Assembly (NCBI GenBank): GCA_030038395.1
Contig: JASHOZ010000013.1
Location: forward strand, 1-53,473
Length of the DNA stretch: 53,473 nucleotides
Reading direction: 5' to 3'
From: Nitrososphaerales archaeon
GTDB taxonomy: Archaea > Thermoproteota > Nitrososphaeria > Nitrososphaerales > Gagatemarchaeaceae
Of the stretch, positions 1-53,473 are shown piece by piece (position 1 is the first letter of the stretch; each line of letters starts with the position of its first letter). Made by a program: the position numbers and the translations under genes. The notes under the pieces are model-generated. The model was given only the letters and a program-made list of their open reading frames with translations. It had not been told where the DNA came from and did no database searches.

Positions 1-378
1 ATCTCCTACGGCATCAAGCAGGCGCTCCAGCAGAACGCGGGGAGGCGCGTAAGAGTCGTAACGGACGTCCTCTCTCCTCTTCTCGTCCTCAACCAGTCAG
101 ATGCGATGTTCAGCTACTGGACCCAGCTTCTCCAGGAGGTGAAGAACCACGACGCGGTCATTCTCGCGACCGGAGACGAGGAGATGCACACCTCGGCCGT
201 GATCGCGTCCATGGAGCAGCTCTTCGACGGGGTCATCGAGATGAAACTCTACGAGCAGGGGCTCACCGTTACGCCGCTGCTCAGAGTCAGGCAGATGCTG
301 GGGCAGCCCCCTCTCCCTGGCTGGTTCAGGTTCTCATTCGTGCGGGGAGTGATGGAGGTGGCGCCCAACGTCACTTGA
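1..378 (+). CDS. RecA/KaiC-like ATPase, C-terminal part (5' end outside window)
   Basis: The frame is open from base 1 and ends at TGA 376-378, giving 125 visible residues. The pattern VVTDVLSPLL (a beta strand ending in Asp, as in a Walker B region), then a helix, then AVILATGDEEMH and LFDGVIEMKLYEQG resembles the C-terminal half of archaeal RAD55/KaiC-like RecA-superfamily ATPases often annotated as signal-transduction ATPases. The Walker A region would lie upstream of the window, so the ATPase assignment is inference from the fold pattern. A perfect Shine-Dalgarno sequence for the next gene lies inside its last codons, so the two genes are probably co-translated. Confidence 0.6.
   Translation: MSYGIKQALQQNAGRRVRVVTDVLSPLLVLNQSDAMFSYWTQLLQEVKNHDAVILATGDEEMHTSAVIASMEQLFDGVIEMKLYEQGLTVTPLLRVRQMLGQPPLPGWFRFSFVRGVMEVAPNVT
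354..360 (+). promoter_or_regulatory. Shine-Dalgarno sequence that points to an ACG start
   Basis: GGAGGTG matches seven bases of the consensus complementary to the 3' end of archaeal 16S rRNA (GGAGGTGAT). The spacing of 7 nt to ACG 368 is optimal, while the spacing to GTG 404 (43 nt) is far too long. It lies inside the coding sequence of the upstream gene. Confidence 0.7.
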
Positions 379-1072
379 CGGCATCCTATACAACGCCTTC
401 TTTGTGGCTGCATCCGCCATCGCGTGTTACATAGCCTTCAAGGCGCTCAGCTTGAGGAAGGCCCTAGTCGACCACCCGTATCGTTCGAGGGCGCTTTGGA
501 CCGCCGTCGGCGCGCTCACTCTAGTTGGCTTCTCCATCGCGGGCTACACCGACGATGTCTTCGGTCAGGTAGCGTCGACCTACACGGCGGTAGTCGCCGA
601 AGCCACAGCATGGGGTTTCGTCTTCTTGGGCCTCTATGGATGGGTTGCGAGCAATGCCAACGTAGCGGTCGACGCTGACTTCTTCAACAGGGATGTCCTA
701 TTTTGGAAGAAGGGGGGAAACAAGGCCGCTCTAGCGATGATCGTTGGCGCCTTTGTGCTTGACAATCTGCCACCGTTCTGGTTCTCGCAGGCGAACCAGG
801 TCTACTATGACGCGGTCGCCACGGCCGGGGATGTTCTCCTCATCATCGTCATGGCATACGCAATCGTCGTGATCTCGATAACCTTCTTCCGCATCGTGGA
901 CAGGCGCATCAAGTCCTACACGCTCTGGGTCGCGCTCAGCATAGCGTCCATCCTCGCTTTCGGGTTCTCACCGGCTTTGCCGGGGGGCGTCTTCCTCGTG
1001 GCGTGGATGTATTGCATGTATAGAGCGGTAGGGGCGCTCGCCATTCGGACTAACAACCTCAACCTATCCTAG
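368..1072 (+). CDS. Polytopic membrane protein of unknown function, probable ACG start
   Basis: I do not recognise the family. The protein has about six or seven hydrophobic segments with short basic loops (for example KALSLRKALVDHPYRSR and RIVDRRIKSYT), so it is an integral membrane protein. The first conventional start is GTG 404, but that would begin inside the first membrane helix. The same frame runs upstream through an ACG at 368, giving MSLDGILYNAFF before the helix. GGAGGTG at 354-360, a perfect match to the archaeal anti-SD, sits 7 nt before this ACG. The gene would overlap the upstream ATPase gene by 11 bp, suggesting coupling and a functional partnership. Length from ACG is 234 aa. 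Confidence 0.65.
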   Translation, partial: TSLDGILYNAFFVAASAIACYIAFKALSLRKALVDHPYRSRALWTAVGALTLVGFSIAGYTDDVFGQVASTYTAVVAEATAWGFVFLGLYGWVASNANVAVDADFFNRDVLFWKKGGNKAALAMIVGAFVLDNLPPFWFSQANQVYYDAVATAGDVLLIIVMAYAIVVISITFFRIVDRRIKSYTLWVALSIASILAFGFSPALPGGVFLVAWMYCMYRAVGALAIRTNNLNLS

Positions 1073-1297
1073 CGGGTGACTCGAGTCGGTAGCCGTCTGA
1101 GGCAGGAGCAAGAAGCACGGGGGCTCGGGCCGGATTGAGTTCCCACAGCTCCGGTGGATGGGTTCATGTCAGGTTCAGGCGGACGGCAGCGTTTGGTCGA
1201 GGCACTCATCAAGAAGGTGGCGGTGATAACGCAGCGCCCCTGAGCATCCGTCCACCTCTGGCGGTACGACCGCGCACGAGTCCGTCCTCAGGTAGGG

Positions 1298-1395
1298 TGC
1301 GGTCGCCGGGATTTGAACCCGGGTTACAAGCTTGGAGGGCTTGTGTCCTAGACCAGTCTGTCCCCTAGCTTCATCGAGGTCTGGACGACGACCGC
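1298..1395 (-). tRNA. tRNA-Gly(UCC) with a 23-nt intron in the D loop
   Basis: On the minus strand: acceptor GCGGTCG/CGACCGC, TC at 8-9, D stem GTCC/GGAC, anticodon stem CAAGC/GCTTG, loop CCTCCAA with anticodon TCC (1336-1334), variable TAAC, T arm CCGGG-TTCAAAT-CCCGG, discriminator A at 1298. The D loop is 34 nt instead of 11. Removing 23 nt (about 1358-1380, with 2-3 nt ambiguity because AGAC is repeated at both edges) leaves a normal loop, AGACTGGTCTA. I therefore read this as a short intron in the D loop, a non-canonical position. Position 33 is C (base 1337) instead of the near-universal U. Confidence 0.85.
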
Positions 1396-1423
1396 ACGGA
1401 GTCTCGAGCGCTCGCCACGCCTT

Positions 1424-2101
1424 TTAATGGTTGATTCCGGCCGCGGCCTTTTCGACTTCGTAGACCACCCTCGACGCCACGACGTGAGCTTCGAGCGGCC
1501 TGGGGTGGACCCTGACCAACTCGTCGACGAGCGAAAGCGTCGGGCGCGAAAAGTGGCCGTGGGGGAACCCTCCGATGATCACGCATGGGTCCGTGCATGC
1601 GACGACCGACGCCGACAACTTGTCCAAGTTCGTCTGCTTCCCCTGCGTCGAGAGGCCGAACGCCCTGTCGGGAGCTATCACCTCTCGTACGAGCCTGTCA
1701 ATCCTCATGCTATGCGACCTTACGAGCCCCTCCCCAGACCCCCCGGCGAGAACCTTCTCGACGAGCCCCCTGAACCGAAAGTAGCTCTTCGGGATGCGCG
1801 TCTTCTCCGCGATTTCGAGGACTACGTCCTGGTTCGTGTGCACGAACACCTTCACCCTCCCGTCAAGGTACAGAGGAGCCCCAGTGACGCTCAGCAGGGT
1901 GACGTGCACGAGGTCCGGCCTCCCTCTCTTTTCGGAGTCCTTCAGCTTCCCCATCACCGAGTGGTGAAGGCTTCTGTCCAGCAGTATTCGTGACCCTTCC
2001 ACCCCGCGCCTCCGCGCGTCTGACACGATGGCCGGGCTCCTAAGAAGCTCCCTCGGGACGAGCTCGATGGCCGATTCTGCCATCACGAGGTTCAGCTTCA
2101 T
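1424..2101 (-). CDS. nep1: rRNA pseudouridine N1-methyltransferase Nep1/Emg1
   Basis: SPOUT-class methyltransferase that methylates N1 of a pseudouridine in helix 35 of 16S rRNA during small-subunit assembly. Diagnostic stretches are LNLVMAESAIELVP at the N terminus, ILLDRSLHHSVM, RGRPDLVHVTLLS, the VFVHTNQD segment with RIPKSYFRFRGLVEK, and a C-terminal cofactor-knot region with CVIIGGFPHGHFS. 225 aa is a normal length. The ATG at 2101 lies 26 bp from the centre of a TATA element at 2122-2133 that also faces the divergent rpp21 gene, so the transcript is probably leaderless. Confidence 0.95.
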   Translation of the reverse strand: MKLNLVMAESAIELVPRELLRSPAIVSDARRRGVEGSRILLDRSLHHSVMGKLKDSEKRGRPDLVHVTLLSVTGAPLYLDGRVKVFVHTNQDVVLEIAEKTRIPKSYFRFRGLVEKVLAGGSGEGLVRSHSMRIDRLVREVIAPDRAFGLSTQGKQTNLDKLSASVVACTDPCVIIGGFPHGHFSRPTLSLVDELVRVHPRPLEAHVVASRVVYEVEKAAAGINH

Positions 2102-2121
2102 GTGCCACCGGCGGGGCGCGC

Positions 2122-2133
2122 ATGGTTAAGACC
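2122..2133. promoter_or_regulatory. Single near-palindromic TATA box between nep1 and rpp21
   Basis: The element TGGTTAAGACCT is nearly its own reverse complement (GGTTAAGACC versus GGTCTTAACC). Its centre (2127.5) is exactly midway between the nep1 start (2101, minus) and the rpp21 start (2154, plus), at the roughly 26-bp distance expected between an archaeal TATA box and the start site. No other TATA-like sequence lies in the 52-bp gap, so one element probably drives both leaderless transcripts. Confidence 0.6.
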
Positions 2134-2153
2134 TTCGCCGCAGGGCTCAGGAC

Positions 2154-2501
2154 GTGAAGGGGAGGAGGGCTGCCAGAGAGGAGGCTACGGCGACCGCGAG
2201 GAGGCTCTTGGAGTCCGCAGTCGCCCACGCGGCGGAGAACCTCGAGTCAAGCAGGGCCAGTGCCGAACTTGCCAGGAAGGTCAGACTGAGATTCAACATA
2301 CGCCTCGGCGATGACCTGAAGAGGTACACATGCCGCGGCTGCAAGGGTCTGATCGTCCCCGGGGTGAACGCAAGGGTGAGGCTAGGGCACGGCGACCCCC
2401 CGGCCATCCGCATCACATGCGCCGAATGCGGCCGCGTAAATCGCAAAATACTGGGTAGGCCTTATATACGCTCAGGCAAGGTCGGAAAACCCGATTCGTG
2501 A
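2154..2501 (+). CDS. rnp4: Ribonuclease P protein component 4 (Rpp21/Rpr2)
   Basis: Protein subunit of archaeal RNase P, which removes 5' leaders from pre-tRNAs. The protein has a basic N-terminal helix pair (LARKVRLRFNIRLGDDLKRY) followed by a zinc ribbon with cysteine pairs CRGC and CAEC, typical of the Rpr2/Rpp21/Snm1 family, and is 115 aa as expected. The GTG start is predicted to be leaderless from the shared TATA box at 2122-2133. It is the first gene of a plus-strand run leading into S19e 4 nt downstream. Confidence 0.92.
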   Translation: MKGRRAAREEATATARRLLESAVAHAAENLESSRASAELARKVRLRFNIRLGDDLKRYTCRGCKGLIVPGVNARVRLGHGDPPAIRITCAECGRVNRKILGRPYIRSGKVGKPDS

Positions 2502-2505
2502 GACA

Positions 2506-2958
2506 ATGGTCAACGCGCGCGATGTCCCATCGGACAGGCTCATAGGCGCCCTGGCGACGCGCGTCAGGGAGCTCCCCCAGGTCAAGGAGCCCGATTGGGC
2601 GCGCTACGTGAAGACGGGCTCTCACGCCGAGAGACCTCCGGCGGACTCGGCGTGGTGGTACACGAGGGCCGCGTCAGTCCTCAGGAAGCTCTACCTCCAC
2701 GGGCCGGTCGGGCTCAGCGACCTAGAGCGCGCTTACGGGGGGTCGAAGGCGCTCGCGTACTTCCCCAAGCACCACAGGGATGCCGCAGGCTCCCCGATCC
2801 GCAAGGTGCTGGCGCAGCTGGAGCAGGCCGAGCTCGTCACCAAGACCCCGAAGGGACGCATCCTGACCCCAAAGGGGCGCGCGATGCTGGACAAGGCGAG
2901 CAGTGAGATATTCGCGACGATAAGCGGTGCCGACAAGTCGCTCGCGAGGTACGGCTAG
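2506..2958 (+). CDS. rps19e: Small ribosomal subunit protein eS19
   Basis: Archaeal/eukaryotic S19e, a winged-helix-like protein of the 30S head. Recognisable features are the start MVNARDVPSDRLIGALA, the WARYVKTGSHAERPP motif, WWYTRAASVLRKLYLHGPVG and GSPIRKVLAQLEQAELV. 150 aa is standard. The stop codon overlaps a GTG of the following PDCD5-like gene by one base, so S19e, PDCD5, L39e, L31e and aIF6 form a tight translation operon. Confidence 0.97.
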   Translation: MVNARDVPSDRLIGALATRVRELPQVKEPDWARYVKTGSHAERPPADSAWWYTRAASVLRKLYLHGPVGLSDLERAYGGSKALAYFPKHHRDAAGSPIRKVLAQLEQAELVTKTPKGRILTPKGRAMLDKASSEIFATISGADKSLARYG

Positions 2959-2960
2959 TG

Positions 2961-3236
2961 ATGTCCGAACCTTCTCAGAGGCCTCCGGACCGCGAGGTCG
3001 CCGAGAAGAAGGCGATGAGAGAGGGCGTCCTGAGGATGGCGCTGACCTCGGAGGCGAGGCAGAGGCTCGCCAACGTCAGGATGGTGAAGCCTGAGCTCGC
3101 CTCTTCCATCGAGGAGTACATCATACAGCTGGCATCGAGCGGGAGGCTCAAGGGCGCGATCGATGACGAACAGCTCAAGCAGATGCTGATCGCGCTGCAA
3201 GGCAAGAAGCGCGACATAACCATCAGGAGGGCCTGA
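2961..3236 (+). CDS. PDCD5-family DNA-binding protein
   Basis: Small helical protein of the archaeal/eukaryotic PDCD5 family, annotated as DNA-binding in archaea, with an uncertain cellular role. The conserved core is REGVLRMALTSEARQRLANV, followed by KPELASSIEEYIIQLA and a basic tail KKRDITIRRA. An ATG at 2961 or a GTG at 2958 (overlapping the S19e stop) could start translation; they differ by one residue. It is co-transcribed with ribosomal protein genes, as in most archaea. Confidence 0.93.
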   Translation: MSEPSQRPPDREVAEKKAMREGVLRMALTSEARQRLANVRMVKPELASSIEEYIIQLASSGRLKGAIDDEQLKQMLIALQGKKRDITIRRA

Positions 3237-3237
3237 A

Positions 3238-3396
3238 ATGGCCAGGGTCAAGGACACGTCAAAGAAGAACAGGCTGCTGAAGGCGAACAGGAGGGCGAAG
3301 TCGGTGCCCACCTGGGTCATCGCGAAGACCAACCGGCACGTGCGGTCGAACCCGCAGAGAAGGAACTGGCGGCAACGGAAGATGAAGCTGAAGTGA
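3238..3396 (+). CDS. rpl39e: Large ribosomal subunit protein eL39
   Basis: 52-residue basic protein that begins two bases after the PDCD5 stop. The sequence MARVKDTSKKNRLLKANRR, then SVPTWVIAKTN and a C terminus rich in Arg/Trp (RRNWRQRKMKLK) is the L39e signature. L39e lines the peptide exit tunnel of the large subunit. Its neighbours L31e and aIF6 follow in the common archaeal order. Confidence 0.96.
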   Translation: MARVKDTSKKNRLLKANRRAKSVPTWVIAKTNRHVRSNPQRRNWRQRKMKLK

Positions 3397-3402
3397 TAGC
3401 AC

Positions 3403-3696
3403 ATGTCTGACGAAGAGGAAAAGGTGGAGGAGCTGTCGAGGACCTACATGGTTCCGCTGGGGCTGGCCTACGAGGCTCCCCCGTACCGGAGGTCCAAGGT
3501 CGCGATACGCATCATCAGGGAGTTCGCCACCAGGCACATGAAGGCAACCGAGGTCAGCATATCCGAAGAGGTCAACGAGGAGATCTGGGCACGGGGGATC
3601 AAGAGCCCTCCAAGGCGGATCAGAGTCGACATGAAGAGAGACGAGGACGGCATCGTCTCAGTGAAGCTCCCAGCAGAGAAGGAGCAAGCGCCGTGA
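3403..3696 (+). CDS. rpl31e: Large ribosomal subunit protein eL31
   Basis: L31e, positioned next to the tunnel exit. It is 97 aa with the family pattern LSRTYMVPL, then PPYRRSKVAIRIIREFATRHMKA, VSISEEVNEEIWARG and the basic PPRRIRVDMKRDEDG segment. The gene lies 6 nt after L39e and 4 nt before aIF6. An acidic N-terminal leader (MSDEEEKVEE) precedes the core fold. Confidence 0.96.
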   Translation: MSDEEEKVEELSRTYMVPLGLAYEAPPYRRSKVAIRIIREFATRHMKATEVSISEEVNEEIWARGIKSPPRRIRVDMKRDEDGIVSVKLPAEKEQAP

Positions 3697-3700
3697 GCGG

Positions 3701-4366
3701 ATGGGTCTCCATCTTCTCGACATCTACAGGAGCCCAAACATCGGCATCTTCGTGAAGGCCAACGACAGGTTCATCCTTGTCCCCAAGGGTCTCGCAGAGA
3801 CCAAGACGCAGAAGCTCTCCAGCGACCTCGCGGTGACCGCCGTCCCCGCGTCGATCGCCGAGTCAAGGCTGCTCGGGCCGCTCGTGGCGATGAACAACAA
3901 CGGCGTCCTCACGTCGAGGCTCGCGGAGTCGACGGAGCTCGCGGAGATAAGCAGGGCTACAGGGCTCCCCGCCGCGGCGCTCAACTCGAGATTCACTGCG
4001 GTCGGCAACCTGATCGCCGCGAACGACAGGTTCGCCGTAGTCTCGCCGCTCCTGGACGCGGCGGCCGTACGACAGGTGAGAGATGTCCTCGGGACGGAGA
4101 CCGAGTCGATGGGGATTGACGAGTACACGCAGGTGGGCGCCCTGATTGTGGCCACTAACCGGGGAGCCGCCGTCTACCCCGGGCTTGCAGAGACGGAGGT
4201 CGGAAGGATCGGGAGCCTCTTCGGGGTGAGCGCCGGCCCCACATCCGTCAACAGAGGGGTCCCATACATCGCGTCCGGCATCGTCGCGAACTCCTCTAAC
4301 GCCGTCGCAGGGAACCAGACGACTGGGCCTGAGCTTGTCTTTATAACAAAGGCTCTGAGCGTCTGA
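3701..4366 (+). CDS. eif6: Translation initiation factor aIF6
   Basis: Anti-association factor that binds the large subunit at L14/L24e and prevents premature subunit joining. The five-fold pentein repeat shows as recurring strands and loops: NIGIFVKANDRFILVP, VAMNNNGVLTS, VGNLIAANDRFAVVS, VGALIVATNRGAAVYP, IASGIVANSSNAVAG. 221 aa is standard. In many archaea the L18Ae (LX) gene sits between aif6 and prefoldin alpha. Here only 17 bp separate them and LX is absent. Confidence 0.96.
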   Translation: MGLHLLDIYRSPNIGIFVKANDRFILVPKGLAETKTQKLSSDLAVTAVPASIAESRLLGPLVAMNNNGVLTSRLAESTELAEISRATGLPAAALNSRFTAVGNLIAANDRFAVVSPLLDAAAVRQVRDVLGTETESMGIDEYTQVGALIVATNRGAAVYPGLAETEVGRIGSLFGVSAGPTSVNRGVPYIASGIVANSSNAVAGNQTTGPELVFITKALSV

Positions 4367-4383
4367 AAAGCCTGGTCGCCCGC

Positions 4384-4812
4384 ATGAGCAAGCAGCCAAC
4401 CGAGGAAGACGCCGTGAACGCCCTCGTGGTCGAAGTCAGGGTGCTGGAGAGCACGTACAACGAGCTGAGCGCGCGCCAGAACATGCTCGAACGTGCCCTG
4501 GTCGAGAACCACGCCGCGCTCGACGCGCTGAACGGGCTCGAGGGTCCGCAGGAGGAGGTGCTGATGCAGATCGGCGGAGGGGCGATGCTCCGCTCCAAGC
4601 CGCCGACGACCGATAGCGTGCTTGTCGGGATAGGGGCCAATGTCGTGATAGAAAAGCCGAAGTCAGAGGCGGTCGCCATCCTCGAGAACAGGAGCAGAGA
4701 CGTCGAGAAGACCATCATGTCGATAGCCGGCCAGCGGAACGAGATCGCGCAGAGGCTGGAGTCGGACCGGCAGGCTCTGAACTCCGTGGTCTCGCGCCAG
4801 AACGCGGGGTGA
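4384..4812 (+). CDS. pfdA: Prefoldin alpha subunit
   Basis: Co-chaperone subunit that forms the alpha2-beta4 jellyfish-shaped hexamer delivering unfolded proteins to the thermosome. The 142-aa protein has N- and C-terminal coiled-coil helices (roughly 10-55 and 95-138) and a central beta hairpin with MLRSKPPTTDSVLVGIGANVVIEK, typical of the alpha class. Its last codons and stop form GGGGTGA, which probably also serves as Shine-Dalgarno for ftsY 6 nt downstream. Confidence 0.93.
   Translation: MSKQPTEEDAVNALVVEVRVLESTYNELSARQNMLERALVENHAALDALNGLEGPQEEVLMQIGGGAMLRSKPPTTDSVLVGIGANVVIEKPKSEAVAILENRSRDVEKTIMSIAGQRNEIAQRLESDRQALNSVVSRQNAG
4806..4812 (+). promoter_or_regulatory. Shine-Dalgarno sequence for ftsY, supporting a CTG start
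   Basis: GGGGTGA includes the stop codon of pfdA and pairs well with the anti-SD core (GGTGA). It lies 6 nt upstream of CTG 4819 in the ftsY frame. There is no ATG, GTG or TTG in that frame between the pfdA stop and GTG 4903, which is inside conserved sequence. Confidence 0.6.
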
Positions 4813-4818
4813 CCTTCG

Positions 4819-5745
4819 CTGTTCGAAAGACTGAAGGCGGCGTTCTCCGCCGTCACCAGCGCCGTCAGGGAGAAGTCTCTCGCAGGGGACGACCTCGACC
4901 GCGTGGCCCTCGACTTCCAACTGGCGCTGACGGAGAGCGACGTAGCCCAGACCGTCGCCGCCGCGCTGACCGACGAGGTCCAGAAGAGCTTGACGGGCAC
5001 GAAGATCGACAGGTCGACCGACCCCGCAGAGGTCGTGGGGGAACGACTCGCGACCGCACTTGAGGAGGCATTCCGGAAGGCCGGAAGCGTCGATCTCCTC
5101 GCCAACGTGCGCGAGAAGAAGCAGACGGGAGAACCATACGTCATCCTCTTTCTGGGCATCAATGGGACCGGGAAGACGACCACGATCTCTAAGATGGCCA
5201 GCTATCTGAAGAAGAACAGCCTGACCGTCGTCTGCGCCGCCGGGGACACGCACAGGCCAGGAGCCATCGAGCAACTGACGGAGCACGCCGACAGGCTGTC
5301 ACTCAAGGTGATATCCCAGCGGTACGGCGCCGACCCCGCCGCGGTGGGACGAGACGGTATCCTGTATGCGAAGGCGCACCACGTCGACTGTCTTCTCATC
5401 GACACCGCGGGGAGGATGCAGACCAACCAGAACCTGATGGAGGAGATGGCGAAGATAGTCAGGGTCGTCAGACCAGACTTCAAGATGTTCGTCGCCGACG
5501 CCCTCACAGGCAACGACGCGGTCTCACAAGCCGAGCTCTTCAACCAGCACGTCGGCTTCGACGGCGTCACGCTCACGAAGGCCGACGCGGACGCGCGCGG
5601 GGGGGCCGCACTGTCCATAGTGTATTCGACCGGGAAGCCTGTCATGTTCCTCGGCGTAGGTCAGGGGTACGACGACCTCGTGCCATTCGACTCCAAGAGG
5701 TTCCTCGGGTCGCTGCTGCAGCCGGGCCGGGGAGCCGCCGGCTGA
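4819..5745 (+). CDS. ftsY: Signal recognition particle receptor FtsY, probable CTG start
   Basis: SRP-family GTPase that docks SRP-ribosome complexes at the membrane. G-domain motifs: GINGTGKTTTISK (P loop), the DTHRPGA insertion-box segment, DTAGR (G3), TKADAD (G4), and a C terminus with FLGVGQGYDDLVPFD. The N domain (LFERLKAAFSAVTSAV) is encoded upstream of the first conventional start (GTG 4903), so translation must begin near 4819, where CTG follows a good Shine-Dalgarno. From CTG the protein is 308 aa, a normal archaeal FtsY without an acidic A domain. It is convergent with dtd2. Confidence 0.92.
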   Translation: MFERLKAAFSAVTSAVREKSLAGDDLDRVALDFQLALTESDVAQTVAAALTDEVQKSLTGTKIDRSTDPAEVVGERLATALEEAFRKAGSVDLLANVREKKQTGEPYVILFLGINGTGKTTTISKMASYLKKNSLTVVCAAGDTHRPGAIEQLTEHADRLSLKVISQRYGADPAAVGRDGILYAKAHHVDCLLIDTAGRMQTNQNLMEEMAKIVRVVRPDFKMFVADALTGNDAVSQAELFNQHVGFDGVTLTKADADARGGAALSIVYSTGKPVMFLGVGQGYDDLVPFDSKRFLGSLLQPGRGAAG

Positions 5746-5762
5746 GTGGGCTCAGAACGGAT

Positions 5763-6590
5763 TTAGACTCGAATCACTTCCAGGCCGAACTGGGCCGCCA
5801 GGCTCAGTATCTTCTCCTTATGCGCCCCCATGCCCTTCCAGTCGAGAAGTGCGTACCTGACGGGGGCCGCCGTCCGCTGTATCATCTGCCCCACCATCCT
5901 CTCGTCTACGTGCTCGAGGGCATGCTTCGGCGCTATGAACGAAACGGCAATGTCTCCCTCGACGACCATCCTTGTTAGCCTGTCCGGGTAGTGAGTCCCG
6001 CCGAACGCAATCCCTGCCTTCTCCCAGAAGACCCTCTCGGTCAGGCTTTCCACCAGGGCCTCGCAGATCACGGCCGCCGCCGCCGCGTCCTTCCAGTACC
6101 TCTCTGACGAACCGAGTTCCACAAACAGGACGGGCTTCTGGAGCGAGGTCGGTCCATGATGTGTCGCCTCCAGCGTGACTTCATATCCACCGATCCTTTC
6201 CTTCCTCCTGGCCAGGGAAATCAGATAGTTCTTCAGCAGGGACGGGTCGGACCTTCCGAGCTCGCTCGGCGCACCCCCGAACCTCGCCTCGCCGGAGAAG
6301 TTGCCCGTCGTGTGCGCGGTGAGCGAGGCAACCCCCGACTCCGCGCTGTGGCGCGAGAGGAAGATGTACGACGTGGGGTTGAAGAGCGCGTCTAGGTCGG
6401 GAGGAGAGACTATCGCCCCTTCGAACGACGCCAGAAGAAGGGAGCCCTTCTGGTAGACCGGCCTGCCGGCGAGGTTAACGCCAGTCGACAGAAATCCCTG
6501 GCTCTCAATCATCGCCCGGGCGAGCGTCCTGGAGGCGACGTCCGATACTGATGAAACGATTACTGTGGCAGGCTCTCCGCTCGGGCCCAC
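5763..6590 (-). CDS. dtd2: D-aminoacyl-tRNA deacylase DTD2 (GEK1 type)
   Basis: Hydrolyses D-amino acids mischarged on tRNAs; this is the archaeal/plant enzyme class. Signature stretches: IFLSRHSAESG, LTAHTTGNFS, EATHHGPTSLQKPVLFVELGS, GIAFGGTHYPDRLT and KHALEHVDERM. 275 aa is normal. The GTG start at 6590 is about 26 bp from TGTTATAGG (6612-6620 on the minus strand), so the message is probably leaderless. Confidence 0.94.
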   Translation of the reverse strand: MGPSGEPATVIVSSVSDVASRTLARAMIESQGFLSTGVNLAGRPVYQKGSLLLASFEGAIVSPPDLDALFNPTSYIFLSRHSAESGVASLTAHTTGNFSGEARFGGAPSELGRSDPSLLKNYLISLARRKERIGGYEVTLEATHHGPTSLQKPVLFVELGSSERYWKDAAAAAVICEALVESLTERVFWEKAGIAFGGTHYPDRLTRMVVEGDIAVSFIAPKHALEHVDERMVGQMIQRTAAPVRYALLDWKGMGAHKEKILSLAAQFGLEVIRV

Positions 6591-6673
6591 GGTGCGGCGT
6601 CCGGCATGGGCACCTATAACAGTGAGTCGACTAACGCCTATTAACCTCTCGCGCGGGTCGAAACCGACAGGGC

Positions 6674-6841
6674 ATGGGATTCAGAGACTTCCTCTCATCA
6701 GCGGCCACCATCTTCCGGCTGGCCCATAAGAGCGACAGGGACGAGTTCATGCTCTATCTCAAACTGGTCACGCTCGGCGTCTGCGTCGTCGGCGTCATCG
6801 GCTTCCTGATCAAGCTGATCGGCGACATATTCTTCGGCTAG
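6674..6841 (+). CDS. secE: Preprotein translocase subunit SecE (Sss1/Sec61 gamma)
   Basis: 55-aa protein MGFRDFLSSAATIFRLAHKS, then KSDRDEFMLYLKLVTLGVCVVGVIGFLIKLI and GDIFFG. It has the archaeal SecE layout: an amphipathic helix, a conserved RDEF hinge and one transmembrane helix. Its position directly before the Spt5 (NusG) gene is conserved across archaea and bacteria. A TATA-like CTATTAAC at 6637-6644 would start transcription about 10 nt before the ATG. Confidence 0.95.
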   Translation: MGFRDFLSSAATIFRLAHKSDRDEFMLYLKLVTLGVCVVGVIGFLIKLIGDIFFG

Positions 6842-6902
6842 CCCCGCGCCGTGAGAGTAAGGTTATTAGACCAACGACGGCGGACAGGCGAAGGCATCCG
6901 TT

Positions 6903-7394
6903 TTGAGCGAACAGGAAAGGACCGGGTCTATCTTCCCGGTGAAGACTACGGGGGGCCAGGAGAGAACGGTCGCTACCTTCGTGGCCAACCGGGCCATTCA
7001 AAAGAAGAAGCCAATCTACTCGGTCCTCGCGCTCGACACGTGGAAGGGGTACGTCCTCTTCGAGGCGCCCAATTCGCAGGTGGTCGACGAGAGCATACAG
7101 GGCTTCAAACACGTCAGGAGCAAGATACCTGGGATGATGCAGTACCAGGACATCGAGAAGTTCCTTGTCACGAAGTCAATGGTCGCGGAGATCAACGAAG
7201 GAGACACTGTGGAGATAGTCGCCGGCCCCTTCAAGGGGATGAGGGCCAAGGTCTCGAGAGTAGAACAGGCCAAGCAGGAGATCGTCGTGGTCCTGATCGA
7301 CACGGCGTTCGCGATGCCGATAACGATTGACGGCAGCTACACGAAGCTCGTCGGCAGGGCCAAGCCCGAAGCGAGTGCGCCGACCTCGGCCTGA
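6903..7394 (+). CDS. spt5: Transcription elongation factor Spt5 (archaeal NusG)
   Basis: Clamps RNA polymerase together with Spt4. NGN domain: SIFPVKTTGGQERTVA at the start, IYSVLALDTWKGYVLFEA, then HVRSKIPGMMQY. KOW domain: INEGDTVEIVAGPFKGMRAKV near residue 100. The translated start is TTG 6903, giving MSEQERTG. 163 aa is slightly longer than minimal archaeal Spt5 because of a short polar C-terminal tail. It is downstream of secE and upstream of the L11 operon. Confidence 0.96.
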   Translation: MSEQERTGSIFPVKTTGGQERTVATFVANRAIQKKKPIYSVLALDTWKGYVLFEAPNSQVVDESIQGFKHVRSKIPGMMQYQDIEKFLVTKSMVAEINEGDTVEIVAGPFKGMRAKVSRVEQAKQEIVVVLIDTAFAMPITIDGSYTKLVGRAKPEASAPTSA

Positions 7395-7484
7395 ACTCGC
7401 GCCATCGCCTTGCTCACTCGTTTCACTCGCGACTAAAGCTTAGATACTCCACACCAAGAGTGGCGAATTCCTAGGCGGTCCGGT

Positions 7485-7982
7485 TTGGGAGACAAGAAAG
7501 TCATCAACGCCCTCGTCACCGGAGGGGAAGCGAGCGCAGGTCCGCCGCTCGGACCCGCTCTGGGCCCCCTCGGGGTCAACGTCCTCGGGATAGTCAACGA
7601 GATCAACAAACAGACGGGCGACTTCAAGGGGATGAGGGTGCCCGTGAAGGTCGAGGTCGATCAGGAGACCAAGCAGTTCACGGTCACGGTCGGCACCCCT
7701 ACGACCGCGGCGCTTGTAGTGAAGGAGGCGGCCATCCCAAAGGGGTCCGGGAAACCCAACACCGACTTCGTCGGCGACCTCACCTTCGAGAAGGTCGTCA
7801 GCATAGCCAGGAGCAAGATGTCGGGGTCGTATGCCAAGACGCTTCGTTCGGCCGTGAAAGAGGTGATAGGGAGCTGCGTGAGCATAGGTGTGAAGGTCGA
7901 GGGAAAGGATGCGAGGGAGTTCATGGGCGAGGTCGACGAAGGCAAGTGGGACTCGCAGCTGGAGAAAGGCGCTCCGGCGTGA
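7485..7982 (+). CDS. rpl11: Large ribosomal subunit protein uL11
   Basis: Forms the base of the GTPase-associated stalk with 23S rRNA and L10. Recognised by GDKKVINALVTGGEASAGPP, LGPALGPLGVNVLGIVNEIN, the hinge GTPTTAALVVKEA and the C-terminal RNA-binding helices with IARSKM and VKEVIGSCVSIGVKVEGKDA. The start is TTG 7485. A TATA-like CTTAGATACT lies at 7439-7448. L11, L1 and L10 follow in order, but L12 does not. Confidence 0.96.
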   Translation: MGDKKVINALVTGGEASAGPPLGPALGPLGVNVLGIVNEINKQTGDFKGMRVPVKVEVDQETKQFTVTVGTPTTAALVVKEAAIPKGSGKPNTDFVGDLTFEKVVSIARSKMSGSYAKTLRSAVKEVIGSCVSIGVKVEGKDAREFMGEVDEGKWDSQLEKGAPA

Positions 7983-7989
7983 CACAAGT

Positions 7990-7999
7990 CTTTTATCGG
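7990..7999 (+). promoter_or_regulatory. Internal TATA box before the L1 gene
   Basis: CTTTTATCGG in the 54-bp L11-L1 gap is a good TATA element, about 40 bp before the TTG start of L1. It would give L1-L10 a promoter of their own in addition to read-through from L11, with a leader of about 15-20 nt. This is inference from sequence only. Confidence 0.4.
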
Positions 8000-8036
8000 C
8001 TTCCGGGCGGCGGGAGAAGGAACTCGTGAATCGGCT

Positions 8037-8687
8037 TTGCTATCGACCCAGCAGCTCGCGGAGCTGGCCAAGAAGGGGAAGGACCAGTCTCAGGAACGGA
8101 AGTTCACCCAGTCCGTAGAAGTAATTCTGACCCTAAAGGAGGTGGATCCTAAGAAGACCGACCTCAACATAAACGAGATCGTCTATCTTCCTCACCCTGC
8201 GACGAAGAAGGCGAGGGTCTGTTTCATCGGGTCCGGTGACCTCGCGTTGAGGGCCAAGACGGCGAAGGCCGACCTCGTCATCGACCCCTCACAGCTGGAA
8301 GGGTACGCGGGGAGCAAGAAGGACGCCAAGAAGCTCGCCAGGTCATACGACTTCTTTCTCGCCGACACCGCCCTCATGCCAAGGATCGGTAAGGTACTCG
8401 GGCAAGCCTTAGGCCCGAAGGGGAAGATACCCACTCCCGTCCCCCCGAACGCCCCTGTCGAAGCCATGATCAACAGGATGAGGACGGCGGTGCGCGTGAG
8501 GAGCAGGGGTTCGCTCGGAGTGATGGCGAAGGCGGGCGACAGCACCCTCTCTGAGCCCCAGCTCGCCGAGAACATCCAGGCCGTGGTCGCGGCCGTGTCC
8601 AAGAAGCTCCCCAACGGGGACAAGAACGTGAAGACGCTGATGGTGAAGACGGCGATGGGGAAGCCGGCGAAGCAGGCGGTCGACTAG
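8037..8687 (+). CDS. rpl1: Large ribosomal subunit protein uL1
   Basis: L1-stalk protein and translational repressor in archaea and bacteria. Matches the family in the region TDLNINEIVYLPHPATKKARVC, the second domain LMPRIGKVLGQALGPKGKIPTPVPP (the classic L1 signature) and the C-terminal KNVKTLMVKTAMGKPAK. The start is TTG 8037. 216 aa is normal. It is followed 1 nt later by L10. Confidence 0.96.
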   Translation: MLSTQQLAELAKKGKDQSQERKFTQSVEVILTLKEVDPKKTDLNINEIVYLPHPATKKARVCFIGSGDLALRAKTAKADLVIDPSQLEGYAGSKKDAKKLARSYDFFLADTALMPRIGKVLGQALGPKGKIPTPVPPNAPVEAMINRMRTAVRVRSRGSLGVMAKAGDSTLSEPQLAENIQAVVAAVSKKLPNGDKNVKTLMVKTAMGKPAKQAVD

Positions 8688-8688
8688 T

Positions 8689-9561
8689 ATGAGCGAGACC
8701 GTACAACTGCACCCGGTCCGGCCGAGGAAGGCAGCGGCAGTGGACAAGGTCGCCCTTCTGGCAAAGGAATACCCGGTGCTCGCGGTCACGGGTCTCTCGA
8801 AGGTGAGGGCGAGCCAGCTGATGGCCGTGAGGAAGGCACTGCGTGGCCATGCCGAGGTGTTCGTCGTGAAGAACACGCTCGCCGTGCTTGGTTTGCAGAA
8901 GGCCGGCATCAAGAACGCCGACCAGCTCCTCTCGCACCTGACTGGCCAGAACGCGCTGATCTTCTCTAGCTATGACCCGTTCAAGCTCTTCCTCACGCTG
9001 GACAAGAACAAGGTCTTCCTCCCCGCCAGGGCGGGGGACGTCGCTCCGGAGGACATCATGGTCCCCGCGGGAAACACCAGTCTCCCGGCCGGCCCGGTCC
9101 TGAGCGAGTTCAGAGAGGCAGGGATCCAGACCAAGATAGAAGGGGGGAGCATCTGGGTCAACAGGGATTCGGTCGCGGTGAAGAAGGGCGCGCAGATCAC
9201 TCCCAAACTGGCGAGCCTCCTCTCCAAGCTAAACATCAAGCCGATAAAGGCGGGGGTGACGATAGCCCTGGCGTACGAGAGCGGCCTGATCTACGGCGGC
9301 GATGTCGTCGCGATAGACCTGGGCAAGTACAGGGAGAGCCTCCTCCAGGCGTATTCCTCTTCGAGAGGTCTCGCAATCGTAATCGGATACATAACGGCGG
9401 AGACCGCCCCTGACGTCTTGGCGAAGGCGTACAGGGAGGCGATGAGCCTCGCAGTGGCTGCCGGATTCGTAACGAAGGAGACCGCGCCGATGGTCCTAGC
9501 GAGGGCCGAGAACGAGGCTGCGGCTCTCACAGCCAAGGCTGTGGAAAAGGGATACCAGTAA
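8689..9561 (+). CDS. rpl10: Large ribosomal subunit protein uL10 (P0 type)
   Basis: Stalk scaffold that binds L11/23S rRNA through its N domain and L12 dimers through C-terminal helices. Seen: KVRASQLMAVRKALRGHAEVFVVKNTL, VFLPARAGDVAPEDIMVPAGNT, the P0 insertion domain (GIQTKIEGGSIWVNRDSVAVKKGAQI), and helical repeats VLAKAYREAMSLAVAAGFVT / VLARAENEAAALTAKAVEKG. 290 aa. It ends without the acidic tail and terminal GLxxLFG seen in many archaeal L10 proteins. It is convergent with L12. Confidence 0.95.
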   Translation: MSETVQLHPVRPRKAAAVDKVALLAKEYPVLAVTGLSKVRASQLMAVRKALRGHAEVFVVKNTLAVLGLQKAGIKNADQLLSHLTGQNALIFSSYDPFKLFLTLDKNKVFLPARAGDVAPEDIMVPAGNTSLPAGPVLSEFREAGIQTKIEGGSIWVNRDSVAVKKGAQITPKLASLLSKLNIKPIKAGVTIALAYESGLIYGGDVVAIDLGKYRESLLQAYSSSRGLAIVIGYITAETAPDVLAKAYREAMSLAVAAGFVTKETAPMVLARAENEAAALTAKAVEKGYQ

Positions 9562-9596
9562 GAAACGTCGCAAAACGCAGGAGTTTCTGCTCTTTT
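9561..9596 (+). terminator. Hairpin and T-tract between convergent L10 and L12 genes
   Basis: AGAAAC (9561-9566) pairs with GTTTCT (9583-9588) around a 16-nt loop, followed by GCTCTTTT. This is the only structure in the 33-bp gap between the stop codons of L10 and L12. It could end the L10 transcript; the T-run overlaps the L12 stop. Confidence 0.45.
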
Positions 9597-9894
9597 AGCC
9601 GAAGAGTGACGCGAGGCCCTGAAGCGCCTCCTCCTCCTTCTTCTCCTCTTCCTTTGGCTTCTCCTCGGTCTTCGCCGCGGCGGGAGCAGCTACTGCGGCT
9701 ACGGGCGCAGCCGCCATGGTGGCGGCGTTCTTTAGCGCCTCGTCGATGTTGACTTCGCTCAGTGCGGAGGTCAGCGCCTTTATCTTGACGGTGTCTGGTT
9801 CAGCCCCGGTGGCCTTCACTACGCTCGTGAGGTTCTCTTCGTTGACCGGCTTGCCCAGCTTGTGGAGGAGCAAAGCAGCGTAGATGTACTCCAT
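9595..9894 (-). CDS. rpl12: Large ribosomal subunit protein P1 (L12), inverted
   Basis: Archaeal stalk protein that recruits translational GTPases. It begins [19 protein letters not shown], continues with [20 protein letters not shown], an Ala-rich hinge and a charged tail [23 protein letters not shown]. 99 aa is typical. It normally follows L10 in the same operon. Here it lies on the opposite strand, tail to tail with L10, and has its own strong TATA box, so stalk stoichiometry must be set independently of the L11-L1-L10 mRNA. Confidence 0.95.
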
Positions 9895-9921
9895 TCCGAA
9901 TCGGGAAAGGCGCCCTTCGTT

Positions 9922-9933
9922 CCGTATTTAACC
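9922..9933 (-). promoter_or_regulatory. TATA box of the inverted L12 gene
   Basis: GGTTAAATACGG on the minus strand is an excellent TATA element, about 33 bp upstream of the ATG at 9894. It predicts a leader of about 10 nt. It is separate from the alaS element (TTTATCTA at 10022-10029, plus strand). Confidence 0.6.
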
Positions 9934-10071
9934 GTATCCGCAACTTTCGCACCGGCCTAGCCCGTCTGCAAGTCGCTCGTCTCCGTTACGATGCCGTCTG
10001 CGGGCCGGACTCCTTTCCAAGTTTATCTACGCGGGAAGGCAGTAGTCCACGAAGTCAGTGGACCCACTCAA

Positions 10072-12819
10072 TTGAATGAAAAGAAGGAAGCGCTGAGGTC
10101 GAAGTTCTCCGCTGACTACACGCGCTACTACGCGGTCGATCTCTTCAGGCGCGAGGGCTTCGTGAGGAGGCGGTGCGAAAGCTGCGCCATGTTCTTCTGG
10201 ACGCTCGACCCCGAGCGAAACAGGTGCGACGACGCCCCGTGCTCCCCTTACAGATTCATCGGCGACCCGCCTACGAGCCGCAGGCTGGACAAGGTGGGTG
10301 CCTGGAAGGCGATCGAGCGCTTCTTCGTGAAGAACAGGCACACGAGCGTGAAACGGTATCCGGTGGTCAGCCGGTGGCGCCCTGACCTGTACTTCACCGT
10401 AGCTTCGATTATAGACTTCCAGAGAGTGGAAGCCGGGAGGGTCGTCTTCCAACTCCCTGCCAACCCGCTCGTCGTGCCCCAGATGTGCCTACGGTTCAAC
10501 GACATCCCCAACGTGGGGGTCAGCGGCAAGCACAACACGTCGTACGTGATGGTAGGGCAGCACAGCATAGCCGATAAGCACGGCTACTGGAAGGACAAGT
10601 GCGTCGACCTCGACTTCGACCTGATGACACGCGAGTTCGGCATTCGCAAAGAAGAGGTCACCTTCAACGAAGGGGTCTGGGTCGGCTACGGCGCATTCGG
10701 CTACTCCCTCGAATTCTTTGTCAGGGGCCTGGAGCTAGGGAACGCGGTCTTCACGGCCTTCGAAGGGACGACTGACGACTACCGCGAGATGAGCGCGAAG
10801 GTCGTAGACATGGGGACCGGGCTGAACAGGTGGGCCTGGCTGACGCAAGGGACGCCGACCTGCTACGACACCGAGTTCCGTACCGTCCTCGACAACATGC
10901 GCGACTTCTGCGACGTCCACGTCGACGAGAAACTCTTCATGAGCTACTCGAAACTGGCGGGGACGATGAACGTGGACGAGTTCGGGTCGCTCGCCCGCCA
11001 GAGAGAGGTGATCTCAAAGAAGCTCGGCGTAGAGAGCGCGACCCTCCAGGAGCAGCTCGCACCCCTCGAAGCGATGTATGCCATCGCGGACCACGCGCAG
11101 ACCCTCCTCTTCGGCATAGCCGACGGCATGCTCCCGAGCAACTCGGGGGGCGGATACAATCTCAGAATACTGTACAGGAGGGCGATGGGCTTCATCCGCC
11201 ACCACCGGTTCAAGCTCTCCATCCCTGACGTCGTGGGCTGGCACATCGACTACCTGAGGGCGATGTACCCCGAGCTGGAAGACCACAGGGAGGACGTGGC
11301 CAGGGTGCTGGAAGTCGAAGAGGCTAGATACTCGGCGACCTACGAGCGCGTCTCGAAGATCGTCTCAGCCATCGGCGGCGCGGGGAAGCCGGTATCGACG
11401 GACGACCTGATCAGGATGTACGACTCGGACGGCGTCACCCCCGAACAGATCATCGACGCGGGAGTCAGGGTCGACATGCCCGAAGACTTCTACGAGAGGG
11501 TGCAGGCGAGGCACATCGCCCGCGCCGTCGAGGAGCCGAAGCCCGAGTTCCACATCGGAAAGCTCGCCCCCACCAGGCTCCTGTATTACGAAGACAAATC
11601 CGAGTTCGACTTCACCGCGAGGGTGGTCAAGGTCTTTCCCCGCGGAAACGTCGTCCTCAACCGGACGATGTTCTACCCGCGGGGGGGAGGCCAGGAGCCG
11701 GACCGCGGGACGATTGGGACGGCGCGCGTCATCGACGTGGAGAAGTTCGATGACGTCGTGATCCACAAACTGGACGGGAAGGCTCCGAGGGTTGGGTCAC
11801 AGGTCAAGTGCAGGGTCGAGGCGAGGAGGAGGATCCGCATTACGCAGATCCACACGGCGACGCACATACTGAACGGCTCTTCCAGGCAGGCGCTCGGCCC
11901 GTGGGTCTGGCAGCACTCCGCCTTCAAGGAAGAGGACTACGGGCGCATAGACATCACACACTTCGCTCACCTGACGGAGGAAGACGTGCAGAGGATTGAG
12001 GACATCGCCAACGGCATCGTTCGGAAAGACCTGAATGTGAAGAACATCTTCCTCCCCAGGCAGGAGGCCGAGGGGAGGTACGGCTTCAGGCTGTACCAGG
12101 GCGGCGTGGTCCCCGGAAGGACCGTACGCGTGGTCGACATCGGGGGATGGGACGTCGAAGCCTGCGGCGGCACCCATACGCGGACGACCGGGGAGGTCGG
12201 GCTCATCAAGATAACGAAGGTCGAACGCATCCAGGACGGCGTCGAGAGGCTGATGTTCGTGGCAGGGGAGTCGGCAGTCGAATACATGCACCGAATGGAT
12301 GGAGAGCTCCAGGAGCTGTCGCGCGTGCTGGACACTCAGAGGGAAAACCTCCCAAGGGTCGCGAAGGCTATCGTCACCCAGCTGGCGGACTCGCGCGCGA
12401 AGGAGAAGGCCTTGGGCCAGAGGCTCGTCGATATCGCGACGGCCGGCGGAGCCGGCGCACAGTCTGCGGGCATGCTCTCCACCACGCAGGTCGGGCCGCT
12501 GCTCCTCTCCGTCTCTCCTCCGTCTGACTTGGGGGAGAAGGAGGTCGTCGCACAGGGACAGAAGCTCGTCGAGGCGAAGCCGAGCACAGTGTACGTTGGG
12601 TTCGTGTCCCGCGGTGCGAGCGCCCAGGTGGTCTGCTTCGTTGGAACAGACGCTCAGATGCAGTGGTCAGCCTCGGAAATCGTCAGGAGAATCGCGAAGG
12701 AACTGGGCGGTTCTGGGGGAGGCTCCCGGGCGTTCGCTCAGGGGGGAGGGCCCAGGGCGGAACAGGTCGCCGAAGTGATACGAGGGATCCCCGCGATGCT
12801 GGGAGCAGGGGGAGGATAG
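10072..12819 (+). CDS. alaS: Alanyl-tRNA synthetase
   Basis: Class II synthetase, archaeal type of about 900 aa. Seen: N-terminal zinc motif EGFVRRRCESCAMFFWTLDP and CDDAPCSPYRFIG, catalytic-domain stretches RWRPDLYFTVASI and PQMCLRFNDI, the editing-domain zinc site HTATHILNGSSRQ with CGGTH, and a C-Ala domain rich in Gly near the end. The frame is open from ATG 9991, but a TATA box at 10022-10029 lies inside that extension and homologues start near the KKEALRSKF helix, so TTG 10072 (MNEKKEALRSKF) is preferred. The gene overlaps the Shine-Dalgarno region of leuS. Confidence 0.95.
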   Translation: MNEKKEALRSKFSADYTRYYAVDLFRREGFVRRRCESCAMFFWTLDPERNRCDDAPCSPYRFIGDPPTSRRLDKVGAWKAIERFFVKNRHTSVKRYPVVSRWRPDLYFTVASIIDFQRVEAGRVVFQLPANPLVVPQMCLRFNDIPNVGVSGKHNTSYVMVGQHSIADKHGYWKDKCVDLDFDLMTREFGIRKEEVTFNEGVWVGYGAFGYSLEFFVRGLELGNAVFTAFEGTTDDYREMSAKVVDMGTGLNRWAWLTQGTPTCYDTEFRTVLDNMRDFCDVHVDEKLFMSYSKLAGTMNVDEFGSLARQREVISKKLGVESATLQEQLAPLEAMYAIADHAQTLLFGIADGMLPSNSGGGYNLRILYRRAMGFIRHHRFKLSIPDVVGWHIDYLRAMYPELEDHREDVARVLEVEEARYSATYERVSKIVSAIGGAGKPVSTDDLIRMYDSDGVTPEQIIDAGVRVDMPEDFYERVQARHIARAVEEPKPEFHIGKLAPTRLLYYEDKSEFDFTARVVKVFPRGNVVLNRTMFYPRGGGQEPDRGTIGTARVIDVEKFDDVVIHKLDGKAPRVGSQVKCRVEARRRIRITQIHTATHILNGSSRQALGPWVWQHSAFKEEDYGRIDITHFAHLTEEDVQRIEDIANGIVRKDLNVKNIFLPRQEAEGRYGFRLYQGGVVPGRTVRVVDIGGWDVEACGGTHTRTTGEVGLIKITKVERIQDGVERLMFVAGESAVEYMHRMDGELQELSRVLDTQRENLPRVAKAIVTQLADSRAKEKALGQRLVDIATAGGAGAQSAGMLSTTQVGPLLLSVSPPSDLGEKEVVAQGQKLVEAKPSTVYVGFVSRGASAQVVCFVGTDAQMQWSASEIVRRIAKELGGSGGGSRAFAQGGGPRAEQVAEVIRGIPAMLGAGGG

Positions 12820-12826
12820 ATCTCCC

Positions 12827-15658
12827 CTGACGGCCCGCGAGAAGTACTGGCTGAAGGTCTGGGCCGACCGAAGGGTCTTCGAGCCTGACCCAGTCGTCGG
12901 CAAGAAGAAGATGTTCGTCACCGTACCGTACCCGTACATGAACGCCGCGGTCCACGTGGGGACTGCATTCACGGCGGCGCGCGTTGAGTTCTACGCGCGG
13001 TTCAGGAGGATGCAGGGGTACAACGTCCTATTCCCGTTCGCCTGGCATTGGACAGGAAAGACGATAGTGGGGATGAGCCAGAGGCTCAAGCAAGGTGACA
13101 AGGTCGCGAGGCGGGCGTTCGTCGAGAACGACGGTGTCCCTGAGGCCGAGGTCGACAAGTTCGTCGACCCGGAGTATCTCGCGTCATACTACACGAAAGT
13201 GAGCCGCCAGGTGATGAAGGACACGGGGTTTTCGATCGACTGGAGGAGGGAGTTCAGGACGGTGGACCCTGCGTATCGCAAGTTCGTCGAGTGGCAGTAT
13301 CTCAAGTTGAGGGAGCTGGGCTACGTCGTGCAGGGGACCCACCCTGTCGTATGGTGCTCGTTCGACAGGAGCCCCACCGGCGACCACGACAGGATGGACG
13401 GCGAAGGGGTCTCGCCGCAGGAGTTCAGCCTGATCAAGTTCCACCTCGGCGAGTTCGCCCTGGTGGCTGCCACGCTGAGGCCAGAGACGATCTATGGCGC
13501 GACCAACGTGTGGGTGAACCCCGACGCGGAGTATTCCGAAGCGAAGGTGGACGGCGAACTCTGGGTCGTCAGCTCGTCCGCCCTGATCAGACTCTCAGAG
13601 CAGCAGCACGACGTGACACCTGTCCGCTCTTTCAAAGGGTCCGAACTCGTTGGGAGATACGCTATGGCTCCGCTCACGGGAAGCTCCCTCCCGGTGCTCC
13701 CGGCCAAGTTCGTAGACGAGGCCGTCGCCACGGGCGTAGTGTACAGCGTCCCAGCCGACGCACCGTACGACCTTATGGCGCTCAGGGACATCCAGCAGGG
13801 GAGGGCTAACCCGCCGAGGCCTGTCAAGGAGATCGCCGCCGGCATTCGCCCGATAACCATTGTCTCCCTCCAAGGATACTCCGACGTCCCGGCCGAAGAC
13901 GCGGCGAAGAAGTGCGGCGCGGTCGACTCCCTCGACGGGCGGCTCGACGAGGCCACGAAGGAGCTCTACAGTGCCGAGTTCCACAGAGGAGTGATGACGC
14001 GCGCTTCGGGGCCCCTGTCAGGGCTCACGGTGAGGGAGGCCAAGGCCAAAGCGGTCGAACTGCTGGCGAAGACCGGCAGGCTGGGGAAGATGCTGGAGCT
14101 CCCCGAGAAGGTCGTCTGCCGCTGCGGGACGCGCTGCCACGTCAGGATACTCGAGAACCAGTGGTTTCTGAACTACTCGAACCCTCAGTGGAAGGCGAAG
14201 GCGCGAGAAGTCGTCGAGCGGGCCCGGGTCTTCCCGGAGGACGCGAGGGCGTGGTTCTACTCGACCATAGAGTGGCTGAACGACTGGCCGTGCGCCAGAC
14301 GCTCTGGCATGGGGACAAAACTCCCGTGGGACAAGGAGTGGATCGTCGAGACCCTCAGCGACTCGACGGTCTACATGGCCTTCTACGCCATCAGCAAATT
14401 CGTCAACCTAGAGAAGGTCGACACGGAGAGCCTCACGCCAGAGGTGTTCGAATACATATTCTACGGCAGGGGAAGCCCAGCCAACCTCTCGAAGAGCGTG
14501 AAGATGACCGAGAAGCGCCTGAAAGACCTGAGGGCGGAGTTCTCCTACTGGTATCCTGTGGACCTAAGAAACTCCGCGAAGGAGCTCATCCCCAACCACC
14601 TGACGTTCTTCGCGTTCCACCACGCCGCGCTATTCCCCGAGAAGCAGTGGCCCAGAGGAATCGGCGTGAACGGGATGATCATGGTCGAGGGGAAGAAGAT
14701 GAGCAAGACGAAGGGCAACTTCGTCACGTGGCACGGGGCGCTCGAAAAGTACGGCGCCGACGGGTTCAGGCTCGCCCTCGCGCTCACGGCGGACGGAATG
14801 GACGACGCGGACTGGCGCGAGCGAAACGCCGATGACGCGAAGGGGAAGGTCGAGTCTGTCATCCCGTTCGTCAGGAAGAGCCTGAGGGCCGCGACCTCCC
14901 GCCAGAAGGAAGCGGCGGACTCCTGGCTCCTCTCTTCAGTGCACAGGAGGATAGCGACGACGACGCAGGCGCTGGAGGAGATGAAGATCAGGCGCGCGGC
15001 GGCGACCGTGTTCCAGGACACATGGAACGACGTCAGATACTATCTCCGCAGGACCGAGACGCCCAGGAAGGAGACTCTGGCTGACGTCTTCAATGCATGG
15101 TTGAGAATGATCGCGCCCTTTGCGCCGTTCGTGGCCGAAGAACTCAACCGCGAGCTGAAGAACAAGGGTCTCGCATGCCAGGCCGACTGGCCATCGCTGT
15201 CGGACTTCCCGCTGGACGAGGGGGCTGAGCTGGCAGAGGCGGTCGTCGGCAGAGTGGTCGAGGACGCGAGAAGTGTGCTCAAGGTCGTGAAGGGAGAACA
15301 CTCGCGGCTGAACGTCTACGTGTCGTCGGACGAGGCGAAGAGCTACTTCGCCGACCTGCTGCGGGCCAAGCAGAGGGGCGAGAGCGTCGGGCAGATCGTC
15401 AAGAAGTACTCCTCTCTGAAGATAGGGCCCGACAGAGTCTTCAAGCTGGGTTTCGAGCTGGGGGAGCAGGCGGTCACCAAGTATCTGGCCCAGAGCAGCT
15501 TCGACGAGTTCGCGGGCCTGTCTGCCGCCTCCCACTTCATGTCTCAAGAGCTGGGCGTCACTGTCGTCGTCCAGAGGGCGGGAGGGAAGGGGACGGCCGA
15601 CCCCGGCAACAGAGCCAAGGATGCGCTGCCGATGAAGCCCGCATTCTATCTGCAGTAG
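12827..15658 (+). CDS. leuS: Leucyl-tRNA synthetase, probable CTG start
   Basis: Class I synthetase of the archaeal/eukaryotic type. HIGH-like motif PYPYMNAAVHVGTAF and KMSKS loop KKMSKTKGN are present, with the CP1 editing insertion between them and a zinc-like CRCGTRCHVRI. The first ATG is 12911, but the preceding in-frame REKYWLKVWADRRVFEPDP matches the expected N-terminal helix (W..KKWEE..FEADPD in homologues). No ATG/GTG/TTG precedes that helix; CTG 12827 follows GGAGGAT (12811-12817) with 9 nt spacing (ACG 12830 is an alternative). 943 aa from CTG. The gene begins 7 nt after alaS. Confidence 0.93.
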   Translation: MTAREKYWLKVWADRRVFEPDPVVGKKKMFVTVPYPYMNAAVHVGTAFTAARVEFYARFRRMQGYNVLFPFAWHWTGKTIVGMSQRLKQGDKVARRAFVENDGVPEAEVDKFVDPEYLASYYTKVSRQVMKDTGFSIDWRREFRTVDPAYRKFVEWQYLKLRELGYVVQGTHPVVWCSFDRSPTGDHDRMDGEGVSPQEFSLIKFHLGEFALVAATLRPETIYGATNVWVNPDAEYSEAKVDGELWVVSSSALIRLSEQQHDVTPVRSFKGSELVGRYAMAPLTGSSLPVLPAKFVDEAVATGVVYSVPADAPYDLMALRDIQQGRANPPRPVKEIAAGIRPITIVSLQGYSDVPAEDAAKKCGAVDSLDGRLDEATKELYSAEFHRGVMTRASGPLSGLTVREAKAKAVELLAKTGRLGKMLELPEKVVCRCGTRCHVRILENQWFLNYSNPQWKAKAREVVERARVFPEDARAWFYSTIEWLNDWPCARRSGMGTKLPWDKEWIVETLSDSTVYMAFYAISKFVNLEKVDTESLTPEVFEYIFYGRGSPANLSKSVKMTEKRLKDLRAEFSYWYPVDLRNSAKELIPNHLTFFAFHHAALFPEKQWPRGIGVNGMIMVEGKKMSKTKGNFVTWHGALEKYGADGFRLALALTADGMDDADWRERNADDAKGKVESVIPFVRKSLRAATSRQKEAADSWLLSSVHRRIATTTQALEEMKIRRAAATVFQDTWNDVRYYLRRTETPRKETLADVFNAWLRMIAPFAPFVAEELNRELKNKGLACQADWPSLSDFPLDEGAELAEAVVGRVVEDARSVLKVVKGEHSRLNVYVSSDEAKSYFADLLRAKQRGESVGQIVKKYSSLKIGPDRVFKLGFELGEQAVTKYLAQSSFDEFAGLSAASHFMSQELGVTVVVQRAGGKGTADPGNRAKDALPMKPAFYLQ

Positions 15659-15719
15659 CCCAGGCCACTCTCCCGCGCCGAAGCCGTCAGGATTCATATA
15701 CGGCAAGTCGGCCCGAACG

Positions 15720-16625
15720 ATGCGACGAAGTGTGACAGACCGGGATTCGGAGCTCGCGAGGGAGGCAGCGGAGCGCATGTCAGACGAGTATACCGACTCG
15801 AGGATCTACGAGCGTCTCTCCAGGACGGTCGTCGGGGGGAGCCCCTTCGCCTCGGTTCTGACCCAGCTCTCGGTCACCGAGAACGGTCACTACGAGTTCT
15901 GGAGGAAGTACGCGCCTGATGCCAAACCCAGGCTGGATAGGGTGAAGCTATACTGGGTGCTCTTCCTCAGAAGAGTGCTCGGTCTCACCTTCGCGTCCAG
16001 ATATCTCGACAGGCACGAGTCGTCGGTCGTCGAGAGGTACAAGGCGCTGGCAGGGATGATCCCCGACGCCGACAAGCCCGCGTTCGACAGCATGGTTGCG
16101 GACGAGGTCGAGCACGAGAAGGAATTCGCGCGCAAGATCGAGAGCTCGACCATCCGTTACATCTCCTTCATCGTCCTCGGGCTCGCTGACGCGCTGGTGG
16201 AAATCACCGGCATCCACGCCGGGTCGCTTGGGATATACAACAAGACGGAATACGCGGGGCTCGCCGGGGTCGTGGCCGGCGCAGCGGCCTCCCTGGCGAT
16301 GGCCTCAGCCGCCTTCGCACAGGCGAAGCAGGGCTTTCAGGGCTCGGCCCGCCTGAGCGCGCTGTACACGGGGGTGTCGTACTTCGTGACTGCCGTGATA
16401 CTGGCGACGCCTTACTTCCTGACCGGGGTCATGGTCTACGCCTTGGCCGCCTCGCTCAGCCTCGCGGTAGTGATCCTCACGCTTACTACGTACTACAGCA
16501 CGGTGATCTCCGGCAAGCCCTTTACGAAGGACTTCACGGAGATACTCATCATAATGCTCGGAGTGACAGTCGCACTATACCTATTCGGGTACGCCATCAG
16601 GGTCAGCTTGGGAGTGACGATCTGA
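15720..16625 (+). CDS. Membrane-bound ferritin-like protein with VIT1/CCC1 domain (MbfA type)
   Basis: Probable iron/manganese exporter. The N-terminal half (about 1-140) is a rubrerythrin-like four-helix domain with Glu/His metal ligands (NGHYEFWRKYAPD and DEVEHEKEFA). The C-terminal half (about 145-301) has five hydrophobic segments with the VIT1 features GLADALVEITGIHAG and GVVAGAAASLAMASAAF. MbfA proteins in bacteria export iron in response to iron load. The ATG is about 24 bp from TTCATATACGG (15693-15703), so the mRNA is leaderless. Relevant to the iron module at 32022-34002. Confidence 0.85.
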   Translation: MRRSVTDRDSELAREAAERMSDEYTDSRIYERLSRTVVGGSPFASVLTQLSVTENGHYEFWRKYAPDAKPRLDRVKLYWVLFLRRVLGLTFASRYLDRHESSVVERYKALAGMIPDADKPAFDSMVADEVEHEKEFARKIESSTIRYISFIVLGLADALVEITGIHAGSLGIYNKTEYAGLAGVVAGAAASLAMASAAFAQAKQGFQGSARLSALYTGVSYFVTAVILATPYFLTGVMVYALAASLSLAVVILTLTTYYSTVISGKPFTKDFTEILIIMLGVTVALYLFGYAIRVSLGVTI

Positions 16626-16654
16626 CGACAGGGTGCGGACGGCTCTCACACGCT

Positions 16655-16762
16655 CTAGATCGCCGTCAGTAGAATCGTCACGATCGCCGACGCAACGAGG
16701 AGGAGCAGCAGTATGATCGTTAGGACCCGGCGCTTGTTCCGGCCATAGATTCCGAACCTCAC
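16655..16762 (-). CDS. Possible 35-aa single-helix membrane protein
   Basis: GTG-initiated frame encoding MRFGIYGRNKRRVLTIILL, then LLLVASAIVTILLTAI. A short basic N terminus followed by one strong hydrophobic helix is the layout of a tail-anchored or single-span protein. I cannot assign it; a Sec61 beta-like or accessory subunit is conceivable but not supported by motif. A TATA-like GATATATGG lies about 75 bp upstream (16831-16839). Its 3' end is convergent with mbfA. Confidence 0.4.
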   Translation of the reverse strand: MRFGIYGRNKRRVLTIILLLLLVASAIVTILLTAI

Positions 16763-17010
16763 CGCGGGTGCCTCTGCATCGAGATGCCACCCTGACGCCT
16801 AGCCGCCATGCCTCATGCGGGTGCCTCGTGCCATATATCTGTCACACGGCGCGCCGCGCATCTGTCTCAGTCGGGCAAACTGACGAGTGCGCCGGACGTG
16901 CGACCCACGCCGACAAGAGACTTCTCCGGAGTCGGCCTCGTCAGACCCGCAACCGGACAGTCTCGACCCATCCGCTTAGCCGTCCCAGACGCCGCGTGCA
17001 GGATGCAAAA

Positions 17011-17118
17011 CGGGCCCGGTGGGATTTGAACCCACGACCTCTGCGAGCCTCGGCTCTCTACAGCTTAGAAGGATCGGCGTGACGCTCTGCCGCGCTATCC
17101 GTACTGCGCTACGGGCCC
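17011..17118 (-). tRNA. tRNA-Arg(UCU) with two introns (14 and 19 nt)
   Basis: Minus strand: acceptor GGGCCCG/CGGGCCC, TA, D arm GCGC-AGTACGGATA-GCGC, T arm GTGGG-TTCAAAT-CCCAC, discriminator G at 17011. The central region is 33 nt too long. Removing 14 nt (17073-17086) and 19 nt (17041-17059) leaves a perfect anticodon arm GCAGC-CTTCTAA-GCTGT with anticodon TCT (17069-17067) and a normal variable loop AGGTC. Intron 1 therefore lies at 30/31 and intron 2 at about 43/44. No single intron at 37/38 gives a pairing stem. Intron 2 contains a GAGC-CGAG-GCTC hairpin. A TATA-like GCTTATGTC lies upstream on the minus strand (17145-17153). Confidence 0.8.
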
Positions 17119-17203
17119 AAAGCCTTGGGCACCACCAATTCGACATAAGCCTTTCCGATGGATTCCCGCTTCAGTCGGATGCCTTCAGCAACGTTTTTCT
17201 CGC

Positions 17204-18592
17204 GTGCGGGTCAGAACAGGCGCCTTGGCCGCAGTGCAGCAGCGGCTCTTCGGGACCAACGGGGTGAGATTCGTGCCCGGGGTCTCTCACGACCTGGACT
17301 TCGTGATAGGTCTGAGCGAGGCCGTTGGCACTTACTTCGGCGGGGGTCCGATGATCCTCGGGCACGACGGCAGGAACTCAAGTCCGGCCCTGTCGAACGC
17401 GGCAGTCTCCGGGCTGATGAGCTCGGGCGCCGACGTTGCAGAGGCCGGGCTGGTCCCCACTCCAGCGCTGCAGTTGGCGGCGAAGTCGATGGGCTTCAAG
17501 GGGGGCGTCATGGTCACAGCATCTCACAACCCGCCGCAGTACAACGGCCTGAAGGTCGTCGGACCAGACGGCGTCGAGGTCCCTAGGCTGGACGAGCAGC
17601 GCATCGAGAAGGTCTTCTTCGAAAGGGCGCAGACGAGGGCGGATTGGAAGTCCGTCGGCGCTGCCAGGCCAGAGCCTTCGGTGGTGAGGAACTACATCAA
17701 CGGGGTCATCTCACACGTCAACGCGAAGCTCGTCTCAGGGAGAAGGTTCACCGTTGTGATGGACCCCGGTAACGGCGCCCAGTGCGTCGCCGCCCCATAC
17801 CTTGCCGATGCCCTGGGTTGCAAGCTGATCACGATAAACTCGGTGGTGGACGGCGACTTCCCAGGCCGGGGCCCTGAGCCCACGCCCGACACGCTGTCCG
17901 AGCTCGCCGGAGCGGTGAGGGCATCAGGGGCGGACTTGGGGGTGGCTTACGACGGGGACGGGGACAGGTCGATCTTCTGTGACGAGGAGGGTAGAGTCCT
18001 CTGGGGGGATCAGACCGGCTGCCTGATTGCTGACTACGTCCTGGAGAAGCGCCCCGGGGACACCGTCGTCACCTCCGTGAGCTCGAGCCAGGCGATCGAA
18101 GTTGTCGCGAAGAGGAGGGGCGCCAGAGTCTTCAGGACAAGGGTGGGGAGCGTAGACATATCAAGGACGATGCTCGAGAGAAGGGCTGTCTTCGGGTTCG
18201 AGGAGAACGGGGGGTGCATGTATCTTCCGCACATACCCGTCCGGGACGGGGGGATGACGACGGCGCTCATGCTCGAATGCCTCGCTGCGAGAGGAGTGGC
18301 CTTCTCCAAAGCGATTTCCTTCTCAGTTCCGAAATACTACCAGGCCAAGGCGAAGGTGGACATCGACAGGAACAGGTTGGAGGCGATCATGAAGGCCGTC
18401 GGGCGCGAGGCCAGAGGTCAGGTCGAGCGAGTAGACGGAGTGAAGGCATGGACGGACGAGCACTCCTGGGTGCTCGTAAGGCCGAGCGGCACGGAACCGC
18501 TCGTTCGGGTCTTCGCAGAGTCGGACGGCCAGGAACGCGCGGAGACTCTCGTCAAGAAATTCGTCAAGGTGGTAAGGAGCGCGTCACGCTAG
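17204..18592 (+). CDS. Phosphohexomutase (phosphoglucosamine/phosphomannomutase family), copy 1
   Basis: Alpha-D-phosphohexomutase with all four family motifs: VTASHNPPQYNGLK (catalytic Ser, about residue 104), DGDGDRS (metal site, about 248-254), FEENGG (sugar specificity) and RPSGTEPLVRV (phosphate binding). It interconverts 6-phospho and 1-phospho sugars for UDP-GlcNAc or GDP-Man synthesis. The LFGTNGVRF start segment resembles GlmM. The GTG start at 17204 could be replaced by TTG or GTG a few codons on. It overlaps the end of thiL on the opposite strand by 9 bp. Confidence 0.93.
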   Translation: MRVRTGALAAVQQRLFGTNGVRFVPGVSHDLDFVIGLSEAVGTYFGGGPMILGHDGRNSSPALSNAAVSGLMSSGADVAEAGLVPTPALQLAAKSMGFKGGVMVTASHNPPQYNGLKVVGPDGVEVPRLDEQRIEKVFFERAQTRADWKSVGAARPEPSVVRNYINGVISHVNAKLVSGRRFTVVMDPGNGAQCVAAPYLADALGCKLITINSVVDGDFPGRGPEPTPDTLSELAGAVRASGADLGVAYDGDGDRSIFCDEEGRVLWGDQTGCLIADYVLEKRPGDTVVTSVSSSQAIEVVAKRRGARVFRTRVGSVDISRTMLERRAVFGFEENGGCMYLPHIPVRDGGMTTALMLECLAARGVAFSKAISFSVPKYYQAKAKVDIDRNRLEAIMKAVGREARGQVERVDGVKAWTDEHSWVLVRPSGTEPLVRVFAESDGQERAETLVKKFVKVVRSASR

Positions 18593-19510
18593 GTGCGTCC
18601 ACCCCTTGTCGGCGACGCGCGTCATCGACCCTCCCTCTCGTAGATGGACCTCCCCCACCTCCGAAGTGACATGTCCGATCTGAATGAGCTCCCCCCCGGC
18701 TGCGGAGGCCGCCTTGGCGGCCGCGCGGAGACTGCGCGCTCCGACCGTCCCCACGATGACGTACTCTTCGCCCCCTGCCAGCACCAGGTCTCTCATCGAA
18801 AGGGAGTTCATCTCCGCGAACTCGGCAACTCCCCTGGCGACTGGGAGCTGGTCGAGGTCGAAGCCGACGCCGCTCTCGGCGGCAAGCGTGTGGATACTTC
18901 TGGCTAGGCCATCGCTCGAGTCCATAGACGAGGTCAGATACCTCGAGAGCGCAAGACCGACGCCGAGCTGGGGGGTGGGACGGACGACCGTCTTCAGCGC
19001 TCTTGCCCTGAACCCCCTCTCGGCCTTCGCTCCCGCAGCCATAATTGCAAGCCCCGAAGGTGGATATCCGAAGGAGCCAGTAACGACCGCTACGTCTCCC
19101 GGCCTCGCGCCCCTTCGCCCGACGACCCTCTCCGCGAAGCCGACCATAGTGCAGTCGATAACGAGCTGACCCGCTTCGTTCGTGTCGCCTCCGACCATGT
19201 TCAACCCCCACTCATCTTGGGCATCCCTGAACCCTCTTGCCAGCATGGCGGCTTTCGCCTGCGAGGTCCCTCTCCTGAGCCCGAGAGAGACCATGAACGA
19301 GTCTGGTCTTACGCCCTTGGCGGCGAAGTCACTTACGCACATGGCGACGGCCTTCCGCGCCGCCTGGCGGTGGTTCATCCCTGGGGGGACGTCCGTCTCC
19401 TCCACGAGCATGTCGACCTTCAGGACCACTCTCCCCCTGCCACCGCGGATGACCGCCACGTCGTCGCCAATCTTCCAGTATCCGCGCGGGACTCTCCTAG
19501 CGGCACGCAC
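18584..19510 (-). CDS. thiL: Thiamine-monophosphate kinase
   Basis: ATP-dependent phosphorylation of thiamine phosphate to thiamine pyrophosphate. PurM-like fold: WKIGDDVAVI (nucleotide/metal site), KVDMLVEETD, RKAVAMCVSDFAAKG, GGDTNEA, VTGSFGYPPSGLA, SMDSSDGLARSI, LAGGEEYVIVGT. From GTG 19510 the protein is 308 aa but lacks the usual first helix. The helix is encoded in frame just upstream (PDEERVIDTIV), with no ATG/GTG/TTG there. ACG 19543, two bases after the stop of the upstream mutase gene, is the only near-cognate start, giving MPDEERVIDTIV. Confidence 0.92.
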   Translation of the reverse strand: MRAARRVPRGYWKIGDDVAVIRGGRGRVVLKVDMLVEETDVPPGMNHRQAARKAVAMCVSDFAAKGVRPDSFMVSLGLRRGTSQAKAAMLARGFRDAQDEWGLNMVGGDTNEAGQLVIDCTMVGFAERVVGRRGARPGDVAVVTGSFGYPPSGLAIMAAGAKAERGFRARALKTVVRPTPQLGVGLALSRYLTSSMDSSDGLARSIHTLAAESGVGFDLDQLPVARGVAEFAEMNSLSMRDLVLAGGEEYVIVGTVGARSLRAAAKAASAAGGELIQIGHVTSEVGEVHLREGGSMTRVADKGWTHLA

Positions 19511-19544
19511 GATCGTGTCGATAACTCGCTCTTCGTCAGGCGTG

Positions 19545-20846
19545 CTACCCGCTCAGCTCCACCAGCTTCGCCGCGAAAGCCTTGGCGTTGCGCTGAGCTT
19601 CGCGCGCCGTCTCGGCTTCGGCCGAAACTCTCACTATGTCCTCGGTCCCGGAGACTCTCATCAGGACCCACGACCGCTTCCCCAGAAACACCTTCACCCC
19701 ATCCGTCGTATCGGCGTCCGCGTACTTCTGGACGAACCTCCGGAATGACCTCTGCGCCTTTGCCTTTGGCACACGGACGACCACTCTCTCTTGGCTGTAT
19801 GAGGGGACCTCCTCGTATGACCGGCGTCCTCTGTCTCGGAGCGCGCGTACGATGACCAGCGCAGCGAGCATCGAGTCCCTGCAGTCGTTGAAAGCGCCGT
19901 CGATCAGGCCGCCGCTGCTCCCCTCCCCCCCGATGCGAGCCCCTGACTCCACCATGCGGCGCACTACGTTCGCTTCTCCGACCTTCGACCTGAAGACGTG
20001 CCCCCCAGCCTCTCGCACGACGTCGTCTACAGCCTGGGTCGTATCCATGGAGACCACGACATTGCTGTTCTCAGTCTCCCTGAGGAGCTCCGTGACGGCG
20101 AAGGTGAGCATGTAGTCTCCGCTTCTCTTCCGCCCTCCAGAGTCGACAATCACCAGGCGATCGCCGTCGCAGTCGAACCCCAGTCCGATATCGCACCCCT
20201 TCTTGACCACCAAGTCCTTCAGGGAGGCGAGCTCGTCGACCGAGGGGTCCACTCTGCGACTAAAGATCCCCGGCACGTCGTTGATGCTGTAGACCTCACA
20301 TCCCAGCCTCCGGAGGAGAGTTGGGGCGTGGACGATCGCTGCTCCTCCGCACAGGTCCAGCGCAACCCTCGCGCCTTTGCAACGCTTGTCGCCGAACATC
20401 TTGGCAAGGTCGTCCACATAGGACGGCGGGGGTGCGGGGCGAAGGACCCCGCTCGCCGCGCGTGGCGGTCCGTCCCGCTTCGCGCCGACCACCTCCTCGA
20501 ACATCTCCTGCGCGATTCCCCTTCCCCCGACGATGAACTTCAGCCCGTTGAACTCAGGCTCGTTATGAGAAGCTGTGACCATGATCGCGGGTCTCTCCAG
20601 AACGCGGCTGGTTCTGAACAGTGCGGGAGTAGAAACGACCCCGAGGTCATAGACGTCGACCCCTTTTGACATCAGCGCAGCGACTACTGTCCGGCTGATT
20701 ACCGGGCCCGTCCGCCGAGTGTCCCTGGCTATCAGGATCTCGTCAGCCCCCGAGGCGCCCGCGAAGTTGCCGACGAAACGCGCGATATCGTCAAGGGTCA
20801 AGTCCGCGTTGAGGACGCCCCTTATTCCGCTCAGCGATGCTATCAA
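19545..20846 (-). CDS. Phosphohexomutase, copy 2
   Basis: Second alpha-D-phosphohexomutase: MVTASHNEPEFNGLKF (active-site Ser), FDCDGDR metal loop, GGEGSSGGLI sugar-binding motif (instead of the EENGG of copy 1) and RVSGTEDIVRV. The different sugar-binding motif suggests a different substrate, for example phosphoglucosamine versus phosphomannose. 433 aa. The TATA-like GGTTTATGTC (minus, 20876-20885) is about 34 bp upstream of the ATG. It is the upstream partner of thiL. Confidence 0.93.
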   Translation of the reverse strand: MIASLSGIRGVLNADLTLDDIARFVGNFAGASGADEILIARDTRRTGPVISRTVVAALMSKGVDVYDLGVVSTPALFRTSRVLERPAIMVTASHNEPEFNGLKFIVGGRGIAQEMFEEVVGAKRDGPPRAASGVLRPAPPPSYVDDLAKMFGDKRCKGARVALDLCGGAAIVHAPTLLRRLGCEVYSINDVPGIFSRRVDPSVDELASLKDLVVKKGCDIGLGFDCDGDRLVIVDSGGRKRSGDYMLTFAVTELLRETENSNVVVSMDTTQAVDDVVREAGGHVFRSKVGEANVVRRMVESGARIGGEGSSGGLIDGAFNDCRDSMLAALVIVRALRDRGRRSYEEVPSYSQERVVVRVPKAKAQRSFRRFVQKYADADTTDGVKVFLGKRSWVLMRVSGTEDIVRVSAEAETAREAQRNAKAFAAKLVELSG

Positions 20847-21032
20847 TTGACCCCCCAGACACTGACCTACGGGCGAGACATAAACCGGTCCCCTCCTCTA
20901 CAGCGTGCGCTTGATACGCGCCGGAGAGCACTCCTCCTGAAAGACCGCATCCGAGGAGTCCAAGAAGTCCATGGTGTGAACGTTTTTTGAGCTTGGGTCT
21001 TTTGTTGGCCCAGCAGTCCACACATCCGCAGG

Positions 21033-21530
21033 ATGCGAGTGAGGAACTTCCGCGTCAGGCGTGATGCGGAGATAGGTGAGTACAGGCTCACTGACGTCTT
21101 CGGCGGCCTCGAGTCGTCTTCGTCTCTAATGAAGGTCTTCGGCTCCCGCTCGGAGATGAGCAAGACAATGGCGCACCTGAAGCTAAGCGTCGAACCCAAC
21201 GACTCCGGTCTGTGGTTCGATAGAGACACGGGCACGATATGCGTCGGCGTCAAGCACCTCAAGGGTGCGAAGGCTGACTTCCTTTACTTGGACGTGATTC
21301 ACGTGCTCGTCCACGTCTGCCAGTTCCTCGAGGGGCGCGACCTGTACGACCAGGCGTTCGAGTACGTCGAGCGCCCGACGGAACTCGAAGCGTACCGGTG
21401 CACAGTCGCGGAGGCGAGGAAGGTGGGGCTGGACGAAGCGGAGATTCTCCGTTACCTCAGGATGGATGCTGCGGACGATTCCGAGCTGGGAAAGCTGATG
21501 GACAAAATCGGCGTCAAGGCACGCCGCTGA
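21033..21530 (+). CDS. Conserved protein with a degenerate zincin-like motif
   Basis: 165-aa soluble protein. The segment IHVLVHVCQFLEGRDLYDQ followed by ERPTELEAYRCTVAEA has the layout of small zincin metallopeptidase-like proteins (HExxH ... RPTExEAY), but the catalytic Glu of HExxH is replaced (HVLVH). The two His and the downstream Glu could still bind metal. It is likely a non-proteolytic metal or partner-binding protein. Function unknown. It is convergent with fumC. Confidence 0.7.
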   Translation: MRVRNFRVRRDAEIGEYRLTDVFGGLESSSSLMKVFGSRSEMSKTMAHLKLSVEPNDSGLWFDRDTGTICVGVKHLKGAKADFLYLDVIHVLVHVCQFLEGRDLYDQAFEYVERPTELEAYRCTVAEARKVGLDEAEILRYLRMDAADDSELGKLMDKIGVKARR

Positions 21531-21556
21531 AGACGTCGGTTTTCCAGTGCAAACGG

Positions 21557-22882
21557 TCAGAGCTTCTTTGCAGGAATCCCTGGTCCGACTAGGCTCTTCA
21601 TGTCAAGGATCGTCTCTATCTCCTTCTCGGAGAAGCCGAGTCCTTTGAGCGCGACTCTTATCGGGACGCCCTTCGCCAACTCCTTCCCCAGGATAGCGGC
21701 CTTGTCGTACCCTACTTTGGGTGAGATCACCGTGATCAAGGCGGGGCTGCTCTCCGCGTAGCCGGCCGCCCGTTTCGAGTTGGGCACGATTCCGTCCACG
21801 ACGAGGACTGCGACTTTGCGCAGCGCCTCTGCGAGTAGCTTGGACTGCAGGACGATGTTGTAGCCCATCAGCGGGACCCCCATCGTCAGCTCGAACTCGC
21901 CAAGCATCGAAGCGAAGGCGTTCGCCCCATCGAGGCCTACCACCTCTGCACACGCTAGGAGAGCGCTCTCGACCGTGACAGGATTGGTCTTGCCGGGCAT
22001 GATGCTGCTCCCCGCGACCTCCTCCTGCGTGGGGATGTCGACCTCGCCGAGCCCTGTGAGGGGACCGGAGAACATCAGCCTCAGGTCCTGGCAGAGCCTG
22101 TAGAGGTCAAGGCTGATCGTACGCAGGACGCCGCTGACGGACGAGACGTCTGTAAGCAGCCTGGTGGGCAGGAACTTGTCGTCTGCGCTCCTGAAACCCA
22201 GGCCGCTGAGGCCTGCGACCTCCTTCGCGACCATCCCCCCGAACCTGGGGTCGGCGTTGAGGCCAGTTCCGACGGCGGTGCCCCCGATGGGAAGGTCGAG
22301 GAGGTGTTCAGCGGTGTCTTCGAGGATTTTCATGTCTCGCTTGAAGGCGTCGGCGTAGGCCTGGAACTCCTGGCCCATCGTCACCGGGAGCGCGTCGCGT
22401 AGGTGAGTCCTTCCCGACTTGTAGACGCCTTTCGTCCTTCCAGACAGACCGTTCAGGCTCTTTACAATCGTCTGCAGCGCTGGGACGACCTCCTGCTTGA
22501 CAGTGCACGCGGCCGCGACCCTGACGGCGGTGGGTCCGACGTCGTTGGAAGACTGGCTCATGTTGACGTGGTCGTTCGGGTGGACAGGGCGCCCGAGCTC
22601 CGAAGTCGCTAACTCTGCGAGCAGCTCGTTCGCATTCATGTTCAGTCCCGTCCCGGACCCCGTCTGGTACACGTCTACGGTGACCATGGGGTCGTGCACC
22701 CCGTTCATCAGCTCCCGTGCGGTGTCCTGTATCACCCCGCCTGTTTCTGCGTCCATGAGACCCAGCGCGACATTAGATTTCGCTGCGGAGAACTTGACGG
22801 CCCCGACGGCCCAGATCATCTCGCGGGGGAAGCGCGTCCCCGTGTCCAGGAACACCCTCTTCGACCCTTCGACGTACTTCAT
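21557..22882 (-). CDS. fumC: Fumarate hydratase, class II
   Basis: Reversible hydration of fumarate to malate in the TCA cycle or carbon fixation. Superfamily motifs: TVDVYQTGSGTGLNMNANE, HPNDHVNMSQSSNDVGPTA, KSGRTHLRDALPVTMGQEF, and the mobile loop GSSIMPGKTNPV. 441 aa, somewhat shorter than bacterial FumC (about 465). Aspartase is the main alternative, but the loop with KTNPVT matches archaeal fumarases. CTTTAGAAG (minus, 22905-22913) lies about 26 bp before the ATG, so the mRNA is leaderless. Confidence 0.9.
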   Translation of the reverse strand: MKYVEGSKRVFLDTGTRFPREMIWAVGAVKFSAAKSNVALGLMDAETGGVIQDTARELMNGVHDPMVTVDVYQTGSGTGLNMNANELLAELATSELGRPVHPNDHVNMSQSSNDVGPTAVRVAAACTVKQEVVPALQTIVKSLNGLSGRTKGVYKSGRTHLRDALPVTMGQEFQAYADAFKRDMKILEDTAEHLLDLPIGGTAVGTGLNADPRFGGMVAKEVAGLSGLGFRSADDKFLPTRLLTDVSSVSGVLRTISLDLYRLCQDLRLMFSGPLTGLGEVDIPTQEEVAGSSIMPGKTNPVTVESALLACAEVVGLDGANAFASMLGEFELTMGVPLMGYNIVLQSKLLAEALRKVAVLVVDGIVPNSKRAAGYAESSPALITVISPKVGYDKAAILGKELAKGVPIRVALKGLGFSEKEIETILDMKSLVGPGIPAKKL

Positions 22883-22990
22883 GTTTCTCGGAACGAAGGC
22901 GCTTTCTTCTAAAGTGTTCGGCGGCCGGAGTGAATGTGTTGCCCTCTGCCCACCGCAGTCGTACGGCTCGGCGTGGACGCTAGGGGCTCA

Positions 22991-23005
22991 GTCTGAAATT
23001 CAGAC
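22991..23005. promoter_or_regulatory. Perfect inverted repeat, possible operator
   Basis: GTCTGAAATTCAGAC is a perfect 7+1+7 palindrome in the gap between fumC and the PH-domain gene. It is long enough to be a dimeric regulator site. No TATA element is clear beside it, so the controlled gene is uncertain. The rest of the 205-bp gap shows no gene. Confidence 0.4.
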
Positions 23006-23087
23006 ACAAGGGAGTCTGCGACCTCCTCCTTCAAGAGGGTGCTCGGAAGCGCAGGGCCTAGGGCGACTGGGAGGCGATCCGGGGCTC

Positions 23088-23469
23088 TTGGTTATAGCGA
23101 CCGACTACAGCACGCTCATTGCAGTCGACCCGAAGGTCGGAGACGTCTATGTCATGTCCAAACACTTCACACTCTACACAATAGATGAGCAGGGGGTCAC
23201 CATCGCTCCGTGGCTGCGGGCCAGCCGAACTGTGGGATTCGCCGACATGGCGGAGTTGGCCGTCGTGCAGGGGATGCTCGCCCGCCGCTTCCACTGTGGA
23301 ACAGTCTTCCTGGTAGTAAAGAGCGGGAGGGGGGCATGTGAAGATCATGGGCGGGGGAGGCGCGGAGGCGATGAAGGATGTACCGCATCCTCAGGCGGTC
23401 GCAGACGCGATTTCCTCCCGCCTAGCACCGTTCGGCGGTGATTTCGCTCGACCAACCGCGTCAACCTGA
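23088..23469 (+). pseudogene. PH-domain (bPH2/DUF304-like) gene interrupted by a frameshift
   Basis: The first part, from TTG 23088, reads YVMSKHFTLYTIDEQGVTI, VGFADMAELAVVQGMLARRF and GTVFLVVKSGRG, matching bacterial-type PH domains. After a run of six G (23329-23334) this frame turns into unrelated residues, while the next frame continues with the expected end: HVKIMGGGGAEAMKDVPHP and QAVADAISSRLAPFGG, stopping at 23469. Removing one G restores one protein of about 126 aa. The interruption is either a homopolymer sequencing error or a real frameshift. The N-terminal membrane helices usual in this family are missing. Confidence 0.7.
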
Positions 23470-23678
23470 CCGGCGCTTTTCTTTGCTGTCCGATTTCTAG
23501 TCGTCCTTGTCTCTCAGGGCCTAGTTGAGACAGCGGCATTTTCACTTGTTCAGATGATGTACGAACGGAAACCGCCAGAGTCCGTGTCGCTGGCTCCTCG
23601 CACTGTCCCCCGTGAATCCTAATGTCAAACGAATTGGAGCCGAGGGCGATCGGTATCTGCCACGGCGAGGCGTCGTAG

Positions 23679-24035
23679 TCAGTGTCCGCCGCAGCCACAT
23701 GCTTCGGCGTGGACGTTCGGATTCTCTATCTTGAAGCCCGTCCTCTGCAAGGACTCGACGAAGTCGATCCTGGAGCCTCTGATGAGATCGGCTTCCCCCC
23801 TTCCAGTCATCACCTTGAGCCCACCTACCTCTTCAACAACGTCCGACTCCTTCGGTTTCTCCTCGAGGCTCAGGGCGTACCTGTAGCCCCCGCTGCATGC
23901 GCACCCTCCACCTTCGTATACCTCAATCCTAAGGTACGAGTCGGAGGCCTTTTCGGAGTCAAGTACTTCGACGAGCTTCTCCCTCGCTAACGGGGTGAAG
24001 TTCACCAGCGGCTGAGTCTTCTGCATGTTCGACAA
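23679..24035 (-). CDS. A-type iron-sulfur carrier (IscA/ErpA/HesB family)
   Basis: Small Fe-S assembly carrier. Three conserved cysteines are visible in family context: GGGCACSGGYRY (normally one Cys here, two present) and the C-terminal EACGCGGH. The fold pattern VNFTPLAREKLVEVL and GSRIDFVESLQRTGFKIENPN is typical. 118 aa. The ATG lies about 26 bp from ATTTAAAT (24056-24063, minus), so it is leaderless. It is transcribed alone and no other Isc/Suf gene is adjacent. Confidence 0.92.
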   Translation of the reverse strand: MSNMQKTQPLVNFTPLAREKLVEVLDSEKASDSYLRIEVYEGGGCACSGGYRYALSLEEKPKESDVVEEVGGLKVMTGRGEADLIRGSRIDFVESLQRTGFKIENPNVHAEACGCGGH

Positions 24036-24087
24036 TCTTCGGGGTTCTTCCTATTTAAATCGATATCCTGAGGGCGAGTCGACGACC

Positions 24088-24331
24088 TCACGAGACCGGC
24101 TCGTCCTCGCTTCGCGTCTCCGTTGAGACGCGGCACCCCCAGAAGGTCGTCGGCACGATGATGCACCTGCCTATGACAACGGAAGCCACCACGAGTGCTG
24201 GTCTATCTGGACCTGACCTAAACGCAATCAACACCGTGCCTACGAAGAGGACCCCGCCGGCGAGTGTGCTGCTTGCCACTAACAGATTCTATCGGCATGA
24301 TGACAAGCCCCAATGCCGTCAGGGCTCGCAA
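24088..24331 (-). pseudogene. Second DUF131-like membrane protein, apparently frameshifted
   Basis: A TTG at 24331, 3 nt after the stop of the first DUF131 gene, starts a hydrophobic segment LRALTALGLVIMPIESVSGK. That frame then becomes basic and stops, while the +1 frame from about 24279 continues STLAGGVLFVGTVLIAF, then RSGPDRPALVVASVVIG, which fits the DUF131 core (GGVVLIGPIPIVFGS in typical members). A +1 shift between about 24264 and 24286 would rejoin them. It is either a decayed paralogue or a sequence error. The function of the family is unknown. Confidence 0.5.
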
Positions 24332-24334
24332 CTG

Positions 24335-24547
24335 CTACACCGCGCGAACGCCCACGTCTAGAACGACAAGCACTACCGCCAGAGCGACCGCTAGGCTGAC
24401 CCATCTGCCGTCGGAGCCAAACGCGACCGGGATAGGACCGATGAGAACCACGCCGGCCCCAGTCGCGCCGCGCGACGCCTGGGATCTCGACGAAAAGGCA
24501 ACGGCCAGGGATCCCGTGATGAGGAGGAAGACCCTGGCAACGATCAG
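24335..24547 (-). CDS. DUF131/TIGR00304-type small membrane protein
   Basis: The core GAGVVLIGPIPVAFGSDGRW is the signature of the archaeal DUF131 family, flanked by two hydrophobic helices (VFLLITGSLAVAF and VSLAVALAVVLVVLDVGV). No ATG, GTG or TTG lies near the expected N terminus. CTG 24547 (or ATT 24553) sits 10 (or 4) nt after the transcription start predicted from the TATA box at 24581-24589. The family is found in archaea only and its role is unknown. The start is uncertain; the core is secure. Confidence 0.65.
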   Translation of the reverse strand: MIVARVFLLITGSLAVAFSSRSQASRGATGAGVVLIGPIPVAFGSDGRWVSLAVALAVVLVVLDVGVRAV

Positions 24548-24580
24548 TTCAATTGCGACAGCCAGAGTGTCGCCTTGCTC

Positions 24581-24589
24581 GATAAATGC
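24581..24589. promoter_or_regulatory. TATA box shared by the zinc-ribbon and DUF131 genes
   Basis: GATAAATGC on the plus strand reads GCATTTATC on the minus strand, a good TATA element either way. The distance is about 25 bp to GTG 24609 (plus) and about 26 bp to position 24558 (minus), just before the DUF131 start. No other TATA-like element is seen between the two genes. This is a second case of an apparently shared element, like the one at 2122-2133. Confidence 0.5.
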
Positions 24590-24608
24590 TTTTGGCGTGG
24601 CCCACATC

Positions 24609-24788
24609 GTGCCGACCGGCTTGGGCGAGTATCGCTGGTGCGAAAGGTGCATGATGAGGACCGAGCACGAAGCGGTAGGCGACTCTAGGAACTACAACCC
24701 GAGAGGTAGAGGGCTCTACAGGTGCACGCGCTGCGGGAGAGTGAAGTCTATGAGGCACTTGCGCCCGAGCTCCGAAATAGGCTACTGA
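24609..24788 (+). CDS. Small zinc-ribbon protein
   Basis: 59 aa with two CxxC knuckles: YRWCERCMMRTEH and YRCTRCGRVKSMRH. The sequence between is short and polar. Such one-ribbon proteins in archaea are often conserved nucleic-acid or ribosome-associated proteins, but no specific function can be given. GTG 24609 fits leaderless transcription from GATAAATGC; GTG 24597 would add four residues. Confidence 0.65.
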   Translation: MPTGLGEYRWCERCMMRTEHEAVGDSRNYNPRGRGLYRCTRCGRVKSMRHLRPSSEIGY

Positions 24789-24864
24789 CCTTACCAGACT
24801 TGGCTGCTTTTGCCAAGAGCGCGTTAAAGCGCCGTTAAATATCCAGCATTTTTCAACTCATTCA

Positions 24865-26490
24865 TTGTCAGGTTCTGAGCCGGCAGAGGCTCAGCGAACC
24901 CAACCCCAGGTCTTTGTCAGGGAGAGCACGGGGATGGTCAAGAGCGCCTCGTTCTTCGACACAATCGCTCTGAACCTCAGCAACATGTCCATAGGAGCGC
25001 TTCTGGGCGTCGTCGGGCTCTACGGGTATCTGATTCCGAGCATTCTCGGGCTGAACTTCGTCTACACGTGCCTTCTGGGCTTCGTCATAGCCGTCCCCCA
25101 GTTCGTCGTGTACACGATGATGACCCGCAGGTTCCCGAGGACGGGGGGCGACTATGTCTGGATCTCAAGGACCTTCGGGGGGCTCTGGGGGAGTTCGCTT
25201 TCGTTCATGGGATACACCCTCGAGACCACAGCCTACTTAGCGCTCATCGTGTTGAGTACCGTGTTCGCGATAGGGGCAGTCGGCTTCATCCAGTCGGGGT
25301 TCGCAAACAACACTCTCCTGGGCCTGTCGCTTCCGGGCAACTCGGGAGGGACCCCGCTGCCGCAATTCGAAGTCGGCGCTCTGATCTTCATAGCACTGAT
25401 AGCGATCAACGTCTTCAAGCCGAGAGCCGGCTACAAGCTCGTTTCCGCACTGACGATCTTCGGCATCGCCACGCTGTTGATCGCGATCGCGACACTCCTG
25501 TGGGCAGGGCACAGCGCCGTCGTGAACTACGTCAATTCATCGGGATGGTCGGTGAGCTCATACGTTCCGAGCGGGTACACCGACATCGCGCCGGCCGGGA
25601 CCAACCTCACGTACAGCGCGATTGTAGGCACTTTCACATCATCTTCGAACTGGATAACACCGGCCCTGTTCCTCATGCCGCTGATCTTCGCGTTTGCGTA
25701 TCCGTGGGTGAACGCCGCGCCCGCCGTCGCCTCTGAAATCAAGGGGAAGGCCGCGCTCAGGTGGAACATCCCCATATCGGCGGTAATCGCGCTCGTCCTT
25801 CTGACTTCCTCCTTCGCCACGCTCTACTATGTAGGGGGTGTTCCATTCATCAACCAAGCCTTCAAGTCGTGGTCGATCTCCGTGTACTACACCTTCAACT
25901 TCTGGACGCTCGCGATGGGGGTAGCCGGCAACTCGTACCTCGCATGGCTGATAGGACTGGGGTGGATAATCTGGAACGTCGGAATCCTCGCGTACGGAAT
26001 TATCGTCATCTCCCGGTATCTGCTTGCGCAGTCCTTCGACAGGTTCCTCCCGGCGCGGATCTCATCGGTGAACTCTCGTTTCGGCTCACCGGTGGTCGCG
26101 CACGTGATCGACTTGGTGGCTACCGTGACTCTGGTCGGGCTCGCGGCGTACTACTATGGGACGGTCTCCGCCCTCTTCGGAGCCATCATAGCTGCAATGA
26201 TATACTTCATGTTCATCGGTCTGACTGCGACTGCACACGCCCTCAAGAACGAGACAGGGTCGGCGAGGCTGATACTCAGCGTGGCTGGGCTTCTGGATTT
26301 CGGGGTGTTCGCCTTCATCTCTTGGGAGTTCGTCTCAAACCCGGCGGTCTGGAGCCTTAACACTCTGACGTACGGCTTCGTGATCTTCTCTTTCATCTTC
26401 GGCGCGGCGATATACATGGGCTCGAAGAGGTACTATATGCGCCGAGGGGTTGACATCTCGCTGGCGTACAAAGAGCTTCCGCCCGAGTGA
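24865..26490 (+). CDS. APC-superfamily amino acid permease
   Basis: 541-aa transporter with about 12-14 hydrophobic segments. The first helix motif ASFFDTIALNLSNMSIGALLG and the second-helix region PQFVVYTMMTRRFPRTGGDYVWISR (the unwound-helix and GGDYVW motif) are typical of the amino acid/polyamine/organocation superfamily. Substrate cannot be told. The start is TTG 24865, about 27 bp from TTAAATATCC (24834-24843), so the mRNA is leaderless. Monocistronic; convergent with the next gene. Confidence 0.9.
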   Translation: MSGSEPAEAQRTQPQVFVRESTGMVKSASFFDTIALNLSNMSIGALLGVVGLYGYLIPSILGLNFVYTCLLGFVIAVPQFVVYTMMTRRFPRTGGDYVWISRTFGGLWGSSLSFMGYTLETTAYLALIVLSTVFAIGAVGFIQSGFANNTLLGLSLPGNSGGTPLPQFEVGALIFIALIAINVFKPRAGYKLVSALTIFGIATLLIAIATLLWAGHSAVVNYVNSSGWSVSSYVPSGYTDIAPAGTNLTYSAIVGTFTSSSNWITPALFLMPLIFAFAYPWVNAAPAVASEIKGKAALRWNIPISAVIALVLLTSSFATLYYVGGVPFINQAFKSWSISVYYTFNFWTLAMGVAGNSYLAWLIGLGWIIWNVGILAYGIIVISRYLLAQSFDRFLPARISSVNSRFGSPVVAHVIDLVATVTLVGLAAYYYGTVSALFGAIIAAMIYFMFIGLTATAHALKNETGSARLILSVAGLLDFGVFAFISWEFVSNPAVWSLNTLTYGFVIFSFIFGAAIYMGSKRYYMRRGVDISLAYKELPPE

Positions 26491-26510
26491 TGGGCGACAT
26501 ACGCGGGGAC

Positions 26511-27371
26511 TCACCCTAGTCCGGCGTTCAACCTGACGCATCCCTCTCTGTAGACCCTGGACAGGCTCCTCGATGTCAGATAGAGGGTCAGAATCAGGAC
26601 AGGGAGGCTCAGCAGTATGAAGGCAGGCTGGTAGTAACCGAGCAGTGTCGCGAACGACGCCGCCCCGGACCCCCCGAGCGTGTTGGCGAAGAATATTCCC
26701 GCGCAGGTGGGACATCCAGTGAACAGCCCTACGGCGGCGCCGAGCATGCCGGTGACGCCGCGCGCTTGTCCTCTCGCCCTGCTGTCGAACGCGAAGGCGG
26801 AGACGGCCAGGTTGAGACCCACGAGGGTCGAGATCACGATGAGCAGTATGACCGTCAGAGGGATGAGTTGGATGCCGACGTGGGCGGGGAGATAGACAAT
26901 CAGATCCGGGGCATACAGCGGCGCTCCGCGCGGCGTCAGGATGGCCGACGGAACCGAGACACCGTATGTCTGTGCGAAGTCAACCGTCGGTTGGTAGACC
27001 ACCATGCTCGTTATCACGGCGTAGAACGCCGCATACAGAGCGGCGGACACCGCAAAGAGGCGCCTGTATCTCCTAACTGAGAGGACATAAGGGACAGACC
27101 ACCCTGGAGAGACTGGCGCGAACCCCTGCGCCCTCACCACTTCGACCCTCCCAGAAACAATCTTCCATGAACCTAGAACAACTGCAACAACCGCCGCAGC
27201 CATCGCGACAAGGTAGGCTGCCGCGACGGTGTCAGGGCCGTTCACAAGCCCTTGAGTCGCTACCGCGAACGACCTCTGCGCACTGGCATATGAGAGAGTC
27301 GCCAGTACAGCCGCAGAGACGCCGCCCATGATTGCAACAGGCCCAGCAGGCGCACGTGGGTGTCCTTCCAA
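26511..27371 (-). CDS. Membrane protein with intramembrane GCPTCAG motif
   Basis: About seven hydrophobic segments over 286 aa. Near the C terminus GLFTGCPTCAGIFFANTLGG places a CxxC pair at a helix boundary, which suggests redox or metal binding. A large external loop (about 130-165) contains several Tyr/Pro residues. I do not recognise the family beyond an archaeal conserved membrane protein. TTG 27371 is the longest start; ATG 27329 would begin directly at the first helix. It is divergent from the nitroreductase gene, with TTAAAGCTTT between them. Confidence 0.65.
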   Translation of the reverse strand: MEGHPRAPAGPVAIMGGVSAAVLATLSYASAQRSFAVATQGLVNGPDTVAAAYLVAMAAAVVAVVLGSWKIVSGRVEVVRAQGFAPVSPGWSVPYVLSVRRYRRLFAVSAALYAAFYAVITSMVVYQPTVDFAQTYGVSVPSAILTPRGAPLYAPDLIVYLPAHVGIQLIPLTVILLIVISTLVGLNLAVSAFAFDSRARGQARGVTGMLGAAVGLFTGCPTCAGIFFANTLGGSGAASFATLLGYYQPAFILLSLPVLILTLYLTSRSLSRVYREGCVRLNAGLG

Positions 27372-27445
27372 CCTTGGCCAGGCACGAGTCTCGTTCGTTC
27401 GTTAAAGCTTTCTTGGCAAAGCTAACTAGGCGTGCAACCGGACCG

Positions 27446-28039
27446 TTGGCGTTGGAGTTCGAACAGACGGTACGGAAGAGGCGCATGGTCAGGCACTTTA
27501 CGAAGGGACCTGTAGGGGCCGAGGTCGTCACACGGATTCTGGAGCTCGCCCAGCACGCCCCGAGCGCAGGGTTCTCGCAGGGAAGCGCCTATGTTGTGGT
27601 CACGCAACCGGAGATGAAGAGGAGGCTCGCCATCTTGCAGGGGGAAACCGAGTACGTCGGCGCGGGCTTCCACCACTGGATCTCGGAGTCTCCCGTCGCA
27701 ATAATCCCATGTGTGAGCGAGAAGCTCTACCACGACCGGTACAACGAGCCGGACAAGCTCCAGGATGGCAAGGAGATTGAATGGCCTACGCCGTACTGGT
27801 TCTTCGACATCGGCGCGGGGTGCATGATCATATTGCTGGCAGCGGTCGATGCCGGGCTCGCGGCAGCCTTCTCGGGAGCGACAGACCCCGCCGGGATTAG
27901 GAAACTCGTGGGTATACCGAAGCACTTCCACCCAGTCGGGGTGATATCGATAGGCCACCCTGCGAGGGACAAGAAGTCGCCGTCACTGAAGCGTGGCAGG
28001 CGGCCTGTCGAGCAGGTAGTCCACCACGAAAAGTGGTAG
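27446..28039 (+). CDS. Nitroreductase-family flavoprotein
   Basis: FMN-dependent oxidoreductase fold. Seen: the FMN phosphate loop RKRRMVRHFTKGPV, APSAGFSQGSAYVVV, the central DIGAGCMIILLAAVDAGLAAAF and the C-terminal VGIPKHFHPVGVISIGHP. From TTG 27446 it is 197 aa, normal for the family. Longer in-frame extensions to 27332 overlap the predicted TATA box (27402-27408) and are unlikely to be translated. The physiological substrate cannot be told. Confidence 0.88.
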   Translation: MALEFEQTVRKRRMVRHFTKGPVGAEVVTRILELAQHAPSAGFSQGSAYVVVTQPEMKRRLAILQGETEYVGAGFHHWISESPVAIIPCVSEKLYHDRYNEPDKLQDGKEIEWPTPYWFFDIGAGCMIILLAAVDAGLAAAFSGATDPAGIRKLVGIPKHFHPVGVISIGHPARDKKSPSLKRGRRPVEQVVHHEKW

Positions 28040-28123
28040 GGCGTCGGCTCCCAACCCGCTGCGAATGGCTCCGAGTTCAGCCTCGGCTGCACGAACATGG
28101 AGCAGGGATGGCTTGGGAGAGAA

Positions 28124-28218
28124 AGCCAGCGCCGCGATTCGGACGCGGGACCCCTTGCTTACGAGGCAACTGAGCCCCTTGAAACGGGAGTGCTCTGACC
28201 AGGCTGAGCTACGCTGGC
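28124..28218 (-). tRNA. tRNA-Thr(CGU) with a 20-nt intron in the anticodon stem
   Basis: Minus strand: acceptor GCCAGCG/CGCTGGC, TA, D arm GCTC-AGCCTGGTCA-GAGC, A26, T arm CCGCG-TCCGAAT-CGCGG, discriminator T (28124), as expected for archaeal Thr. Removing 20 nt (28169-28188, or shifted by one) restores the anticodon arm CTTGC-CTCGTAA-GCAAG with anticodon CGT (28163-28161) and variable loop GGGTC. The intron is at 28/29 or 27/28. Position 55 is C (base 28142) instead of the universal U. ATTTTAAATG lies upstream on the minus strand (28242-28251). Confidence 0.85.
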
Positions 28219-28303
28219 TCGATGCCGCCTGAGATGCGACCCATTTAAAATCGTGAGCCGCTCGGCGGGGTGGGCATCCCTCGTCCTTATGGCGAGCACC
28301 TCG

Positions 28304-29509
28304 TCACTGGTACAGCCCTAGGTACTTCAGCCCGGTTCCCGTGTTGTAAAGCAAGGCTCTCTCGTCTCTGCCCACCGTCCCCTCCTCAAGGAGCTTCTCA
28401 TATGCGGCGTATGTGGCCGCGCCTTCTGGACAGGCGAAGACTCCCTGCCGCGCCAGACTGCGCATCGCTTGCAGGATGCTCTCGTCTGCCACCGCAACGG
28501 CTAAGCCATCGCTCTCCTTTAGCACCCTGAGGATCTCCCTCGCAGCGAACGGTTTGGGCACCCTCAATCCGCTGGCCACCGTCGACCCGCACGAGACCGG
28601 CTCCCCGAGAGTCTCCCTTCCAGCGCTGAAGGCTTCGACCAGTGGTTTGCAGCTCTCCGACTGGACGGACACCATCCTCGGCCTGGCTCCCCCCACCCAC
28701 CCCAGCTGCTCCATCTCGCCGAAGGCTTTCCACATCCCGAGCAGGCCGGTTCCTCCACCGGTCGGGTAGACTATTACGTCGGGGAGCATGAACCGCAACT
28801 GCTCAGCGATCTCATACCCCATCGTCTTCTTCCCTTCCAGCCTGTACGGCTCCTTCAGAGTGGAGACGTCGAACCATCCTCCGGCATCGTCAGCCATCTT
28901 CTGCGCAGCGTCGCTGATGTTCCCCTCCACAAACACCAGCTCGGCACCATATGCCCGGCACTCCTTGGCGTTGGACTCGGGAGCGTCGGTCGGCATGTAC
29001 ACCCTCGCCCGCACGCCTGCGACCGCGGCGTAGCACGCCAACGCGGCCCCCGCGTTGCCCGCAGATGGGAGGGCCATGCATGAGATGCCGAGTTCTTTGG
29101 CCTTCGAAACCGCCACCGACATCCCTCTCGCCTTGAACGTTCCCGTGGGCAGCACTCCGTCGTCCTTTACGAGAAGTGGCCCGCCGCCGAGCCTGATGAT
29201 TGGGGAGAACCCCTCTCCGAGAGAAACGATGTTCGTGTCGAGGACGACCGGCAGGACTTCTCTGTAGCGCCACAGGCTTGCCTCTCTCCCAACGAGAGAC
29301 GAGGTTGTGAACCCCTCCTTCAGGGCCTCGACGTCATACGTCGCGCTGAGCATGGAGCCGCACTTCCTGCAGACCGACTGCGGAACGCAGGCGTCGAAGA
29401 CAGACCCGCAGGCGACGCATTTGACGCCTGTCAGCAACTCCAGCTCCGGTTCGCTTCCTCTGATGGCTCTCCAGCCGGTCACGGGCCGCGCTCCATGAGG
29501 CATTCTCAA
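28304..29509 (-). CDS. thrC: Threonine synthase
   Basis: PLP enzyme converting O-phosphohomoserine to threonine. Short zinc-ribbon-like N terminus (CVACGSVFDACVPQSVCRKCG), PLP lysine in TGTFKARGMSVAVSKAKE, LPSAGNAGAALACYAA and the Gly loop YPTGGGTGLLGMWKAF. 401 aa matches the archaeal class. It sits between tRNA-Thr and tRNA-Leu genes; no other threonine gene is in the window. Confidence 0.93.
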   Translation of the reverse strand: MRMPHGARPVTGWRAIRGSEPELELLTGVKCVACGSVFDACVPQSVCRKCGSMLSATYDVEALKEGFTTSSLVGREASLWRYREVLPVVLDTNIVSLGEGFSPIIRLGGGPLLVKDDGVLPTGTFKARGMSVAVSKAKELGISCMALPSAGNAGAALACYAAVAGVRARVYMPTDAPESNAKECRAYGAELVFVEGNISDAAQKMADDAGGWFDVSTLKEPYRLEGKKTMGYEIAEQLRFMLPDVIVYPTGGGTGLLGMWKAFGEMEQLGWVGGARPRMVSVQSESCKPLVEAFSAGRETLGEPVSCGSTVASGLRVPKPFAAREILRVLKESDGLAVAVADESILQAMRSLARQGVFACPEGAATYAAYEKLLEEGTVGRDERALLYNTGTGLKYLGLYQ

Positions 29510-29547
29510 AAGAGTTTTAGAATTGGGTTCGGGCCCCGCAACTCAGT

Positions 29548-29632
29548 GCGGGGGTCGCCCAGCATGGTCAACGGCGTGGGACTGAGGCTCCCATCCCTTA
29601 GGGGTTCGTGGGTTCAAATCCCACCCCCCGCA
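29548..29632 (+). tRNA. tRNA-Leu(GAG), no intron
   Basis: Acceptor GCGGGGG/CCCCCGC, discriminator A (29632), anticodon stem TGGGA/TCCCA around CTGAGGC (anticodon GAG), a long type II variable arm with TCCCTTAGGGG, and T arm GTGGG-TTCAAAT-CCCAC. 85 nt in total, so no room for an intron, unlike the other three tRNAs of the window. Confidence 0.93.
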
Positions 29633-29887
29633 TTGACTCGCATACATGGTGAGTCTACTGGCGGCCCTGTGGGTACTGGGCTCTTGAGCCGCGGACACCT
29701 CCGGCGATGCACAAGAACTGCGAGCGAGCCGCGCGTAGGTGGCTGGATAGGGTCACCCAGTCTGACGCTCTCCAACTTCCTATCTTCGGCAATGGCCCGG
29801 GCAATGTCGGGCGGAGCCTGTCTGCCTCCAGCACCACGGGCTGGAGTCTCACATATCGCCGTGCTGGTGACCTAATCGAGCGGAAAC

Positions 29888-30565
29888 CTACTTCGTTCCT
29901 CCGCTCTTCCTCACGACGAAGTGAAAGAGTGTCCCGTCGCGCTTGGACTCCAGCAGGAGGTTCCCTGTCTGTACCTGCCATCTCTCCATCTCGATCGCTG
30001 CGCCAGGGTCGTCGGAGACCAGATGGACGGTCGTCTCGGGAGGAGAGCCGAGCATGAGTTCGTTCAGCCTCGACAGCACAGCGGCGCACTCGACCCCAAT
30101 CTCGTACATTTCGACGTCTGGGAAGGCCGCGAAGCAGTGGACCCGCAATTCCACGAGCTTGGCGCGGATGCTAGCCGCGCATTCAGTCAGGGTCGTCAGC
30201 GAGCTCTCTTGTCCGATCTGCGTCAGTTTAACGAGCCATCCCTCTTCGTAAGGGCTCTTGTTTGCCAGGCGCGGGCTGTCGAGTACCACTGTGTTCCTCT
30301 CTACAATCTGGCAGTCAAACGGTGCTCGTACGACGTCGAAGTGACGCGGGCCTTCGACGGAGCCCAAGGTCTTTCCCTTGGCTACCCGGGTTCCAACTAC
30401 CTTCAGCTTTAGCGATGTGAACCCTCCCGATGTCCACCCGAGGGTAGGAGCGACTCCGATGACGAATGTTCCGTCAGACCCACGTGCCCATATTCCGCCT
30501 TCCACATCATATAGGAGCTCATCTGGGTATTCGCAGTCGAGAATTCTCACGCTAGGCCTACACAC
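29888..30565 (-). CDS. Fusion of a GcvH-like domain (no lipoyl Lys) and a TusA-like domain
   Basis: Residues about 1-110 follow the GcvH fold: DGTFVIGVAPTLGWTSGG, VAKGKTLGSVEGPRHFDVV, RAPFDCQIVERN, LANKSPYEEGWLVKL. The lipoylated Lys of VESVKAASD is replaced by Arg in VEGPRHFDV. Residues about 145-222 follow TusA: YEIGVECAAVLSRLNELM, VHLVSDDPGAAIEMERW, GNLLLESKRDGTLFHFVVRK; the sulfur-carrying Cys of CPxP is kept (VECAAV) while Pro is lost. It is probably a sulfur carrier or scaffold using Cys rather than lipoate. It lies downstream of a rhodanese gene on the same strand. GTG 30565 or GTG 30550 could start it. Confidence 0.75.
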   Translation of the reverse strand: MCRPSVRILDCEYPDELLYDVEGGIWARGSDGTFVIGVAPTLGWTSGGFTSLKLKVVGTRVAKGKTLGSVEGPRHFDVVRAPFDCQIVERNTVVLDSPRLANKSPYEEGWLVKLTQIGQESSLTTLTECAASIRAKLVELRVHCFAAFPDVEMYEIGVECAAVLSRLNELMLGSPPETTVHLVSDDPGAAIEMERWQVQTGNLLLESKRDGTLFHFVVRKSGGTK

Positions 30566-30733
30566 CCGTGCACAAGCCTAGAGGATGACTCTCGAAGCAA
30601 ACCCAATCGCTCAGCGGCGCACGCCATCCACCTTACCTCGTTCTCCTTGGTTGTATAGCTTGAGCTCGTACCGCATGAGAGGTACCGGGACGACTTCGCA
30701 CTGGGACAGAGCCTTCAACTCCTCGAGGTCATC

Positions 30734-30892
30734 CTAGCGCATCATCACGTTGTGCCTCTCTCGAATCCGCTCGTGGACGAAGTTGCGACTGCCCGCCACG
30801 GTGCAGTACAGGCGAATATACGGCGAGACCTTGCCTGTGTCCACTCTCGAGGTCACTCGGCCCTTCTGCGGGAGCCGGGCGCACCGGCTCAC
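30734..30892 (-). CDS. Small ORF coupled to rhodanese; frame continues past an amber codon
   Basis: 52-aa basic protein (MSRCARLPQKGRVTSRV ... RERHNVMMR) whose GTG start overlaps the rhodanese stop in the arrangement GTGA, typical of translational coupling. After TAG (30734-30736) the same frame stays open to TGA 30611, encoding DDLEELKALSQCEVVPV and LMRYELKLYNQG, which looks like ordinary protein. It is therefore either a pseudogene, a read-through product of about 93 residues, or a chance ORF. No family recognised. Confidence 0.4.
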   Translation of the reverse strand: MSRCARLPQKGRVTSRVDTGKVSPYIRLYCTVAGSRNFVHERIRERHNVMMR

Positions 30893-31755
30893 CTCTCGAT
30901 AGGGTATCTGACTGAGTTGCCCCACTCGGTCCAGGACCCGTCGTAGTTCTTCACTTCGGGGAAGCCCAGCAGGTATTTGAGGACGAACCAGGAGAACGAC
31001 GACCGTTCTCCGATTCTGCAGTATGTTATGACCTCCTTGTCCGGGGTCACCCCCTTCGACCTATACAGTTCGTCGAGTTGGGCCCTGGTCTTGAAGGTCC
31101 CGTCCGCGTCGTTGACTGCCTGCCCCCACGGGATGTTCTGCGCCCCGGGGATGTGTCCGCCTCTCTGAGCATGTTCGGTCGGGTACTCTGGCGGTGCCAG
31201 AACCTCGCCGGTGAACTCCTTGGGGCCCCTCACATCGACCAGCACTTTGCCACTGGACCGTACCGAGGCGCTGACGTAGTCCTTGTATGCCCGGATCTTC
31301 TCCTCCGGCCCAGACGCGACGTAGCGCGTCCTCTGGTATTCCGTGACGTCCTTGGTCAGCGGGCGGTCCTCGAGCAACCACTTCTTCCTCCCGCCATTCA
31401 TCAGCTTCACGCTGTTCACCCCGTAGTACTTGAGGTCCCAGAACGCGTAGGCTGCGAACCAGTTGTTGAAGTCTCCATAGAGAACAACGGTCGTGTCCTT
31501 CGTTATGCCGTTCCGGCCAAACAACTCCTCCAACTGCTGCTTGGAGAGGATGTCTCTGTTCAGCGGGTCGTTCATGTCCTTCTTCCAGTCGAATAGCACT
31601 GCGCCAGGTATGTGGCCTGCGCCATAGTTGGCCAGCGGGTCGTAGTCTACTTCTGCCACTCTGACAGAGGTGTCCTTCAGGTGGTTGCTTACCCACTCTG
31701 TGTCGACCAGGACCTCGGGGTGCGCGTACTTCAGCTCGCCAGAAGTGCCGCTCAA
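30889..31755 (-). CDS. Thiosulfate sulfurtransferase (two-domain rhodanese)
   Basis: Two tandem rhodanese domains. The N domain is inactive (YGDFNNWFAAYAFW in place of the catalytic loop). The C domain has the active loop CRIGERSSFSW with the persulfide Cys at about residue 247. Conserved VLVDVRGPKEFTGE and GHIPGAQNIPW are present. 288 aa. It transfers sulfane sulfur from thiosulfate or another donor; the GcvH-TusA fusion downstream is an obvious acceptor candidate. The TTG start overlaps the stop of a 30-codon leader ORF (TTGA). Confidence 0.93.
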   Translation of the reverse strand: MSGTSGELKYAHPEVLVDTEWVSNHLKDTSVRVAEVDYDPLANYGAGHIPGAVLFDWKKDMNDPLNRDILSKQQLEELFGRNGITKDTTVVLYGDFNNWFAAYAFWDLKYYGVNSVKLMNGGRKKWLLEDRPLTKDVTEYQRTRYVASGPEEKIRAYKDYVSASVRSSGKVLVDVRGPKEFTGEVLAPPEYPTEHAQRGGHIPGAQNIPWGQAVNDADGTFKTRAQLDELYRSKGVTPDKEVITYCRIGERSSFSWFVLKYLLGFPEVKNYDGSWTEWGNSVRYPIER

Positions 31756-31844
31756 GCTCGAACTCTCCTAACTGAGCGAGAGCGACTCGCTGCATCAGGA
31801 GTCGCGGATGTTGCAGTAGCCTCTGTCCTCGGCACGTTGGTCAT
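31752..31844 (-). CDS. 30-aa leader ORF upstream of rhodanese
   Basis: ATG 31844 is preceded at 5 nt by AAGGAGGG, the strongest Shine-Dalgarno of this region, and by CTTAATTAC (minus, 31868-31876) as TATA. It encodes MTNVPRTEATATSATPDAAS, then RSRSVRRVRA, and its TGA overlaps the rhodanese TTG. It could be a coupling or attenuation peptide. It has no homology I recognise. A weaker AGGAG at 31770-31774 could let rhodanese initiate on its own. Confidence 0.4.
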   Translation of the reverse strand: MTNVPRTEATATSATPDAASRSRSVRRVRA

Positions 31845-32021
31845 GTGCTCCCTCCTTCTAATCACAGGTAATTAAGTGTTAGCCGCCTGTAATTGCATGA
31901 CTTGCGAGGGAGCGAAGAGTCGCTTGGCCGCGAGGCTGAGCAATGCCAAGTAGTAACGTCATAGGGATGACCCGACGATCACTGCTACACATCAGCTCGG
32001 CCCGCCGTATCTCGGGCCAGA

Positions 32022-32810
32022 CTACTTGCTTCTCTCGCTTCGGTGAGGCCGCGTGCCCCGCACGCCACTCGCCGCATTCACAGCCAGCATCTTCGCCACC
32101 ATCTTCCCGTGCTTTGCCTCGTCTATGTCGATGGATTCGAGCAGGATGCGGGCGACCGGATGGTCCACCTTGACGCTGTCGCGCAGGCTCACCTCCTTTG
32201 CCGAGTCCTCCAGCGCCAGAACGCTCTCAAGCAGGTCCCTCCCGGGAAGCTCGAACTCTCTTCTGCCGTCTGACTCCAGCCAGGAGATGACTTGAGAGAC
32301 GACGTCGCCATGCCTGATACTGTCCGACGCGATCATACGCAGCAGGAGCTTGGTGTAGTCGTCCGTTGTCCTGTTCGCAAGCTGGAGATACTGTTCTGCG
32401 GCGGCTAGCTCGAGCTGGAGTCTCTCCCTCAGAAGCGCCAAGGACTTGCTATTTCCGCTTGGCTCCTCCAGGCGGCTCGCGACGATCCCCTTCCCTGCTC
32501 TGACGACCGCGACCTGACGGGCAGCCTCGAACAGCTCGACCATCTCGACTGGCCCCAGGCCAGAGCCGGACCGCCTGATCACCTTCTCGGCGAGCGGCTC
32601 GACCAACTGCTCTACGCTCGACGAACTCTCGTCCGCCCTGCCCCTCGTTTTCTTGAGATACTGTGTAACCGCCGAACGAGAGACTCCGAGCGAGGCGGCA
32701 ATCTCGCTGCCTGCGAACCCATCTCTCGCCATCCTCAGCGCGAGAGCAGCCCTGACCACCGGGATGAACCGTTCCTCACTTCCGATGGCCGCGGTTCTTC
32801 CTTTGGGCAT
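32022..32810 (-). CDS. HTH regulator fused to a ferritin-like (di-iron) domain
   Basis: N terminus: FIPVVRAALALRMARDGF, then GSEIAASLGVSRSAVTQYL, a helix-turn-helix like that of the COG2522 archaeal regulators. Residues about 125-245 form a ferritin-like four-helix bundle with repeated metal-ligand helices: ELAAAEQYLQLA, SDSIRHGDVV, ALEDSAKEVS, IDIDEAKHGKMV. The likely role is a transcription factor that senses iron (or oxygen/peroxide) through a di-iron site. It is divergent from an FTR1 permease with twin palindromes between. TATA TTTAAG (minus, 32842-32847) predicts a leader of about 10 nt. Confidence 0.8.
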   Translation of the reverse strand: MPKGRTAAIGSEERFIPVVRAALALRMARDGFAGSEIAASLGVSRSAVTQYLKKTRGRADESSSSVEQLVEPLAEKVIRRSGSGLGPVEMVELFEAARQVAVVRAGKGIVASRLEEPSGNSKSLALLRERLQLELAAAEQYLQLANRTTDDYTKLLLRMIASDSIRHGDVVSQVISWLESDGRREFELPGRDLLESVLALEDSAKEVSLRDSVKVDHPVARILLESIDIDEAKHGKMVAKMLAVNAASGVRGTRPHRSERSK

Positions 32811-32865
32811 GGCGACTTGAAGTCGCGCCTCTCGGGTCTTCTTAAACCATGCCCGTAAATTACAC

Positions 32866-32886
32866 TGTTAACAAAACATGTTAACA
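32866..32886. promoter_or_regulatory. Twin palindromic operators TGTTAACA
   Basis: Two perfect copies of the palindrome TGTTAACA (32866-32873 and 32879-32886) are separated by AAACA, 13 bp centre to centre. They lie between the HTH-ferritin regulator (minus) and FTR1 (plus), just upstream of TATA-like sequences for both (TTTAAG at 32842 for the regulator, ATAAATATTA at 32896-32905 for FTR1). A site controlling both genes is likely. Confidence 0.65.
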
Positions 32887-32982
32887 TCGTCATCGATAAA
32901 TATTACGTATGTTATACTCGAGACGGTTGCCTCGGATTCCAAGTGACCGACCAACGGCGGCCGCAGGGGGCATACCCTGAAC

Positions 32983-34002
32983 ATGCCTGCATCTGAGGGC
33001 TCGGGTGGCCTCGGCGCAGACCCAAAGATGCCGCGCTTTGACTCGCGGCGGTTCGTCCGCACCGCGGCGATCGTGGTCGGCGCGGGGGTCATCGCCGCGG
33101 TCCTGATCTGGCAGGGCATCACGGCCGCGGGCAACCCTAACCCGACAACGAGCACGTCCTTCCCGATCGCAGCGCTCGACATCGCTGTCCTGGTGAACCG
33201 CGAAGGTCTGGAGTCCATTCTTGTCTTGGCCGCCCTGATAGCCGGCCTGAAAGGGAAGGACTACGGGTACCAGCGTCCTGTCCAACTCGGCGCAGGGCTC
33301 GGCTTCTTTGCCGGAGTAGCCACCTGGTTCGTCGCGATCTCTATCGTGAGCGAGCTGATAGTCAGCTATGGGGGGCTTGCCGTTCAGGCTGCGACCGGTA
33401 TGTTCGCTGTCGTCGTCCTTCTGATAGTGATGAACTGGTTCTTCCACGGTGTCTATTGGTCCGGGTGGATCAACATGCAGACGAGGGCCAAGAGGTCGTT
33501 CATCGCCGAGGCCCAGCAGGTCGGCAAGAACACGCGTCGAGTGCTTGTGGGCCTCGTGCTCCTCGGCTTTGCCTCTGTGTACCGCGAGTCCGTCGAGGTC
33601 GTGCTTTTTCTCCAGAGTTACTACATCGAGATGGGGCCCAAGGTCGTGTACTACGGTGCGGCGGCGGGTCTCGTCCTGACCGTCGCCGCCGGCTACCTGA
33701 CCTTCCTGGGGCACAGGCACCTTCCGTACAAGAGGATGATGGTGACGACTGGCGCCATGCTCACGGGGGTGCTCTTCGTGATGGTGGGGGAGGAGGTAAA
33801 CGAGATGCAGCTCGCCGGCTGGATAGGGACAACCAACATTCCCGCGCTTCGGGCTACGCCGGCGTGGGCAGGCCTCTGGTTCTCTGTCTTCCCTAACGTC
33901 CAGACGTTCGTCGGGCAGGCGGCGGCACTCCTGCTCGTTGGAGGCGCGTACTTCATCTCTAGGCGCAGGATGTCAAAACTGATCGGCTCCCAGCCTCGGT
34001 AG
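32983..34002 (+). CDS. FTR1-family iron permease
   Basis: 339-aa membrane protein with about seven transmembrane helices. Both iron-binding motifs of the family are present: NREGLESILVLAAL (REGLE, first repeat) and YRESVEVVLFLQ (second repeat REx(V)E). An N-terminal cytoplasmic extension of about 30 residues precedes helix 1. In other organisms FTR1 imports Fe(III) after oxidation by a partner; no oxidase gene is adjacent here. ATG 32983 follows a long leader that contains TGTTATAC (32918-32925). Confidence 0.9.
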   Translation: MPASEGSGGLGADPKMPRFDSRRFVRTAAIVVGAGVIAAVLIWQGITAAGNPNPTTSTSFPIAALDIAVLVNREGLESILVLAALIAGLKGKDYGYQRPVQLGAGLGFFAGVATWFVAISIVSELIVSYGGLAVQAATGMFAVVVLLIVMNWFFHGVYWSGWINMQTRAKRSFIAEAQQVGKNTRRVLVGLVLLGFASVYRESVEVVLFLQSYYIEMGPKVVYYGAAAGLVLTVAAGYLTFLGHRHLPYKRMMVTTGAMLTGVLFVMVGEEVNEMQLAGWIGTTNIPALRATPAWAGLWFSVFPNVQTFVGQAAALLLVGGAYFISRRRMSKLIGSQPR

Positions 34003-34323
34003 CAGGTCGCTCTCGTACAGCATGAGAACGGTGGCTCGCCGACAGTACTTGGTGAGAAGCCTCCATCTGTGGACGAGGGCTAGAATGTACGAGAGCCTCC
34101 TCGACCCGAGGGGTCAGAGTTCAGTCCGAAATGTGTAGCATCTGTGAGACCGCGGAGCACGGACTGACGAGGGCGAAGTTGCTCCCAGCGAAACCGTCCA
34201 GTTGCAGCCGGCCCAGAGCTCCAGCCGGGTGTCAATGTCTCGCGACCCTTCGGATGACCCAAAGGAATGCTCGCGGTGGGACGCTACGCCCTCCAACACG
34301 GTAACCCGCCCGGTCACGCGGGG
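34003..34323. other. 320-bp gene-free gap with two inverted repeats
   Basis: Between the convergent FTR1 and cyclase-ACT genes. It contains a short hairpin CCTCG-ACC-CGAGG (34099-34111) followed by an 8-bp inverted repeat TCAGTCCG (34121-34128) / CGGACTGA (34160-34167) with a 31-nt loop. Small open frames here have no protein-like character. It could be a structured RNA or bidirectional terminator; no known RNA family is recognised. Confidence 0.35.
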
Positions 34324-35394
34324 CTAGACCGCGAGCTGTTTCTCGCCAGTGGCGAGTTCTTCGAGCAGCTCGTAGCATCTGAGAGCGTCCTTCTCCTCAA
34401 TCACGACGATCGCGTGGGGGCTGCAGGTGATGTATTCTACGAGGTTCACTCCGTTCCGCGCAAGGTGCGTGCTGATGGTCGCAACGACCCCTGGGATGTT
34501 CATCACGGAGTCCGAGAGAGAGATCACTATCTCGGCCAGGTCTGTCGTCACGCTTAGGATTCTCTTCTTGGCGACGACAGTCTTCAGCTTCTCGAGGTTC
34601 TTGGAGTCTGTGATCACCTTCACCGTCTCGATGCCTGACACTATGTGGAGAGTCTCGCCTCTGGAGTAGTCTACCTCAGCGGAGAACTTGGCGAGTGCCT
34701 TCGGAATCGCGGGGTCGTTGGTGAGGGCCACGACCGCTATCTTGTTCTTCAGGGTGAGCTTCAAGACGAGCTTCTTCATGGCCTCGTTCTCGCTGATTCT
34801 GTCCTCGGCCGGATACCGGGTGACGAGGCTGATGGTCTGCGGTTCCGGGACGGAGCGCGCCTTCCTCGCTTCCTCCTCCCAAGGCATCTGGACCTTATAG
34901 ACGTCGACCGGAAACGCGACGTTCTTGAGGTTCTGCGACTCGAACTTTATGAGAGCATAGGGGAGCTTGTTCCTGACCTGGTCGTACACCTGCTCGGAGA
35001 TGAAAACCTCCTCCCCGTTTGCGAGAGTCTCGATTCTTGAAGCGATGTTCACCGCGTCGCCATATACATCGCCGTTCTGATGCACTACGTCGCCGATGTG
35101 TATCCCTACTCTCACGAGTATCTTCCGTGTGGCGCGCGCGTTGTACGCGTGAAGCGCCTTCTGGACCTCGACGCCGCACTTCGTCGCATCGAGTGCGCTC
35201 TCGAACTCAACAAGGAACGCGTCCCCCATTGTCTTGACCTCGTGGCCCCGAAACCGGCTGAACACCGGCCTCACGATTTCCCTGTGCTTGCGCAGAAGTC
35301 TCAACGCGAGAGACTCGTCTCGTTGGCTGAGCGCGGTGTATCCCACGATGTCAGTGAACATGATTGCCGCGAGTCTGCGGCTAGAACGAGGCAT
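34324..35394 (-). CDS. Class III nucleotide cyclase fused to an ACT-like domain
   Basis: Residues about 1-165 are a class III adenylate/guanylate cyclase domain: IMFTDIVGYTALS (first metal Asp), VKTMGDAFLVEF (second metal Asp), VRVGIHIGDVV, DVYGDAVNIASRI (transition-state Asn/Arg). Residues about 205-356 resemble aspartokinase-type ACT modules, with ISLSDSVMNIPGVVATISTHLA and GVNLVEYITCSPHAIVVIEE. ACT domains bind amino acids, so this may be a cyclase controlled by an amino acid. TTTTAACG (minus, 35426-35433) predicts a leader of about 10 nt. Confidence 0.85.
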   Translation of the reverse strand: MPRSSRRLAAIMFTDIVGYTALSQRDESLALRLLRKHREIVRPVFSRFRGHEVKTMGDAFLVEFESALDATKCGVEVQKALHAYNARATRKILVRVGIHIGDVVHQNGDVYGDAVNIASRIETLANGEEVFISEQVYDQVRNKLPYALIKFESQNLKNVAFPVDVYKVQMPWEEEARKARSVPEPQTISLVTRYPAEDRISENEAMKKLVLKLTLKNKIAVVALTNDPAIPKALAKFSAEVDYSRGETLHIVSGIETVKVITDSKNLEKLKTVVAKKRILSVTTDLAEIVISLSDSVMNIPGVVATISTHLARNGVNLVEYITCSPHAIVVIEEKDALRCYELLEELATGEKQLAV

Positions 35395-35448
35395 AGGGGC
35401 AAGACTGGCGCGAAGTGTTCCCGTTAAAACAATTTTCCATGGCCATGC

Positions 35449-35489
35449 GGGGTGGGGGAGGGCCCTTCGTGAAATAACCCGGCCACCCC
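35449..35489 (-). terminator. Possible terminator after the phosphatase gene
   Basis: On the minus strand, TGGGGTGG-type sequence at 35483-35490 pairs with CCACCCC (35449-35455) around a 27-nt loop, 11 bp after the stop of the dual-specificity phosphatase, followed by AAAATTGTTTT. The T-rich tract also carries the TATA box of the cyclase-ACT gene. Confidence 0.35.
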
Positions 35490-35500
35490 AGGGTGACCGT

Positions 35501-36007
35501 TCAGTGAGAGACCTCTCGGTCGCTTGCCGCTTCTCCGGACGCGTGCCCTCCGAAGTCCAAAACGGCCCCTTCCTGCGCCGTCTCGACGAACTGGGGCTTG
35601 ATCTGTCTCAGCGTCTTGAGAGCCTGCGACGCCGTCATCCCTTCGCTCTTGACCAGGTAGGCCGCCAAGACGCACCCCGTCCTTCCCTGCCCTGCCAGGC
35701 AGTGAACAAGGGTCGCATTCCCCTTCAACAGGTTTGCGGATATGAAGCCTGCTGCTTCTTGAAGGGTCTCAAAGTCCGGTCTCGCATGGTCCCTGATTGG
35801 AATGTGGCGCACATCCAGGCCGAGTCCCTCAAGCCAGCGGGCCGGAAGTGGCTGCTCGGTGAGCGTGAGCACGGTTCTGATTCCCTGTTCCTTCAGCCAG
35901 CTCAACTGTCTCCTGGACGCCGGATATCCCGATCCTGCGAGCCTGTGTTCTTCTATCCAGACAAACCCAGTGGGCTTCTCGCTTACTCTGGCTCTAAGCT
36001 TCCTCAG
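35501..36007 (-). CDS. Dual-specificity protein phosphatase, probable CTG start
   Basis: Catalytic P loop HCLAGQGRTG with the nucleophilic Cys and Arg, and upstream general-acid Asp in IPIRDHARPDF. The first conventional start (TTG 35905) would cut off the conserved N terminus. The same frame encodes KPTGFVWIEEHRLAGSGYPA just upstream, the standard first strand and turn of archaeal dual-specificity phosphatases. CTG 36007 is the best near-cognate start, giving MRKLRARVSEKPTGF and 168 aa; no Shine-Dalgarno is clear. It lies downstream of the SSB gene, same strand. Confidence 0.85.
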   Translation of the reverse strand: MRKLRARVSEKPTGFVWIEEHRLAGSGYPASRRQLSWLKEQGIRTVLTLTEQPLPARWLEGLGLDVRHIPIRDHARPDFETLQEAAGFISANLLKGNATLVHCLAGQGRTGCVLAAYLVKSEGMTASQALKTLRQIKPQFVETAQEGAVLDFGGHASGEAASDREVSH

Positions 36008-36069
36008 GAAGACGCCGCCGGTCCCCGACCCTGACCACCCTCTCGTTGCCGGCCTGCCGGATGTCGCTC

Positions 36070-36363
36070 TCAGGCTTCGAGGATTTCTAGCTTGCCGTAC
36101 CTTCCGACGTTCAGTCTTAGCTCGCCCCTGAAGCTGTTGGTATAGCCATTAGTCACCCTGACCTTCGAGCCCTGCTTCACCATGTCGATTTGGTCGTCCC
36201 ACAGCGACAGCTTGATCTGTCCGCTGTCGTCCTTCAGCATGCAGTCTGCGACCCTTGCCTGGTCGCCCGTCTTCAGGTTAACCGTCCGGGGTTCGGCCAT
36301 CTCTGATATCTCTCCTTCTGCGTCGACGCGTCTCATCCCATCGCGCAAGTCCTTCACGTTCAT
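36070..36363 (-). CDS. Single-stranded DNA-binding OB-fold protein
   Basis: 97-aa one-OB-fold protein similar to archaeal SSB/SOSS-B: VKDLRDGMRRVDAEGEI, ARVADCMLKDDSGQIKLSLW and VRVTNGYTNSFRGELRLNVG. ATG 36363 (MNVKDL) is exactly at the start predicted from TATATAAC (36389-36396), so the message is leaderless; the upstream ATG at 36399 lies within or before the TATA box and is rejected. Lacks the acidic Gly-rich C-terminal tail of crenarchaeal SSB. Confidence 0.85.
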   Translation of the reverse strand: MNVKDLRDGMRRVDAEGEISEMAEPRTVNLKTGDQARVADCMLKDDSGQIKLSLWDDQIDMVKQGSKVRVTNGYTNSFRGELRLNVGRYGKLEILEA

Positions 36364-36388
36364 GTGTATCTTCGGGCGGGCCGGGGCC

Positions 36389-36396
36389 ATATATAA
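36389..36396 (-). promoter_or_regulatory. TATA box of the SSB gene
   Basis: GTTATATA on the minus strand, centred about 29 bp before ATG 36363. It rules out the longer start at 36399 and supports a leaderless SSB transcript. Confidence 0.6.
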
Positions 36397-36460
36397 CATT
36401 GAGGCGGCCGACTCGTCTCTCGAAACAATTTAATCGGAAACTCATGGTCGGTCGCTGCTG

Positions 36461-37495
36461 ATGACAGCCGGATTGGTCGATGCTGGTCTACTCCTCGCTG
36501 CATTCATGCTCCCCTTCCTCGCGATTCTGTTGGCCATGCCTCGATTCATGAAGTACCTCAGAATGTCGGGGAGAGTGGTCGACGATGTCCACAAGACCCC
36601 TCCTACCAAGGTGCCCTGTCCGGTAGGCCCTCTCCTCTTCATCGGCGCTCTGGTGGGAGAAGTGTTCGTCTATCTGGCGTTCGGCTCCCTCATACCGCTC
36701 GTCGTCGTGGGTGGCGCCGGAATCGCCTTCGCGGTCGGGATAGTCGACGACCTGTTCGTCCTGGGTGGGAAGACGAAGCCGCTTCTGCTCGTCTTCGCGG
36801 CGGCTCCGCTCGTGGTCGCAGCATTGCTCCAGTCGGGTGTGTACGATGCGAGCATCGCCTTTCCGCTTCTGGGTAGCACGGGAGCGCACTTCACAATCTA
36901 TACCCTGCTCGTTGTGGCGGCGTTCCCAATCGTCGCGAACGCCTTTAACATGATGGATTCGTTCAACGGTCAGATCTCCGGCTTCACCGTCCTGACTTCG
37001 CTCGCACTGCTCTTTGCGGTCGTCCTCCGGGCGACCTTCGACTCGGGGTACTCGCTTGCGCGCGTCGCGAGCGTCCTCCCCCTCGTGGCGATCTCGGGGG
37101 CGTTCTACATCTTCAACAGATTCCCTTCACAGGCCTTCGACGGCGACAGCGGAGCCCTCATGCTGGGTGCCATATTCGCGACTCTCGCCGTGACAAGTGG
37201 CGTGGAGATCGCGGCCATCATAGCCATCGTCCCTGCGATACTCAACTCGTTCTACACGCTCTCCAGCGCGAGGGGCTTCGTCGAGAGGAGGAGGATGACT
37301 ACGAGGCCTACGCGCCTGGGGGAGGACGGGAAGCTCTACGCATCGATGGAGAAGTCCGCCCCTACCACGCTGATTAGGCTAATTCTACTCTCCGGACCGC
37401 TCGACGAGCAGGGCGTGGTACGCGAGGTCCTGCTTCTCACCGCGGTGTCCTGCCTTCTTTCGTGCGCCACGTCCGTATTGACCTGGGTGCACTAG
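36461..37495 (+). CDS. GlcNAc-1-phosphate transferase (MraY/WecA/Alg7 family)
   Basis: Transfers GlcNAc-1-P (or a similar sugar phosphate) to a dolichol-type lipid, the first step of N-glycan or surface-polymer assembly. About ten membrane helices. Motifs: VVDDVHKTPPTKVP (DDxxx K/P), VGIVDDLFVLGGKTK, VANAFNMMDSFNGQISG and DGDSGALMLG. 344 aa. ATG 36461 is about 31 bp from CAATTTAAT (36429-36437?), consistent with a short or absent leader. It is followed after 1 nt by a small membrane protein. Confidence 0.9.
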   Translation: MTAGLVDAGLLLAAFMLPFLAILLAMPRFMKYLRMSGRVVDDVHKTPPTKVPCPVGPLLFIGALVGEVFVYLAFGSLIPLVVVGGAGIAFAVGIVDDLFVLGGKTKPLLLVFAAAPLVVAALLQSGVYDASIAFPLLGSTGAHFTIYTLLVVAAFPIVANAFNMMDSFNGQISGFTVLTSLALLFAVVLRATFDSGYSLARVASVLPLVAISGAFYIFNRFPSQAFDGDSGALMLGAIFATLAVTSGVEIAAIIAIVPAILNSFYTLSSARGFVERRRMTTRPTRLGEDGKLYASMEKSAPTTLIRLILLSGPLDEQGVVREVLLLTAVSCLLSCATSVLTWVH

Positions 37496-37496
37496 G

Positions 37497-37751
37497 ATGA
37501 GGGGAGCCGCTCTCATAGCGATAGAGCTTGCCGCCTTCTTACTGATTATCGGCGAGACATACTTCTTCTTCATGGCTATCGTCCCCCTCGGACCTGTGCC
37601 TCACGGCCTGGGGGAATACACGGCGATCACGCTCGCCAAGGTTTTGCTGACCTTCGGGCTGGGCGTCCTTTGGTTGGTCGTGGTGGCCTCGATCACTCGA
37701 CTCTACGTCCGGTCGAAGCTTCGGCCCCATCCTCCCACTCCTTCCGCTTGA
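37497..37751 (+). CDS. Small two-helix membrane protein
   Basis: 84 aa with two hydrophobic helices (AALIAIELAAFLLIIGETYF and VLLTFGLGVLWLVVVASI) and a basic tail RLYVRSKLRPHPP. It starts one base after the GlcNAc-1-P transferase stop, so it is probably a subunit or accessory protein of that enzyme. Family not recognised. Its last 59 bp overlap the acetyltransferase gene on the opposite strand. Confidence 0.65.
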   Translation: MRGAALIAIELAAFLLIIGETYFFFMAIVPLGPVPHGLGEYTAITLAKVLLTFGLGVLWLVVVASITRLYVRSKLRPHPPTPSA

Positions 37752-38202
37752 CGTCGAACTCCCTCCTGCTGTAGGCGACCCTCGCCGGGACACCCATCAC
37801 GACCTTGCCGCTCGGCACGTCCTTCGTGACAACCGCACCCATCGCTACGACCGCCCCCTTCCCTATCCTGACTCCTGCCTTGATCACCGCCCTGGCCCCG
37901 ATAACCGCGCCGTCCTCGATGACCACCCCGGTCATCCTCTTGCTTGGCGGATACGGGTCGTTCGTAAGCGCTGCGGCCGGCCCGATGAAGACGTTCTTGC
38001 CAATCCTTGAGAGGGGCGGGATGTAGACGAGCCCCTCAATCATGGTGCCGCTCCCTATCCTGACGTCATAGTCGACGTGCGCCAGCGAACCTATCTTCAC
38101 GTTGTCCCCAATCACCGTCTTCGAGCCAACGTAGGCATAGTTCCATATCCTGACGTTCTTGCCTATCTTCGCATCGGCCGCGACGGTGTTGGTTGGCTTC
38201 AT
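37693..38202 (-). CDS. Left-handed beta-helix acetyltransferase (WbpD-like)
   Basis: Hexapeptide-repeat protein: AKIGKNVRIWNYAYVGSK, IGDNVKIGSLAHVDYDVRIG, SRIGKNVFIGPAAALTND, VIEDGAVIGARAVIKAGVRI. The closest match is UDP-3-amino-glucuronate N-acetyltransferase (WbpD), with catalytic Asn/His region NDPYPP. 169 aa is shorter than WbpD (about 190). It is 4 nt downstream of a Gfo/Idh/MocA dehydrogenase similar to WbpB, the preceding enzyme in that pathway. The WbpE aminotransferase is not in the window. Confidence 0.85.
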   Translation of the reverse strand: MKPTNTVAADAKIGKNVRIWNYAYVGSKTVIGDNVKIGSLAHVDYDVRIGSGTMIEGLVYIPPLSRIGKNVFIGPAAALTNDPYPPSKRMTGVVIEDGAVIGARAVIKAGVRIGKGAVVAMGAVVTKDVPSGKVVMGVPARVAYSRREFDVKRKEWEDGAEASTGRRVE

Positions 38203-38206
38203 CCTC

Positions 38207-39145
38207 TCAGCTCAGGTATATCGGCGTCCCCGACGAGCTCGACGCGAGCACGGCCTCTGCGACCCTGGTCGTGTTCATCCCGTCCTCTCCCGTCACCAGC
38301 GCCTTGCGCCCCTCTGCTATCGCCGTCGTCCACTCTTTCAGCTCTAGCGTCAGAGGCTCCTGGAACTGCCTCTTCGGGACAGTGGTCACTTCTCTCTGGT
38401 GGACGCTCATCTGTTGTGTGACGAAGTCCACGTCGATGACCCCCTCGGAGAAGACCGCCGACAGCGTCCTGACCCTGTTGGGGGTTATCCAGTTGGTCAC
38501 CAAGAACGCGGTCCTGTTCCCGGAGAATCCCAGCAGGATTGCGGCGAAGTCCTCATGTTCTAGAGGCGGATAGAAGGCTCCTACCCTAGCGAACACCACC
38601 TTCGGCTCTTCCGCGAAGAGCCATCTCGCCGTGTCTATGTCGTGGACAGAGGCGTCCTTGACGATTCCGACGTCGACAATCGCATCGCCCCGTTTGTTCT
38701 CCCTGTGGAACTCCAACAGGAACGGGTCTCCCATGCTTCTGTCGGTGAACGTCTTCTTGAGCTCGGTGATGGGGGGGTTGAACCGCTCTATGAACCCGAC
38801 GGTGAGCGTCCTGTTGTGCGACTTCGCCGCGTCGATGAGCTTCTCTGCGTCAGCCGACGTGGTGGTCATCGGCTTCTCGACGAACGTGTGGAGGCCCGCC
38901 GAGAGGGTCCTCGTGGCCATCGAGAAGTGCGTCGAAGCCGGCGTGCATATGTTCGCCCCGTCCAGCTTCTCCCTCGCGAGCATGTCATCCAGCGACGAGT
39001 ATCCCGGGACGTCGTAACGCTTCGAGAACTCGGCGAGCCTCCTACTGTCCACGTCGCATATCGCTGCGAGGCATCCAAGTTCGCTGAGAACCCTGACGTG
39101 GTTCTTCCCCCAGCCGCCCGTTCCGACCACCCCTATCCGGGTCAA
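38207..39145 (-). CDS. Gfo/Idh/MocA-family sugar dehydrogenase (WbpB-like)
   Basis: NAD-dependent sugar dehydrogenase: Rossmann start RIGVVGTGGWGKNHVRVLSE, ICTPASTHFSMA, the conserved HTFVEKPM (catalytic Lys), and DVGIVKDASVHDIDTARWLF with the active-site Asp/His pair. It is probably a UDP-sugar 3-dehydrogenase feeding the acetyltransferase next to it. TTG start at 39145; 312 aa. Same strand and operon as the dehydrogenase-like gene upstream. Confidence 0.88.
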   Translation of the reverse strand: MTRIGVVGTGGWGKNHVRVLSELGCLAAICDVDSRRLAEFSKRYDVPGYSSLDDMLAREKLDGANICTPASTHFSMATRTLSAGLHTFVEKPMTTTSADAEKLIDAAKSHNRTLTVGFIERFNPPITELKKTFTDRSMGDPFLLEFHRENKRGDAIVDVGIVKDASVHDIDTARWLFAEEPKVVFARVGAFYPPLEHEDFAAILLGFSGNRTAFLVTNWITPNRVRTLSAVFSEGVIDVDFVTQQMSVHQREVTTVPKRQFQEPLTLELKEWTTAIAEGRKALVTGEDGMNTTRVAEAVLASSSSGTPIYLS

Positions 39146-39185
39146 GCTGAATGCGCCCCTCCAGTGCGCGATATAGGGTATTCTG

Positions 39186-40316
39186 TCAGTCTCTCTTCAG
39201 GGAGGGGGTGGCCGAGACCAACGTGATTTCAGCGCTTCGATGCCCCTTCTTCGCCTGCCGCGCGGCCTCTTCGTCCTCCTTCGTGCATGCGACCAGAACG
39301 TTGTGTTTCAGCGGGTCGATGACCTCTGTGCCTCCCTTGAGCTCGGAGGCCGAGATGACGTTGACGTCAGTGACGTAGTCCCTGAGTCTCGACTGGATGT
39401 TTTCAGAGACCTGATGCCTTTCCCCGCGCATCTCGTATTTGTCGAGTGTCCAGACGAGATCGATCTTCGTCCTGCTCGCCTTCAGCTCCTTCTCCTTGAG
39501 CAGCTCCCGCGTCTCGTCCACGAGATACCTCACATAGTTCTCCAGCCCCTTCTGGGTCGCGCCTGCTAGATAAGCCACTGACTCTCCTGTCCCCTCGCTC
39601 GCCTGGATTGCCTTCAGCTCGAAGAGATACTCAGTGAAGTCCGCTATGTGTACGTCAGATGACCGTTGAAGTGTCACCTTCGCCTCTCGTGCACGCCGTG
39701 CAAGCTCGATCTCTGTCACCGAGGCTATAGCTGTCTCCAAGATCGCCCCAGCGTATTCGAGCTCCGCCGAGAAGATGTTCTGCGAGTTCTCCACGAATCC
39801 AAGGCCCCGCAGGGGACTCTCTTCCATCGCGCCCGCGCAGGCGACGACCGCTGGCTTAGATCCCTGAGGCTTGAGCGGCATGTATGCATACGTGAGGGTC
39901 GACCCAACCTTCAGACCGGTCTGCTTCTCCACGACCATGATGTTCTCAGAGTTACCTCCCGGCCCGGTAGGCAGCGCGTTCGCCAGCGTGACACCCTTGG
40001 AGAGGTACTTCGACAGGTCGCGCATCTTGGTCGTCGCCTCAATCAGCGACTCGTCAGAAGGCCGACGGAGCTTTGGTGTGAAGAACACCACCTGAGCCTC
40101 GGGGAGGACCTGACCCAAGGGCTTGAGGTTAAGGAGCGGCTCCCCAGCCATGAGGACATCCAGTCTGGGGTTCCTCTTCAGGAATGCTTGGTCGACGTCC
40201 ATCGCCATCTGCAACGTCTCGTCTACGATGGTGACTTGTGCACGGTCGACCAGCCCGGACGCGAGGCCGTACCCTTCGCTTGTCAGCCCGTACATGGCGA
40301 CCTTGGTCTTGGGCAA
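39186..40316 (-). CDS. UDP-sugar 6-dehydrogenase homologue lacking the catalytic Cys motif
   Basis: The N-terminal Rossmann domain VAMYGLTSEGYGLASGLVDR and the region VVFFTPKLRRPSDESLIEA, LSKGVTLANALPTGPGG, YAYMPLKPQG follow UDP-GlcNAc/ManNAc 6-dehydrogenases, as does the central-helix YAGAILETAIASVTEIELARRA. The catalytic segment GGxCxPKD is not found, so activity is doubtful or changed. The C-terminal part has a UDP-binding-like domain. TTG 40316 lies about 26 bp from TTAATTATG (minus, 40338-40346), so it is leaderless. Confidence 0.7.
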   Translation of the reverse strand: MPKTKVAMYGLTSEGYGLASGLVDRAQVTIVDETLQMAMDVDQAFLKRNPRLDVLMAGEPLLNLKPLGQVLPEAQVVFFTPKLRRPSDESLIEATTKMRDLSKYLSKGVTLANALPTGPGGNSENIMVVEKQTGLKVGSTLTYAYMPLKPQGSKPAVVACAGAMEESPLRGLGFVENSQNIFSAELEYAGAILETAIASVTEIELARRAREAKVTLQRSSDVHIADFTEYLFELKAIQASEGTGESVAYLAGATQKGLENYVRYLVDETRELLKEKELKASRTKIDLVWTLDKYEMRGERHQVSENIQSRLRDYVTDVNVISASELKGGTEVIDPLKHNVLVACTKEDEEAARQAKKGHRSAEITLVSATPSLKRD

Positions 40317-40450
40317 GACTTTAGCGACCCGTTGTGTTACATAATTAACCTTCGATGAGCGTACGGCTTGTCGTCCCGCCTTCGGTTGGTACGGGCAGTC
40401 AACTGACCGTGGGGCAGTGCCACGCGCGGAGTCCGCTCTCGCCTCGCGCG

Positions 40451-41806
40451 CTAGGCCGGGACGGGGAACGACGTCCGCGCCTCGGCCACGGTCCTGTCGT
40501 CATACCACTTCCCTCTGACCTTGCCGACCAGATAGAGCGACCCCGAAACGCAGACTACTCCTTTCTCCCCCGCGACCGCTAAGGCCTCCTCCACTGCCGC
40601 CGGGGCGTCGTGGCGCACGGCCGCCGGAACACTCGTCGTCCTCTCCGCGATGCTCTTCAGGATGGACGGGTCGATGGGCTTCTTGCCCCTGACCGAGGGG
40701 GACGTGAAGATGAACCGGCGGGCCTTCCGAGCGAGCATGCGAACCATCCGGCGCGCGTCTTTTCCTTCTAGAAATCCGACGACGAATACGACCTTTCTTT
40801 CAGGAAAGACCTCTTCAAGGACCCTCATCATGACACTGGCCTTCTGGACGTTGTGCGCGACATCGAGCACGACGAGTGGACTCTTCTGGACGACTTCGAA
40901 CCGGCCCGGGAGGCGGGCGATTCTGAGTCCCTCCCTGATCGCGCCCTCGTCAAGCCTGAAGCCCCTCTCCTCGAGCTCCTCGATCGCAGCAATCGCGACC
41001 GCCGCGTTCATGGCTTGGTGCCGTCCCGTCATTCTTACTTCGACGCCTTCCATCCTCCTCCTTCGAGATTGGTAGTCGAACTTCGTGCCGTCAATGCTCA
41101 CCTCCCTTAGCCTGACGGTGAAGTCCTTCCCTAGCGTGGAGAGCCTGGCCCGGCGTTCCTTGGCCTCCGACGCTATCACCTCTAGGGCGCTCTTCTGCCG
41201 CACCCCCGTCACGGCGGGGATGCCCTTCTTGATTATCCCAGCCTTCTGATGGGCTATCAGATCGATCGTGCCTCCGAGAAGTTCGGCATGGTCCATCCCC
41301 ACGCTCGTGATGACGGAGACCTCGGGACGCAGCACGTTCGTCAGGTCTTCTCTCCCGCCCACGCCGGCTTCGACCACCCCGAAGTCGACCTTCTTGTCGG
41401 CGAAGTAGAGGAAGGGGAGCAACTTGGTGACCTCGCTCCAGGTCACCGGGCCGAACCGCGCCACGTCAGCACCTGAGGCTGCAAGGAGCGGCTTCGCCTT
41501 TTCTATCAACCCTGCGTACTCCTGGCAGCTGGCATAGAGCCCGTCCACGATGAGGTTCTCAGTCGCTGATTGGACGTACGGCTTGACATGGACTCCCACA
41601 CTCAACCCGGAACTCCGGAGAATCTCGCCGACCATCATCGCCACCGAGCCCTTTCCTGAGGTCCCTGCGACGTGGACCGACCTGAACGCTTCGTGCGGGT
41701 TTCCGAACCTATCGAGCATCAGCCTCCAGCGCTCGAACCCTGAGGCGGGGATGAACGACTCGACGAACTCGATCGCCCGAAGGTAGGAGGAGTACGCGTC
41801 ACTCAC
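40451..41806 (-). CDS. folC: Folylpolyglutamate/dihydrofolate synthase-like Mur ligase
   Basis: Adds glutamate to (tetrahydro)folate or a related pterin. P loop VHVAGTSGKGSVAMMVGEIL, the VVEAGVGGREDLTNVL segment, MGRHQAMNAAVAI-type central region (MTGRHQAMNAAVAIAAIE) and LVVLDVAHNVQKASVM are conserved. GTG 41806 is chosen because homologues start there and GACTTATCC (41837-41845, minus) gives a start site about 10 nt upstream. 451 aa. It lies just downstream of the purine operon but with its own promoter. Confidence 0.88.
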   Translation of the reverse strand: MSDAYSSYLRAIEFVESFIPASGFERWRLMLDRFGNPHEAFRSVHVAGTSGKGSVAMMVGEILRSSGLSVGVHVKPYVQSATENLIVDGLYASCQEYAGLIEKAKPLLAASGADVARFGPVTWSEVTKLLPFLYFADKKVDFGVVEAGVGGREDLTNVLRPEVSVITSVGMDHAELLGGTIDLIAHQKAGIIKKGIPAVTGVRQKSALEVIASEAKERRARLSTLGKDFTVRLREVSIDGTKFDYQSRRRRMEGVEVRMTGRHQAMNAAVAIAAIEELEERGFRLDEGAIREGLRIARLPGRFEVVQKSPLVVLDVAHNVQKASVMMRVLEEVFPERKVVFVVGFLEGKDARRMVRMLARKARRFIFTSPSVRGKKPIDPSILKSIAERTTSVPAAVRHDAPAAVEEALAVAGEKGVVCVSGSLYLVGKVRGKWYDDRTVAEARTSFPVPA

Positions 41807-41865
41807 GACAGTCGGATAGCCGCGCCCTCCCCGCGTGGATAAGTCTTCAAGCCAGGCGGCTGACC

Positions 41866-42918
41866 TTACGCCAGCTTCTCCCTCGCGACGTACACGCCTC
41901 TGCCTGTGCCCACGCTCCCCACGGGCCCTGCGGCCACTCCCTCCTTCCTGCATATCCTGACCGCTTCCTCGAGCTCTGAGGCAGGGAGGATGGCGCAGAG
42001 GCCCGTCCCCATGTTGAACGTGGAGTACATCTCCTTCGTCGAGAGTCTCGCTTCCTCGCGAATCATGCGGAAGATCGGCGGCGCTTCCTGCGGCTCGAGC
42101 CTGAACGCGACCTTCCTCCGCCCTGCGAGTCTCATGAGCTTGCCGTATGCGCCGCCCGTCACGTGCGCAATCCCGTGCACCTCGACCTTCCGCAGCAGTT
42201 TCAGCACGGGTCGGACGTAAATCTCCGTAGGGGTAAGGATCTCCTCGCCAAGCGTCTTGTCCAGGGCGGGGACGAACTCGTCCAGTCGATGCCGGCGCAA
42301 CAGCACCTTCCGTGCCAGAGTGTAGCCGTTCGAGTGGAGGCCCGAGCTAGGGAACCCGAGTATAGCGTCCCCCGCTGTAATCGAAGACCCGTCCACTACT
42401 CTGTCCTTGTCGACGACTCCAGCGCCAAGGCAAGCGAGGTCGAACCCATGGCCCCCCACCCCCTTCAGCACGTCGCCCATGACGGCCGTCTCCCCTCCGA
42501 CGACGGGCGCGCCGGCTCTCCCAGCGCCTACCACCAGACCCTTCATGAGTTCCTTGACCAGAGACTCGTCCTCTCTTTCGAGCGCGAGATAGTCCAGCAG
42601 CGCTATCGGCTCCGCCCCGACGCAGACCAAGTCGTTGACTGTCATTGCCACGGCGTCGATGCCGACCGTATCGTACTTTCCGAGCGCCTGCGCCACAAGG
42701 ACCTTCGTCCCGACGCCGTCCGCGTGGAGCGCAAGGGCCCTCCCGCCCCCCAATTCGACCAGCCCGGCGTAGTGCCCTATTGCAATGAGGGGCGTCCCCG
42801 CCCCTTCGGTCCTGTTCCGGAATGTCGCGCTGAGGGTGGTCGCAAGCGAGCGCTGGATGCCCCTCACCTTCGCAAGGTCGACGCCCGCCTTTGCGTACGC
42901 TCCCTTGGCCGCGGGCAC
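41866..42918 (-). CDS. purM: Phosphoribosylaminoimidazole synthetase
   Basis: Converts FGAM to AIR in purine synthesis. AKAGVDLAKVRG, TPLIAIGHYAGLVELGG, ALHADGVGTKVLVAQ, GIDAVAMTVNDLVCVGAEP, GGETAVMGDV, GFPSSGLHSNGYTLARK and IAHVTGGAYGKLMR are classic PurM blocks. 350 aa from GTG 42918. Last gene of the purine operon, 8 nt after purC. Confidence 0.96.
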   Translation of the reverse strand: MPAAKGAYAKAGVDLAKVRGIQRSLATTLSATFRNRTEGAGTPLIAIGHYAGLVELGGGRALALHADGVGTKVLVAQALGKYDTVGIDAVAMTVNDLVCVGAEPIALLDYLALEREDESLVKELMKGLVVGAGRAGAPVVGGETAVMGDVLKGVGGHGFDLACLGAGVVDKDRVVDGSSITAGDAILGFPSSGLHSNGYTLARKVLLRRHRLDEFVPALDKTLGEEILTPTEIYVRPVLKLLRKVEVHGIAHVTGGAYGKLMRLAGRRKVAFRLEPQEAPPIFRMIREEARLSTKEMYSTFNMGTGLCAILPASELEEAVRICRKEGVAAGPVGSVGTGRGVYVAREKLA

Positions 42919-42926
42919 ACACCTCT

Positions 42927-43772
42927 TCAGAACTTGCGGCCTGTCAACCTCTCGTACGCGCTTATGTATCTCGTAGTGACTTCAGACACCAGCTCGGGGG
43001 GGAGCCGCGGCGGCTCGGGGAGCGGGGAACCGCTCTTCCTCGCCGCGTCCAGCGCCTTCTTGTACCCTTCAGCCGTCAGCCAGTCGCGGATCACCTGCTT
43101 GTCGTAGCTCTCCTGGGTCTTTCCCACCTTGTATGAGCCGGCCGGCCACAGCCTGAACTCGTCGGGTCCGATGGAGTCCGCCAGGACAATTTCGCCGCTC
43201 TCGTCCTTCCCGAACTCCAGCTTGACATCGGCGAGGATGAAACCCGCCTTCTTCGCGGCTGCGTTCAGCTTCTTGTAGATGGAGATCGATTTGTCCTTGA
43301 CCTCGTCGAATTCGCCTCGGCTCATCAGGCCCTGACTGACTATCTGGGCTTCGGTGATCGGGACGTCCTTGACATCCGACTTCGTCGTTGGGTCGAAGTA
43401 GGGCTCGGGGAGCTCAGCTGCCATCTCGCTGACGGCCATGGGGGGGACCTCTCCCTCGCTTACTCGCTCGTACAGGCTCCCGTAGAGGTAGCCTCTGACC
43501 ACGCTCTCGACGGGAATCATGCGCAGCTTGCTGACGACCATCCTGTCGGGACCCTCCAGCCTGACCATGTGGTTCTTCACGCCAAGTGTCTCGAACCAGT
43601 ACGCCCCCAGCCTGCACAGGACCTCTCCCTTCCTCGGAATGGTCGACGGCAGTATGACGTCGAAAGCCGACACGCGGTTCGTGAAGTGGAAGACGAGGTG
43701 CTCGCTGTCGAGGTCGTAGATGTCCTTGACCTTTCCCGACCGCACGAACCTTCCTAGCTCGGTCAACGCCAC
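42927..43772 (-). CDS. purC: SAICAR synthetase
   Basis: ATP-dependent condensation of CAIR with aspartate. Motifs: GKVKDIYDLDSEHLVFHFTNRVSAFD, VESVVRGYLYGSLYERV, ISIYKKLNAAAKKAGFILADVKLEFG, ADSIGPDEFRLWPAGSY. 281 aa. The start (GTG 43772) overlaps the end of purE by 10 bp. Confidence 0.96.
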   Translation of the reverse strand: MALTELGRFVRSGKVKDIYDLDSEHLVFHFTNRVSAFDVILPSTIPRKGEVLCRLGAYWFETLGVKNHMVRLEGPDRMVVSKLRMIPVESVVRGYLYGSLYERVSEGEVPPMAVSEMAAELPEPYFDPTTKSDVKDVPITEAQIVSQGLMSRGEFDEVKDKSISIYKKLNAAAKKAGFILADVKLEFGKDESGEIVLADSIGPDEFRLWPAGSYKVGKTQESYDKQVIRDWLTAEGYKKALDAARKSGSPLPEPPRLPPELVSEVTTRYISAYERLTGRKF

Positions 43773-44224
43773 GCCTTCCTCATTGCGTCCAGCTTGGCAG
43801 AGACCTCCTTGTCGTTTATCGCGAGTATCTCGGCGGCGAGCACGGCCGCGTTCTTGGCGTTGTCGACGCCGACCGCCGCCACCGGGACTCCCGGCGGCAT
43901 CTGCACTATCGAAAGGAGCGAGTCAAGCCCTCCGAGCTTGACGCCCACCGGAACGCCGATCACCGGTCTGGTGGTCTCCGAAGCAATGACGCCCGGCAGG
44001 TGCGCGGCCAGTCCCGCGACTCCGATGAACACCTTCGCGTTCGACGCTGCGACGTACTCCCTGAGGGCGTGTGGATTCCTGTGTGCCGAGATGTACTTCA
44101 CGTCGAACGGGACTCCCAGGTCTCCCAGCATCTTCGCCGCCTCCTGAACGACGGCCTCGTCGCTCTTGCTGCCCGCCAGGACGGCCACGGCAGGCTCCCT
44201 CCCCCCGTCAGTCCCTTCTGCCAT
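43763..44224 (-). CDS. purE: N5-CAIR mutase / AIR carboxylase catalytic subunit
   Basis: VAVLAGSKSDEAVVQEAAKML, KYISAHRNPHALREY (catalytic His in SAHRNP) and GVAGLAAHLPGVIASETTRP are diagnostic. No purK is present in the window, so the enzyme either uses CO2 directly (class II-like) or purK is elsewhere. ATG 44224 lies inside the end of the MTHFS gene (17-bp overlap). 153 aa. Confidence 0.95.
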   Translation of the reverse strand: MAEGTDGGREPAVAVLAGSKSDEAVVQEAAKMLGDLGVPFDVKYISAHRNPHALREYVAASNAKVFIGVAGLAAHLPGVIASETTRPVIGVPVGVKLGGLDSLLSIVQMPPGVPVAAVGVDNAKNAAVLAAEILAINDKEVSAKLDAMRKAWR

Positions 44225-44813
44225 TCCTCTCCCCTCCAACGCGGAAGATTCTTCTCTCAGTTGCAATCGCCATGAGTGCGACGTCCTCTTTCTCAGCGGG
44301 AATCTCAGGAACGCGCTGTGCCTCGAGCCCCAGCCCCATGGTGGACGTGTCCATCGTCAACCGAGCCAAGGCCCTGTCGAAATATCCTTTTCCATAGCCG
44401 AGCCTGTGGCCGCGCTCATCCCATGCGACGAGCGGCACGAGAACGAGGCCTGCGTTCCCGAGCGGCGCGGGCCTCAGATGGCCGGCAGTGGGCTCGAGCA
44501 CCCCGAAGGTTCCGGGCGCGAGCTCCGCGTCGTAGTCTCTGAGCTCTGAGAAGACGAGGTCGGGTGTCGACGGGCGGATGGTCGGCACGAGCACACGCTT
44601 CCCCGTGGCGAGAGATCGCCTGAGGATCCCTTCTGTGCTCACTTCTTCCTCCTTGGAGACGTAGCAGGCGACTGTCTGTGCTTCTTGATACTCGGGGCTC
44701 GACAGCACGTTCTCCTCCACCGACTTGCTGAGCTCCGCAAGCCGCAGCCGGGGGATGTCGCCACGCGCCTTCAGGGCGGCCGCGCGCAGATCGGATTTGC
44801 TCCCCGTCATCAC
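44208..44813 (-). CDS. 5-formyltetrahydrofolate cyclo-ligase
   Basis: MTHFS/YgfA family: ATP-dependent conversion of 5-formyl-THF to methenyl-THF. The N terminus KSDLRAAALKARGDIP and the C-terminal signature GHRLGYGKGYFDRAL are clear. 201 aa. The start overlaps the folD stop (GTGATGA). It forms, with folD, a one-carbon pair embedded in the purine operon. Confidence 0.93.
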   Translation of the reverse strand: MMTGSKSDLRAAALKARGDIPRLRLAELSKSVEENVLSSPEYQEAQTVACYVSKEEEVSTEGILRRSLATGKRVLVPTIRPSTPDLVFSELRDYDAELAPGTFGVLEPTAGHLRPAPLGNAGLVLVPLVAWDERGHRLGYGKGYFDRALARLTMDTSTMGLGLEAQRVPEIPAEKEDVALMAIATERRIFRVGGERNGRRD

Positions 44814-45697
44814 GGCCCTCGCCCTGCCAGGAGGACGGTCCTCGCCTTCGCCTGTGCGGCGGCCGCGACAACTGTGTTCTCGAGAAGCATCGCGACCGTC
44901 ATCGGACCGACGCCCCCGGGGACAGGCGTGATGAAAGACGCCTTTTCTGACACCGGCCCAAAATCCGCGTCCCCGACCAGCCTCCCGTCGACTCTGTTCA
45001 CCGCGACATCGACGACCACTGCGCCCTCCTTCACCATGTCGGCCCCAAGCACGAAGTCGGGCCTCCTACCGACCGCCGACACCACGATGTCGGCCTTCCT
45101 CGTCGCGTCGGCGAGCTCCCGCGTCTTCGAGTGGCACACAGTCACGGTGGCATCCTCTGACATCATGAGGTGGCAGAGCGGCTTTCCGACCAGGACGCTC
45201 CTGTTGATGACCACCACGTTCGCGCCCGCGAGTTTGATCCCGTAGTGCTTGAGCAGGGCCATTATCCCTTTCGGGGTACATGGGAGCAGCGCCTCCTCGC
45301 TGTAGACCAGCCGGCCGAGGTTGTGAGGAGTGAGGCCATCTGCGTCCTTCTCCGGCGAGATCATCGAGATGATGGTGTGGGCGTTCAGCTGCCGCGGAAG
45401 CGGCAGCTGCACCAGGATTGCATGAACGTCGGTGCGCGCGTTGAGGGCCGAGATCAACGACCCGACCGTCGCCTCCGAGGAGTCTCCGCGCAGGGTGTGG
45501 TTCGAAGCTGCTATGCCGACCTCGGCGGCAGCCCTGTGTTTCGTGGCGAGGTACACCTTTGACGAGCCGTCGTCTCCGACGAGGACGGTCTCTAGGCGTG
45601 GCTCGACTCCCTCGCTTCGCAGGGCGGAGACCCTCTCCTTCAGGCGTCCCCTGACTTCCCGCGCGAGCTCTTTGCCATCCATCAGAGTGGCCGTCAA
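44810..45697 (-). CDS. folD: Methylene-THF dehydrogenase/methenyl-THF cyclohydrolase
   Basis: Bifunctional folate enzyme making 10-formyl-THF for PurN. Motifs: DGSSKVYLATKHRAAAEVGI (catalytic Tyr/Lys region), VHAILVQLPLPRQLN, PEKDADGLTPHNLGRL, VVINRSVLVGKPLCHL, VVVDVAVNRVDGRLVGD, FITPVPGGVGPMTVAMLLEN. 295 aa. TTG start overlaps the purN stop (TTGA). Confidence 0.96.
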   Translation of the reverse strand: MTATLMDGKELAREVRGRLKERVSALRSEGVEPRLETVLVGDDGSSKVYLATKHRAAAEVGIAASNHTLRGDSSEATVGSLISALNARTDVHAILVQLPLPRQLNAHTIISMISPEKDADGLTPHNLGRLVYSEEALLPCTPKGIMALLKHYGIKLAGANVVVINRSVLVGKPLCHLMMSEDATVTVCHSKTRELADATRKADIVVSAVGRRPDFVLGADMVKEGAVVVDVAVNRVDGRLVGDADFGPVSEKASFITPVPGGVGPMTVAMLLENTVVAAAAQAKARTVLLAGRGP

Positions 45698-46317
45698 TTC
45701 ACCAAGACCCTCCTTCCTTCCAACCTGAGCCTTCCGCTCGCGAGCAGCTCTATCGCCTTCGGCAGGAGCTTGTGTTCCTCCTCGAGGATTCTAGCCGACA
45801 GCGACTCCTCATCGTCCCCCTCTCTGACCTCGACCGCCTGCTGCGCTATTATCGGGCCCGCGTCGACCTCCGGGACAACGAAATGCACGGTGCACCCCGA
45901 CACCTTGACGCCGTACTCCAGGGCTTGCCTTTGGGCGTGGAGCCCCTTGAAGGAGGGTAGCAGTGCGGGGTGAATGTTAATCAGCCTCCCGGGGAACGCA
46001 CTTACGAACTCCGGCGACAGTATCCTGTCGAAGCCTGCCAGGACGACAAGCCCTGAGGAGGCGCTTATCCCATGAGCGTTGAGGCTGTCGATGAGCAGCC
46101 TGTCATATTCCTTCCGTGAAAGTCCTAGGCTCCCGGCGTCGAAGACGGCCGTGTCCACCCCGAACCGCCTGGCGATGTCGACGGCCCGCACGCCTTCCTG
46201 GCTGCTGATTACGAGCGACACGTGCGCGGCCGATAGGCGCCCGTCCCTGATTGACTCGAGTATGGCCTCGAGGTTGGAGCCCCTCCCCGACACGAGCACG
46301 CCTATCTCAAGGGCCAA
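45694..46317 (-). CDS. purN: Phosphoribosylglycinamide formyltransferase
   Basis: 10-formyl-THF-dependent GAR transformylase. EIGVLVSGRGSNLEAILES, FPGRLINIHPALLPSFKGLHA (catalytic HPALLPSF with Asn/His) and GCTVHFVVPEVDAGPIIAQ are present. TTG 46317 gives MALEIGVLV and overlaps purF by 11 bp. 207 aa. Confidence 0.96.
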   Translation of the reverse strand: MALEIGVLVSGRGSNLEAILESIRDGRLSAAHVSLVISSQEGVRAVDIARRFGVDTAVFDAGSLGLSRKEYDRLLIDSLNAHGISASSGLVVLAGFDRILSPEFVSAFPGRLINIHPALLPSFKGLHAQRQALEYGVKVSGCTVHFVVPEVDAGPIIAQQAVEVREGDDEESLSARILEEEHKLLPKAIELLASGRLRLEGRRVLVN

Positions 46318-47743
46318 CCTGGCGCTTCTCCTCCGTGGGGACCCGCACGGCGCCCTGAAGCTTCGAGTAGTCCCCGTCGACGCAGGCGAAGCACAACCTC
46401 TCACGAGGGATCCCGATGGCCTCGGCCATCCCGTCTATGTCGTTATAGTAGAACTCCTCGGCGTCCAGCGCGGAAGCCACCTTCTCTTCCAGTTCTTCCG
46501 GTTCGACGTCGCCGTCGGCGACCGTGTGGGCCAGCAGCTCTTCGCTTGTTGGGAAGTCGATACCCATCTTGCAAGGGTGCCTTATGGGCGGGAACGTCAC
46601 TGCCATCTTTACCTTCTTCGCGCCCGACCTTCTCAGCGAGCGGATCAGCGTCCTGGCGCTCGTCCCTCTGACGACGCTGTCGTCTATTACGACGACGTCC
46701 TTCCCATCGACGACCTCCCTGATCGGGATGATCTGCTTGACGACCTCCTCCCTGCTCTCCTGCCTCGGCTCGATGAAGCTCCTGATGCTCCCTCTCCGCT
46801 TGTATCTGTCCTTCATCAGCCCTTCGTCCATCGGGATTCCGCTGACGAGAGAGAACCCTAGGGCTGCTGGCCTCGCGGAGTCGGGGACAGGGACGATGAC
46901 GTCGCCGCGGGCTCGGAGACGCTTCGCCAGTATCTTGCCCACACGCTTCCTCGTCTCGTAGACGCTCACGCCGTTCACCCGCGAAGACGGGTGCGCGAAG
47001 TAGGCGTACTCGAACGAACAGAACGCCGTGTCCATCTTGGGGGCGAACCTGAATGACTCCAGCTTCCCCCCCTTCCCCATCAGCACCATCTCTCCTGGTT
47101 CGATGTCGCGGACGAGCTCGGCCTCTACCGCCGAGAGAGCGCAGCTCTCCGACGCGACGATGTGCGTGGAGGACCTTTCGTGCCAGCCCAAAGAGAGCGG
47201 CCTGTATCCCCTCGGGTCCCTTACGGCGATCGCCTCTCCCTGCTTGTTCAGGATCGCGAAGCAGTAGGCTCCGATGAGCTCTTTGCCGAGCTTCTCGAAG
47301 GCCGAGAACCAGTCGTCCCCGCCGTCGAGCAGCTGCATGAGCCTCTGCCCGACTATCCGCGTGTCTGACTCGCAGGAAACGGCTTCCTCGCCTGCCGAGA
47401 CGGAGGCGGCCAGCCCCTCCACGTTGACGATCGTCCCGTTGTGCGCTATCGAGAACTCGTGGCCGATTTGTATGGGGTGGGCGTTGTTGACGCTCGTCCT
47501 CCCCCTCGTGGAATACCTTACGTGCCCAATCCCCGTGCTCCCCGCGTAGCCGGCGACCTCGTCTTCGTAGTCCCTCCACTCGGCCACGAGGCCGAGGCGC
47601 TTGAATACGGGCCTGTCTGGAACCGCAAACCCCCACGACTCCTGCCCCCGGTGCTGGAGCGCCTCGAGCGTCCTGAGGATCTTGGGTACGACGTCGACCC
47701 CGCGCTCGGAATGTGCCGCTACTACGCCGCACGCTTCCTTCAT
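46307..47743 (-). CDS. purF: Amidophosphoribosyltransferase
   Basis: First committed step: PRPP plus glutamine to phosphoribosylamine. N-terminal glutaminase nucleophile Cys in MKEACGVVAAHS after a 4-residue propeptide, SIAHNGTIVN, and the PRPP-binding loop DVVVIDDSVVRGTSA. ATG 47743 overlaps the purL stop as ATGA, fixing the start; 478 aa. C-terminal cysteines (CKMGIDFP, CFACVDGDYSKL) suggest an Fe-S cluster, as in the B. subtilis type. Confidence 0.96.
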   Translation of the reverse strand: MKEACGVVAAHSERGVDVVPKILRTLEALQHRGQESWGFAVPDRPVFKRLGLVAEWRDYEDEVAGYAGSTGIGHVRYSTRGRTSVNNAHPIQIGHEFSIAHNGTIVNVEGLAASVSAGEEAVSCESDTRIVGQRLMQLLDGGDDWFSAFEKLGKELIGAYCFAILNKQGEAIAVRDPRGYRPLSLGWHERSSTHIVASESCALSAVEAELVRDIEPGEMVLMGKGGKLESFRFAPKMDTAFCSFEYAYFAHPSSRVNGVSVYETRKRVGKILAKRLRARGDVIVPVPDSARPAALGFSLVSGIPMDEGLMKDRYKRRGSIRSFIEPRQESREEVVKQIIPIREVVDGKDVVVIDDSVVRGTSARTLIRSLRRSGAKKVKMAVTFPPIRHPCKMGIDFPTSEELLAHTVADGDVEPEELEEKVASALDAEEFYYNDIDGMAEAIGIPRERLCFACVDGDYSKLQGAVRVPTEEKRQVGP

Positions 47744-49956
47744 GGTTTCTCCCCGAGCGCCCTTGGTACGCATGACTCCCACGCCTTGGCCATCACGCCG
47801 ACCCCCAGCTTTATCACCGTTCGCCCCCCGACAGACACCTCGAACGCTCCTTTCACAGTCCTTCCTATCGCGGCGCTCGGGACATGGTCCCTGCCGAGGA
47901 CGTCCACGACCTCTTCCCTCCGCTCGGGTTTGACAGACACTACAAAGCGGCCGTGGGTCTCCGAGAACAGAATGTCTGTCTCGGCGACTCGCCCTGCGTC
48001 CACGGGTGCGCCGTCAAGGTCGGCCTTCATCCCTGAGCCGTTTGCGATGCTCATCTGCGCCAGCGCCACAGCAAGCCCTCCCTTCGAACAGTCGTGGACG
48101 CCCGTGGCCAGCCCTCTGCGGATGAGCTTCAGTACCGACGAGTTTGTTCTGAGGTCGTCCGCGGGCCTAACGTCGGGAACAGTCCCGAACTCCTTGCCAG
48201 CGACGCGAGCGGAGTACTCTGACCCGCCTAGTTCCCTCCTCGTCTCTCCTACGACGTAGACCAGGTCCCCGCGGCCTCGAGCCGACGGTCTTAGCACGTG
48301 ACTCTCGTCGTCCACCAGCCCGGCGACCATGACCACTGGGCTCGGCTTGACAGGTCTTCCGGTCGTCTCGTCCTGGTTGTAGAAACTCACCTTGCCCCCG
48401 ACCACGGGGACTCCGACGCTCCTGCAGTAGTCACCGACTCCTCTGACCGACTCGGCGAAGCTCCCGTACACCTCCTCGTCTCCCGGGTCCCCGAACTGCA
48501 GGTGGTCCACGGCGCCTATCGGCTCGGCGCCTACCGCCACGACATTGCGGCACGCTTCGGCCACGCACCCCGCGGCCCCCCTGTACGGATCCAAGCTGCA
48601 CGCCCTGCTGTTGCCATCCGCCTTCACAGCCAGGAGCTTGCCGTTCGGGAGCTTGAGAAGAGCCGAGTCAGCTTCGCCCGGCTTCAGCACGGTCCTAACC
48701 CCCACCTCATGGTCGTACTGCTCGTATATCCAACGCTTGCCGGCGATGTTTGGCGACGCCAGCAGGCGCAGCAGGCTCGAGGATGCTGAGCCCCCGCGCA
48801 GCACTGGCGTAGCCAGCGGGCGAAGGGGGTGTCGTCTAGCGCGCCGCTCGATGAGAGGAGCCTCCGCGAGAAACGCCGCTGGGAGGCTGGCCACAGTCTT
48901 CCCGGAACTCTTCACCGTCAGCAGCCCATCGCCTGTGACCCTTCCAATGAACGCGACGGGGACCTCGTACTTCCGAAAGATTTTCGTCGTCTTCTCGCAC
49001 CTCGCTTGGCGGAATATCAGGAGCATCCTCTCCTGCGACTCGGACGTCATGGCCTCGACGGGCGTGATGTCGGGCTCGCGGAGGATGAGCGCGCCGAGGT
49101 CGACCTCCACTCCGGTCCCGCCTTTCGAAGCGATTTCGGAGAGCGCAGAGCTGAGACCGCCCCCTCCGAGATCCTTCATACCCACGACTTCGCCTGTGCC
49201 CAGGGCTTCAAGGATGGAGTCGAGAAGGAGCTTCTTCATGAAGGGATCAGGGACCTGCACGGAGGAACGCTCAGAGTCCGCATTCGTTGTGAGGTTCTTC
49301 GAAGCGAAGGTCGCTCCTCGGATGCCGTCTCTCCCGGTGCTGCCTCCGACGATCGCGATGACGTCCCCTGGGTGCCTTGCCTCGGCAAGGACGAGGTCCG
49401 ACTTTCTCCCGACTCCGACGCAAGCGACGTCCACAAGACAATTCCTCTCGAACGAGGGGTCGAACTCGACCTCCCCGGCCACGGTCGGGACTCCTACACA
49501 GTTCCCGTAGTCCGCGATCCCCCTCACCACGTTCCTGAGCAGCCACTGCGAGTGCTCACTCCGCTCGATGTCGCCGAACCTGAGGACGTCTATCAGGGCG
49601 ATGGGGCGGGTTCCCACCGACAGCACGTCCCTGAGGACGCCTCCGATGCCCGTCGCGGAGCCCCCGTACGGGTCTACCGCCGAAGGGTGATTGTGACTCT
49701 CGATATGCATGGAGACGACGTAGCCATTTCCGACGTCAAGCACGCCAGCGTCGTACCCGGGCCCGACAAGCACCCTCTCTCCTGACGTGGGGAGCGTCTT
49801 CAGGAGCTTCTTCGAGGACTTGTAGCTGCAGTGCTCAGACCACTCGGCGTCCATTATTGCCCACTCCACCTCGTTCGGCTCCCTGCCGAGCGACCTTCTC
49901 GCGTACTCGGCCTCGTCCAAAGTCAGCCCCAGCACGGTCTGCTCTGCCTGCGTCAC
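47740..49956 (-). CDS. purL: Phosphoribosylformylglycinamidine synthase, large subunit
   Basis: Small-type PurL of 738 aa that works with PurQ and PurS. Blocks: AEWSEHCSYKSSKKLLKTLP, HIESHNHPSAVDPYGGSATG, GGVLRDVLSVGTRPIALID, MKDLGGGGLSSALSEIASKG and VGGKVSFYNQ. GTG 49956 lies next to the purQ stop. Long antisense frames over this gene (for example 48545-49785) are shadows. Confidence 0.96.
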   Translation of the reverse strand: MTQAEQTVLGLTLDEAEYARRSLGREPNEVEWAIMDAEWSEHCSYKSSKKLLKTLPTSGERVLVGPGYDAGVLDVGNGYVVSMHIESHNHPSAVDPYGGSATGIGGVLRDVLSVGTRPIALIDVLRFGDIERSEHSQWLLRNVVRGIADYGNCVGVPTVAGEVEFDPSFERNCLVDVACVGVGRKSDLVLAEARHPGDVIAIVGGSTGRDGIRGATFASKNLTTNADSERSSVQVPDPFMKKLLLDSILEALGTGEVVGMKDLGGGGLSSALSEIASKGGTGVEVDLGALILREPDITPVEAMTSESQERMLLIFRQARCEKTTKIFRKYEVPVAFIGRVTGDGLLTVKSSGKTVASLPAAFLAEAPLIERRARRHPLRPLATPVLRGGSASSSLLRLLASPNIAGKRWIYEQYDHEVGVRTVLKPGEADSALLKLPNGKLLAVKADGNSRACSLDPYRGAAGCVAEACRNVVAVGAEPIGAVDHLQFGDPGDEEVYGSFAESVRGVGDYCRSVGVPVVGGKVSFYNQDETTGRPVKPSPVVMVAGLVDDESHVLRPSARGRGDLVYVVGETRRELGGSEYSARVAGKEFGTVPDVRPADDLRTNSSVLKLIRRGLATGVHDCSKGGLAVALAQMSIANGSGMKADLDGAPVDAGRVAETDILFSETHGRFVVSVKPERREEVVDVLGRDHVPSAAIGRTVKGAFEVSVGGRTVIKLGVGVMAKAWESCVPRALGEKP

Positions 49957-49957
49957 T

Positions 49958-50662
49958 TCAAGCCCCTCCGGCCATCCTCACCAGCGCCCCGAACACGCTC
50001 ATCCCGTCCGCGCTCCCGTCGGGGCTCAGAGTCGGGTCAGACGCTCGCTCAGGGTGAGGCATCATTCCAATGACGTTCCCTTCGCCGTTTGAAATCCCCG
50101 CGATGTTCTCCCGGGAGCCGTTCGGGTTTCCCTGCCGCGTCGGCTTCCCCGCACTGTCGGTGTATGTGAGCACGACCCTGCGTTCTCTCTTGACGGCCGC
50201 AAGTTCATCGTCAGGGAGGAATAGCCTCCCCTCGTTGTGCGCGATTGGGAGACGCAGGAGCCTCCCGGGCTTCGCCGAGCGGGCGAAGGGTGTGGCGGCG
50301 TCCTCGACGCGCACTGTAACCCACTTGCAGACGAACCTCAGCCCTGAGTTCCTCAACAGACTCCCAGGGAGCAGACCTGCCTCGACGAGGACCTGAAACC
50401 CATTGCATATGCCGAGGATGGGGACCCCCCTGTCAGCCAGCCTCCTGACCTCGCCTATCGATGGGCTCCTTGCGGCGATGGCACCGGCCCTCAAATAGTC
50501 ACCGAAGCTAAACCCGCCGGGAAGAACGACCGCATCGAACCTCGACAGCCCCCCGCTTTCATGCCATACAAGCTTGGGTTCGACGCCTTCGGTCGTGCCG
50601 AGTGCCTGGACGACATCGAGGTCGCAGTTACTACCTGGGAACCGCAGGACGGCCACCCTCAT
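49958..50662 (-). CDS. purQ: FGAM synthase glutaminase subunit
   Basis: Class I glutamine amidotransferase domain: VAVLRFPGSNCDLDVVQAL, DAVVLPGGFSFGDYLRAGA, GICNGFQVLVEAGLLPG (nucleophile Cys) and MMPHPERASD (His/Glu). ATG 50662 overlaps the purS stop (ATGA), so upstream ATG extensions are excluded; 234 aa. Confidence 0.96.
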   Translation of the reverse strand: MRVAVLRFPGSNCDLDVVQALGTTEGVEPKLVWHESGGLSRFDAVVLPGGFSFGDYLRAGAIAARSPSIGEVRRLADRGVPILGICNGFQVLVEAGLLPGSLLRNSGLRFVCKWVTVRVEDAATPFARSAKPGRLLRLPIAHNEGRLFLPDDELAAVKRERRVVLTYTDSAGKPTRQGNPNGSRENIAGISNGEGNVIGMMPHPERASDPTLSPDGSADGMSVFGALVRMAGGA

Positions 50663-50931
50663 GGCTGCAGCCTTCCTAGCGATACTCTGCACTCATGGGC
50701 CGCAGGATTGTAAATTCTCAGCTCGTCGCACATCCTTTGGACAAGAGTCTTCGCATCCAACGAATCTTTCGCTTCGACCCGAAAGCTCAGGAGCTTTCCT
50801 ACCCGCACGGATTTCGCCTGCGGGAAGCGGGCTCGCACGAGGTCCCTGTGGATCACGTCTCCCTCCGGGTCTTTCGCGGCCGCCTTGTTCGAGATGACGA
50901 CTTCTACGACGAAATTCTGGGACTTGCTCGT
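50659..50931 (-). CDS. purS: FGAM synthase subunit PurS, probable leaderless ACG start
   Basis: PurS bridges PurL and PurQ and channels ammonia. Full homology runs from FVVEVVISNKAAAKDPEGDV through VRVGKLLSFRVEAKDS to the end. The first conventional start (GTG 50856) would remove strand 1. The frame upstream has no ATG/GTG/TTG/CTG. A strong TATATAA (50954-50960) predicts transcription start at about 50931, exactly at ACG 50931 (MSKSQNFVVEVV). 90 aa from there, normal length. Confidence 0.85.
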   Translation of the reverse strand, partial: TSKSQNFVVEVVISNKAAAKDPEGDVIHRDLVRARFPQAKSVRVGKLLSFRVEAKDSLDAKTLVQRMCDELRIYNPAAHECRVSLGRLQP

Positions 50932-50953
50932 AGTCCTGTCAATTATCTGAGAG

Positions 50954-50960
50954 TATATAA
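50954..50960 (-). promoter_or_regulatory. TATA box of the purine operon (purS to purM)
   Basis: TTATATA on the minus strand, centred at 50957, 26 bp before ACG 50931. It is the only good TATA element between purD and purS, so it should drive the ten-gene operon purS-Q-L-F-N-folD-MTHFS-purE-C-M. Confidence 0.65.
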
Positions 50961-51034
50961 GATGTTTTTAGCAGAAAGCTGTAGATGAGCCACCCATGGC
51001 GCAACTCGCGTCCGCTATACGCGAACGGAGCTGC

Positions 51035-52417
51035 TCAGTCGACCCCTCGGAGCCTCTCCAGATGGCTGCGGCTGTATTCGATGTCCTTCTTGCCCGCGAC
51101 ATCCTTTCTGTATCTCAGCCTCCCCCTAACGAGCTGCGCCGCCCTGACCGAGAACTCTCTTGCTTCATCGAGGCGTCGCGCGACCCCGACCGCCGCCACG
51201 CACCTAGAACTGCCGTGCACAGTCTCGCCATCCTGGACTCTGACGTCCATCGGATAGACGCGGACGTGTGGCTCGTTCGCATCCTGGAACGCGGACGCCT
51301 CCGTGAGCTCGATTGGTCCTCCGTTACTCGGCCCTCCCGGCAGCCCGTATCGCGAAGGGACTACGCAAGTGACGACGGAGGCCTCCTTCCTGAACCTCAC
51401 ACCGCGCAGTTTCCCCTCATTGATGCGGAAGCAGAGGTCTGCGAGGTCGTCTTCCAAGGTCGTGAGCAGGTTGATGAATTCCGTGTTCCCTCCCCGGCTG
51501 TTCCGCTCCAGAACCTTGAACCCTCTACCCGTGTGCATTAGCGCGTCGTACTCGACGATACCCCTCAGCCCAGGCTCTGTCCCTCTGCCCTTCCACTTTC
51601 TGAATGCACGCGCTTCAGCGGTCAGGACATCGGACCACTCGCCTTCCGTGACGAAAGGGAGGAAGTCAGCGGCATCCCTGTAGCTTCCCATCCCTCCCGT
51701 CAGTCTCCCCATGTTGCCGTCTCTCGCGCGCTTGTAGTCCCGCGTCAGCGGGGAGGGACAGAAGTGTTTGCCGTCACTGAACGCGTGGAAGCTCGACTCC
51801 TCACCCTCAACCCGATCCTCGACCACCACCCTCCCCCTTGAGTAGGCGCTGAGGAAGAAGTCGACGGCCTGCGCCTTCGTCTTGAAGTCACTCCCCCACA
51901 CCCCTACCCCTGCGCCTCTCGCCGGCGCGTCGGGCTTGATGACGGGCTCTTTCATCTCGTCCAGAGTGGACCTGAACTCCGACACGGCTTCGAGCTCGGT
52001 TCCGCCGCTCGAAGGATCGAACACCCTGAACGAGGGATTTGCCTGCGGCCAGATCCGGTCGAACAGCAACCTCTGCCCCGCCTTGCTCCCTTCGACGGCG
52101 AACTTCTTCGTGACGCAGACCATCTGCACGCCCGCCTCCTCGGCCAGGCGGTCGCGTCCCCCGTTGACCACGAAGTCCTCCGTGTCGCAGAGACCGAAGT
52201 CTATCCGACTTGCGAACCTTTTGGCGAATCTGGCGATCTGCGAGATGCTCAGGTCAGGGACTACCCTGTGCTCTTCCGCCCTGCCGACGTCGAATGGGTT
52301 AGCCTGTCTTTCGACCATGTAGACCTTCGCCTCGTACTTGTCGCTCCTCACCAGCGCGTCGACCATGGCAGCGGCGCTGAGGCACTTGGACACGAGCAGG
52401 ACGCCGACCCTGTCCAT
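51035..52417 (-). CDS. purD: Phosphoribosylamine-glycine ligase (GARS)
   Basis: ATP-grasp enzyme, second step of purine synthesis. Seen: VGVLLVSKCLSAAAMVDALV, DFGLCDTEDFVVNGGRDRLA, VIKPDAPARGAGVGVWGSDF, RVVVEDRVEGEESSFHAFSDG and LTRDYKRARDGNMGRLTGGMG. The usual GDPETQ motif is replaced by RGGNTEF, so it is a divergent PurD. 460 aa. ATG 52417 is about 27 bp from CTATTTAG (minus, 52440-52447), so it is leaderless. It is divergent from purP. Confidence 0.88.
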   Translation of the reverse strand: MDRVGVLLVSKCLSAAAMVDALVRSDKYEAKVYMVERQANPFDVGRAEEHRVVPDLSISQIARFAKRFASRIDFGLCDTEDFVVNGGRDRLAEEAGVQMVCVTKKFAVEGSKAGQRLLFDRIWPQANPSFRVFDPSSGGTELEAVSEFRSTLDEMKEPVIKPDAPARGAGVGVWGSDFKTKAQAVDFFLSAYSRGRVVVEDRVEGEESSFHAFSDGKHFCPSPLTRDYKRARDGNMGRLTGGMGSYRDAADFLPFVTEGEWSDVLTAEARAFRKWKGRGTEPGLRGIVEYDALMHTGRGFKVLERNSRGGNTEFINLLTTLEDDLADLCFRINEGKLRGVRFRKEASVVTCVVPSRYGLPGGPSNGGPIELTEASAFQDANEPHVRVYPMDVRVQDGETVHGSSRCVAAVGVARRLDEAREFSVRAAQLVRGRLRYRKDVAGKKDIEYSRSHLERLRGVD

Positions 52418-52517
52418 GGGCGGGAGCGGTTCCGGTCGCTAAATAGCCCTTGGGCTCTGCTCTCGTCGCTCGACGCCGAAGACTAAAGAGGCGTCCGGCC
52501 TGACCTTGACCCGCTTA

Positions 52518-53473
52518 TTGATCCGGCGTGAAGACGTGGCCAAACTTGTCGAGAAGTACGACAGAGACCGGATCACGATAGGGTCGATGGGGAGTCATTC
52601 TGCGCTGGACATACTCGACGGGGCGAAGGACGAGAGCTTCGCGACCCTCGCAGTCTGCCAGAAGGGAAGGGAGAAGCCGTACACGGCCTTCAACAGGATA
52701 GTCGACGAAGTCGTCCTGCTGAACGACTTCAAGGATATCGTCCGCCGGGAGACACAGCGCAAGCTCCTCGCGAGGAACTGCGTCTTCGTCCCTCATCGCT
52801 CTTTCGCGGCCTACCTAGGGTACGACGCGATTGAGCAGTCGTTCAGCGTCCCCTTGTTCGGCAACAGAGCCATTCTGAGGATGGAGGAGAGGACCGGCAA
52901 GAGAAACCAGTACGACCTCCTCAGAAAGGCGAGGATTAGGTTTCCGAAGCGATTCTCGAGCCCCAAGGAGATTGACACACTCGCAATCGTAAAGGTGCAA
53001 GAGGCAAGGAGGAAGCTCGAGCGCGCCTTCTTCACCGCCGCGTCGCACCCGGAGTATCTCCGCAAGTCCGAGAAGATGGTGAAGGAGGGCATCGTCACGA
53101 AGCGGAGCCTTGAGCGTGCTGTGATTGAAGAATTCGTCCTCGGGACATATTTCAACTTCAACTACTTCTACTCTCCCCTGACCGAGACCGTGGAGCTGCT
53201 CGGCATCGACAGGAGGCTGCAGACGAACCTGAACGACTTTGTCTCGCTCCCCGCGAGGCAGCAACTCGAGATAGAGCAGAACATCCAGAACGTCGAGATA
53301 GGCCACACACCTGCGACGATAAGGGAGTCCATGCTCCAGAAGGTGTTGGAGATGGGGGAGACCTTCGCAGAGGCGGTCAAGAGAGAGTACGGCGCCGGGC
53401 CGATTGGCCCGTTCGCCCTCCAAGCCTCGGTCACGGTGGACCTCGACATCGTGGTGTTCGACGTCTCCCCAAG
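52518..53473 (+). CDS. purP: FAICAR synthetase PurP (3' end outside window)
   Basis: Archaeal ATP- and formate-dependent formylation of AICAR, replacing PurH transformylase. The frame is open to the window end. Family features: VAKLVEKYDRDRITIGSMGS, HSALDILDGAKDESFATLAVC, the ATP-grasp core with VPHRSFAAYLGYDAIE, and VLGTYFNFNYFYSPL with ELLGIDRRLQTN. TTG 52518 (MIRREDVAKLVEKYD) is chosen by alignment; TTG 52506 is an alternative. A TATA-like ACTAAAG (52482-52488) is about 30 bp upstream, so a short or absent leader is likely. Confidence 0.93.
   Translation, partial: MIRREDVAKLVEKYDRDRITIGSMGSHSALDILDGAKDESFATLAVCQKGREKPYTAFNRIVDEVVLLNDFKDIVRRETQRKLLARNCVFVPHRSFAAYLGYDAIEQSFSVPLFGNRAILRMEERTGKRNQYDLLRKARIRFPKRFSSPKEIDTLAIVKVQEARRKLERAFFTAASHPEYLRKSEKMVKEGIVTKRSLERAVIEEFVLGTYFNFNYFYSPLTETVELLGIDRRLQTNLNDFVSLPARQQLEIEQNIQNVEIGHTPATIRESMLQKVLEMGETFAEAVKREYGAGPIGPFALQASVTVDLDIVVFDVSP

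Follow-up and report, generated by a model that had tools for sequence, protein, structure and literature searches.

A candidate archaeal metal-responsive regulator combining an HTH domain with a ferritin-like domain

How iron is sensed in most uncultured archaea, including the abundant Thaumarchaeota of acidic soils, is largely unknown. A review of bacterial iron handling describes Fur, DtxR/IdeR, RirA and Irr as sensors (PMC7762939). The 53,473-nucleotide stretch of Nitrososphaerales DNA analysed here (the window) raises the question of whether a ferritin-type domain might serve this function as well, as a predicted DNA-binding protein with ferritin-like helices is encoded there back to back with an iron permease. 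If the reading developed below is true, a ferritin-type metal centre would join the few domains through which DNA-binding regulators sense iron, so far those of Fur, DtxR/IdeR, Irr and RirA. The analysis supplies a family of proteins, the DNA site that goes with it and the transporters that are its candidate targets.

A regulator gene facing an iron permease gene

The host genome has a size of 1.49 Mb (1,486,398 bases), is 91% complete and has Nitrososphaerales archaea as its relatives. Its nearest named relatives are non-ammonia-oxidising Thaumarchaeota from acidic soils, such as Candidatus Gagatemarchaeum (PMC10640624). In the window, two divergent ORFs of 262 and 339 amino acids are separated by a gap of 172 bp:

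32022 to 32810, minus strand: gene for the predicted HTH and ferritin-like regulator, with the HTH at residues ~16-57, linker helices at 63-111 and a ferritin-like four-helix domain at ~120-250
32983 to 34002, plus strand: gene for an FTR1-family iron permease, divergent from the regulator gene, assigned by Pfam and by two REXXE motifs read in the translation

The 339 amino acid protein belongs to the Pfam family FTR1 (PF03239) with 31.0 bits against a cut-off of 25.3, and both REXXE motifs are present as REGLE and RESVE. The HTH_23 match of the 262 amino acid protein covers residues 20-55 and is barely over the Pfam cut-off. The arrangement described in the original prediction, an HTH-ferritin regulator divergent from an FTR1 permease, holds.

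The ferritin-like domain and its candidate metal site

The 262 amino acid protein taken alone gives only a weak ferritin-like call (Mn_catalase and EncB matches in Pfam and NCBIfam), and its EncB (NF058679) score of 19.4 bits is below the curated cut-off of 90. The ferritin-like character that had been proposed for the C-terminal domain is nevertheless confirmed by the relatives, wherein 49 of 75 match Pfam Rubrerythrin (PF02915) at E<=0.01 (best 1.4e-5) and 52 of the 75 match the NCBIfam EncB ferritin-like model at the same threshold. In addition, a 19-sequence family profile matches solved bacterioferritins with an E of 8.7e-6. Judged by its detectable domain, the C-terminal part of the regulator family is a member of the ferritin/rubrerythrin superfamily.

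An AF2 model of the regulator monomer has a mean pLDDT of 87 and a pTM of 0.56 (an earlier AF2 model, built from 19 sequences, was poor, with a pLDDT of 70), and it places the helices of the C-terminal domain at residues 120-147, 151-179, 191-205 and 218-252. Comparison of this model with bacterioferritin by Foldseek gives a probability of 0.99, yet the E is 0.14 and the TM is 0.22, which reflects poor superposition. Closed ferritin bundles in general could not be superposed on the monomer (TM about 0.2, Foldseek E>=0.14). One possible reading of the poor superposition is that a single chain leaves its two helical hairpins apart, as encapsulated ferritins do.

In the family alignment, residues E134, D163, S164, H167, E201, D230, E231 and H234 are invariant or near-invariant. 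Alignment to bacterioferritin yields a helix-1 Glu, a helix-2 [Ser]xxHis, a helix-3 Glu and a helix-4 GluxxHis. Five of the six canonical ferroxidase ligands are kept, and the helix-2 Glu is Ser164 in all relatives, with an invariant Asp163 one residue before it; ligand conservation is biased in the part of the wider relative set that was recruited by patterns over the ligand motifs, and the unbiased support is provided by the subset collected by whole-protein search without such patterns. The combination of two ExxH motifs and two further Glu ligands is incomplete, with Ser164 replacing the helix-2 Glu.

Partner genes and the candidate ligand

There are 113 related loci, and 80 were kept from GTDB species genomes of the Nitrososphaeria, Thermoplasmata and Micrarchaeota. 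Among the 77 with enough upstream sequence, the upstream partner is ZIP (42), FTR1 (9), Nramp (8), FeoB(+FeoA) (4), a PhnD-type binding protein with an ABC ATPase (4), ferritin (1, adjoining the regulator at locus L045) or another gene (9). Thus, ZIP, FTR1, Nramp or FeoAB genes are located upstream of the regulator at 63 of the 77 loci. A divergent group of ZIP proteins connects to ZIP recognised by Pfam at 30% identity (E 9e-28). The proposed coupling of a ferritin-domain regulator to an iron transporter is borne out by the divergent FTR1 gene in the window and by the metal uptake genes upstream in relatives.

FTR1 and FeoAB transport iron, and no other metal is shared by the FTR1, FeoAB, ZIP and Nramp families. 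Since iron is specified by FTR1 and FeoAB and permitted by ZIP and Nramp, it is the most economical ligand candidate. A different choice, in which Mn or Zn is the ligand instead of Fe, or more than one of these metals is sensed, seems to us somewhat unlikely. Such a ligand would suit the fact that ZIP heads the list of partners and in many cases transports Zn or Mn, that Nramp often carries Mn, and that both families are broad in metal choice. However, several lineages have FTR1 or FeoAB as partner, which share iron with the ferritin gene beside L045, and the sensor domain falls in the ferritin/rubrerythrin superfamily.

The PhnD-type substrate-binding protein with its ABC ATPase is the divergent partner at L047, L048, L054 and L058, all from Aigarchaeota, and an everted ATAACG-N-CGTTAT site lies near the start of the PhnD-type gene. 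This system is possibly a transporter of metal, not phosphonate. One further locus, L037 (PNBD01000007.1), is on a contig labelled Deltaproteobacteria that carries an archaeal-type ZIP, the operator and an HTH-ferritin gene, and this contig is probably mis-binned.

An everted operator with two-turn phasing

Two perfect TGTTAACA palindromes between the divergent genes had been proposed as twin operators. There are exactly two copies of this sequence in the window, at 32866-32873 and 32879-32886 and thus 13 bp apart, where 0.20 copies are expected by chance and two copies were reached by 1 of 100 shuffles. The whole genome of 1,486,398 bases holds no copy beyond those two. The pair recurs in the same register upstream of homologous genes (L003, L006, L007 and L014), down to ~35% protein identity.

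The conserved upstream sequence in relatives is longer than TGTTAACA and reads ACGATGTTAA-N9-TTAACAsTGTtATTAAC, which breaks down into everted palindromes of 13 bp with the pattern TTNACA-N-TGTNAA as its conserved units. The information content is 1.3-2 bits at most half-site positions and 0.1-0.5 bits in the spacer. Matches to the 13-mer at >=9/10 are present in 40 of 74 upstream regions of family members (0.35 expected from dinucleotide shuffles) and in none of the 72 downstream controls. The proposal therefore stands insofar as a real predicted operator, beyond chance, is located between the divergent genes, but the 8-bp palindromes are not its unit. We rejected the possibility that the two TGTTAACA copies are two independent 8-bp operators, because their spacer-side and outer bases are not conserved and the copies correspond to facing halves of the 13-mers. 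A structured RNA or riboswitch between the two genes was also rejected, as there is no Rfam match there.

The predicted elements in the gap are listed below. Model R1 is a sequence-only model of the composite operator that was run on the host genome and 100 related genomes, and the TATA-like boxes, and with them the promoters, were assigned by eye from the sequence.

32839 to 32848, minus strand: TATA-like box GGTTTAAGAA, putative regulator promoter, ~30 bp before the ATG
32853 to 32890, minus strand: composite operator matched by model R1, with no further match in the genome apart from the overlapping one to the same site read in reverse
32859 to 32871, minus strand: core site S2, TTAACAGTGTAAT, an everted palindrome on the regulator side
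32866 to 32873, no strand: TGTTAACA copy 1, the inner half of S2 plus flanking bases
32879 to 32886, no strand: TGTTAACA copy 2, the inner half of S1 plus flanking bases
32881 to 32893, minus strand: core site S1, ATGACGATGTTAA, with its centre 22 bp from that of S2
32896 to 32904, plus strand: TATA-like box ATAAATATT, putative FTR1 promoter
32903 to 32915, minus strand: weaker third site S3, ATAACATACGTAA, with its centre 22 bp from that of S1, just downstream of the putative FTR1 TATA-like box

The centres of the three sites, 32865, 32887 and 32909, follow exact 22-bp steps, and the third site is weak. Among relatives, the distance from one site to the next has its peak at 22 bp for Nitrososphaeria (z=8.3) and at 21 bp for Micrarchaeota (z=5.8). 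The inner base pair is A-T in Nitrososphaerales and Micrarchaeota, C-G in Thermoplasmata and T-A in Geocrenenecus. Cooperative or paired dimer binding would fit the 22-bp phasing, which corresponds to two turns, and the cooperative dimers that the original prediction had read from the spacing are compatible with this phasing of 13-bp sites.

The location of the sites relative to the TATA-like boxes may bear on the sign of regulation. In Micrarchaeota and at L014, L049 and L096, the sites occupy the interval from the TATA-like box to the regulator start codon, over the expected transcription start, and the window has S3 immediately downstream of the FTR1 TATA-like box; with boxes assigned by eye, both placements suit repression. 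For these reasons, repression is preferred over activation. Perhaps the same protein and operator instead form an activator, wherein binding of the apo (or oxidised di-iron) form ahead of the TATA boxes would switch on the transporter. S1 and S2 do precede the FTR1 TATA-like box, as sites of archaeal activators can, and the sites of Thermoplasmata operons are upstream of the transporter TATA-like box. Against the sites that cover expected transcription starts, however, we regard activation as unlikely.

Relation to known regulators and ferritins

The architecture had been predicted to differ from those of Fur and DtxR, and the domain searches agree. There is no match to the Fur domain (PF01475) in the regulator at E<=1, and PF01325 of DtxR scores 12.2 bits against a cut-off of 26 while PF02742 is unmatched, which places the protein outside the DtxR family. 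No Pfam or NCBIfam family covers the full-length regulator, and a description of an HTH-ferritin regulator was not found in the open-access literature. By these comparisons, the protein would work like a one-component metalloregulator outside every tested family.

The DtxR/IdeR/MntR proteins, including archaeal MDR1, SirR and Idr, are metal-responsive one-component HTH dimers that control metal uptake genes, and the same is predicted for the regulator. However, the DtxR dimerisation domain that serves them as sensor is absent in the regulator, and the operators differ. Control of metal uptake genes is a documented role of bacterial DtxR-type metalloregulators (PMC7762939). The likeness to Fur, PerR and Irr would lie in the regulation of iron uptake, and the regulator has no Fur domain match. 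With its place beside iron and metal uptake genes in many lineages and its shared DNA site, the HTH-ferritin family suggests iron sensing unlike that of Fur, DtxR, Irr and RirA. FBXL5, a eukaryotic ubiquitin ligase, is an iron sensor with a hemerythrin-like helical-bundle di-iron domain. A helical-bundle di-iron sensor is also predicted here, but FBXL5 is not DNA-binding and its bundle is unrelated.

The regulator shares with EncFtn/EncB and with rubrerythrin/bacterioferritin a ferritin-like four-helix sequence, the Glu / GluxxHis pattern and a two-hairpin character, and it differs from them in its HTH fusion, in the change of the helix-2 Glu to Ser and in its EncB score (19.4 versus 90). This likeness also raises the possibility of an oxygen or peroxide sensor, wherein a rubrerythrin-like di-iron centre reacts with O2 or H2O2, as the di-iron centres of those families do, and ties iron uptake to oxidative stress in a PerR-like manner. 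We consider this quite improbable, as the neighbouring genes are for metal uptake and not for peroxidases or superoxide dismutases.

The N-terminal HTH presumably resembles the archaeal ThiR/COG2522-type HTH in sequence pattern, and the regulator differs from that type in its ferritin-like effector domain. HTH-only and HTH-fusion paralogues are present among the relatives. HTH-only paralogues of ~130-140 amino acids have two GTTAAC motifs 9 bp apart upstream (positions 236/245 in L024 and 1797/1806 in L025), and these perhaps represent a sister regulator with a shorter operator.

The operator across genomes

Thermoplasmata operons in which ZIP precedes the regulator on one strand provide a natural control. 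The regulator itself has no site ahead of it there, and the site is instead located 80-102 bp ahead of ZIP, as is found in 9 of the 10 such operons with enough sequence. In the host genome, model R1 finds one place only at E<=10, which is the gap between the regulator and FTR1 genes. The gene mbfA at 15720 had been named as a further target, but the 80 bp before it carry no such sequence, and by the operator criterion mbfA is outside the predicted regulon. In alphaproteobacteria, mbfA is controlled by Irr (PMC7762939). With this single operator, the host genome shows no wider regulon for the site, and one regulator corresponds to one transporter.

Strong R1 matches in the 100 related genomes are located at regulator loci, at FTR1 promoters (G038 and G014), at a ZIP promoter (G038) and at one place in G076. 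The regulator was not recovered in G038 and G014, which are 72-76% complete. Of the genomes with a strong operator, 11 of 13 encode the regulator, compared with 8 of the 88 others (101 genomes, Fisher p=3e-8), although related genomes are not independent and the two exceptions are the 72% and 76% complete genomes. FTR1 or ZIP pairs carry the operator in most lineages, and thus the absence from relatives that would have spoken against the original prediction is not what is observed. The operator model is also a handle for annotating metal transporters, such as the divergent ZIP relatives missed by Pfam and the Aigarchaeota PhnD-type ABC system.

It is very improbable that the operator belongs to another regulator and that the HTH-ferritin gene is merely a target: the genome does encode a DtxR-family protein (contig C60), and DtxR sites are likewise AT-rich dyads, but the site moves with the HTH-ferritin/transporter unit, co-occurs with the HTH-ferritin gene as given above, and has a variable base pair that tracks the recognition helix (A-T with T44, C-G with A or V44 and T-A with His50 types), a correspondence inseparable from phylogeny.

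The strong composite operator in G076 (C65:2966-3003, L115; E 6e-9) follows a cytochrome b-like gene and precedes short ORFs, and no metal gene is recognisable there. Weak matches near E 0.005 are within genes (G048 and G050) or near unrelated genes (G080:C33 and G087) and were treated as noise. The composite site was not found at the related FTR1 genes in G097 and G006. The FTR1 promoter of G006 (L137, about 225-275) has two copies of an S3-like element, TTACATATGTTATGG, and no S1/S2 composite site.

A proposed iron-uptake switch

The regulator is most likely a one-component metal-responsive repressor of uptake, and Fe(II) is probably the metal that is sensed. On balance, we favour the view that the locus is an autoregulated iron-uptake module, in which the Fe(II)-loaded HTH-ferritin protein represses FTR1 and its own gene. 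The computations establish the fusion, the ligand set, the linkage to transporters, the operator and its geometry, and the occurrence of the operator at transporter promoters away from the regulator. From these we infer that the HTH-ferritin protein binds the operator, that iron is the ligand and that the holo form is the repressor. Against this view stand Ser164 at the helix-2 Glu position in every relative, the Zn or Mn often carried by ZIP, the single operator in the host genome, the poor superposition of the AF2 monomer on closed ferritin bundles and the DtxR-family protein that the genome also encodes.

In such a module, the HTH-ferritin protein would bind as a dimer to the everted 13-bp palindromes, which in this lineage read TTAACA-N-TGTTAA. 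With two to three sites at 22 bp, on one face of the DNA, neighbouring dimers might occupy the divergent promoters jointly. Under abundant Fe(II), the ferritin-like bundle would be loaded at E134, D163/H167, E201 and E231/H234, and this would favour the DNA-binding form and repress both genes. When iron is scarce, the metal site would empty and uptake would be switched on.

The host genome has one DtxR-family protein over the cut-off and only a sub-cut-off match for Fur, and therefore the module looks like a local, transporter-dedicated switch, which may coexist with the DtxR regulator. More broadly, our confidence is evenly divided on whether these proteins represent an undescribed archaeal iron-sensor family in at least three groups (Nitrososphaeria including Aigarchaeota, Thermoplasmata and Micrarchaeota). 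In such a family, an HTH fused to a modified ferritin/rubrerythrin di-iron bundle would govern FTR1, FeoAB, ZIP or Nramp via a shared two-turn-phased everted operator, and the Ser/Asp-altered metal site would be tuned to reversible sensing and not to storage or oxidation.

Other features of the window

There is an Rfam tRNA match over 108 nucleotides at 17011-17118 on the minus strand without an ARAGORN call, which suggests an intron-containing tRNA. A tRNA-Glu at 28123-28219 is called by ARAGORN without an Rfam match. Adjoining the FTR1 gene, the minus-strand gene at 34324-35394 encodes a protein that joins ACT-like domains to a class III adenylate/guanylate cyclase domain.
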